From NCBI RefSeq assembly GCF_022690685.1, contig NZ_JALCYY010000045.1, positions 1 to 44,374 on the forward strand: a stretch of DNA of 44,374 nucleotides, in the 5' to 3' direction. The notes beneath the pieces are model-generated. The model was not told the origin of the DNA. It did no database searches and saw only the letters and a program-made list of their open reading frames with translations. The translations under genes were made by a program, and so were the position numbers. How positions within the stretch are numbered: the first letter of the stretch is position 1; each line of letters opens with the position of its first letter. The DNA comes from Anaeromyxobacter terrae (GTDB taxonomy: Bacteria > Myxococcota > Myxococcia > Myxococcales > Anaeromyxobacteraceae). Below, piece after piece: positions 1 through 44,374 of the stretch.

Positions 1-119
1 CCCGCCGCCGCGCGGGGCACCCGGCCCAGCGGGCGCCGTTCACCCGCGGCGCCCGCCGATCGGGCCGGGGCGCACGGCGCCGTCGCGATCACCAGCTTTA
101 CTCGACGGAGGGAGACGAC

Positions 120-659
120 ATGGGAGCCTGGACTCGAAGTGCATACCTCGCCGCCGGAGCCGCAGCTCTGCTCGCCGCCGCGTGCCAGCGGGAGGGCGGC
201 GACAGCCGGCAGGCGCGTCGCGACACCGGCGGAGCGGTCTCGCCGACCAGCCCGAGCGCGCCGCCGACCGACACGCAGCTCGCAAGGGGCGAGCGTGAGC
301 GCGCCGCCCAGCCGTCGACGCAGCAGCCGGCGACCGGCCCGCAGGCGTCGCAGCAGCCGCCGGCCGCGGCGGGCGCCCAGCGCACCGCGAGCGGCACGGT
401 GGTGAGCGCCAGCGCGCAGGAGGTGGTCGTTCGCCAGGGCGGCGCCGAGCCGAACATCAAGCTCCGCGTCGGCGCGGACACGCCGGTCCTCATCGACGGG
501 CAGCAGCGCACCGTGAGCGACCTGAAGGAAGGGACGCAGGTGCGCGCCGCGTTCACCGAGAAGGACGGCGCGCCCCAGGCGATCCGCATCGAGGTGCAGG
601 GCGGCGCGAACGCGCCGAAGGGAACGACGGAGCCGCAGGGCACGCAGCAGCAGCGCTGA
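120..659 (+). CDS. Small Ala/Gln-rich lipoprotein with C-terminal beta domain, function unknown
   Basis: The 179-residue product starts with a charged N-terminus, a hydrophobic stretch (about residues 7-21) and Cys22 in the context LAAAC, which looks like a lipoprotein signal although the -3 residue is Ala rather than Leu. Residues 25-95 are rich in Ser, Pro, Gln and Ala and probably unstructured. Residues about 96-160 alternate Val/Ile with charged residues (SGTVVSASAQEVVVRQGG, then a segment around VLIDG), resembling small beta-barrel domains of the DUF5666 kind; that resemblance is from memory. The ATG at 120 follows a strong ribosome site, GGAGGGAG at 107-114. A perfect hairpin at 679-711 follows the stop, so the gene is probably monocistronic. 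I cannot assign a function; an envelope location is likely. Confidence 0.75.
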   Translation: MGAWTRSAYLAAGAAALLAAACQREGGDSRQARRDTGGAVSPTSPSAPPTDTQLARGERERAAQPSTQQPATGPQASQQPPAAAGAQRTASGTVVSASAQEVVVRQGGAEPNIKLRVGADTPVLIDGQQRTVSDLKEGTQVRAAFTEKDGAPQAIRIEVQGGANAPKGTTEPQGTQQQR

Positions 660-678
660 AGGAGCGGATGAGGAATCG

Positions 679-711
679 GCGGGGCCCGCGCTTCCGTGGC
701 GCGGGCCCCGC
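679..711 (+). terminator. Strong GC hairpin terminator after the lipoprotein gene
   Basis: A perfect 13-base-pair stem pairs 679-691 with 699-711 around a 7-base loop. It lies 20 bases after the stop codon at 659 and is followed by a short T-containing stretch (TGCGTTTCG) rather than a long T run. Position and stem strength support a terminator; the weak T tract leaves efficiency uncertain. Confidence 0.65.
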
Positions 712-749
712 TGCGTTTCGCGTCGAGAACGTCGACGTTGAGCCGCCCC

Positions 750-863
750 GACCCCGACCTCGACCTCGACCTCGACCTCGACCCCGACCTCGACCTCGAC
801 CCCGACCTCGACCTCGACCCCGACCTCGACCTCGACCCCGACCTCGACCTCGACCTCGACCTC
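750..863. repeat. Hexanucleotide tandem repeat (GACCYC)19 with 18-base superunit
   Basis: Nineteen consecutive six-base units run from 750 to 863, each GACCCC or GACCTC. Scoring units as C or T gives C TTTT C TT C TT C TT C TTTT, so the centre has an 18-base higher-order period (one C unit, two T units). The tract is noncoding: it lies between the terminator of the upstream gene and the REP-like element at 891. Every frame gives simple dipeptide repeats, as expected from a hexamer. Confidence 0.95.
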
Positions 864-890
864 GATCCTCGAGCCCGACCCCGCCCGTGG

Positions 891-947
891 TTCGACAGGC
901 TCATCACGAGCGGTCGATAAACGCCCGCTCGCCCTGAGCCTGTCGAA
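891..947. repeat. REP-like interspersed palindrome
   Basis: TTCGACAGGCTCA (891-903) is the exact inverted copy of TGAGCCTGTCGAA (935-947), and inside it CGAGCGG (907-913) pairs with CCGCTCG (925-931). The whole forms a long, slightly interrupted cruciform or hairpin. On the minus strand it reads CCCTTCGACAGGCTCAGGG followed by CGAGCGG, a motif type I recognise as scattered between genes in many high-GC bacterial genomes. A related half-element lies at 7775-7824 in this window. Confidence 0.75.
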
Positions 948-1264
948 GGGAGAGCGGTCCCGACCGCGCCCCTACCTTCACCGCCCCCAGCGCGCCGCCC
1001 TAAGTGGCGGGACCTCGCGCCCGCAGGCGGGCCACTGGACGCGGTAGGCACCGCCCCGACCCACGGACCGCAATGCAACGCGGTCGGCCTCGGCACCGTC
1101 GCCCATGCCCAGCCCCCGCCCGCAGCCCCGCGTTGCCGGCGGCGTCTGGCGGACGGCGCCGCCCCCCGTACCTTGTCCCCGTCCATCGTGGCCCGCCGAG
1201 GACGTGAGGTCCCGTCCAGGCGGCGCGCCAAGGTGACGTCAGCCGCGGCGATGTCGGCCAGAAC
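948..1264. other. Intergenic stretch without recognisable gene
   Basis: Between the REP-like element and the second hexamer tract I see no reading frame with sensible protein composition; all long frames are Arg/Pro/Ala-rich artefacts of GC content. The only short features noticed are a TGACGTCA palindrome at 1234-1241 and no convincing promoter. Confidence 0.5.
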
Positions 1265-1306
1265 GACCTCGACCTCGACCCCGACCTCGACCTCGACCCC
1301 GACCCC
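1265..1306. repeat. Second GACCYC hexamer tract (7 units, then degenerate C-rich)
   Basis: Seven perfect units run from 1265 to 1306 in the order T T C T T C C, keeping the same 18-base superperiod as the tract at 750-863. They decay into CCGCCC and GACCGC variants up to about 1349. The tract ends about 110 bases before the start codon of the di-heme cytochrome gene, so it could lie in or near its promoter region. Confidence 0.9.
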
Positions 1307-1457
1307 CCGCCCCCGCCCCCGACCCCTCGACCGCGACCGCGACCGACTGAAACCTCCTCCGTCGCCCCGCATCCAATTCTTCGGACTGCCACCCGCTGCC
1401 GCACCTCGCGGCCTCGGGCGGCTCGAGGCGCGTGCACGCGCCCGGAGGAGAGATCCC

Positions 1458-2801
1458 ATGAGACGCGTCCTCGCCGCAGCCGTCCCGCTCGCCGCGCTGG
1501 CCCTCTACCTCTCGTTTCCGAGGCCGGCCGGTCCGGAGGCCGCCCGCAGCGGCCATCACCGTCGCGAGGCAGCAGCGGATCCGATCCTGGATCACGCCGA
1601 CCGGCTGCTCGACGAGGGCCGGCACGTCTTCCGCGAGGAGACGTTCGGCGACGAGGACTTCTGGGGCGGGCAGCTCCGGCTGCACGAGGCGATCGCCGGA
1701 CAGGCGAACGGGGGCGTGGGGCCGGGGCTCTCGCCGCGCGCGGCGCTCTCGCTCGGCCTCAAGGTGGACGCGGGCGCGCTACCCGCCGCGACTGCGGAGG
1801 CCGTTCGACGCGGGGCCGTGAACCTCGACGACCCGGCGGTCACGGTGGAGCTCCTGCGCGCCGGCGCGGTCGTGGGCGTGAAGGGCCGGTTCGACGACGG
1901 TGGTCGGCTCAGCTCGGTCGGCATCGCCTGCGCCCTCTGCCACTCGACCGTGGACGACTCGGTCGCGACCGGCATCGGGCGGCCCCTCGACGGCTGGCCG
2001 AACCGCGACCTCGACGTGGGCGCCATCGTGGCGAGCGCGCCGACGCTCGCGCCGTTCGCGTCGCTCCTCGGCACCGACGAGGACACCGTGCGCACGGTGC
2101 TGCGGAGCTGGGGGCCCGGCCGCTACGACGCGGAGCTCGCCCTCGACGGCAAGGCGTTCCGCCCCGACGGGAAGAGCGCCTCGACGCTGCTCCCTGCCGC
2201 GTTCGGCCTCGCGGGCGTGAACCTGCACACGTACACGGGCTTCGGCTCGGTGACCTACTGGAACGCCTTCGTGGCGAACACGCAGATGCACGGGAAGGGC
2301 ACGTTCTTCGACCCGCGGCTCGCGGATGCGTCGCGCTTCCCCATCGCGGCGAAGGCCGGGTTCTTCGACATCCGCTCGGAGGACGACCGCATCACGCCGA
2401 AGCTCGCGGCGCTTCACTTCTACCAGCTCGCGATCCCGGCGCCGCGCCCACCGGAGGGCTCGTTCGACGCCGACGCGGCGGCGCGCGGGAAGGCGCTCTT
2501 CGAGGGCAAGGCGAAGTGCGCCACCTGCCACGTCCCGCCGCTCTACACGGAGCCCGGCTTCGCCATGCACACCGCCGCGGAGCTCGGCATCGACGACTTC
2601 CAGGCGAGCCGCTCGCCGGAGCAGCGGTACTACCGGACGACGCCGCTCGCCGGCCTCTTCACGCGCGAGAAGGGCGGCTTCTACCACGACGGCCGCTTCG
2701 CGACGCTCGACGCGGTCGTCGACCACTACGCGGACACGCAGAAGCTCGAGCTCACCCCCGGCGAGCGTGCCGACCTCGTTCAGTTCCTGAGGTCGCTGTG
2801 A
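1458..2801 (+). CDS. Di-heme cytochrome c, cytochrome c peroxidase/MauG-like
   Basis: The product has 447 residues with an N-terminal hydrophobic segment (residues 5-20) that should export it or anchor it in the periplasm. Two heme c sites are visible: CALCH at 158-162 and CATCH at 354-358. The C-terminal motif FYHDGRFATLDAVVDHY resembles the end of the second heme domain in the bacterial cytochrome c peroxidase/MauG group. That group reduces peroxide or oxidises partner proteins, but catalytic residues were not confirmed here, so peroxidase activity is inferred. The ATG at 1458 is chosen because GGAGGAG lies at 1444-1450 and the hydrophobic segment begins at once; longer frames run into the hexamer tract. 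The 3' end overlaps the convergent metallophosphoesterase gene by 50 bases. Confidence 0.82.
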   Translation: MRRVLAAAVPLAALALYLSFPRPAGPEAARSGHHRREAAADPILDHADRLLDEGRHVFREETFGDEDFWGGQLRLHEAIAGQANGGVGPGLSPRAALSLGLKVDAGALPAATAEAVRRGAVNLDDPAVTVELLRAGAVVGVKGRFDDGGRLSSVGIACALCHSTVDDSVATGIGRPLDGWPNRDLDVGAIVASAPTLAPFASLLGTDEDTVRTVLRSWGPGRYDAELALDGKAFRPDGKSASTLLPAAFGLAGVNLHTYTGFGSVTYWNAFVANTQMHGKGTFFDPRLADASRFPIAAKAGFFDIRSEDDRITPKLAALHFYQLAIPAPRPPEGSFDADAAARGKALFEGKAKCATCHVPPLYTEPGFAMHTAAELGIDDFQASRSPEQRYYRTTPLAGLFTREKGGFYHDGRFATLDAVVDHYADTQKLELTPGERADLVQFLRSL

Positions 2802-3915
2802 CGGGGGTGCAGGCGTACGGCTCGCACCGTCCGTCTCCCACCGCCCGGCAGCAGTAGAGGCTCCGGCGGTCCCGGCCGACGAGCTTCAGCTCCCAGCCGC
2901 CGGCGCGCACCTCGAGCACGCCGAAGCCCCAGCGCTGGGACCAGTACAGCGACCGGCCGCCCGCGAAAGGACCGCCGAACGGCTTGGGGTGCGTCGAGGC
3001 CGTCGAGGCGGCGATGAACTCGTCGTGGCCGCCGGGGGTGCGGACGTGCTGCAGGTCGTGAGCGTGACCGGCGAGCCATGCCGGGATGCGGTCGCCCATC
3101 GCGTCCTCGAGCTGCCGCACGCGGCGCACGTACTCCGGGCGCCGGACCATCGCGGCGCGGTTCCGCGGATCGCCGGCGACGTCGGCGTAGTAGTGCCCGA
3201 CGAGGAAGCAGGTGCGCTCCACCCCGCAACCTCCGGACGAGCGACGGACGAAGTCGAGCTCGTCCTCCCAGCGAAACCCGCCGTAGTCGCCCTCGAGGAG
3301 CAGGGTGTCGATCACGATGAGGCGCGCCGGCCCGCGATCGACGACGTAGTGCCGCCCGGGCATCGTCCAGTGGGGCCCCTGGTGCTGCACCTCGAGGCAC
3401 GCCTTCACGCGCTGCTCGCGGACGCTCGGCCCGGGGAGCTCGCTGCAGGGCCCGTCCGCCCGGACGTCGTGGTTCCCGATCGCGAGGTACACCGGGACGG
3501 GCACGCCGCCACGCGAGAGCCCCGCGAGGCGGCGCTCGAAGAGCCGAGCGAAGCGCCCGTCCGCGCCGATGTCCGGCTGCGGGCGCACCGTGTTCCCGTC
3601 GGCCTCGAACGCGCAGCTCCCGGCGTTGCGGACGCGGGGGTCCGGCCCGCAAGGGTAGAGGTTGTCGCCGACGTGCATCGCGAGGTCGAAGGGCGCGGCC
3701 GCGTGCTCCTCCAGGATCGTCCGCGCGACCACCTCCTGCTGTCGCGTGGGTATCCCGAAATCGCCGAAGAACAGGATCCTGACCGCCGGCGGCCCGAGGG
3801 ACGCTGCCGACGGGAGGACCCCCGCCGCCCGCCGCTCCGCCCCGTCCTCGCGCGGAGCGAGGCAGGCGACGGAGGCGAGCACCGCGACGGCCACGAGGGC
3901 GACGCACGTACGCAT
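2752..3915 (-). CDS. Secreted calcineurin-like metallophosphoesterase
   Basis: The 387-residue product has a hydrophobic N-terminus (residues 4-19, with Cys18 in VLASVAC), so it is exported and possibly lipid-anchored. The dinuclear metal motifs of the calcineurin-like phosphoesterase fold appear in order: GDFG (51-54), GDN (83-85), GNHD (147-150), a GH pair (240-241) and GHAH (283-286). The pattern resembles purple-acid-phosphatase-like enzymes, which hydrolyse phosphoesters outside the cytoplasm; the substrate is unknown. Additional Cys residues in the catalytic half suggest disulfides. The start at 3915 is picked because it gives an immediate signal sequence. The last 16 or so codons run antisense through the end of the neighbouring cytochrome gene and are unlike the rest, so the C-terminal tail may be a late extension. 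Confidence 0.82.
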   Translation of the reverse strand: MRTCVALVAVAVLASVACLAPREDGAERRAAGVLPSAASLGPPAVRILFFGDFGIPTRQQEVVARTILEEHAAAPFDLAMHVGDNLYPCGPDPRVRNAGSCAFEADGNTVRPQPDIGADGRFARLFERRLAGLSRGGVPVPVYLAIGNHDVRADGPCSELPGPSVREQRVKACLEVQHQGPHWTMPGRHYVVDRGPARLIVIDTLLLEGDYGGFRWEDELDFVRRSSGGCGVERTCFLVGHYYADVAGDPRNRAAMVRRPEYVRRVRQLEDAMGDRIPAWLAGHAHDLQHVRTPGGHDEFIAASTASTHPKPFGGPFAGGRSLYWSQRWGFGVLEVRAGGWELKLVGRDRRSLYCCRAVGDGRCEPYACTPVTATSGTERGRHARRG

Positions 3916-4111
3916 GGACCAAGCGTGATGCAGCATGGCGACAGGCCGCACGCACCGTCGGGGGATCGGAGCCCTCCCGGCGCGCTTCGAGCACCCTGGC
4001 GCGACGCCGCGTACGCCCATCGCGGCGGCGCTCCGCTCGCTTCGGCGCGTCCGCCCACCCGGGGCGGCGCGCCGCGGCAGGCATGTTATGTAGGGGTCGG
4101 CGACCGGAGGT

Positions 4112-5029
4112 GTGGTGAAGCGGCCGAACGGCGTACGTCCTCGAGAGCGCTCCTCACGTCCTGCTGGCGCGAGTCCGCCCGCGGAGGGACGGGCGGCGAT
4201 TGGCGCGGTGCTCGCGGCGGCGGCGCTCGTCTGCTTCGCAGCGAACTCGCTCCTCGCGCGGGCAGCGCTCCGCGAGGGGCGCGCGGACCCGGCGAGCTTC
4301 ACCGCGATCCGGGTCGCCTCCGGCGCTGCCTTCCTGGCCCTCCTGGCTGCGGCTCGCCGCCGGCCTCTCGCGGGCGGCAGCTGGACGTCGGCGGCGGCGC
4401 TGCTCGGGTATGCAGCGGCGTTCTCCCTCGCCTACGTCCGAATCCCGACGGGCGTGGGCGCGCTGCTGCTCTTCCCGGCGGTGCAGGTGACGATGATCGG
4501 CGTCGGCGTCGCGCAAGGCGCGCGGCCGACGCGCCGGCAATGGCTCGGTGTCGCGGTCGCGCTGGCCGGGCTCGCGTACCTCACGCGCCCGGGCGCGCAC
4601 GACGCGGATCCGGCCGGCGCCGCCTTGATGGTGCTCGCCGGCGTGTCATGGGGCGTCTACAGCCTTCGCGGGAGGACGGCGAAGGAACCGCTCGGCACGA
4701 CGGGGGACAACTTCGTCCGCGCAACCGTTCTCGCGCTCCCGCTCGCGTCCGCGTTCCTCCTGCTGGAGGGCGGGCGGCTCGGTGTCGAGGGCGCCGCGCT
4801 GGCGATCGTCTCCGGCGCGCTCGCGTCCGGTGGCGGCTACACGCTCTGGTACGCCGTCGTCCCGTGGCTCGGCGCGACGCGCGCCGCGACGCTGCAGGTG
4901 TCCGTGCCCGCGCTCGCGGCCGCTGGCGGCGTGCTCGTCCTGGGAGAGCCACTCAGCCTGCGGCTCGTGGTGTCCGCCGCGATCATCCTCAGCGGGGTGG
5001 CCCTGACGCTGGCGCGCCCGGGGGGCTAG
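4112..5029 (+). CDS. DMT-superfamily (EamA) transporter
   Basis: The 305-residue product has about ten hydrophobic segments after a charged leader of roughly 28 residues and shows the internal duplication typical of EamA permeases: the first half carries SLLARAALREG and the second GVYSLRGR followed by GGYTLWYAVVPWLGATRAA. Such proteins export small metabolites such as amino acids or nucleosides across the inner membrane; the substrate cannot be read from sequence. The frame opens with GTG at 4112 immediately followed by GTG at 4115; GGAGG at 4106-4110 is better spaced for the second, so the start may be 4115. It is divergent from the metallophosphoesterase gene, with about 196 bases between, and is followed by a perfect hairpin at 5091-5125. 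Confidence 0.82.
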   Translation: MVKRPNGVRPRERSSRPAGASPPAEGRAAIGAVLAAAALVCFAANSLLARAALREGRADPASFTAIRVASGAAFLALLAAARRRPLAGGSWTSAAALLGYAAAFSLAYVRIPTGVGALLLFPAVQVTMIGVGVAQGARPTRRQWLGVAVALAGLAYLTRPGAHDADPAGAALMVLAGVSWGVYSLRGRTAKEPLGTTGDNFVRATVLALPLASAFLLLEGGRLGVEGAALAIVSGALASGGGYTLWYAVVPWLGATRAATLQVSVPALAAAGGVLVLGEPLSLRLVVSAAIILSGVALTLARPGG

Positions 5030-5090
5030 CCGAGGCAGCGCCCACGGCGTTCAGCAGGCGGCACCGACGTCCTGCGGGACACGAATGGGC

Positions 5091-5125
5091 TCGTGGCCGG
5101 CGCGACCACACCGCGCCGGCCACGA
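5091..5125. terminator. Bidirectional hairpin terminator between convergent genes
   Basis: A perfect 14-base-pair stem joins 5091-5104 to 5112-5125 around a 7-base loop. It lies between the stop of the plus-strand transporter (5029) and the stop of the minus-strand secreted protein (5138). No T run is present on either side, so it may act as an mRNA 3' end stabiliser as much as a terminator. Confidence 0.6.
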
Positions 5126-5137
5126 CCCGCTCCCCTG

Positions 5138-5626
5138 CTAAGGACAGCTGAACAACGAGTCGAAGTTGGTGCTGCAGTTCAGCAGGACGGAGGTCCCGGG
5201 GTCTCCGGTATAGGCGCACACCTCCACGTTGGTGAAGTCGATGGTCATCGGCGGACTGCACGACGGGGTCAGGATGGCGTCGACGTCGACCGAGAACTGG
5301 AGGTTCCCGCTCGACACGAAGTAGATCCCCTGCCCCTCGACGGCGGTCTTGTCTGGCGTGTCATTCTTGTTATTGGCGTTCGGACTGTTGTCGCCGGGAT
5401 TGATGCATTGCGCGTCCGCGGTGACGACGACCGTCACCTCGGTGTTGTCAGGGAGTCCGAGACCCACGTCCTTCCCCGAGCATGCCAGCGTGTCGGCGTC
5501 CGCGCAGAACGCCGAGAGATTCTGGAAATGCGGGCTCCTCGCCCACGCAGCGGAGGCGCCGAGCGCCAGCGCAGCCACCGCTACGGACTTCGACCACCTC
5601 ACCCACCTCGCCGAATTGCTTCCCAT
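5138..5626 (-). CDS. Secreted Cys-rich protein of unknown function
   Basis: The 162-residue product has a clear Sec signal: basic residues, a hydrophobic core (about 14-27) and an AWA cleavage site before Arg30. The mature part begins SPHF and contains seven Cys, a GLGLPDN segment and CINPGDNSPNANNKN. That layout reminds me of a family of small secreted proteins of unknown function in actinobacteria and other bacteria whose members carry an aGLG motif, a Cys-x-N-x-G-G-N-x-P motif and an Asn-Gly turn; this is from memory. The start is supported by GGAGG four bases upstream on the coding strand. The composition (more Asn, Thr, Asp and less Arg/Ala) differs from neighbours, as exported or acquired genes often do. 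No function is assigned. Confidence 0.75.
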   Translation of the reverse strand: MGSNSARWVRWSKSVAVAALALGASAAWARSPHFQNLSAFCADADTLACSGKDVGLGLPDNTEVTVVVTADAQCINPGDNSPNANNKNDTPDKTAVEGQGIYFVSSGNLQFSVDVDAILTPSCSPPMTIDFTNVEVCAYTGDPGTSVLLNCSTNFDSLFSCP

Positions 5627-5643
5627 ACGGCCTCCATCGCCGT

Positions 5644-5663
5644 CGCATGCGCAAGGGCATGCG
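5644..5663. promoter_or_regulatory. Inverted repeat just upstream of the secreted-protein gene
   Basis: CGCATGC (5644-5650) and GCATGCG (5657-5663) form a perfect 7-base inverted repeat with a 6-base spacer, 18-37 bases upstream of the start at 5626. It could be an operator for a dimeric regulator or a leader hairpin. No promoter hexamers could be fixed around it. Confidence 0.35.
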
Positions 5664-6206
5664 AGCCGCTCCGACCTTCGGCGTTCGGTCGAAGGCGTTC
5701 AGCGCGCGCGGCAGCGTCCTGCGCGCGGAGTCGTTCTCGATCGTCGTCGTCGGATGCCGCAACTGTGCGTCCGGGCACACCCCGTGAGAAGGCTCGCGCC
5801 CCAATGTCATAGACGGACAATCGAGCGTGCTGATGCGCGCTCGACGCGAGGGACGCGCGAGGCGAACGCACGTACGTCGCGCAGAGAGACGCGATGCTTC
5901 GGTGCGTCTTCGGAGCGCGCCCGGTAGCACCGCGATCGGCGTGGTTCGATCGCGTGAGGCGCGCGGCGGGTGTTGACCATTTGTTCACTCGAAGACGGTA
6001 CACGTCCGAGAGTACCGCTCCCGCATTGCGCACAGCGAGTCAATGAGTGCGCGATCGCCCGGAGCGCTCGGTGCGTGTGCGCCGACGACAGCAGCGGCAG
6101 GCTCGCCGCTCGTCCTCATCCGACGCGACGAGCGGCGCTCTCGTCGATCGGGCCGCGACCGCACGAGCCGGAGTGGAGGAGGCCGCTCGGCTGAGCAGCG
6201 CCCATG
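5664..6206. other. Intergenic region, no convincing gene; one operator-like inverted repeat
   Basis: No frame here has a plausible start, ribosome site and normal composition together. The stretch around 5960-6020 is less GC-rich than its surroundings. It contains TTGACC at 5973-5978 and an inverted repeat CGGTAC (5996-6001) / GTACCG (6012-6017) with a 10-base spacer, which could be a promoter with operator, but no gene is positioned to use it on the plus strand. The part from about 6040 to 6200 may be decayed sequence. Confidence 0.4.
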
Positions 6207-6226
6207 CCGCTGCCTCGAGAGGCAGC
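6207..6226 (-). terminator. Possible terminator hairpin after gltD
   Basis: CGCTGCCTC (6207-6215) and GAGGCAGCG (6218-6226) form a compact palindromic hairpin 56-75 bases past the gltD stop. There is no T tract on the minus strand, so termination is a guess based on position and stem. Confidence 0.35.
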
Positions 6227-6281
6227 GCGGGGCAGCTCGGCGACGCGGCGGACCGCGCTGGGAAGGTGTGTGGCGCCCGGG

Positions 6282-7769
6282 CTACGGCGGCAGCACCGTC
6301 TCCCCGTACGACAGGTAGCGATCCACGGCCTGCGCCGCCTCCCGCCCCTCGCGGATCGCCCAGACCACGAGCGACTGACCGCGCGACATGTCGCCCGCCG
6401 CGAACACGCCAGGCACGCTCGTCATCTTGCTGTCGTCGGTCCAGACGTTGCCGCGGTCGTCGAGCTTCACGCCGAGCTGCTGCAGCATCGGCTTCTCGGG
6501 GCCGACGAAGCCGAGCGCGAGCAGCACGAGGTCGCCGGGGACCACGCGCTCGGAGCCGGCGATCTCGCGCGGCCCGAAGCGGCCGTCCGGGCCCTTCGTC
6601 CACTCGACGTCGACGACGTGCAGCTCCTTGACCCTGCCCTGCGCGTCGCCGACGAAGCGCTTCGTCAGCGCCCGGAAGCGGCGGGGATCGCTCCCCCACA
6701 GCGCCTTCGCCTCCTCCTGCCCGTAGTCGAGCTTGAGGACCTTCGGCCACTGGGGCCACGGGTTGTCCGCCGCGCGCTCGAGCGGCGGCTGGGGGAGGAT
6801 CTCCAGCTGCACGACGCTGCTCGCGCCATGGCGGATCGAGGTGCCGACGCAGTCGGTGCCGGTGTCGCCGCCGCCGATGACGACGACGTCCCGGCCCTTC
6901 GCGGAGATGTAGCGCCCGTCCGCGTGGCGCGAGTCGAGCAGCGACTTCGTGTTCGCGTGCAGGAACTCCATGGCGAGGTGGATGCCCTGGAGGTTGCGCC
7001 CCTCCACCGGCAGGTCCCTCGCCTGCGTCGCGCCGCCCGCGAGGACCACCGCGTCGAAGTCCTTCAGGAGCCGCTGCGCCGGGATGTGCTTGCCGATCTC
7101 CGTCTCGGTGACGAAGCGCACGCCCTCGTCGGCGATGAGCTGCACCCGCCGCTCGACCACCGCCTTGTCGAGCTTCATGTTCGGGATCCCGTACATGAGG
7201 AGCCCGCCCGCGCGGTCGGCGCGCTCGAACACCGTGACGGTGTGGCCCGCCTTGTTGAGCTGCTGGGCGGCGGCGAGGCCGGCCGGCCCGGAGCCGATGA
7301 CGGCCACCCGCTTCCCGGTGCGCGCCGCGGGCGGCTGCGGCTTCACCCAGCCCTCGGCGAAGGCGCGCTCGACGATCTCGTGCTCGATGAGCTTGATCGT
7401 GACGGGCGGCTCGTTGATGCCGAGCGTGCAGCTCCCCTCGCACGGCGCCGGGCAGACCCGGCCGGTGAACTCGGGGAAGTTGTTCGTCTTCGCGAGGCGG
7501 ATGTACGCCTCGTGCCACTGGCCGCGGTAGACGAGGTCGTTCCACTCCGGGACGAGGTTGTTCACCGGGCATCCGGCCGCCATGCCGGCGATGAGCACGC
7601 CGGTGTGGCAGAACGGGATGCCGCAGTCCATGCAGCGCGCGCCCTGCTGGCGGAGGGTCTCCTCCCCGTACGGCGGGTGCGCCTCGCTCCAGTCCTCGAT
7701 CCGCTCGCGCGGCGGCCGCTCGTGCTTCGGCTCCCGCGGGTACTCCATGAATCCGGTCGGCTTTCCCAT
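6282..7769 (-). CDS. gltD: Glutamate synthase (NADPH) small subunit
   Basis: The small subunit takes electrons from NADPH and passes them through FAD and Fe-S clusters to the large subunit, which makes glutamate from glutamine and 2-oxoglutarate. The N-terminus has the family opening [13 protein letters not shown] and the Cys-rich segment with Cys46, Cys49 and Cys54, part of the two Fe-S centres. A further Cys lies in [16 protein letters not shown] first dinucleotide site reads [15 protein letters not shown] and a second [12 protein letters not shown]. The length of 495 residues is usual. I start at the ATG at 7769; a GTG at 7781 would add only MNGK and lies inside the REP-like element. It is 58 bases downstream of gltB and surely cotranscribed. 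Confidence 0.95.
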
Positions 7770-7774
7770 TTTCC

Positions 7775-7824
7775 CGTTCACCCTGAGCGTAGCCCCGATC
7801 CTGCGGGGGGCCGAAGTCGAAGGG
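7775..7824. repeat. REP-like element in the gltB-gltD gap
   Basis: On the minus strand the element begins CCCTTCGACTTCGGCCCC and ends GCTCAGGGTGAACGG, with a GCCCC/GGGGC pairing inside. It shares CCCTTCGAC, GCTCAGGG and GA[AG]CGG with the element at 891-947. It occupies 50 of the 58 bases between the gltB stop and the gltD start. Confidence 0.65.
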
Positions 7825-7827
7825 TTC

Positions 7828-10800
7828 CTAGTTCCCGCCGGCGCGCGCCTCGTCGTGCGCGTTCTCCTCGAAGGCAGCCATCTCCGCCTCCTCGGCCGAG
7901 AGCCCCTTCTCGCGCATCCTCGCCTGCGCCTCGACGACGCGCCGGAAGTCGTGCGGGAGCACGCGCACCAGCCGCTTCGCCGTGTCGGCCCAGCGCTCGA
8001 GGAGCCGCCGCGCGTGGGCGCTGCCGGTCCACTCGGCGTGCTTCTCGACGAGCGCCCGCACCGCCGCGAGCTCCTCCACGTCCTCGAGACGCGAGAGCCC
8101 CACCATCTGCTTGTTGCAGCGGGTGGCGAACTGGCCGTCCGCGTCGAGCACGTAGGCGACGCCGCCGGACATCCCGGCCGCGAAGTTCCGGCCGGTGGGG
8201 CCGAGCACGACGACCCGACCGCCCGTCATGTACTCGCAGCCGTGATCGCCGACGCCCTCGACCACCGCGTGCAGGCCGGAGTTCCGCACGCAGAAGCGCT
8301 CGCCGGCGAGGCCGCGCACGTACGCCTCGCCGCCCGTCGCGCCGTAGAACGCGACGTTGCCGATGACGATGTTCTCCTCCGGGACGAACGTCGCCTCGCG
8401 CGGCGGGTGGACCACGATCTTGCCGCCCGAGAGCCCCTTGCCGACGTAGTCGTTGGCGTCGCCCTCGAGGACGAGCGTCATCCCGCGCGGGATGAACGCG
8501 CCGAACGACTGCCCCGCCGAGCCCTGGAAGTGGAGCTGGATCGTGTCCTCCGGCAGGCCCGCGGCGCCGTGGCGCCGGGTCAGCTCGCTCCCCGTCATCG
8601 TGCCGACCACGCGCATCGTGTTGCGGATGGGCAGGGTCGCGCGGACGGGCTTCCCCTCCTCGAGCGCGGGGCGCGCGAGGTCGAGGAGAGTGGTCGCGTC
8701 GAGCGTCTGCTCGATGCCGTGGTCCTGCGGGATCTGGCAGGTGCGCCCGTAGCTCCGGGGCACCGTGGGCTTGAAGAGGATCCGGCTGAAGTCGAGGTTG
8801 CGCGCCTTCCAGTGGTCGACCGCGCGGCGCAGCTCGATCCGCTCGGACCGGCCGACCATCTCGTCGATGGTCCGGTAGCCGAGCTCGGCCATGAGCTCGC
8901 GCACCTCTTGCGCCACGAAGCGCATGAAGGTGACGACGTGGTCCGGGTCGCCGGTGAACTTGGCGCGCAGCTTCGGATCCTGGGTCGCGACGCCCACCGG
9001 GCACGTGTTGAGGTGGCAGGCGCGCATCATGATGCAGCCGAGGACGACGAGCGGGGCGGTCGCGAAGCCGAACTCCTCGGCGCCGAGGAGCGCGCCGACG
9101 ACGACGTCGCGGCCCGTCTTGAGCTGCCCGTCCACCTCCACCACGATGCGGGAGCGGAGGTCGTTCATCACGAGCACCTGGTGCGTCTCGGCGAGGCCGA
9201 GCTCCCAGGGGATGCCCGCGTGCTTGATCGAGGTGAGCGGCGAGGCGCCCGTGCCGCCGTCGTGGCCCGAGACGAGCACCACGTCCGCGTGCGCCTTCGC
9301 GACGCCCGCGGCGATCGTGCCGACGCCGACCTCCGCCACGAGCTTGACCGAGACGCGCGCGCGGTGGTTCGCGTTCTTGAGGTCGTGGATGAGCTGGGCG
9401 AGGTCCTCGATCGAGTAGATGTCGTGGTGGGGCGGCGGCGAGATGAGCCCCACGCCCGGGGTCGCGTGGCGCACCTTCGCGATCCACGGGTAGACCTTCG
9501 AGCCCGGCAGCTGGCCGCCCTCGCCGGGCTTCGCGCCCTGGGCCATCTTGATCTGCAGCTCGCGCGCGTTCACGAGGTACTCGCTCGTGACGCCGAACCG
9601 GCCGGAGGCGACCTGCTTGATGGCGCTGTTCTTCGAGTCGCCGCCCGGCAGCCGCGCGTAGCGGGCCGGATCCTCGCCGCCCTCGCCGGTGTTCGACTTG
9701 CCGCCGATGCGGTTCATCGCCACGGCGAGCGCCTCGTGCGCCTCCTGCGAGATCGAGCCGTAGCTCATCGCGCCGGTCTTGAACCGACGCATGATCGACT
9801 CGACCGGCTCGACCTCGTCGATCGGCACCGGCTTCGGGCCGGGCACGAGGTCCATGAGCCCGCGCAGCGTGTTGAGGTTCCTCGCCTGGTGATCGACGAG
9901 CGAGGTGTACTCCTTGAAGAGCGCGTAGCTCTTCGAGCGGCAGGCGTACTGGAGCTTGTGCACCGTCTCCGGGTTGAAGAGGTGGTGCTCCCCGGTCGCG
10001 CGCCACTTGTACTGGCCGCCCGCGGGCAGGCTCGTGTGGAAGATGGGCCGCTTCGGGGGGAAGCCGCGCTCGTTGCGGAGCCGCGCCTCCTTCGCGACGA
10101 CGTCGATGCCGACGCCGCCGACGCGCGTCGAGGTCCAGGTGAAGTACTCGTCGATGAAGTCCTGGTTCAGGCCCACGGCCTCGAACACCTGGGCGCCGTG
10201 GTAGCTCTGGATGGTGGAGATCCCCATCTTGGAGATCACCTTCACGATCCCCTTGCTCACCGCCTTCACGTACTTCTTCTCGGCCTCCGCGGCCGGGCCC
10301 GGGATGAGCCCCAGGTTCACCTGGTCGTGGATGGTCTCGAAGGCGAGGTAGGGGTTCACCGCGGAGGCGCCGAAGCCGACGAGCAGCGCGAAGTGGTGCA
10401 CCTCGCGCGGCTCGCCCGTCTCGAGGACGAGGCCGATGCGCGTGCGGGTGCCCTCGCGGATCAGGTGGTGGTGCACCGCCGAGACGGCGAGGAGCGACGG
10501 GATGGGCGCGTCGTCGGCGTCGTGGCCGCGGTCCGAGAGGACGATGAGGTTGTACCCCTCGGCGATGCACTCCGAGGCCTTGAAGCGCAGGTCCTCGAGC
10601 GCCTTGCGCAGCCCGGCGCCGCCGTCCTTCGCGCGGAACAGGATGGGGAGCGTGATCGCGCGGAGGCCCTTCGAGCCAGGCCCGCCGTCGAGGGCGCGGA
10701 TCTTCTCGAGCTCCTCGTTGCGCAGCACGGGGGTGGGCAGGGAGAGCTGCCGGCACGCGTCCGGCCCGGGCTCGAGGAGGTTCCCCTCCGGCCCGACGGC

Positions 10801-12438
10801 GGTCTCCACCGCCATGATGATCTCCTCGCGGATGGCGTCGACCGGCGGGTTCGTCACCTGCGCGAAGAGCTGCTTGAAGTAGGCGAACAGCGGCTGCGGC
10901 TTCTCCGAGAGCACCGCGAGCGGCGCGTCGTTGCCCATGGAGCCGAGGGGCTCGGTGCCCTCGGTCGCCATCGGCGTGACGATCATCTTCACGTCCTCGG
11001 CGGTGTAGCCGAAGACCTCCTGGCGGCGGAGGACGGTCTCGTGATCCGGCTCGATGACGTGCTGCGGCCTCGGCAGCTCGTCGAGGCGCACCGCGTAGCG
11101 CTCGATCCACTCGCGGTACGGGTGCTGCCTGGCGATCCGCTCCTTCAGCTCGTCGTCCGAGACGATGCGCCCCTCGGACGTGTCGACGAGGAAGATACGC
11201 CCGGGCTGCAGGCGGCCCTTCCTCAGGATCCGCTCGGGGGGGATGTCGAGGACGCCCACCTCGGACGCCATGACGACGAGGTCGTCCTTCGTCACGTAGT
11301 AGCGCGAGGGGCGGAGCCCGTTGCGATCGAGGAGCGCGCCGACGCGGACGCCGTCGGTGAAGGCGATGGACGCCGGGCCGTCCCATGGCTCCATGAGGCA
11401 GGAGTGGAACTCGTAGAACGCGCGCTTCGTGGCGCTCATCGACTCGTGCCGGTTCCACGGCTCCGGCATCATCATCATCATCGCGTGCGGGAGCTCGCGG
11501 CCCGAGAGCGTGAGCAGCTCGAGCACGTTGTCGAACATGGCCGAGTCGGAGCCCTCGGTGTCGACGACGGTGAGGATCTTCTGCAGGTCCGCGCCGAGGA
11601 GCGAGGAGCGCATCATCGACTGGCGCGCGTGCATCCAGTTGATGTTGCCGCGCAGCGTGTTGATCTCGCCGTTGTGCGAGATGTAGCGGTACGGGTGCGC
11701 GCGCGACCACGACGGGAAGGTGTTCGTCGAGAAGCGCGAGTGGACCATCGCGATCGCGGTGACGAGCGCCGGGCGCGACAGGTCCGGGTAGAACGCGCGG
11801 AGCTGCGGCGCGTTCAGCATGCCCTTGTAGACGACGGTCTTGTGCGAGAGGGACGGCACGTAGAAGTGCGTGCGCCCGGGGATCGCGGAGCGCGACACCT
11901 TCTTCTCGACCAGCCGGCGGATCACGTAGAGCTTCCGCTCGAAGCTCATCGCGTCGGGACAGTTCGATCCGCGCCCGACGAAGATCTGCCGGACGACGGG
12001 CTGGCTCGCGCGCGCGGTGGGGCCGAGGGTGGCGCCGTCCGTGGGCACGTCGCGCCAGCCCAGCACGTGCTGGCCCTCCTCGCGCACCACCGCCTCGAAG
12101 ATCCGCGCGCACTCGGCGCGGCCGGCCTCGTTCGGCGGCAGGAAGACCATGCCCGCGGCGTAGTGGCCCGGGCGCGGCAGGCGGATCCCGAGGGGCTCGC
12201 ACTCGGCCGCGAGGAACGCGTGGGGAAGCTGGAAGAGGATGCCCGCGCCGTCGCCGGTGTTCTTCTCGGCGCCGACGGCGCCGCGGTGCTCGAGGTTCAC
12301 GAGCACCTCGAGGGCCTTCGTGAGGATGTCGTGCGAGACGCGGCCCTTGATGTCGACCACGAACCCGAAGCCGCAGGCGTCGTGCTCGTGCTGCGGGTCG
12401 TAGAGGCCCTGCTTCCCTGGATACCCGGTCTCGGTCAT
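7828..12438 (-). CDS. gltB: Glutamate synthase large subunit
   Basis: The 1536-residue product has the complete large-subunit architecture: an N-terminal class II glutamine amidotransferase domain (about 22-430), a central domain, an FMN-binding synthase domain (about 800-1180) and a C-terminal GXGXG beta-helix domain with repeated Gly motifs ([26 protein letters not shown]). Cys22 in DACGFGF should become the N-terminal nucleophile after removal of a 21-residue propeptide. The 3Fe-4S cluster ligands are visible as Cys1135, Cys1141 and Cys1146 in the [14 protein letters not shown] motif. The enzyme transfers glutamine amide nitrogen to 2-oxoglutarate. ATG at 12438 is preferred over GTG at 12444 because an AAGGGTG ribosome site is well spaced for it. 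A candidate promoter lies at 12610-12639. Confidence 0.96.
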
Positions 12439-12609
12439 TCTCACTTCACCCTTTGCGAAACGCCTTCACGCCGCGGCAGCCGCGGCGCCTCCGCTCGATC
12501 GGATCTCCGGATCGCGATGCACGCCGTGCGCCGCCTCCGCGCCACCCGGGGCGCGGCATGCGACGGCGGGCCTTGCGGGTAGGACCGCGCTGCACGAGCG
12601 AGAAAATCG

Positions 12610-12639
12610 AGTGTCGCCAACGCGATGCGTCTCAGTCAA
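12610..12639 (-). promoter_or_regulatory. Candidate sigma70 promoter for gltBD
   Basis: On the minus strand TTGACT (12634-12639) matches five of six bases of a -35 box and is followed 18 bases later by GACACT (12610-12615), which matches three of six bases of a -10 box. It would place the start of transcription near 12603, about 165 bases before gltB. Such a match is moderately likely by chance, and the -10 is weak. Confidence 0.3.
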
Positions 12640-12857
12640 TACCGACCGGCCCCGATCGGCGCGCTGCCCGGAATCCGGGCGCGCTGCTGCTCGCTCGCCG
12701 TGCAGACGCGCGGCGCGGCTGCTCGCTACCCGGGCAGCCGCGGTCGCGCGTGCTCGTGGATCGGGCCGGTGCGCAGCTGCCGCCCGCGCGCCTGCCCGGC
12801 CGCTGGGCAGCCATCGGGCACGGCGCCGCCCCGCCAGACGCAGGGTGACCTCGGGAC
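12640..12857. other. Rest of the gltB upstream region, no gene seen
   Basis: The gap between gltB and the next gene (12439-12899) contains only the candidate promoter and the hairpin at 12858-12879. All reading frames across it are Arg/Ala/Pro-rich without ribosome sites. Confidence 0.5.
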
Positions 12858-12879
12858 CGAGGCGCGGGGAGGCGCCTCG
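12858..12879 (-). terminator. Possible terminator after the RskA-like gene
   Basis: CGAGGCGC (12858-12865) pairs with GCGCCTCG (12872-12879) around a 6-base loop, about 21-42 bases beyond the stop codon on the minus strand. No T run follows. Confidence 0.35.
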
Positions 12880-12899
12880 CCCTCTACGCCGCCGCCTGC

Positions 12900-13559
12900 C
12901 TAGCCGCGCGGCCCGCGGCCCCGGCGCGCCTGCGTAGGCGGCGCCTCCGCGAGGACGCCGCGCTCGCCGTTCGCCGGGTAGCGTGCGGCCACGCGCGGCT
13001 CGGCGCCGTCGAGGTTCTCCTGGTCCCGTGGACGGAGCAGCAGCTCGACGGCGGTCGTCCCCTCGGGGATGTCCTTCGCGAGGAGGAAGCCGGTCCCGTC
13101 GTTGCCCGGGAGCACGCTGCCGAGCGCCTTCGCCTCGCCGCCCTTCGTGCGCGCGGCGACGACGTACTCCTGCCCCTCCGGCGGCGCGGCGAGGCCGTAG
13201 AAGTAGGCGCGGACCGCCTTCTCGGACGGGTGCGCGAACGCGATCCCGCTCTCCTGCGCCTTGGGGTTCACGCCGTAGAACAGCGCCGCCGCCGAACCGG
13301 CGGAGCGCTGGATGCCCTCCTCCGCGCGTGCGTCGGTGAGGAGCTTGTCCCGCTGCTCGATGGTCTTCTGGAGCTCGGCGACCTGCTGCTGCGCCGCCTT
13401 CGCCTCGCGCTCCACCGACCCGGCCTTCGAGACCTGGGTGATGCCGTAGCCCGCGATCGCGAACACGCCGACGATCACGGGGATGATGAAGAGCCAGAGC
13501 TTGCCCTCCGAGCCCTTGCTCTCGAGGACGCTGCCAAATTCGATCCGTTCGGAAGCCAT
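12900..13559 (-). CDS. Single-pass membrane protein with coiled coil and anti-sigma-K-like C-terminus
   Basis: The 219-residue product has a short polar N-terminus, one transmembrane segment (about 22-42, LWLFIIPVIVGVFAIAGYG) and a predicted coiled coil (about 46-78, rich in Glu, Gln, Lys, Ala). The C-terminal domain (about 85-185) has the pattern AFFxGLAAPPEGQEYVVAA...GSVLPGNDGTGF...DIPEGTTAVELLL in outline, which resembles the extracytoplasmic RskA domain of anti-sigma-K factors. No anti-sigma zinc finger lies on the cytoplasmic side (only about 20 residues), so it is not a complete anti-sigma factor. It lies 112 bases after the regulator gene at 13671-15047 on the same strand and may be cotranscribed. 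The function is unknown; the RskA resemblance is tentative. Confidence 0.65.
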   Translation of the reverse strand: MASERIEFGSVLESKGSEGKLWLFIIPVIVGVFAIAGYGITQVSKAGSVEREAKAAQQQVAELQKTIEQRDKLLTDARAEEGIQRSAGSAAALFYGVNPKAQESGIAFAHPSEKAVRAYFYGLAAPPEGQEYVVAARTKGGEAKALGSVLPGNDGTGFLLAKDIPEGTTAVELLLRPRDQENLDGAEPRVAARYPANGERGVLAEAPPTQARRGRGPRG

Positions 13560-13670
13560 GCTCTAAGGTAGGAACCGGGCTTCTCGCAGGGCGACTCGTC
13601 CGGGCGCGACCAGGTCGACCGGGGGACCGGTCGCAGGGCAGGCGTGACGCCGGGCGCGCGGCGCGGCCGC

Positions 13671-15047
13671 TCAGCCGTCGAGGGCGGCGTTCCGCGGCAC
13701 GCCGCCCGCCCGGTACTCCTTCAGCCGGTACTGGATCTTGCGGACGGAGACGCCGAGGATCTCCGCCGCGCGCGCGGTCGAGCCACCCGCCTGCTCGAGC
13801 GTTCGCAGGATCGCCTCGCGCTCGATCTCGAAGAGCGACGCGCCGGGGATGAGCGCGATGGCGCCCGCCTCGTCGGCGCGACCGCCCTGGAGCACCGGGG
13901 AGAGGTCCTCCGCGGCGATCTCGCTCCCCTGCGCCCGCGACACCGCGCGCTCCACCACCGAGGCGAGCTCGCGCACGTTGCCCGGCCAGTCGTAGCCGAA
14001 GAGCGCGGACAGCGCGCCGGGCGTCACCCCGGTGATCCGCTTCCCCGCCGCGAAGGTCGCGGTCTCGAGGAAGTGCTGCACGAGCGCGGGGATGTCGCTC
14101 TTGCGCGAGCGGAGCGGCGGGACCGCGATCGACACGACGTTGAGCCGGTAGTAGAGGTCGTCGCGGAAGCTCCCCGCCCGGATCTCCTCGGCGAGGTCGT
14201 GCTGCGTCCCGGCGACGAGCCGGACGTCCACGTGGATCGTCGTACGCCCGCCGACGCGCTCGAGCTCGCCCTGCTGGAGCACGCGCAGGAGCCTCACCTG
14301 GAGCGCCGCGGGGAGCCGGCCGACCTCGTCGAGGTAGAGGGTGCCGCCGTCGGCCTCCTCCAGCCGGCCCGGGCGCCGCTCGTCGGAGTCGCCGAACGCG
14401 CCGGCCTCGTGACCGAACAGGTCGGCCTCGAGCAGCGCCTCCGAGCGCGCGGCGCAGTTGACGCGGACGAACGGCCGGTCGCGGCGCGGCGACCACTCGT
14501 GGAGCGCCTGCGCGACCTGTGCCTTCCCCGAGCCGACCTCGCCCTGCACGAGGACGGCGGCCTTGGTCGGCGCGACGCGGCGGAGCACCTCCACGAGCGC
14601 CGTGAGCTCCGGCGCGGCGCCGACGATCGACGCCCGCGCGCGCGCCCGCTCGCGGAGCGCCGCGCGGTCCCGCCGGAGCCGCCGCCGCTCGAGCGCCTTC
14701 TCGACCACGATCACCGTCTGCGTCGGGTCGAGCGGCCGGACGAGGTAGCTGTCCGCGCCCGCGCGCAACGCCGCCACCGCCACGTCGAGCCGATCGAGCG
14801 GGGTCGAGACGACGACGGACGCGTCCGAGCGGCAGGCGCGCAGCCGCGCGACCATCGCGGCGCCGTCGCAGCCGGGCAGCGTCGCGTCGGCCAGCACCGC
14901 GCTCGGCGCGAAGGTCGGGACGAGCGCGAGCGCGCCGTCCGCGGTCGACGCGTCGACGGCGTCGAACCCGCGCTCGAACAGGGCGGCCCGGAGCGACGCC
15001 CCCTCGAGCGGGTTGGCGTCGACGACGAGAATGCGATCACGAGGCAT
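13671..15047 (-). CDS. Response regulator of the NtrC type with altered GAFTGA loop
   Basis: The 458-residue product has a receiver domain (1-120), an AAA+ domain (about 140-375) and a Fis-type helix-turn-helix (about 415-450, STARAAEILGVSVRKIQYRL). The receiver keeps Asp10 and the phospho-acceptor Asp54 but has Ala11 where a second acidic residue is usual and Arg104 in place of the invariant Lys. The AAA+ domain keeps Walker A (GEVGSGK, 169-175), Walker B (LYLDE, 237-241) and the arginine finger region (FRDDLYYRLN). The sigma54-contact loop, normally GAFTGA, reads GAFGDS at 216-221. The known family activates sigma54 RNA polymerase by ATP hydrolysis; this member probably cannot in the usual way. 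ATG at 15047 gives a normal receiver start. No partner histidine kinase is adjacent. Confidence 0.88.
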   Translation of the reverse strand: MPRDRILVVDANPLEGASLRAALFERGFDAVDASTADGALALVPTFAPSAVLADATLPGCDGAAMVARLRACRSDASVVVSTPLDRLDVAVAALRAGADSYLVRPLDPTQTVIVVEKALERRRLRRDRAALRERARARASIVGAAPELTALVEVLRRVAPTKAAVLVQGEVGSGKAQVAQALHEWSPRRDRPFVRVNCAARSEALLEADLFGHEAGAFGDSDERRPGRLEEADGGTLYLDEVGRLPAALQVRLLRVLQQGELERVGGRTTIHVDVRLVAGTQHDLAEEIRAGSFRDDLYYRLNVVSIAVPPLRSRKSDIPALVQHFLETATFAAGKRITGVTPGALSALFGYDWPGNVRELASVVERAVSRAQGSEIAAEDLSPVLQGGRADEAGAIALIPGASLFEIEREAILRTLEQAGGSTARAAEILGVSVRKIQYRLKEYRAGGVPRNAALDG

Positions 15048-15310
15048 GAGGACCGCCGGACGCGTAGCAAGCTGCGTACCCGGGTTTAGCGGCTTTTTTC
15101 GTGCAGGAATTGCGGGGTCCGGATCGCCCTCGCGGCACCGCACGAGGGCTCGCACGCCCTCAAGGGCGCGCCACCTCTCGCGAATATCCGTGGCCCTGCC
15201 CGCCGGACCGGCCCATTCGGGATCCGGGTCACGGCGCACGCCGGGCGGGGCGATCTCGGGTCCCCGGGAGAAGACCTGCCTCCCCCGGCGGCATCCGCTA
15301 CGTAGCAGCG

Positions 15311-15844
15311 ATGGACCCGACCTGGGCGAACGGACGGATCACCGTGGTGCAGGGGGACATCACCCGTCTCCCGGTGGACGCGATCGTGAACGCGGCCAAC
15401 GCGTCACTCCTCGGTGGCGGGGGGGTGGATGGGGCGATCCACCGGGCGGCTGGGCCCGGCCTCCTCGAGGAGTGTCGCGCGCTCGGGGGCGCGCGCACCG
15501 GCGAGGCTAAGCTCACCGGCGGCCACCTCCTCCCGGCGCGCCACGTCATCCACACCGTCGGGCCGGTCTGGACGGGCGGAGGCGCCGGCGAGGACGCGCT
15601 CCTCGCGCGCTGCTACCGCGAGTCGATGAGGCTCGCCGCGGAGCACGGGGCGCGCTCGATCGCGTTCCCGGCCATCTCCGCCGGCGCCTACGGCTTCCCG
15701 CTCGAGCGGGCGACGCGGATCGCGGTGGCGGAGGTCCTGTCCGCGCTCCGCGCGGCGCCGCTCCCGGAGCGCGTGGTGTTCTGCTGCTTCTCGGCGGCCG
15801 ACGCCGCGGTCTACCGGCGCACGCTCGACGACGCCTCCCCCTAG
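15311..15844 (+). CDS. Macrodomain protein, ADP-ribose deacylase-like
   Basis: The 177-residue product is a stand-alone macrodomain. It opens with the ADP-ribose-binding motifs VVQGDIT (Asp16), [20 protein letters not shown] (25-44, with NAAN at 27-30 and Asp40) and ends with [12 protein letters not shown]. This layout matches the MacroD/YmdB group, which removes acetyl from O-acetyl-ADP-ribose or mono-ADP-ribose from proteins; the exact substrate cannot be told from sequence. The ATG at 15311 sits after a GCTACGTAGC palindrome (15297-15306) and has no strong ribosome site. Its TAG stop shares the tetranucleotide CTAG (15841-15844) with the stop of the opposing gene. It is not obviously in an operon. 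Confidence 0.9.
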
Positions 15845-18800
15845 CGCCGCGCGGCGCTGACGGCGCCCACCATCGCGAGCGCGGCGAGGACGAGCGCCGC
15901 GGCGGCGCGGGCGACCCGGAGCGGAGGATCGGGCCGGAGGCGGCGCTCCCGCGCCCAGCGCTCGGGGTCGGCGGGCGGCGCGGGCTCCTGGGAGAGCCGG
16001 ATCACCTCCGCGAGGTGGAGCGCGCGGCGGCCCGCACCCTGCTCGATCTGCGTCCGGCAGGAGAACCCGTCGGCGAGGACGAGCGCGTCCTCGCGCCGGC
16101 GCACCTCGGGCAGCACGCCGCGCTCCCCCACGGTCATCGACACCTCGTACCGGTCGCCGGCCTCGAAGCCGAACGAGCCCGCCATCCCGCAGCAGCCGTG
16201 GTCCATCACCGCGGCGTCGAGGCCGAGGCGCGCCAGCGTCCGCCGCTCCGCGTCCTCCCCCATCACCGCGTGCTCGTGGCAGTGGATCTGCACGAGCGCC
16301 TCGCGATCGATCCTGCCGAGCGGGAACCGATCGCCGGCCTCGTCGACGAGCTCGGCGAGCACCTTCACCTGGTGTGCGAGCGCCCCGGCCCGGGGATCGC
16401 GGGCGAGGAGGTTCGGCAGCTCGTCGCGGAACACGGCGGCGCAGGACGGCTCGAGCACGACGATCGGCGTGCCGTCCTCGAGCGCCGGCCGGAGCACCTC
16501 GAGGTTCCGCTCGAGCATCCGCCGGGCGAGATCGAGCATGCCGTAGTCGTAGAGCGGCCGCCCGCAGCAGAGCCGCCGCGCGGGCAGCTCGACCGCGTAG
16601 CCGGCCGCCTCGAGCGCCTCCACGGCGGCGCGGCCGACCTCCGGGTGGAAGTGCTCGGTGAACGTGTCGGGGAAGAGCACCACCCTTCGCGAGGCGGGGC
16701 CCGGCTGCGGCCGGCGGCGGCGCGCGAACCAGCGCCGGAACCCGACGGACGCGAACCGCGGCAGCGCGCGGCGCTGCGACATGCCCGCCAGCGCCTTCGC
16801 GATCGCAGCGGTCGGCGGGAACCGACCGAGGAGGTTCACGAGCCCGGGCGCGAGGGCCGCCGCGCGCGCCCACCACATGACGAGGCCCATCGCGTACGCG
16901 GCGCGCGGGCGGAGCCGGCCCTTCCAGTGGTGATGGAGGAACTCAGCCTTGTAGCTCGCCATGTCCACGTTCATCGGGCACTCGCTCTTGCACCCCTTGC
17001 ACGCGAGGCAGAGGTGCAGCGCGTCGGCGACCGCGGAGGAGCGCCAGCCGCCCTCGAGCGGATCGCCGACGAGCATCTCGTGCAGGAGGCGGGCGCGCCC
17101 GCGCGTCGAGTGCTTCTCCTCGCGCGTCGCGCGGTAGCTCGGGCACATCACCCCGCCCTCCATGCGACGGCACTCGCCCACGCCGACGCAGCGGGTGGCG
17201 ACGCGGCCGAAGCTGCCCCCGTCCTCCGGGAAGCGGAACGCCGTCCGCGGACGGGCCTCCACGAACCCCGGTCCGAGGCGCAGGTCCCGGTCGAGCGGGA
17301 ACGGATCGATCTTCTTCCCCGGGTTCATCTTCCACCCGGGGTCCCAGGCGCGCTTGTAGTCGCGGAACGCCTCGACGAGCTCGTCTCCGAACATCCTCGG
17401 GAGGAGCTCGCCGCGCGACTGCCCGTCGCCGTGCTCGCCCGAGAGCGAGCCGCCGAGCGAGACGACGAGGTCCGCCGCCTCCTCGACGAACGCGCGGTAG
17501 GTCGCGACGCCCCGGCGCGTCGTGAGGTCGAAGGTGACGCGCGTGTGGACGCAGCCCTGGCCGAAGTGGCCGTAGAGCGCGCCCTCGTAGCCGTACTTTT
17601 CGTAGAGGGCCTTCAGCTCGCGGAGGTACTCGCCGAGCCGCTCGGGCGCGACCGCGGAGTCCTCCCACCCCTCCCACGTGTCGCGCTGGCCGGGCACGCG
17701 GGCGGTCGCCCCCAGCCCGGACTCGCGCACCTTCCAGACGATCTGCTCCTCCCTCGGGTCGTCGTACAGCTTCATCGACGGCGCGTCGGACCGCTTCCGG
17801 AGCGCGCCCATCGCGCGCCGGGCGTTCGCGACCGCCTCGGCGCGGTCGGCGCCGCCGAACTCGACGAGGAGCCACCCGCGCCCGTCGGGCAGCAGCTGCA
17901 GCCGCTCCGGGTGGAGCTTCTTCTCCTTCATGTCGCGGACGAGCAGGTCGTCGATGCCCTCGAGCCCGATCGGCGCGAACGCCCGGAGCTCGGGGACGTG
18001 GTCCCCCGCCTGGAAGACGTCGGGGTAGCCGAGGACGAGGAGCGCGCGGCCCGGCGGGCTCGGGACGAGCCGCACCTCGGCCTCGAGCACGACGACGCAG
18101 GTGCCCTCGGTGCCGACGAGCGCCCGGGCGACGTCGAAGCCGCTCTCGGGGAGGAGCTCGTCGAGGTTGTAGCCGGACACGCGCCGCGGGATTCGCGGGA
18201 AGCGCGCGCGGACGAGGTCCCCGTAGCGATCGCGGATCGCGAGGAGGCGGCGGTAGATCTCGCCGCGCCGCCCGCGCGCGCGCGTCGCCTCCGCGAGCGC
18301 TGCGTCGTCCGTCGGGCCGACCCAGAGCTCCGTGCCGTCGTAGGTCAGCACGCGCAGCCGCCGGACGTTGTCCGCGGTCCGGCCGGCCATCATGGAGTGC
18401 ACGCCGCACGAGTCGTTGCCGATCATGCCGCCGAGCGTGCAGTGGTCGTGCGTCGACGGGTCCGGGCCGAACGTCAGGTGGTGGCGCTCGGCGGCGTTCC
18501 GGAGGTCGTCGAGGACGACGCCGGGCTCGACGCGCGCGACGCGCGCCTCCGGGTCGAGCGCCCGGATGGCGTGGAGGCGCTTCGAGAAGTCGATCACGAC
18601 GGCGACGTTGCAGCACTGGCCGGCGAGGCTCGTCCCACCGCCGCGCGAGAGCACGGGCGCGCCGTGGGCGCGGCAGACCGCGACGGTCGCGATCACGTCG
18701 TCGAGCGAGCGCGGCACCACGACGCCGATCGGCACCTGCCGGTAGTTCGAGCCGTCGGTCGCGTAGAGCGCGCGGCTGCCCGGGTCGAAGCGCACCTCGG

Positions 18801-18969
18801 CGTGCACGCGGGCGCGGAGCTCCGCCTCGAGCGCGCGCGCCGCCTCCGCCGCGAGGGGCGCCCCGGCGCCCCACGGGATCTCCTCGCGCAGCGTCCGCGA
18901 CGCGGGCTGCTCGCCCCGGCCGAGCCCCGGGATGACCCGGCGGCCGTGATCGATCGGTGGGTGCTGCAT
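15841..18969 (-). CDS. FAD-linked oxidase fused to Fe-S/CCG domains (YdiJ/GlcD-GlcF type)
   Basis: The 1042-residue product joins an FAD-binding PCMH domain (about 60-280, motif [17 protein letters not shown]), an FAD oxidase C-terminal domain (to about 590), a ferredoxin-like module (CVGVGECRR, then [14 protein letters not shown]) and Cys-rich CCG domains ([11 protein letters not shown] and [17 protein letters not shown]). One hydrophobic segment ends the protein ([16 protein letters not shown]). This order is that of YdiJ-like enzymes, which oxidise 2-hydroxy acids (D-lactate, glycolate, 2-hydroxyglutarate) and pass electrons to quinone; the substrate here is not known. The start at 18969 has a purine-rich GGGAGAGGA ribosome site. 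The gene is 48 bases downstream of the racemase-like gene and probably in one operon with it. Confidence 0.88.
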
Positions 18970-19017
18970 CGTCCTCTCCCCTCCCCTCGCCCTCGACGGT
19001 CCCCGGCCCGCACCTCG

Positions 19018-20112
19018 TCACACCCTGAACCGCTCCGCGTTCGCCCGCCGGAGCTCGAGCCCCAGCCCCGGCCGCACCGGGTCCGGCGCGATCGTCCCGT
19101 CGCGTGGCCGGGCCGCGCCCTCGAGGAGCGCCGACTCGATCCTGACGTGGTCGTGGAACCACTCCGCGTGGACCCCCGTGTCGGCGGCGCACATGAGGTG
19201 CACGTGGATCGCCGGAGCGCAGTGCGAGGAGAGCGGGATCCCGAACGCGGCGGCGAGGGCCGCCGCCCGGAGGAACCCGGTCACGCCCCCGCAGCGCGTG
19301 GCGTCTGCCTGGAGCACGTCGACCGCCCCCGCCTCGAGCACGCGCCGGAAGTACCGCGCGTCGTGCCCGTACTCGCCGGCCGCGACGTCCATGCCGGGCG
19401 GCGCGCGATCGCGCACGAGCCGCAGGCCGGCGAGATCGTCCGCCGAGACGGGCTCCTCGAGCCAGGTGACGCCCGACTCCGCGAACGCTTCCGCGAGCGC
19501 GAGCGCCTGCTTGCGCCCGTACGCGCCGTTCGCGTCCACGAACAGCCCCGCCTGCCCGATCGCCTCGCGCGCCGCGCGCACGCGGGCCGGGTCCGCCCGG
19601 GGATCGCGCCCCACCTTCATCTTGACCGCCGCGAACCCCTCGGCGGCCCAGCCTCCGAGCTGCGCCGCGAGCCGCTCCGGAGCGTAGGAGCAGAAGCCGC
19701 CGCTCCCGTAGACCGGCACCGCCTGGCGCACGCGGCCGAGGAGCGTCGCGAGCGGGAGCGCGAGCAGCTTCGCCTTGAGATCCCAGATCGCCACGTCCAC
19801 GGCCGAGAGCGCCATCCCGCCCACGCCCGCGGCGCCCGCGTTCCGGATCGCGACCGCCATCGCGCGGTGCGCCGCGGGCGGGTCGAGCGCGTCGAGGCCG
19901 GCCACCGCGTCCGCGAGCGTGCCGCCGGCGACGCTCGCCGCGGCCGCGTCGGCGTAGGTGTAGCCGAGGCCGCGCGCGCCGCCCGCCTCGACGTCCACGA
20001 CGACGAGCGTCGTCGCGTCCCACGCGAGCGTCCCGTCGGACTCCGGCCCGTCGGTCGGGATCCGGTACGCGGCCGCGCGGACCCGCTCGATGGCAGCTCC
20101 CCTCACGCTCAC
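19018..20112 (-). CDS. Mandelate racemase/muconate lactonizing family enzyme
   Basis: The 364-residue product is an enolase-superfamily enzyme with the full catalytic set of the mandelate racemase subgroup. It has Lys164 and Lys166 (KMK), metal ligands Asp193, Glu219 or Glu220, and Glu247, then Asp270 and His297, positions that nearly coincide with those of Pseudomonas mandelate racemase. Members abstract a proton alpha to a carboxylate and either racemise or dehydrate sugar acids; which one is done here is unknown. The first GTG at 20112 overlaps the upstream stop codon as GTGA, suggesting translational coupling. A second GTG at 20106 has GAGG six bases upstream and may be the true start. 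The neighbours are a TPP enzyme and a 2-hydroxyacid-type dehydrogenase. Confidence 0.88.
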   Translation of the reverse strand: MSVRGAAIERVRAAAYRIPTDGPESDGTLAWDATTLVVVDVEAGGARGLGYTYADAAAASVAGGTLADAVAGLDALDPPAAHRAMAVAIRNAGAAGVGGMALSAVDVAIWDLKAKLLALPLATLLGRVRQAVPVYGSGGFCSYAPERLAAQLGGWAAEGFAAVKMKVGRDPRADPARVRAAREAIGQAGLFVDANGAYGRKQALALAEAFAESGVTWLEEPVSADDLAGLRLVRDRAPPGMDVAAGEYGHDARYFRRVLEAGAVDVLQADATRCGGVTGFLRAAALAAAFGIPLSSHCAPAIHVHLMCAADTGVHAEWFHDHVRIESALLEGAARPRDGTIAPDPVRPGLGLELRRANAERFRV

Positions 20113-21884
20113 CCTCGGTGCGGGAGGAAGCCCTCGATCGCGTCGCGCCAGGAGGCGACCAGGGTCGCCCCTCGGTCGGGATCGCCCTTCAGGATCGACG
20201 ACAGGTAGCCCTTCGCCTGCTCCAGGGTGATGTGCGGCGGGAGCGGCGGGACGGACGGGTCGGTGCGCGCCTGGACGAGGCAGGGGCGGCGGGCGGCGAA
20301 GGCGCGCTCCCACGCCGGCGCGACGTCCTCGGGCCGCTCGACCCGCACCGCCTCGAGGCCGAGCGACGCGGCGAACCCCGCGTAGTCCACCGCCGGAAGG
20401 TCCTGCGACGCGTCGAGCTTCGCGTCGCCCACCATGACCCGCTGCTCCCAGGTGACCTGGTTCAGGTCCTGGTTCATGAGCACGAGGACGACGAGCCGCG
20501 GGTCCTCCCACTCCCGCCAGTACTTCGAGATCGTGATGAGCTCGGCCATGCCGTTCATCTGCATGGCACCGTCTCCGGCGAGCGCGACGACGGCGCGACC
20601 GGGGAACGCGAACTTCGCCGCGATCGCGTACGGCACCGCCGGCCCCATCGTCGCGAGGTTGCCCGAGAGCGAGGCGAGCATGCCCTCGCGGATCTTCACG
20701 TCCCGCGCGTACCAGTTCGCCGACGAGCCGGAGTCCGCGGAGAGGATCGCGCGGTCGGGCAGGCGCGGCGAGAGCTCCCAGAACACGAGCTGCGGGTTCA
20801 CCGGCTTCGCGGGGTTGTGGGCGCGCGCCTCGAGGACCTTCCACCAGCGGCGCACCTCGTCCTCGATCTCCTCGCGCCAGCGCCCCTCGTGCTGCGAGAG
20901 GAGCGGCAAGAGCGCGCGGAGCGTCTCGGCCGAGTCGCCGACGAGGTTCACCTCCATCGGGTAGCGAATGGAGAGCATGCGGCCGTCGAGGTCCACCTGG
21001 ACGCCTCGCGCCTGGCCCTCCTTCGGCAAGAACTCCGGGTACGGAAACGACGACCCGACCATGAGCAGCGTGTCGCACCCGCTCATGAGCTTCCACGAGG
21101 GCTTCGTGCCGAGGAGGCCGATCGCGCCGGTCACGTAGGGCAGGTCGTCCGGGAGCACCGCCTTCCCGAGGAGCGCCTTCGCGACGCCGGCGCCGAGGCG
21201 CTCGGCGACCGCGCGCACCTCCGGCGCCGCGCCCAGGGCGCCCGCGCCGACGAGCATCGCCACCTTCTTTCCTGCGTTCAGCACGTCGGCCGCGCGTCGC
21301 AGGTCCGACCCGGCGGGCACGACGCGCGGGGGCGCCCAGCCCGAGCCGCTGTGGACCGTGGCGTGCGCGTGGGGCGGGGCCTCGTAGTCGAGCTCCTGCA
21401 GGTCGTTCGGGACGATGATCGCCGTGACCGACCGCTCGGAGAGCGCGATCCGGATCGCGCGGTCGACGAGGTGCCGCGCCTGCGAGGGGACCATCATCGT
21501 CTGCACGTACGCGCCGGCGACGTCCTTGAAGAGCGTGTGGAGATCCACCTCCTGCTGGTAGGAGCCGCCCATCGCGGCGCGCGCGGTCTGGCCCACGATC
21601 GCCACCACCGGCTGGTGGTCCATCCGCGCGTCGTAGAGGCCGTTCAGGAGGTGGATGGCGCCGGGGCCGGAGGTAGCGAGGCAGACGCCGACCTCGCCGG
21701 TGAACTTGGCGTGCGCGCAGGCCATGAACGCCGCCATCTCCTCGTGGCGCACCTGCACGAGATCGAGCTCTCGCACCGCGTGGAAGCCCGCGAGGATGCC
21801 GTTGATGCCGTCGCCCGGATAGCCGTAGACGCGGCGCACGCCCCAGGACGTGAGCCGCCGGAGGATGTACTCGCCGACCGTCAT
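20109..21884 (-). CDS. Thiamine-pyrophosphate enzyme (pyruvate oxidase/YdaP-like)
   Basis: The 591-residue product has the three-domain layout of the TPP-dependent oxidase/decarboxylase family: a PYR domain (1-170) with the catalytic Glu in VRHEEMAAF (48-49), a central domain (about 190-320) and a PP domain with GDGAMQMN and the downstream NQD motif for Mg-TPP. The sequence is most like the PoxB/YdaP group annotated as thiamine-pyrophosphate-requiring proteins, rather than acetolactate synthase, since no regulatory subunit is present. Reaction and acceptor (oxygen or quinone) are not determinable here. ATG at 21884 gives the family start MTVGEYILRRL and is preceded by CAGGGATC. It is the first of three minus-strand genes and overlaps the next as GTGA. 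Confidence 0.88.
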   Translation of the reverse strand: MTVGEYILRRLTSWGVRRVYGYPGDGINGILAGFHAVRELDLVQVRHEEMAAFMACAHAKFTGEVGVCLATSGPGAIHLLNGLYDARMDHQPVVAIVGQTARAAMGGSYQQEVDLHTLFKDVAGAYVQTMMVPSQARHLVDRAIRIALSERSVTAIIVPNDLQELDYEAPPHAHATVHSGSGWAPPRVVPAGSDLRRAADVLNAGKKVAMLVGAGALGAAPEVRAVAERLGAGVAKALLGKAVLPDDLPYVTGAIGLLGTKPSWKLMSGCDTLLMVGSSFPYPEFLPKEGQARGVQVDLDGRMLSIRYPMEVNLVGDSAETLRALLPLLSQHEGRWREEIEDEVRRWWKVLEARAHNPAKPVNPQLVFWELSPRLPDRAILSADSGSSANWYARDVKIREGMLASLSGNLATMGPAVPYAIAAKFAFPGRAVVALAGDGAMQMNGMAELITISKYWREWEDPRLVVLVLMNQDLNQVTWEQRVMVGDAKLDASQDLPAVDYAGFAASLGLEAVRVERPEDVAPAWERAFAARRPCLVQARTDPSVPPLPPHITLEQAKGYLSSILKGDPDRGATLVASWRDAIEGFLPHRG

Positions 21885-22172
21885 GATCCCTGCCCCCACG
21901 CGAGCGCGCACGCGGCCGCCTCGCGCGGCGCGCCTCGTCCTCACGACGTCGGGCGCGGCGCGCGCCGACGGCCACCGGCGCCGCTGCGTCGAACATGTTC
22001 ACCCCACCCGGATCGCGCGACGTGGACGGGTGCGCGGGCGCCACCGCGGCGGAGGCCGGGCCGAGCGGTCGTTTGCGTTCAAACCTTCCAGCCGCGACGC
22101 CGGCGCCTGCCTCGCGGCCTCGCCACCGGACGGAGCGCGGCGGCCCGCGCGAGGGACGGCCCGCGCGGCGAG
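21885..22172. other. Gap between the oxidase cluster and the TPP enzyme, no gene seen
   Basis: No frame with a ribosome site and normal composition is visible. The region must contain the promoter of the TPP-enzyme group on the minus strand, but I could not identify its hexamers. Confidence 0.4.
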
Positions 22173-22197
22173 GCCCGCCCGCGCCGCCGGGGCGGGC
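22173..22197 (-). terminator. Possible terminator of the act-cox operon
   Basis: GCCCGCCC (22173-22180) pairs with GGGCGGGC (22190-22197) around a 9-base loop, 31-55 bases past the last cox stop codon. No T run follows on the minus strand, and the surrounding GC richness makes chance pairing possible. Confidence 0.35.
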
Positions 22198-22227
22198 GAG
22201 CGGGAGGGCCGGCGGGCCCCGGGAGGC

Positions 22228-22626
22228 TCAGTGGGTGCGCGAGGTCGGCGGCGGGGCGTAGTCGGGCGCGGGCAGCGCGCCCTCGCTGCCGGGCGGCTTC
22301 GCGAGCGGGTAGCGCGTCGCGTAGTCGCTGAGCGTGAGCCCGACGAGCAGTGCGACGAACACGAGCGAGGTGGCGAACACGAGCCGGTTCGCCCCCTGCT
22401 GGTCGTAGAGGTGCATGAAGAACAGGGCCACGAGCGCCCCCTTCGCGATCGCGATGACGAGGGCGACGAGGATGTGGAGGGGGCCCGGCAGGTGCACCTT
22501 GGCGATCGCCCAGGTGCTGACGGTGAGGACGAGGAGCACGATCCACACCACGACGTACCGGCCCACGTGCGAGTGGTGCGGGACGCCGGCGTGCTCGGCG
22601 GTCGAGGCGTTGCCGTGGGCGGCCAT
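22228..22626 (-). CDS. coxD: Cytochrome c oxidase subunit IV
   Basis: The 132-residue product has three transmembrane segments and the prokaryotic subunit IV signature KGALVALFFMHL in the second. The N-terminus (AAHGNASTAEHAGVPHHSH) is His-containing and the C-terminus is Pro-rich. Subunit IV assists assembly or stability of heme-copper oxidases and carries no cofactor. It starts nine bases after the subunit III stop codon and is the last gene of the twelve-gene run, ending just before a possible terminator. Confidence 0.9.
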   Translation of the reverse strand: MAAHGNASTAEHAGVPHHSHVGRYVVVWIVLLVLTVSTWAIAKVHLPGPLHILVALVIAIAKGALVALFFMHLYDQQGANRLVFATSLVFVALLVGLTLSDYATRYPLAKPPGSEGALPAPDYAPPPTSRTH

Positions 22627-22635
22627 GAGCGGCTC

Positions 22636-23260
22636 CTAGATGAGGTAGATGAGCGGGAAGACGAAGATCCAGATGAGGTCGACGAGGTGCCAGTACAGCG
22701 CGCCGAGCTCCACGGGCACGTGGTACTCGGCGGCGTAGGCGCCCCGGCCGGCCCGCCAGCCGATGACGGCCAGGACGGTCATGCCGATCACCACGTGGAT
22801 CGCGTGCAGCCCCGTGATGAGGAAGTAGAGGGCGAAGAAGATCGGGCCGCCCGGCCCCTGCACCGCGTCGCTCGTGTAGAAGCGCCCGGGCAGCTCGCCG
22901 GCGTGGAAGTGGTGCGTGTACTCGACCGCCTTGAGGCCGAGGAACAGGACGGCGAGCAGGATCGACGCGCCGAAGAGGAGGCGCGTGCCGCGGCCGTCGC
23001 CGCGCGTCGCCCGCTCGAGCCCCATCGCGACGGTGAAGGAGCTCGTGACGAGCACGAGCGTGTTCACGAAGCCGATCCAGGTCTCGAGGCCGCGGCTCGC
23101 CTCGCGGAAGGCCTCCGGGTAGAGGTAGCGGTACACCCCGTACCCCGCGAACAGCGCCGTGAACAGCAGCACCTCGGTGGCGAGGAACAGCCACATCCCG
23201 AGCCGCGCCGCGTAGGTCTGCTTCTCGAGGCTCTCGAAGTGGTGCGCGAGGTAGGTCGTG

Positions 23261-23271
<11 letters not shown>
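22636..23271 (-). CDS. coxC: Cytochrome c oxidase subunit III
   Basis: The 211-residue product has five clear transmembrane segments, the short bacterial form of subunit III without the first two helices. The family segments MWLFLATEVLLFTALF and FFALYFLITGLHAIHVVIGM are present. Subunit III carries no metal and stabilises the catalytic core and proton uptake. Its start overlaps the end of coxA by 11 bases (23261-23271). Confidence 0.95.
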
Positions 23272-24902
<1,631 letters not shown>

Positions 24903-24928
<26 letters not shown>

Positions 24929-25958
24929 AGACCGGGCCTTCCGACGGACCGGAGCGGACCGCCTGCGTCTTGAGGGTCTTGATGTACTCGACGACCGCCG
25001 CGACCTCGGGCGGAGAGAGCTTGCCCTGGTACGTGGGCATCACGTTCTGGTAGCCCGCGACGATGTCCGCCGCGGGATCCATCATCGACTTCGTGAGGTA
25101 GCCCTCGTCCGCCACGACGGTCTTGCCGTCCTTGAGCTTCTCCTGGCGGAGGTAGAGGTCCACCCACGTCGGGCCGATGTGCCGCGTGCCGTCCACGCTG
25201 TGGCACTTCAGGCACCCCTGCTCGGACGCGATCCGGCGCCCCTCCTCGGCGACGTTGGCCGCGGGCATCGCCCGCTCGCCGGACGGCGCCGCGTCCTGCG
25301 CGACGGCGTTCGCGCCCCGGCGCTGCTCGGCGATCCAGGTGTCGAACTCCTCCTGCGGCATGACGACGAGCTCGCCGAGCATGGCGGAGTGGCCGAGGCC
25401 GCAGTACTCGGCGCAGAAGATCTCGTAGCGCCCGGGCTTCTCCGCCTTGAACCACGACTGCGTGTAGCGGCCCGGCAGCGCGTCCATCTTCACGCGGAGC
25501 GCGGGGACGTAGAACGAGTGGATCACGTCGCGCGAGGTGATGAGCAGCCGCACCGGGCGCCCCACCGGCACGCGCAGCGTGTCGATCGCGTTCGGCCCGC
25601 CCGGATAGGCGAACTTCCACATCCACTTCTTGCCCTGGACGTAGACGTCCATCGCGTCCTTCGGCGGGAGCGACAGCTTCGCGTACTGCGGGAAGCCGAT
25701 CGCGAACCACACGAGGAACAGCGCGAGCGGCAGGCCCACGAAGACGACCTCGTGGATGGTGCGCGGCTCGACGTGCGGGGTGAGGTCCGTGTCCGCGCGG
25801 CGGCGGTAGCGGACGAAGAAGAAGATCGCGGTCGCGAACACGCCCGCGGCGGCGATCATCGTGGTGATGATGATGAAGTAGTGGAGCCCGTCGACCTGGC
25901 GTGCGTAGTCCGACGCCTGGTCGGGGAGGAACAGCATCCTGCGGAGGAGCTCGTTCAT
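24903..25958 (-). CDS. coxB: Cytochrome c oxidase subunit II with fused cytochrome c (caa3 type)
   Basis: The 351-residue product has two transmembrane segments (about 27-50 and 70-89), a cupredoxin domain with the CuA ligands His147, Cys182, Glu184, Cys186, His190 and Met193, and a C-terminal cytochrome c domain with CLKCH at 249-253. The fused cytochrome makes this a caa3 oxidase that can accept electrons directly from the neighbouring complex III. There is no lipoprotein Cys at the N-terminus. The ATG at 25958 overlaps the sco stop as ATGA, the usual junction in this cluster. Confidence 0.96.
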
Positions 25959-26818
25959 GCCGTGCGCCTCGCCTTGCCCCTGCGCTCGCGCCAGACGAGG
26001 CCGCCGATGAGGCCCGAGAGCGCGAGGAGCACCGCGAGGCCTCCCGCGCGCACGAAGCCCCACGCGTACGGCTCGTACTTCCGGGAGGCGGGGTCGTAGC
26101 GGTAACAGGTGAGGAGGAACTTGTCGAAGCTGGTGCCGACCTTCCCGTCCGCCGCCTCGACGACGGAGAGCCGGAAGTCCTTCGACGGGTACTCGATGCC
26201 GTAGAGGTAGCGCGAGACGGTGCCGTCCGGCGTGAGCACGAAGACCGCCGCGATGTGCGCCCACTCCTTCGACGCCGGGTCGTACTTGTAGCGGAAGCCC
26301 ACGGACTCGGCGAGCTGGCGCGACGCCGCCTCGGTGCCGACGAGGAACGGCCACACCGGCTCCGCCTCCGCGCGCCCGAGGGACTGGAGGTAGCCGCGGC
26401 GCCGCTCCGCGGCCTGCGCGGGCTTCTCCTTCGGATCGAACGACACCGTGACGGCGTCGTAGTCCTTGCCGAGCACGAGGCCGTTCTCGCGCATGGTCTT
26501 CGCCATGCCGGAGAGGATGAGCCCGCAGAGCATCGGGCAGTCGTAGTAGACGAGCGTGAGCACCACCGGACGGTGACCCTTGAACGCCTCGCCGAGGCGG
26601 AAGGGCCGGCCGTTGCCGTCGGTGAAGCCGAGATCGAGCGGCACCTGGTTCCCGAGCCGCTCGTCGACGCCGACCTCCTCCAGGATCGCGGGAGGCTGGT
26701 CGGTGGGCGGGCCCTTCGGGTCCTCGCGATTCCAGAACTGGGCCGCGGCGAGGCTCGGGCCACCGGCGACCGCCGCCAGCGCCGCGAGCGCGGCGAGCCG
26801 GGCCGGGCGGCGGCTCAT
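25955..26818 (-). CDS. Sco1/SenC copper chaperone
   Basis: The 287-residue product has a signal sequence (residues 5-26, ending AAAQ), a thioredoxin-like fold with the copper ligands Cys94 and Cys98 (CPMLC) and His188 (EWAHIAAVFVL), and a C-terminal transmembrane segment (about 258-278) that anchors it. Sco proteins deliver copper to, or reduce, the CuA site of oxidase subunit II; here coxB follows at once. An extra Cys lies in LLTCYRYDP near residue 240. Both ends overlap neighbours as ATGA, so synthesis is tied to the oxidase. Confidence 0.95.
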   Translation of the reverse strand: MSRRPARLAALAALAAVAGGPSLAAAQFWNREDPKGPPTDQPPAILEEVGVDERLGNQVPLDLGFTDGNGRPFRLGEAFKGHRPVVLTLVYYDCPMLCGLILSGMAKTMRENGLVLGKDYDAVTVSFDPKEKPAQAAERRRGYLQSLGRAEAEPVWPFLVGTEAASRQLAESVGFRYKYDPASKEWAHIAAVFVLTPDGTVSRYLYGIEYPSKDFRLSVVEAADGKVGTSFDKFLLTCYRYDPASRKYEPYAWGFVRAGGLAVLLALSGLIGGLVWRERRGKARRTA

Positions 26819-27261
26819 GGCTGCCCCCCCGGCGGCGGCGCCTCGCCGCCCTTCGGCGCCTGCGCGGGCCGGACGCCCTTCGCGACGAGCTCCATCGCCC
26901 GATCGATGGGGATGTGCACGACGCCGCCGTCGCGATCGACCCAGCCGTACGACCGGAGCTTCTCGAGCCGCTGCGCCCGGTCGCGCGTGCCGCGAACCGC
27001 GACGTCGAACATCTGCTGCTCGACCATGCCGATCTTGGACTGGCCGAGCTCGGCGGGGATCGAGGCCGGCGGCTGCTCGCCCTGGCGCAGGCGCAGGTAG
27101 CTCGTCGCGGCGAGCGAGGCGAAGAAGAAGACGACGAGCGCGCCGACGCCGACGGCGACCACCTTGCCGCTCGAGATCCGGTCCTCCTCCGACCGGACCC
27201 CGTGGCCGTGGCCGACCTCGTGCGCGTGGGCGTGCGTGGGATCGGTGTGCGGATCGTTCAT
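26815..27261 (-). CDS. His-rich single-pass membrane protein of act-cox clusters
   Basis: The 148-residue product has six His in its first 20 residues (His5, 10, 12, 14, 18, 20), one transmembrane segment (about 33-53, VVAVGVGALVVFFFASLAA) and a soluble tail containing YGWVDRDGGVVHIPIDRAMEL. I recall this tail motif from small proteins encoded in other alternative complex III/caa3 clusters; no function is established to my knowledge. The tail has no Cys and no heme site. Lying between actF and sco with ATGA overlaps on both sides, it is probably an assembly or accessory factor, and the His-rich start suggests metal (copper) binding; that is inference. Confidence 0.75.
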   Translation of the reverse strand: MNDPHTDPTHAHAHEVGHGHGVRSEEDRISSGKVVAVGVGALVVFFFASLAATSYLRLRQGEQPPASIPAELGQSKIGMVEQQMFDVAVRGTRDRAQRLEKLRSYGWVDRDGGVVHIPIDRAMELVAKGVRPAQAPKGGEAPPPGGQP

Positions 27262-28442
27262 TGCGGCAGGTACCTCAGCGAGTCCTCGAGGTAGGGGTCG
27301 CGCACGGGCACGGTGAAGGTGCCGCGCAGGCGGAAGATCGTGAACGCGATCGCCGCGCCGCCGACCCCCACGAACGCGGTGAGGTCCCAGATCGACGGCC
27401 GTGGGCCGGCGGGGTCGAGGTGCGGCATGACGAGCCAGTAGAGGTCGACCCAGTGCACGAGGAGCAGCCAGCCCGCGACGAGCGAGAGCGCCCTCGGGTT
27501 CCGCTTCAGGTCGCGCGAGAGGAGCAGGAAGAAGGGGACGACGAAGTGGAACAGCGCGAGGAAGACCCCCACCCACCTCCAGCCGCCGTCGATCCGGAGG
27601 ATGTACCAGGGCACCTCCTCCGGGATGTTCGCGATCCAGATGAGCATGAACTGCGAGAAGGCGACGTAGGCCCAGAACGCGATGAAGGCGAGCAGGAACT
27701 TCCCGAGCGAGTGGAAGTGCTCGAGGCTCATGTGGTGCCCGAACGCGGTCGGGTCCGGCCGCGAGAGCGTGGCGGCGATGATCGTCACCGCGAAGGCCGC
27801 CATGAAGCTGCCCGCGAACCAGTAGACGCCGAAGATCGTCGAGAAGAAGCGCGGGTCGAGCGACATCATCCAGTCGAACGACGCGAACGTGAGCGTGAGC
27901 GCGAGGAACGGGAGCGATCCCGCGCCGAGCCGGCGCTGCCAGCGCGTGAGCGTCGCGCCCCCCGCGGTGTCCTGGCGGAGCGACCAGCTCCGCAGCAGGT
28001 GCGCGACCACGATCCAGAAGAGGAAGTAGATCGCGGCGCGCCCGAGGAAGCCGCCCGCGTTGAGGTACGGGAGCTTGTGGTGGACGGCGTGCGCCATCTC
28101 GGGAGCGAGCGTCTCCGGCGGCGCCATCCACACGAAGAGGCGCTTCATCCCGAGCGCGATGGGGATGAACAGCACGACGAAGAGCGGCAGCGCGGCGGGC
28201 ACGGTCTCGACGAACCGGCGCAGCACCACCGGCCAGCGCGCGTTCGACGCGTGGAACGCGCCGAGCAGGATGAGCGCGCCGAGCGCGATGCCGATCCAGT
28301 AGACGAACGCGACGAGGTACGCGAAGAGCGCGCGCCGCGGGTCGACGAGGGCGCCGACCGCGGTGAGCGCCAGGCCCGCGACCGCGGCGACGAGGGCCGG
28401 GGCCATGAGCCGCCTGCCCCCCTGGTACGGGGTGAGCGTCAT
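27258..28442 (-). CDS. actF: Alternative complex III subunit ActF
   Basis: The 394-residue product is a polytopic membrane protein with about ten helices of the NrfD/PsrC type, shorter than ActC. In solved alternative complex III structures ActF is the second PsrC-like membrane subunit beside ActC. Recognisable stretches include SFDWMMSLDPRFFSTIFGVYWFAG (in part) and HFHSLGKFLLAFIAFWAYVAFSQ-like helices. Charged residues within helices (His, Asp, Glu) are candidates for proton transfer. ATG at 28442 overlaps the actE stop, and its own stop overlaps the next start, both as ATGA. Confidence 0.93.
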   Translation of the reverse strand: MTLTPYQGGRRLMAPALVAAVAGLALTAVGALVDPRRALFAYLVAFVYWIGIALGALILLGAFHASNARWPVVLRRFVETVPAALPLFVVLFIPIALGMKRLFVWMAPPETLAPEMAHAVHHKLPYLNAGGFLGRAAIYFLFWIVVAHLLRSWSLRQDTAGGATLTRWQRRLGAGSLPFLALTLTFASFDWMMSLDPRFFSTIFGVYWFAGSFMAAFAVTIIAATLSRPDPTAFGHHMSLEHFHSLGKFLLAFIAFWAYVAFSQFMLIWIANIPEEVPWYILRIDGGWRWVGVFLALFHFVVPFFLLLSRDLKRNPRALSLVAGWLLLVHWVDLYWLVMPHLDPAGPRPSIWDLTAFVGVGGAAIAFTIFRLRGTFTVPVRDPYLEDSLRYLPQ

Positions 28443-29011
28443 CGCCCCTCCTTCTGGAGGCGCTCTCGCGCCTCGGGCGGGACCTGCTCCACGGTGGCGT
28501 ACTGCGAGAGCTGGAGCGCGCGGACGTAGGCGACCACCGCCCAGCGGTCCTGCACCGAGAGCTGCCCGGCGTACGACGGCATGAGTCCGAACCCCTCCGA
28601 GATGACCTGGTAGATGAAGCCGTCCGCGAGCTCGCGGAACTGGTGCAGCGACGGGGGCTTCCGCAGCGACATGTTGAGCGCGACCTGGCTCTCGCCATCG
28701 CCGAGGACGCCGTGGCACGCCGCGCAGTTCACGTCGAACCGGGCCCGGCCGCGCGCGAGCAGCTCGGCCGTGACCGCCACCGGCGACACGGGGAGCGGCC
28801 GGCCGTCGGGGCCGCGGCCCGTCGCGACCGCGGGCTCGATCGGCGCCCGGTGCGGCACGGTGCCGGCCGGCGGCGTGCGCATCGCGAGGCCGTCGGGGTA
28901 GTGCTTGCTCGCCTTGTAGGCCTTCACCTTGGGTTGATCCCACATCGGATCGAGCCTGGGGCAGGCGGCGAGGAGGAGGAGGAGCGGGGCGGCGAGGCGC
29001 GCGGTCTTCAT
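28439..29011 (-). CDS. actE: Alternative complex III subunit ActE, lipoprotein cytochrome c
   Basis: The 190-residue product has a lipoprotein signal ending at Cys17 (LLLLAAC) and a mono-heme cytochrome c domain with CAACH at 96-100 and a likely axial Met144 (GLMPSYAGQL). In alternative complex III this subunit accepts electrons from the pentaheme subunit and passes them to the oxidase. It starts one base after the actD stop and ends in an ATGA overlap with actF. Confidence 0.94.
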   Translation of the reverse strand: MKTARLAAPLLLLLAACPRLDPMWDQPKVKAYKASKHYPDGLAMRTPPAGTVPHRAPIEPAVATGRGPDGRPLPVSPVAVTAELLARGRARFDVNCAACHGVLGDGESQVALNMSLRKPPSLHQFRELADGFIYQVISEGFGLMPSYAGQLSVQDRWAVVAYVRALQLSQYATVEQVPPEARERLQKEGR

Positions 29012-29012
29012 C

Positions 29013-29540
29013 TCACTTCGCCTCCGGGACGATCGACACGTTGCGCGCGCCGAGCCGGCGCAGCTCCTGGGCGACGCCCTCCGCGTCCTTCCCCTCCACC
29101 TCCGCGGAGAGCCACAGCCCGTCGATGCTGGCGGAGCGGAACGCCTCCACCTCGAACACCGGGTGGTGCGTGCGCGGGAAGCCGAAGTACCCGCCGAGGA
29201 GCCCGACGAAGATGGCGAGCGCGGCGAACAGCACGCCGAGCTCGAAGGTGACCGGGATGAACGCCGGCGCGCTGTGCGGCGGGCGGTTGCCCACGTTGAG
29301 CGGCCAGTCGTGGCCGACCGTGTACCACTGGAGCAGGTAGCCCGTGAGCGCGCCGGTGACGCCGGCGACGAGGGCGACGATCGGGACGGTCGAGCGCTTC
29401 AGCCCGAGCGCGTGATCCGCCTCGTGCAGCGGGTACGGAGAGTGGATGTCGAGCTGCTCGTGGCCGTGCGCGCGGAGCGTGCGCGCGGCCTCGTAGAGCG
29501 GCTGCTCCCGCTCGAACTCCCCGAGGACGTAGGCCTTCAT
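29013..29540 (-). CDS. actD: Alternative complex III subunit ActD
   Basis: The 175-residue product has two central transmembrane helices (about 51-70 and 98-120) flanked by soluble parts, matching the DUF3341/ActD family of cofactor-free subunits. The N-terminal ferredoxin-like half begins [20 protein letters not shown] and the end reads [13 protein letters not shown]. ActD bridges the membrane subunits in known structures. Its ATG overlaps the actC stop as ATGA. Confidence 0.93.
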
Positions 29541-30949
29541 CCTTCCTCCTCCGAGCCGGGGTGGGCGTTCTCGCCGTAGTGCTCGAGCTCGCGGCGGAGC
29601 TCCTTCACCTCGAACAGCGGGATGGCGGGCAGGAACCGCAGGAACAGCAGGAACAGCACGCCGAACGTGCAGATCGAGCCTAGGAACAGGCCCCAGTCGA
29701 CCCAGGTCGGGTAGTACATGCCCCAGGACGACGGGATGAAGTCGCGGTGGAGCGAGACCGCGATGATGACGAACCGCTCCGCCCACATGCCGATGTTGAC
29801 GAGGATCGCGACGAGGAACAGCACGTACTCGTTCCGCCGCATCGACGGGAACCAGAGGATCTGCGGGGAGACCACGTTGCAGAACATCTGGGCGATGAAG
29901 ATGCCCCTGTACGGCCCCTGGAACCGGTTCAGGAAGGCGAAGGCCTCGGCCGAGCTGCCCGAGTACCAGGCCATGAACCACTCCATCATGTAGCCGTAGA
30001 ACACCATGAGCCCGGTCGCGAGGATCACCTTCGCCATGTTGTCGAGGTGACGCTCGGTGACGACGTGCTGGTAGCCGAGCAGCCGGCGCGCCGGGATCAT
30101 GAGCGTCATCACCATCGCGAAGCCGCTGAAGATGGCGCCGGCCACGAAGTAGGGCGGGAAGATCGTCGTGTGCCAGCCCGGCAGCTGCGAGATGGCGAAG
30201 TCGAAGGACACGATGGTGTGGACGGAGACGACGAGCGGCGTGGAGAGCCCGGCGAGCAGGAGGTAGCCGATCCGGTAGTGGCGCCAGTGCCGCGCCGAGC
30301 CGCGCCAGCCGAAGCTCATGATCCCGTAGACGATCCGGCGGCCGCGGGTCCTGGCGGCGTCTCGCAGCGTCGCGAGGTCGGGGATGAGGCCGAGGTACCA
30401 GAAGAGGAACGAGACCGTCGCGTAGGTCGAGATCGCGAACACGTCCCAGGGGAGCGCGCTCTTGAAGTTCGGCCAGATCAGGTTCGTCGACGGGTACGGG
30501 ATGAGCCACCAGAACAGCCACGGCCGCCCGAGGTGGATGACCGGGTAGACGCCCGCCATCGCGACCGCGAAGAGCGTCATCGCCTCCGCGAACCGGTTGA
30601 TGGAGGTGCGCCACTTCTGCTGGAACAGGAGGAGGATCGCGCTGATGAGCGTGCCGGCGTGGCCGATGCCGATCCACCAGACGAAGTTCGTGATGTCGAA
30701 CGCCCAGGCGACGGGGATGTTGTTGCCCCAGGCGCCGATGCCGACGAACAGCGTCGTGACGAGCGACAGGGTCCAGAACCCGACGCCGCCGAGGAGCGCG
30801 ACGAGGAGCAGCAGCCAGCCCTTGCGCGTCGGGCCGAGGACGGGGGCGAGGAGGCTCTCGGTCAGCGCCCGATCGTCCGGGCGGCCCACGAGGACCGGCG
30901 CGCCCTCGAGCGCGTGGGCGTCTTGGATCGTCTTCTCGGCGGTGCTCAT
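29537..30949 (-). CDS. actC: Alternative complex III subunit ActC, NrfD-like
   Basis: The 470-residue product has about ten transmembrane helices and belongs to the NrfD/PsrC family. In alternative complex III it holds the quinol-oxidation site next to the Fe-S part of ActB. Conserved polar stretches inside helices include [21 protein letters not shown] (in part) and [21 protein letters not shown] (in part), which line the quinol pocket in homologues. It is coupled to actB upstream and actD downstream by ATGA overlaps. Confidence 0.95.
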
Positions 30950-33900
30950 GCGAGCTCGGGGTTCGGGTTGCGGAGCTTGACGAGATAGGCGGTGCGCGGC
31001 CGGGTGCCCAGCTCGTGCAGCAGGTCGTACCGGCGCGCGTCGGCGTGCTTGCGCGACACGCGCGAGCGCGGGTCGTTGAGGTTACCGAAGACGATCGCCT
31101 CGGACGGGCAGGCCTGCGCGCAGGCGGGCACGACCTCGTCCGGCCCGATCTTCCGGCCGGCCACGCGCGCCTCGATGCGCGAGCGCTGGATGCGCTGCGT
31201 GCAGTAGGTGCACTTCTCCATGACGCCGCGGGCCCGCACGGTGACGTCAGGGTTCATCAGCATCTGGAGCGTCGGCGCCATGTCCCCGTGGTAGTCGAGG
31301 AAGTTGAAGCGGCGCACCTTGTACGGACAGTTGTTCGAGCAGTAACGGGTGCCGACGCAGCGGTTGTAGACCATCTCGTTCAGGCCCTCGTCCGAGTGGA
31401 CGGTGGCGTTCACGGGGCAGACGTACTCGCAGGGCGCCATCTCGCAGTGCACGCACGCGAGCGGCTGCGTGACCGACCGGGGATCCTCGGCGGGCCCCTC
31501 GAAGTAGCGGTCGACCCGGATCCAGTGCATCTCGCGGTTGCGGAGCACCTGCTCCTTGCCGACCACCGGGATGTTGTTCTCCGCCTGGCACGCCGCCGTG
31601 CACGCCGCGCAGCCGATGCACTTCGACAGGTCGATCGACATGCCCCAGCGGTAGTCCTTCTCGGAGTAGTCGACCGGCTCGAGGATCGTCGGCGACTCGC
31701 CGCGGTGCTCGTCGAGCTCGGCCTTCGCGCGGGGGAGCTCCTCGTGGTCGAGCGCGAGCGCGATGGCGCGGCCCTCCATCGAGAAGTGGCCCTGCGTGAC
31801 GGCGAGCTCGGTCTGCTTGCCGGTCTTCTTCAGCTCGGCGCCGCCAGCGAACCAGGGCGCGTCGCTCGTGCGGAGCGCGTAGGCGTCGAACCCCGCGCCC
31901 TTGCCGACCGCCCCGGCGCCCAGCTGGCCGTAGCCGAGCGCCAGGGTGACCGCGTCGTCGGCGTGGCCGGGGACGACGAGCACCGGCGCGACCACCGCGC
32001 GGCCCGCGCGCGCGAGCTCGACGAGATCGCCCGACTCGAGCCCGAGCCGCCTCGCGGTGGCGGGCGAGAGGTGGGCGGCGTTCTCCCAGGTGAGCTTCGT
32101 GACGGGATCCGGCAGCTCCTGCAGCCAGGCGTTCTCGAGGAAGCGGCCGTCCCAGACCTTGTAGTCGGGCGCGAAGCCGAGCTCGAGGCCGCCCGCCGGC
32201 GCAGGGAGCTTCGCGAGGGCGCCGGCGACGCGGCCGGCGTCGACCTTCGCCTCCTCGGGCCGGCCGGCGCTCTCGGTGAGCAGGCCCGCCGCGAGCCACT
32301 CCTCCCACGTCCGATCGAACGGATCGGGCGGACGGGGCCGGTTCGTGTCCGCGGGGTTCGACGCGGCGGCGGGCCCCCCGAGCGGCAGCGGCGCGGGCGA
32401 AGCGCCGGAGCGGGCGCGCCAGCCGTCGCGCACGAGGCGCCAGGCGCCCTGGTCGCCCACGCCGAGGAACGCGGCGAGGAGATCGACCTCGGTCGTGCTC
32501 TCGAAGAGCGGCGAGATGAGCGGCTGCACGACGGTGACCGTGCCGTCGCGCGAGCGGAGATCGCCCCAGGACTCGAGCGGGTGGCTCGCCGCGAGCTTCC
32601 AGCTCGCCGCCCGCACGGTCTCGTCGTCGCGCAGCGCGAGGACCATCGAGTTCTTCACCTTGCCGAACACCTTGCGCAGCTCGAGGTCGGCGGGCGCGGT
32701 GTAGAGCGGGTTCCAGGCGGTCACGACGAGCGTGTCCACCTTGCCGCCCTGCACCTCGGCCGAGAGCGCGCGGAGCGCGTCCGGGCCCGCCTTCGGGTCG
32801 AGCAGCACCGGCGCGCGCCAGCTCACGACGGGCCCGACGTTGCCGAGCGCCTCGTTCATGGCCGCGGCGAGCGCGTGCACCGCCGGCGGCTGCCGCGCGC
32901 CCGCGACGACCAGCGAGCGCCCGCGGGCCCCCGCGAGATCCTTCGCGATGGCCTTCGCCGCCCTGGCCTGCTCGCCCGCGGCGCGCGCGCCGAGGGGCTC
33001 GAGGCCCGCGACCCCGGCCGCGGCGAGCTCCGCCGCGACCGCCCGCGCGAACGCCGCGACCTCGGCGCCCCGCATGCGGAGCCGGTGGTCGGCCATGCCG
33101 CCCGTCACCGAGAAGCGCGGCTCGGCGACGTAGAGCCGGTTCATGCGCTCGCCCTCGCGGCGCGAGGCGAACTCGCGCGCGTTGCGCAGGTGCTCGCCCT
33201 CGGTCGCGAGGAAGTCCGAGTCGAGCGACAGGATGACGTCGGCCTTCGCGAGCTCGAAGGTGGCGTCGAGCGGGCGGCCGAGCGCGATCTCCGCGCCGGC
33301 GCGCTGCGCGGCGTCGCCGCCGGCCGGCGCCCACGTGTCGAAGCGGGCCTTCGGGAAGCGCAGGAGGAGCCGGCGGCGCAGGTCGGCGAGGGTCGGCGAG
33401 CTCGTCGGAGCGACGAGGAAGCGCAGCCGGGCGCCGCCGTCCTTGTCGTGCTCGCGGGCGAGCGCGGCGATCTCCTGGAGGACCGTCGCCCACGCGAGCG
33501 CGCGCCCTCCGCGCGTGAAGCCCGCGAGGCGCGCCGGATCATAGAGATCGAGCACGAGCGCCTGGGTGATGGCGTCGGTGCCGCCGAGGCTCGCCGGGTG
33601 CAGGCGGTTGCCCTCGATCTTCACCGGCCGGCCCTCGTACGCCTGCACGACGAGCCCGACGGCGTACCCCTCGTCGCTCGTGGCGGTCGCGTAGCCGACG
33701 GGGACGCTCGGCGTCACCGCCTCGGGCTTCCGCACGTAGGGCACGAGCTTCTCGCGCGGCGGCTTGCAGGCGAGACCTGCGAACGCCGCGGAGGCGCCGA
33801 GGATCTGGAGGAAGCCGCGCCGCGAGAAGCCCTCGGGCGTCTCTGCGGCGCCCTCCGGGAACTCACCCGGCCCGGCGTCCGCCCGCCCCTCGAGCTCGTC

Positions 33901-33969
33901 GATGCTCTTCCAGCGGCGCGTCTCGAGCGCCGTCTTCTGACCGTAGATGGGAAGCCCTAGCGATGGCAT
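30946..33969 (-). CDS. actB: Alternative complex III subunit ActB, Mo-oxidoreductase-like/Fe-S fusion
   Basis: The 1007-residue product fuses a molybdopterin-oxidoreductase-like part (about 80-740) with a ferredoxin-like part (about 750-960). A twin-arginine signal (Arg50-Arg51, [17 protein letters not shown]) indicates Tat export. The Fe-S half has [11 protein letters not shown] from residue 784, [25 protein letters not shown] and later CTYC and CAQAC. The third motif has Thr where the second Cys is usual, consistent with the single 3Fe-4S centre reported for this complex. Known homologues lack the molybdenum cofactor. It carries electrons from quinol to ActA. The start at 33969 overlaps the actA stop by 13 bases. 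Confidence 0.95.
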
Positions 33970-34607
33970 GTGTAGCAGCTCGTGCGGGGTTTCACGTCGT
34001 ACTTCTTCGCCAGCTCTTTCCCGAGCGCGACGGGGTCGCCTTCCGGCTGCCACGTCATGTTCGTGATCTCCTCGAGCGGGCGGAGACGCGGGGTGGGGTT
34101 CCGGTGACAGTCGAGGCACCAGCCCATCGTGAGCGGGGCGACCTGCTCGATCGCCGGCATCAGATCGACGCGTCCGTGGCACTCGACGCAGCCGACCCCC
34201 TTGTTCACGTGGATGGCGTGGTTGAAGTAGACGAAGCCGGGGAGGCGGTGCACCCGCACCCACTCGATCGGCTTGTTCGCGAACCAGCTCGCGCGCACGA
34301 GGTCGAGCAGCGGGCTCTTGTTCCACACCTGCGAGTGGCAGTTGAGGCAGAGCTCGGTGGGCGGGATCCCCGCGCTGGCGGCCTTGTCGACGGTCGTGTG
34401 GCAGTAGCGACAGTCGATGAGGTCGTCCTGCACGTGGTGCCGGTGGTCGAACTGGACCGGCTGCCCGATCTGCTCCGCCTGCCCGGTGCCCGCCGGGATG
34501 CGGGCGAACACCATCAAGGCGCCCACCGTCCCGGCGGCGCCGGCGACGAGGACCGCGATGACGATGCGGAAGATGCCGTTGGATCTCGGAGAAAAGAGTG
34601 CGCTCAT
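33957..34607 (-). CDS. actA: Alternative complex III subunit ActA, pentaheme cytochrome c
   Basis: The 216-residue product has one N-terminal transmembrane helix (about 13-34) and five heme c motifs: CRYCH (66-70), CLNCH (87-91), CVECH (140-144), CLDCH (164-168) and CYTCH (211-215). Scattered His residues (HRHH at 55-58, His130, His133) supply sixth ligands. It is the heme-wire subunit that takes electrons from ActB to ActE. It is the first gene of the twelve-gene cluster; its ribosome site is weak. The divergent ECF sigma gene starts 292 bases away. Confidence 0.96.
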   Translation of the reverse strand: MSALFSPRSNGIFRIVIAVLVAGAAGTVGALMVFARIPAGTGQAEQIGQPVQFDHRHHVQDDLIDCRYCHTTVDKAASAGIPPTELCLNCHSQVWNKSPLLDLVRASWFANKPIEWVRVHRLPGFVYFNHAIHVNKGVGCVECHGRVDLMPAIEQVAPLTMGWCLDCHRNPTPRLRPLEEITNMTWQPEGDPVALGKELAKKYDVKPRTSCYTCHR

Positions 34608-34666
34608 CGCGTGATGCGCATGCCCCTTGGACGTCGTGCAGGTACGGCCGGGCCCGCGCTGGGGCG

Positions 34667-34688
34667 TAAATTGTCTTGGATCAAATAT
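34667..34688. promoter_or_regulatory. AT-rich island in the actA-sigma divergent region
   Basis: The 22 bases from 34667 to 34688 are about 77% A+T, in sharp contrast to the surroundings, and lie 60 bases upstream of actA. On the minus strand they contain TTGATC and ACAATT, but no pair of hexamers has correct spacing, so the precise promoter is not assigned. This is the best candidate for the control region of the act-cox cluster. Confidence 0.4.
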
Positions 34689-34899
34689 CGACGGAAGGTC
34701 TCGGAAGGGGCGAGGGGCTCGGGTTCCTGCCCGGTCGCCGGCCCGCGCGGGATCCTCCGTGCCCGCCGCCGCAGCGGCCGGTCTCCCTCGGACGCGCGGT
34801 CGTCGAGGCCGCGCCGGCTGCGCGAGCCGAGCGGACGCGGGTCGCGGCGGCGACGCGGTGCTTGTTCCATCGACCGCTCCGAGTTACGACCCACCCCTC

Positions 34900-35763
34900 A
34901 TGGACCCCAAGGACACCGAGCTGCTCGACCGCGCCCGCGAGGGCGACCGCCGGGCCCTGGAGGCGCTCCTCTCACGGCATCAACGGAGCGTGTATCGCTT
35001 CGGGCTGAAGATGTGCCGCGACGAGGAGGACGCAAAGGACGTCTTGCAGGAGACCCTCCTTGCGGTCGCACGAAACGTGAAGGACTTCCGCGGCGCGTCC
35101 TCGGTTTCGACGTGGCTCTATACGATCGCCCGGAGCTTCTGCATCAAGAAGCGGCGGCGCTCGAAGTTCGCGCCGGAGCAGGAGGAGTCGCTCGAGGCGC
35201 GCGTCCCGGGCGAGGCGGCGCGCCAGGTGGTCGACCCGTCGCGCCCCCCCGACGACGCGCTCGCGGGCCGGCAGATCGAGGTCGCGCTGGAGCAGGCCAT
35301 CGCCGCGCTCGACCCCATGTACCGCGAGGTCCTCGTGCTCCGCGACGTCGAGGGGCTCAGCGCGCCCGAGGTCGCGGAGATCATGGGCCTCACCGTGGAG
35401 GCGGTGAAGAGCCGGCTGCATCGCGCACGGGTGGCGGTGCGTGAGGCGGTCGCGCCGCTGCTCGGGATCCCCGGCGCCGCCGCCCCGTCAACCGCTGCTG
35501 CCGCAGGCGCGGTCGCCCCTGCGGAGCCCTGCCCGGACATCGTCGAGCTCTTCTCGAAGCACCTCGAGGGCGAGATCAGCGCCACGCTGTGCGCCGACAT
35601 GGAGCGCCACCTCGCCCGCTGCCCCACCTGCGACGCGCGCTGCCAGTCGCTCCAGCGGACGCTCGCGCTGTGCAAGGCCGCGCCGCTCCCGGAGGTCCCG
35701 GCGGCCGTGCAGGCGTCCGTCCGGACGGCGCTGAAGGAGTTCATCTCGCTGCGAACGTCGTGA
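34900..35763 (+). CDS. ECF sigma factor fused to a C-terminal zinc-finger anti-sigma domain
   Basis: The 287-residue product has sigma region 2 (about 16-88, with DEEDAKDVLQETLLAV), region 4 (about 130-186, LSAPEVAEIMGLTVEAVKSRLHRAR), an Ala/Pro linker (188-208) and a C-terminal module 211-260 with Cys211, His237, Cys241 and Cys244. The HLARCPTC spacing (H-x3-C-x2-C) is the zinc-binding core of ZAS/zf-HC2 anti-sigma domains, normally a separate protein. Thus sigma and inhibitor appear to share one chain. There is no transmembrane segment, so sensing would be cytoplasmic (redox or zinc). The ATG at 34900 begins directly with family sequence. It is divergent from actA. Confidence 0.88.
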   Translation: MDPKDTELLDRAREGDRRALEALLSRHQRSVYRFGLKMCRDEEDAKDVLQETLLAVARNVKDFRGASSVSTWLYTIARSFCIKKRRRSKFAPEQEESLEARVPGEAARQVVDPSRPPDDALAGRQIEVALEQAIAALDPMYREVLVLRDVEGLSAPEVAEIMGLTVEAVKSRLHRARVAVREAVAPLLGIPGAAAPSTAAAAGAVAPAEPCPDIVELFSKHLEGEISATLCADMERHLARCPTCDARCQSLQRTLALCKAAPLPEVPAAVQASVRTALKEFISLRTS

Positions 35764-35859
35764 TCCCAGGGCCGCCCGGAGCGACGTGCGTGCTCCTGAG
35801 GCGCACCCGTTTGCCGGCCTCCCTTCCGCACCCCATCTTTGGGTTCGGGAGGTGAGGGG

Positions 35860-36471
35860 ATGCTCAAGGGAACCCTGTTCGCCGCGGCGCTCGCCGTCGC
35901 GGGACCGGCGCTCGCACAGTCCGGGACGACGAATCAGCAGCCATACACGCCGCCGCAGCAGCAGCCGCCGGCCTTGCCGCCGGCCCAGCAGCAGCCCGCG
36001 TCCGGCGGGACCGCCGCGCCAGGCGGCGCCTCGCAGCAGGTGGTCGTGAACCCGCCGAGCGGGCAGTCGGGCGGGACCACGACCGTGACGCCGCCGCCAC
36101 CCTCGTCGACGACCGTGGTGACCCCGCCGCCAGCGCAGGGCGCGACGGAGGTCGTGGTGGAGCGCCGTGAGCGGCCGAACCCGATGGCCACCGTCGCGAC
36201 CGACGCGGCGTACGGCGGCGTCGCGGGCCTCCTCGTCGGCACCGGCGTGTCGCTCGTCAACGAGTGGGACCACTGGCAGCGCGACATGATGATCGGCGCC
36301 GGCGCGGGGCTGCTCGTCGGCGCTGCGGTCGGGGCGATCCACGCGACGTACGACGCGCGCGAGGTGGACCGCCGCGAGCGGCGCGTCGCGGTGCGCGACG
36401 GGCTCGGCTCGACCGATCGCGACCCGGTCGTCAGGGCGCCGACCTACGTCGGCTGGGCCGGCCGGTTCTAG
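35860..36471 (+). CDS. Exported Pro/Gln-rich protein with glycine-zipper-like segment
   Basis: The 203-residue product has a signal sequence cleaved after ALA (residue 19), a low-complexity region (about 20-105) rich in Pro, Gln, Thr and Ser, and a C-terminal part with two Gly/Ala-rich hydrophobic segments (AAYGGVAGLLVGTGVSLV and GAGAGLLVGAAVGAIHATYD) that look like glycine zippers able to associate with membrane. The end (VVRAPTYVGWAGRF) with terminal Phe resembles outer-membrane proteins, but the chain is too short for a usual barrel. The start at 35860 has GGGAGGTGAG immediately upstream. It follows the sigma gene by about 96 bases on the same strand and is followed by a terminator hairpin. 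The function is unknown. Confidence 0.75.
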   Translation: MLKGTLFAAALAVAGPALAQSGTTNQQPYTPPQQQPPALPPAQQQPASGGTAAPGGASQQVVVNPPSGQSGGTTTVTPPPPSSTTVVTPPPAQGATEVVVERRERPNPMATVATDAAYGGVAGLLVGTGVSLVNEWDHWQRDMMIGAGAGLLVGAAVGAIHATYDAREVDRRERRVAVRDGLGSTDRDPVVRAPTYVGWAGRF

Positions 36472-36490
36472 AGCACGGCACCGCGTGGCT

Positions 36491-36525
36491 CGTGCCGGGG
36501 GGATGCGGCTCGTCCCCCCGGCACG
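36491..36525 (+). terminator. Hairpin terminator after the P/Q-rich protein gene
   Basis: A perfect 13-base-pair stem joins 36491-36503 and 36513-36525 around a 9-base loop, 20 bases after the stop at 36471 and before the aat promoter region. No T run follows. Confidence 0.6.
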
Positions 36526-36550
36526 GCTGTCCGCGGGGCGCGCCTCGCAC

Positions 36551-36556
36551 TACACT
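36551..36556 (+). promoter_or_regulatory. Candidate -10 box placing aat transcription at its start codon
   Basis: TACACT lies seven bases before the GTG start of aat; a weak -35 candidate CTGTCC lies at 36527-36532 (18-base spacer). If used, transcription would start at or within a base or two of the GTG, giving a leaderless mRNA. Consistent with that, no ribosome site precedes the GTG. Confidence 0.3.
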
Positions 36557-36563
36557 CGCGGGC

Positions 36564-37268
36564 GTGTCGATCTACCGGCTCTCGCGCGAGATCGCGTTCC
36601 CGGATCCGGAGCTCGCCGAGCCCGACGGGCTGCTCGCGATCGGCGGCGACCTGTCGGCGGAGCGTCTCCTCAGCGCCTACGCGATGGGGATCTTCCCCTG
36701 GTATGGCGACGACACGCCCATCCTCTGGTGGTCGCCCGACCCGCGCCTCGTGCTCGAGCCGGAGTGGCTGCACGTCTCCACCTCGCTGGCGCGCACCCTG
36801 CGCCGCGGCCGCTACCGGGTCACCGCCGACCGCGCCTTCGAGGACGTGATCCGGCGCTGCGCGGCGCGCGAGCGGCCCGGCCAGTCCGGGACCTGGATCG
36901 TGCCGGAGATGGTCGACGCCTACGTGCGCCTCCACCGGCTCGGCTTCGCCCACTCGTTCGAGGCGTGGGACGGCGACGCGCTCGCCGGCGGGCTCTACGG
37001 CGTGTCGCTCGGCGCGGCCTTCTTCGGCGAGTCGATGTTCGCCGATCGGCCGGACGCCTCGAAGGTCGCGTTCGTCCGCTCGGTCGAGTGGCTCGCGTCC
37101 TGGGGCGTGCGGCTCGTCGACTGCCAGGTCCGGACCGAGCACCTCGCGCGCTTCGGCGCCCGCGAGATCCCGCGCGCGGACTTCCTCGCGCGGCTCGCGC
37201 GCGCGCTCGAGCAGCCCACGCTGCGGGGCCGCTGGGATCTCGAGGTGCCGGAGCCGCCCCTGCCCTGA
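36564..37268 (+). CDS. aat: Leucyl/phenylalanyl-tRNA-protein transferase
   Basis: The 234-residue product adds Leu or Phe from charged tRNA to proteins with N-terminal Lys or Arg, marking them for ClpS-ClpAP. Family motifs are present in order: FPDPELAEPDGLLAIGGDLS (12-31), YAMGIFPWYGDDTPILWWSPDPR (in part), GLYGVSLGAAFFGESMF and DCQVRTEHLARFGAREIPRADF (in part). The length matches the usual 230-240. The GTG at 36564 begins the family start VSIYRLS. The functional partners clpS and clpA lie 2.2 kb downstream on the same strand, with an S9 peptidase gene inserted between on the other strand. Confidence 0.95.
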   Translation: MSIYRLSREIAFPDPELAEPDGLLAIGGDLSAERLLSAYAMGIFPWYGDDTPILWWSPDPRLVLEPEWLHVSTSLARTLRRGRYRVTADRAFEDVIRRCAARERPGQSGTWIVPEMVDAYVRLHRLGFAHSFEAWDGDALAGGLYGVSLGAAFFGESMFADRPDASKVAFVRSVEWLASWGVRLVDCQVRTEHLARFGAREIPRADFLARLARALEQPTLRGRWDLEVPEPPLP

Positions 37269-37281
37269 GGCGCGCCTACGT

Positions 37282-39234
37282 CTAGCGCGTCCCGGCGGCC
37301 TCCGGCGGCGACGCGCCGCCTGCGGCCAGCATCCGCTCGAGGAAGAGCGCCACCGCGGACGTCATCGTGTCGCGGTTCTCCTTCTTCTGGAAGCCGTGCC
37401 CCTCGTCCTCGGCGAGCAGGTACCAGACCTCCTTCCCGTTCGCGCGCACCGCCTCGACGATCTGCTCCGCCTCGGAGCGCGGCACGCGCGGATCGTTCTT
37501 GCCCTGCACCACGAACAGCGGCGCGCGGATGCGCGCGACGTGGTTGAGCGGCGAGATCCGCTCCTGGACGGCGCGCACCTCGGGCAGGCGCTCGTCGCCG
37601 TACTCGGCGCGGCGCAGGTCGCGCCGGTACGCCTGCGTGCTCTGGAGGAACGTCGGCAGGGACGAGATCCCCACCACGTCCACGCCGGCGCGCACGCGCT
37701 CGGGGAAGAACGTCATCGAGGCGAGCACCATGTACCCGCCGTACGAGCCGCCGTACACCGCGACGCGGGAGGCGTCGAGGTCCGGCCGGCGCGCGATGAA
37801 GTCGAACGTCGCGCCGATGTCCGCGAGCGCCTGCTCGCGCCGCACCCCGTCGTCCGCCGCGAGGTAGCGCTTCCCGTAGCCGTCGGACCCGCGCACGTTC
37901 GGGGCGAGCACGGCGACGCCGAGCTCGGCGGCGAGGAACTGCACGAACGGACTGAACGCCGGGCGGGACTGGCCCTCCGGGCCGCCGTGCCAGAGGACGA
38001 CGACCGGGCGGCGCCCCTCGCCACGCGGGCGGTAGAGGAAGGCCGGGACCTCCACCCCGTCCGTCGACGGGTAGCGGACGAGCTCGGGCTCGACGAAGAG
38101 CGAGGGATCGATCCCGCCCACCTCCGAGCGCGTCCAGCGGGTGAGCGCGCGGGTGCGAAGGTCGAGCACGTGGACGTCCGAGGGCGAAGTCGCCGAAGAC
38201 ACCGACACCGCGAGCCGGTCGCCGCGTCCGGCGGGGAACGCGAGGCGCCCGGCGACGCCGGGCGGGAGCGGGGCCGCGGAGAGCCGGCCGGCGCGCGGGT
38301 CGAGGAGGTGGAGGAGCGAGTAGCCGTCCGCGTTCACCGTGAACGCGACGCGACCGTCCCGCGCCACCGCCACCTGCTCCACCTCGGCGGCGACGCCGGG
38401 CGCGACCGGCCGCGGGGTCGCGCCCGCGCGGTCGAGGTCGATCCGGTACAGCGCGTTCCGGTCGCCGAAGCGGTCGGTCACCGCGTAGACGCTCCGCCCG
38501 TCGGCGGAGAAGGCCGCGTCGCGCAGCGAGCCCTCCCCCTCGAGGAGCGGCCGCGACGCGCCGGTCGCGATCTCGACGACCCGGAGGTCCGCGTCGGCGA
38601 TCGAGCGGAACCGCGAGACGAGGAGGCGGGCGCCGTCCGGGGAGAGGTCGAGCGGGAGGAACGACCCCTCCCCCTCCACGATCCGGCGCGCCTCGCGCGG
38701 CCGGGCGAGGTCGGCGACGTAGACGTCCGTGTCCTTGCCGTTCCGCCCGGTGCCCGCGTACGCGAGGCGGCGGCCGTCGTGCGAGACGAGGAGCGCCTCG
38801 TGCCGGCTCTTCCCGTCGGTGAGGAGCTCGGAGCGACCGGTGCGGCGGTCGAGGCGGTAGAGCTGGTAGAACTCGCCGCCGCCGACGTCCTGCAGGTAGA
38901 GGATCGTACGCGGATCGCCCGGCACGAGCCGCGCGTCGAGGACCGGCTCCTTGCCGAAGGTGACCTGCTCGCGCATGCCGAGCGGATGGGAGACGACGTG
39001 GAGCTGCACGGTGGAGCCGAAGCGCGTGCCGACGAGGAGCGTCCCGCCGTCCGGCGCGACGTCGAGGAGCGTCGCGCCTCGGGCGTTCTGGTACTGGTCG
39101 AGCCGCACGGCGAGCGAGGCCGGGATCTCCGGCACGCCGAGCGCGAGCAGGTTCGGTTGCCCGGGCATGGGCGTGAGGGCGAGGGGCGACGGGCCGGCGG
39201 CGAGCGCGAGCGCCGCGAGGAGGGCGATGGGCAT
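37282..39234 (-). CDS. Exported S9 family (prolyl oligopeptidase-type) peptidase
   Basis: The 650-residue product has a signal-like N-terminus (residues 2-14), an N-terminal beta-propeller (about 40-390, repeated WD40-like blades such as RRLAYAG and GRVAFTV) and a C-terminal alpha/beta hydrolase domain. The catalytic triad is visible: Ser497 in GGSYGGY, Asp581 in GKNDPR and His613 in DEGHGF. These enzymes cleave oligopeptides, often after Pro, or acylated peptides; secretion suggests a role in feeding on external peptides. The start at 39234 gives the short signal. It lies convergent to aat (stop codons 13 bases apart) and divergent from clpS. Confidence 0.9.
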   Translation of the reverse strand: MPIALLAALALAAGPSPLALTPMPGQPNLLALGVPEIPASLAVRLDQYQNARGATLLDVAPDGGTLLVGTRFGSTVQLHVVSHPLGMREQVTFGKEPVLDARLVPGDPRTILYLQDVGGGEFYQLYRLDRRTGRSELLTDGKSRHEALLVSHDGRRLAYAGTGRNGKDTDVYVADLARPREARRIVEGEGSFLPLDLSPDGARLLVSRFRSIADADLRVVEIATGASRPLLEGEGSLRDAAFSADGRSVYAVTDRFGDRNALYRIDLDRAGATPRPVAPGVAAEVEQVAVARDGRVAFTVNADGYSLLHLLDPRAGRLSAAPLPPGVAGRLAFPAGRGDRLAVSVSSATSPSDVHVLDLRTRALTRWTRSEVGGIDPSLFVEPELVRYPSTDGVEVPAFLYRPRGEGRRPVVVLWHGGPEGQSRPAFSPFVQFLAAELGVAVLAPNVRGSDGYGKRYLAADDGVRREQALADIGATFDFIARRPDLDASRVAVYGGSYGGYMVLASMTFFPERVRAGVDVVGISSLPTFLQSTQAYRRDLRRAEYGDERLPEVRAVQERISPLNHVARIRAPLFVVQGKNDPRVPRSEAEQIVEAVRANGKEVWYLLAEDEGHGFQKKENRDTMTSAVALFLERMLAAGGASPPEAAGTR

Positions 39235-39344
39235 GAGACCCCCGGAATAACCGCCCGCCCCACCGCCCGGCAAGCGGCCCAGCGGCCTGGCGGTCCGCCG
39301 CGCGGGGGGAGCACCGCCGGTCCACTGCCCTCTCCGTTCCCGGA

Positions 39345-39362
39345 GAGCCCCGCGCGGGGCTC
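39345..39362. promoter_or_regulatory. Perfect 18-base palindrome between the S9 peptidase and clpS genes
   Basis: The 18 bases 39345-39362 (GAGCCCCGC and its exact complement) form a spacer-less palindrome. It lies 111 bases upstream of both divergent genes, almost midway, so it could be an operator for a dimeric regulator. A structural hairpin is unlikely because no loop is available without breaking the centre. Confidence 0.35.
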
Positions 39363-39460
39363 GAGGACGCCCTCCGGCCGATCGCGGACACCGGGCGCAC
39401 GTGCGGCCGCGCGCGAGCCGCCGCGCGCGCCCGGCCTGCGCGGCGAGGAGGCCGTACGCT

Positions 39461-39466
39461 TACAAT
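39461..39466 (+). promoter_or_regulatory. Candidate -10 box eight bases before the clpS start
   Basis: TACAAT matches five of six consensus bases and lies eight bases before the clpS ATG, so transcription from it would give a nearly leaderless message. No good -35 is visible 16-18 bases upstream, and GAGG in the intervening GTGAGGCC could instead be a ribosome site. Confidence 0.3.
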
Positions 39467-39474
39467 GTGAGGCC

Positions 39475-39801
39475 ATGGCAGAGCGGTCCCGCCCCGGGGG
39501 CGACACGGACGTCGTCGTCCCCCGGACGAAGGCGGAGAAGGAGACGAAGCGGCCGTCGCTGTACCGGGTGCTGCTGCACAACGACGACTACACCACGCAG
39601 GAGTTCGTGGACTGGGTCCTCGTGACGGTCTTCCACCACGATCCCGAGAGCGCTCACCGCATCATGCTGAACGTTCACATGCACGGAGTCGGCGTGGCCG
39701 GTATCTATCCCTTCGAGATCGCGGAGACGAAGGCGGAGAAGACGATGGAGCTCGCGCGCGAGGCGGACTACCCGCTCCTCGTGACGGTCGAGCCGGAGTA
39801 G
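39475..39801 (+). CDS. clpS: ATP-dependent Clp protease adaptor ClpS
   Basis: The 108-residue product is the N-degron adaptor: it binds proteins with N-terminal Leu, Phe, Trp or Tyr and hands them to ClpA. The N-terminal 27 residues are a flexible extension. The binding pocket is built by HNDDYT (Asn36, Asp37, Asp38) and the His in NVHMHG (His68). The position equivalent to the E. coli gatekeeper Met40 is Gln42 here. The C-terminal half has the family pattern AGIYPFEIAETKAEK. It is ten bases upstream of clpA and clearly in one operon with it; aat of the same pathway is nearby. Confidence 0.95.
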   Translation: MAERSRPGGDTDVVVPRTKAEKETKRPSLYRVLLHNDDYTTQEFVDWVLVTVFHHDPESAHRIMLNVHMHGVGVAGIYPFEIAETKAEKTMELAREADYPLLVTVEPE

Positions 39802-39811
39802 CGGAGCAGGC

Positions 39812-42100
<2,289 letters not shown>

Positions 42101-42125
42101 GCCGACGACGGCCCTGAGGTGAGGC

Positions 42126-43988
42126 TCAGGCGGCGGCGCGACCGTGCGGCGGCAGGGCCGCGGGCTCGCCCGCCGTACCCAGCCGGAAGAACGCGATCGC
42201 CGCCTGCAGCTCGTCGGCGCGGCGCTCCAGGTCGTGCGCGGTGGCCTCGATCTCCTGGGCGGCGCCCGCGGTGTGCTGGACGCCGGAGCTGAGCCCCTGC
42301 ACCGCGCCGCTGATCTGCGCCGCGCCCGTGGCGAGCGCGCGGGTGGCGGACGCCATGTCGCGGACCTGCCCGGCGCTCTGGCGGATGTCGGCCACGAGGG
42401 CGCCGAGCACCGCGCCCGCCCGCTCCGCCACCGCCACCGTCGAGTCCGAGAGCTCGCCGATCTCCTGCGCCGCGCCGCGGCTCCGCTCGGCGAGCGAGCG
42501 CACCTCTGCGGCCACGACCGCGAACCCCTTGCCGTGCTCGCCGGCGCGGGCGGCCTCGATGGCGGCGTTCAGCGCGAGGAGGTTCGTCTGGTAGGCGATC
42601 TCCTCGACGATCCCGGTCTTCTCGGCGATCCGGCGCATGGCGGCCACGGCCTCGGCGACGGCGCGGCCGCCCTCCTCCGCGGACGTCGCCGACGCGAGCG
42701 CCGAGCGCTCCGCCGCGTCGGCGTCCCGCGCGGTGGCGGTGATCGTCGCCGAGATCTCCTCGACGGACGCCGCCGCCTCCTCCGCCGCGGCGGCCTGCTC
42801 GGAGGTGGTCCGGGAGATGAGCTCGGCGCCGCCGCGCAGCTTGTCGCTGCCCGTCGCCACTCCGTGCGCGGCGTCGCGGACCTGGCCGACGGCGCCCCGC
42901 AGCTGGCCGACCGTGTCGCGCATGGCCGCGAGCACCTGCCCCGCCTCGTCGAGGGCGCGCGCCTCGATCTGGATCGTGAGGTCGCCCTCGGCCATCCGGG
43001 CGGACGCGGCGACCGCCTCGCGCAGCGCGAAGAGGCTGCGGCGCAGCGCCCCGTACAGCAGCGCCCCGGCGACCGCCATCATCGCGGCGAACAGGGCGAT
43101 CGTGGTCCAGCCGTCGCGCACCGACGCGGCGTGGAGCGCGGTCGCGTCGCGGAAGAAGAAGAGGACGCCGGCGACCTCGCCCTCCGCGTCCCGGAGCGGG
43201 CCGATCCCGGCGACGTACCACGCGTCGCCACGCTGGAAGAGCCGCGCGACGGGGGCCTCGAGCCCTCCGGCGAGGCCGACCGCCGCGCCGAGCTCGCGCG
43301 CGAGCGCGCGGTCGGTCGCCTCGAGCAGCTGGAACTCGCCGACGACCTCCTTCGTCGCCTCGGCCCCCTTGGCGCGCAGGTAGTCCGAGCGCAGGAACAG
43401 CGCGGCCTCCTCGCCGGTGACCTGCTTGGTCTGCGCGAAGAGGTGATCGATCTCCTCGGCGACCTCGAGGAAGCCGATCTGCGCGCCGCCGAGCGACACC
43501 GGCCGGACGCTCCGCAGCGAGAAGAAGTTCTTGCCGAGCTCGATGCCGTGAGCGTTCTTGCCCGTCCTCGCCGCCGCGCGGAAGGTCGCGCGCGTGAGGA
43601 CGTCGTCCCGCTGCTCCGGCTTGTGGGCGCGCAGGAACACGCGCCCGTCCGGCTCGATGAAGTACATGTGCGTGATCGCGTTCGTCGCCTTCAGCTCCGC
43701 GAAGAGCGGCGCCGCCGCGGCGAGGAGCGCCTCGCGGTCGCGGCTGGCGAACGGCGCGAGGACGCGCTCCTGGCGAGAGAGCACGGTGAGCGCGCGCGAC
43801 AGCCCCTCCGCGTCGGCCGAGACCGCTGCGTCGAACGCCGCCACGTCGGCGAGCATCTCGCCGGACGCGGCGTCGAGGAGCTGGCGCTCGCGCGCCGAGC
43901 GCGTGACGTAGGCCGCGAGCACGATGGTCAGCGAGAGCACCGCCGCGAGCGAGACGAGGAACCTGTTCCTGAGAGAAGCGGTGCGCAC
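42126..43988 (-). CDS. Methyl-accepting chemotaxis protein with dCache-like sensor
   Basis: The 620-residue product has one transmembrane segment near the start (about 10-28), a periplasmic sensor (about 30-292), a second transmembrane segment (about 294-314), a HAMP domain (about 315-367) and a signalling coiled coil whose tip has [20 protein letters not shown] and [18 protein letters not shown] (in part). The sensor contains [16 protein letters not shown], which resembles dCache_3 double-sensor domains; the ligand is unknown. It should signal through CheA/CheW to motility. There is no C-terminal CheR-binding pentapeptide (it ends GRAAA). GTG at 43988 is supported by GGAGGT eight bases upstream. 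No che genes are adjacent. Confidence 0.93.

Positions 43989-44374
<386 letters not shown>

Follow-up and report, generated by a model that had tools for sequence, protein, structure and literature searches.

The gene considered here lies in a window of 44 374 nt (the whole stretch of DNA analysed) from the genome of a soil bacterium of the genus Anaeromyxobacter, whose nearest named relative is A. soli (92–93% identity). It encodes one chain in which an ECF sigma factor is joined, through an Ala/Pro-rich linker, to a class-I zinc anti-sigma (ZAS) domain. The neighbouring gene, actA, is transcribed in the opposite direction at a distance of 292 bp (Table 1). A preliminary description, made from the sequence alone, had proposed both the single-chain architecture and the divergent orientation; both were confirmed, the former by three Pfam domains scoring above their cutoffs within the 287-aa ORF and by a match to the RsiW profile.

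Table 1. Features of the sigma–ZAS locus, in window coordinates
Feature	Position	Strand	Basis or remark
actA, multihaem cytochrome subunit of alternative complex III	33957..34607	-	divergent neighbour, probably no target
FNR/CRP-like box TTGATCCAAGACAA upstream of actA	34671..34684	.	2 mismatches from TTGAT-N4-ATCAA
Promoter predicted for the sigma gene (sigma70 type; TTGTTC-N16-GTTACGA); leader very short	34862..34889	+	consensus match only
Fused ECF sigma factor–ZAS anti-sigma protein, 287 aa, ATG start	34900..35763	+	orthologues share start region
Sigma region 2, residues 23–89	34966..35166	+	Pfam Sigma70_r2, 58.9 bits, cutoff 24
C39	35014-35016	+	within sigma region 2
C81	35140-35142	+	within sigma region 2
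Sigma region 4, residues 129–178	35284..35433	+	Pfam Sigma70_r4_2, 62.2 bits, cutoff 25.7
Ala/Pro-rich linker, residues about 190–209	35467..35526	+	alignment; length variable; disordered in model
C-terminal class-I anti-sigma (ZAS) domain, residues 211–287	35530..35760	+	zf-HC2 match, RsiW profile match, conservation
C231, extra Cys of ZAS domain	35590-35592	+	conservation
C248, extra Cys of ZAS domain	35641-35643	+	conservation
C258, extra Cys of ZAS domain	35671-35673	+	conservation

Pfam detected regions 2 and 4 and no region 3, the composition characteristic of ECF sigma factors; residues 1–189 match such factors in structure comparison, and the KSRLHRAR helix of region 4 is nearly invariant in the alignment of homologues. 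The zf-HC2 domain spans residues 211–244 (30.8 bits against a Pfam cutoff of 22.2). Its zinc ligands, C211, H237, C241 and C244 in the motif C-x25-H-x3-C-x2-C, are exactly those numbered in the preliminary description. The HX3CX2C signature with an upstream Cys and the anti-sigma homology to RsiW and RsrA characterize the domain as class-I ZAS. Compared with solved structures, a profile built from 28 sequences of the C-terminal domain matched RsiW (E = 1.2e-8), RslA (0.001) and, weakly, RsrA (0.02); by sequence profile, the domain is clearly an anti-sigma homologue. Structure models built from five sequences were too weak for judging whether the domain touches regions 2 and 4 (mean pLDDT 63 for the full length and 64 for the domain alone), with pLDDT below 50 for linker residues 190–209. 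The low-confidence model of the ZAS domain has four helices, of which only helix 4 follows the zinc finger. A fold search with this model placed RsiW first (Z 4.5, 59 residues, rmsd 6.2), a result too weak when taken alone. Sequence inspection found no hydrophobic stretch of membrane length after the zinc finger, and the chain ends at residue 287, in keeping with the earlier proposal that the fused ZAS domain is soluble and acts in cis; a thiol or zinc switch is likely.

Several known systems share parts of this design. RsiW of the Bacillus SigW–RsiW pair, which among solved structures comes closest to the C-terminal domain, is membrane bound and proteolysed and its zinc is structural, whereas the window protein is soluble and fused. 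SigR–RsrA of Streptomyces and RpoE–ChrR of Rhodobacter likewise combine a soluble ZAS domain, HX3CX2C and cytoplasmic thiol or redox control; however, each consists of two separate proteins, and the regulons concern disulfide stress or singlet oxygen. The actinobacterial groups ECF48, ECF52 and ECF53 also have sigma factor and zinc anti-sigma domain in one chain, but are equipped with transmembrane helices and an external sensor; in the window protein no transmembrane helix follows the zinc finger, and the chain ends after the ZAS domain. CorE and CorE2 of Myxococcus (former ECF44) are, similarly, myxobacterial ECF sigma factors with an on-board Cys-rich C-terminal sensor. The CorE types respond to Cu or Cd/Zn and depend on a CXC in the linker between regions 2 and 4, whereas the window protein carries a ZAS homologue and, on inspection, is free of Cys between positions 82 and 210, hence has no CXC in that linker. 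A CorE-like (ECF44/ECF238) copper or cadmium sensor was rejected on this ground.

The closest catalogued counterpart is ECF270 of the Casas-Pastor classification, a group described as being under the control of soluble ZAS proteins, with a fused extension in certain members only; the model of this regulatory extension is A. dehalogenans WP_011419852.1, listed under 'proteolysis' among the extended ECFs (PMC8999054). By that description, ECF270 shares genus and architecture with the window protein, whose ZAS domain is soluble, fused and followed by no membrane segment. Since the window genome appears to hold a single such sigma–ZAS fusion, its product is most likely the orthologue of WP_011419852.1. 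The remark in the preliminary description that the role of a fused zf-HC2 is poorly described was fair, as the literature searched yielded no function, regulon, promoter or description of extra cysteines for ECF270; the architecture, however, had already been listed (PMC8999054).

We aligned 63 homologous proteins (37–93% identity to the window protein) and found C211, C231, H237, C241, C244 and C258 invariant, while C248 is present in 60 of the 63. Two cysteines of sigma region 2, C39 and C81, also occur in all 63. Thus, five cysteines passed over in the preliminary description (C231, C248 and C258; C39 and C81) show the same degree of conservation as the zinc ligands. Seven ECF paralogues from the same genome were checked: all seven lack C39 and one has C81. 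When the 12 zf-HC2 domains of the genome were compared, the C231/C248/C258 set was absent from the other 11; a second, specific Cys set confined to one domain out of 12 indicates that this is not a generic ZAS module. The same set, specific to the family of the window protein, also sets it apart from the SigR–RsrA and RpoE–ChrR pairs.

Of 24 Anaeromyxobacteraceae genomes, 22 have the fused form, among them all 16 of good quality; across the phylum, full-length matches of about 260–290 aa occur in about 95 of 195 Myxococcota genomes. Such wide conservation argues that the fusion is no chance event. A second sigma plus ZAS family (loci L206–L208, about 35% identity) has both parts in one frame across a single stop codon; this arrangement may offer a view of how sigma–ZAS fusions arise.

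From the position of the gene opposite actA, the preliminary description had suggested that the aerobic act–cox chain is under redox or zinc control. In 13 loci, that of the window included, the sigma gene does lie next to actA in divergent orientation, but these loci form one clade. In nine other genomes of the family the sigma gene is located elsewhere, while actA persists at another place in all but the incomplete genomes, and in the rest of the phylum the sigma gene has no common neighbour of respiratory type. The GAATCC/CTCTCA motif characterized below, which points to sulfur genes, is absent from the actA–sigma intergenic region in all 13 loci, even at three mismatches; actA was on this basis rejected as a target of the sigma factor. 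Instead, seven of the 13 intergenic regions have a TTGAT-N4-ATCAA-like box upstream of actA (in the same place in loci L009 and L010, with one mismatch in L015 and L018–L020), suggesting an FNR/CRP-type regulator as the likelier and simpler control of the alternative complex III operon. Control of the act–cox chain by the fused protein is, in our estimate, very improbable. The fused gene forms two clades within the one family (L009–L020 and L047–L055), some genera holding both; relocation, paralogue loss and transfer are candidate explanations of this pattern.

The putative promoter of the sigma gene itself is of sigma70 type. In 13 of 13 actA-linked loci and in six of eight other loci of the family, a TTG...TA arrangement is present; it begins at −36 to −43 and stops immediately short of the start codon. 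The conservation of this promoter suggests constitutive expression of the sigma gene and post-translational control of its product. Autoregulation within Anaeromyxobacteraceae was considered and rejected: the motif is missing upstream of the sigma gene and the TTG...TA promoter is conserved instead.

Comparison of upstream regions revealed a shared element, GAATCC followed after 16–17 bases by CTCTCA, facing divergent sulfur operons. The spacing is promoter-like, as expected between the −35 and −10 elements of an ECF promoter. Outside Anaeromyxobacteraceae the motif adjoins the sigma gene in divergent orientation, directed towards genes for persulfide dioxygenase, YeeE/YedE, rhodanese or DUF302 proteins; recurrent neighbours of the sigma gene encode MBL-fold persulfide dioxygenase, paired YeeE/YedE transporters, OsmC, DUF302 and DsrE-like proteins and thioredoxin. 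We searched 195 Myxococcota genomes with the strict pattern GAATCCN{14,15}GGCTCTCA, using the reversed pattern as a control, and obtained 108 matches against one for the control (three exact matches and none, respectively, in the window's own genome).

Of the 95 genomes that have the fused gene, 53 contain the motif, compared with 12 of the 100 that lack the gene (Fisher p = 5.6e-11, related genomes being treated as independent). Within a single family (f6) the figures were 39 of 52 and seven of 44 (p = 4.9e-9, again with genomes that are not independent). The strict motif is absent from 42 of the 95 genomes with the fused gene, several Anaeromyxobacteraceae included. That the fused sigma factor reads this motif is something we infer, and infer strongly, from sequence comparison. 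Another sigma factor or activator could read it, the fused protein doing something else; this possibility draws on the 12 motif-bearing genomes without the fused form, on the about 20 ECF-like matches in the window genome and on the indirect nature of the deduced recognition. We regard it as decidedly unlikely, given that the motif often lies within about 140 bp of the fused gene or of a truncated homologue, that co-occurrence holds within one family, and that at least some of the 12 exceptions are incomplete genomes or carry a truncated homologue beside the motif.

To describe the predicted regulon, CTCACA and CTCCCA variants were also admitted, giving 128 sites, of which 121 had a usable downstream gene, usually starting 5–90 bp on. 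The genes were assigned by similarity to representatives from the same set, and the names were checked with Pfam and NCBIfam. Among the 121 were 26 genes for rhodanese, 20 for MBL dioxygenase, 18 for YeeE/YedE, eight for OsmC, six for FmdB zinc ribbons, four for thioredoxin and four for methyltransferases; a few sites precede genes for SQR, SorA-like sulfite dehydrogenase, CoA-disulfide reductase, TauE, DUF302 or DUF6132 proteins. Recognised sulfur or thiol families account for about 85 of the 121 sites (about 70%). Sites away from the sigma gene, found by the genome-wide search only, behaved in the same way: for 85 of 104 such sites the downstream gene fell into a family of the regulon. In the window genome, the exact-match targets are OsmC, an FmdB zinc ribbon and a secreted protein of unknown function, and a rhodanese follows a site with one mismatch. 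Relatives have retained the sites in front of OsmC and FmdB. The osmC promoter reads GAATCC-N16-CTCACA.

The secreted protein, of 292 residues, lies behind an exact motif (L104, 1501–1528) and has no Pfam or NCBIfam match; it is a candidate new sulfur-stress protein. Genes of FmdB type recur behind the motif across the family (L106, L121, L126, L133, L137 and L141), which suggests a role of the FmdB family in sulfur or zinc–thiol stress; to our knowledge FmdB is no established sulfur gene. A radical-SAM (SPASM-like) gene also recurs (L110 and L171). The FmdB, methyltransferase and radical-SAM targets have no obvious link to sulfur and count against a sulfur regulon.

The inducer might be thiol stress in general (disulfide, zinc or soft-metal load), with the sulfur genes as one branch of the response. 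ZAS domains of the RsrA type answer thiol oxidants, and thioredoxin, OsmC, methyltransferases and FmdB zinc ribbons are among the predicted targets. Moreover, myxobacterial CorE2 answers Cd and Zn (PMC8999054). Against this, rhodanese, persulfide dioxygenase and YeeE/YedE, the largest classes, together with SQR and sulfite dehydrogenase make up, as annotated from sequence, a sulfide oxidation and sulfane-sulfur pathway and not a disulfide-stress or metal-efflux set. We consider general thiol stress unlikely as the inducer.

Truncated homologues of about 185–220 aa, without a ZAS domain, were observed in several Myxococcaceae-like genomes (L191–L204). They keep C39 and C81, and most adjoin a GAATCC/CTCTCA-type motif; a pattern search detected no separate ZAS gene near them. 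Expression of the regulon thus seems possible in the absence of the fused domain, and sensing may take place outside it, so that C39/C81 or another input may matter; this is the chief caveat to the mechanism proposed below.

Accordingly, the sigma factor might control the sulfur regulon while its fused domain is activating or purely structural, or while C39 and C81 are the sensing cysteines. The truncated homologues beside the same motif favour such a reading, as do the zinc-independent binding of RsiW to its sigma factor (PMC7406223), the ability of C-terminal extensions to activate (PMC8999054) and the need of CorE for its Cys-rich domain. The domain is, however, clearly an anti-sigma homologue, and its cysteines beyond the zinc ligands, kept in 60–63 of 63 homologues, fit a sensor better than a spacer. 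On balance we find this alternative rather unlikely.

Our preferred reading, which we consider probable, is that the gene encodes a single-chain soluble ECF sigma factor which is equipped with its own Cys-rich zinc anti-sigma domain and governs a regulon for detoxification of sulfide and sulfane sulfur (persulfide). Computation established the architecture, the conservation of the cysteines, the motif with the genes that follow it, and its co-occurrence with the fused gene; all evidence is of this computational kind. The gene would be expressed from a promoter of housekeeping type. In the resting state the C-terminal domain, loaded with zinc, would fold back on regions 2 and 4 and keep the sigma factor off RNA polymerase; rising reactive sulfur species would attack the zinc thiolates and C231, C248 and C258, possibly with C39 and C81. 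The C-terminal domain would then open, and the holoenzyme would transcribe from GAATCC-N16/17-CTCTCA promoters the genes for rhodaneses, MBL-fold persulfide dioxygenases, YeeE/YedE transporters, OsmC and SQR and, in the window genome, for OsmC, the FmdB zinc ribbon, the secreted protein and (at the one-mismatch site) the rhodanese. Inhibition in cis by the fused ZAS domain is suggested, with moderate confidence, by homology. Sulfane sulfur as the signal is proposed, likewise with moderate confidence, from the regulon and by analogy with precedents such as PerR, CstR, SqrR, BigR and FisR.

PerR senses sulfane sulfur at a zinc–cysteine site, and CstR, BigR, SqrR and FisR sense it via paired Cys (PMC9952342). 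These regulators serve the same kind of target genes with a paired or zinc-bound Cys as sensor (PMC9952342), but they are repressors or a sigma54 activator, whereas the window protein is an ECF sigma factor. In the literature searched, we found no ECF sigma factor assigned to control of persulfide or sulfane sulfur. While the fused architecture has been catalogued, the predicted regulon and the Cys set are new, and the signal is probably new. A broader generalization can be offered more tentatively, at somewhat less than even confidence: the fused ZAS domain with its seven Cys/His ligands may be a direct reactive-sulfur sensor throughout a Myxococcota-wide class, acting as a one-component switch for sulfane-sulfur homeostasis.

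The motif is specific enough for use in annotation across Myxococcota. Culturable myxobacteria offer both fused homologues and naturally truncated ones that share one predicted promoter, which makes inhibition in cis directly testable. If the proposed reading is true, a function and a promoter sequence would be provided for an ECF group that is already catalogued but for which neither was found, and a sigma factor with a built-in sensor would represent a new way to run the sulfane-sulfur response.
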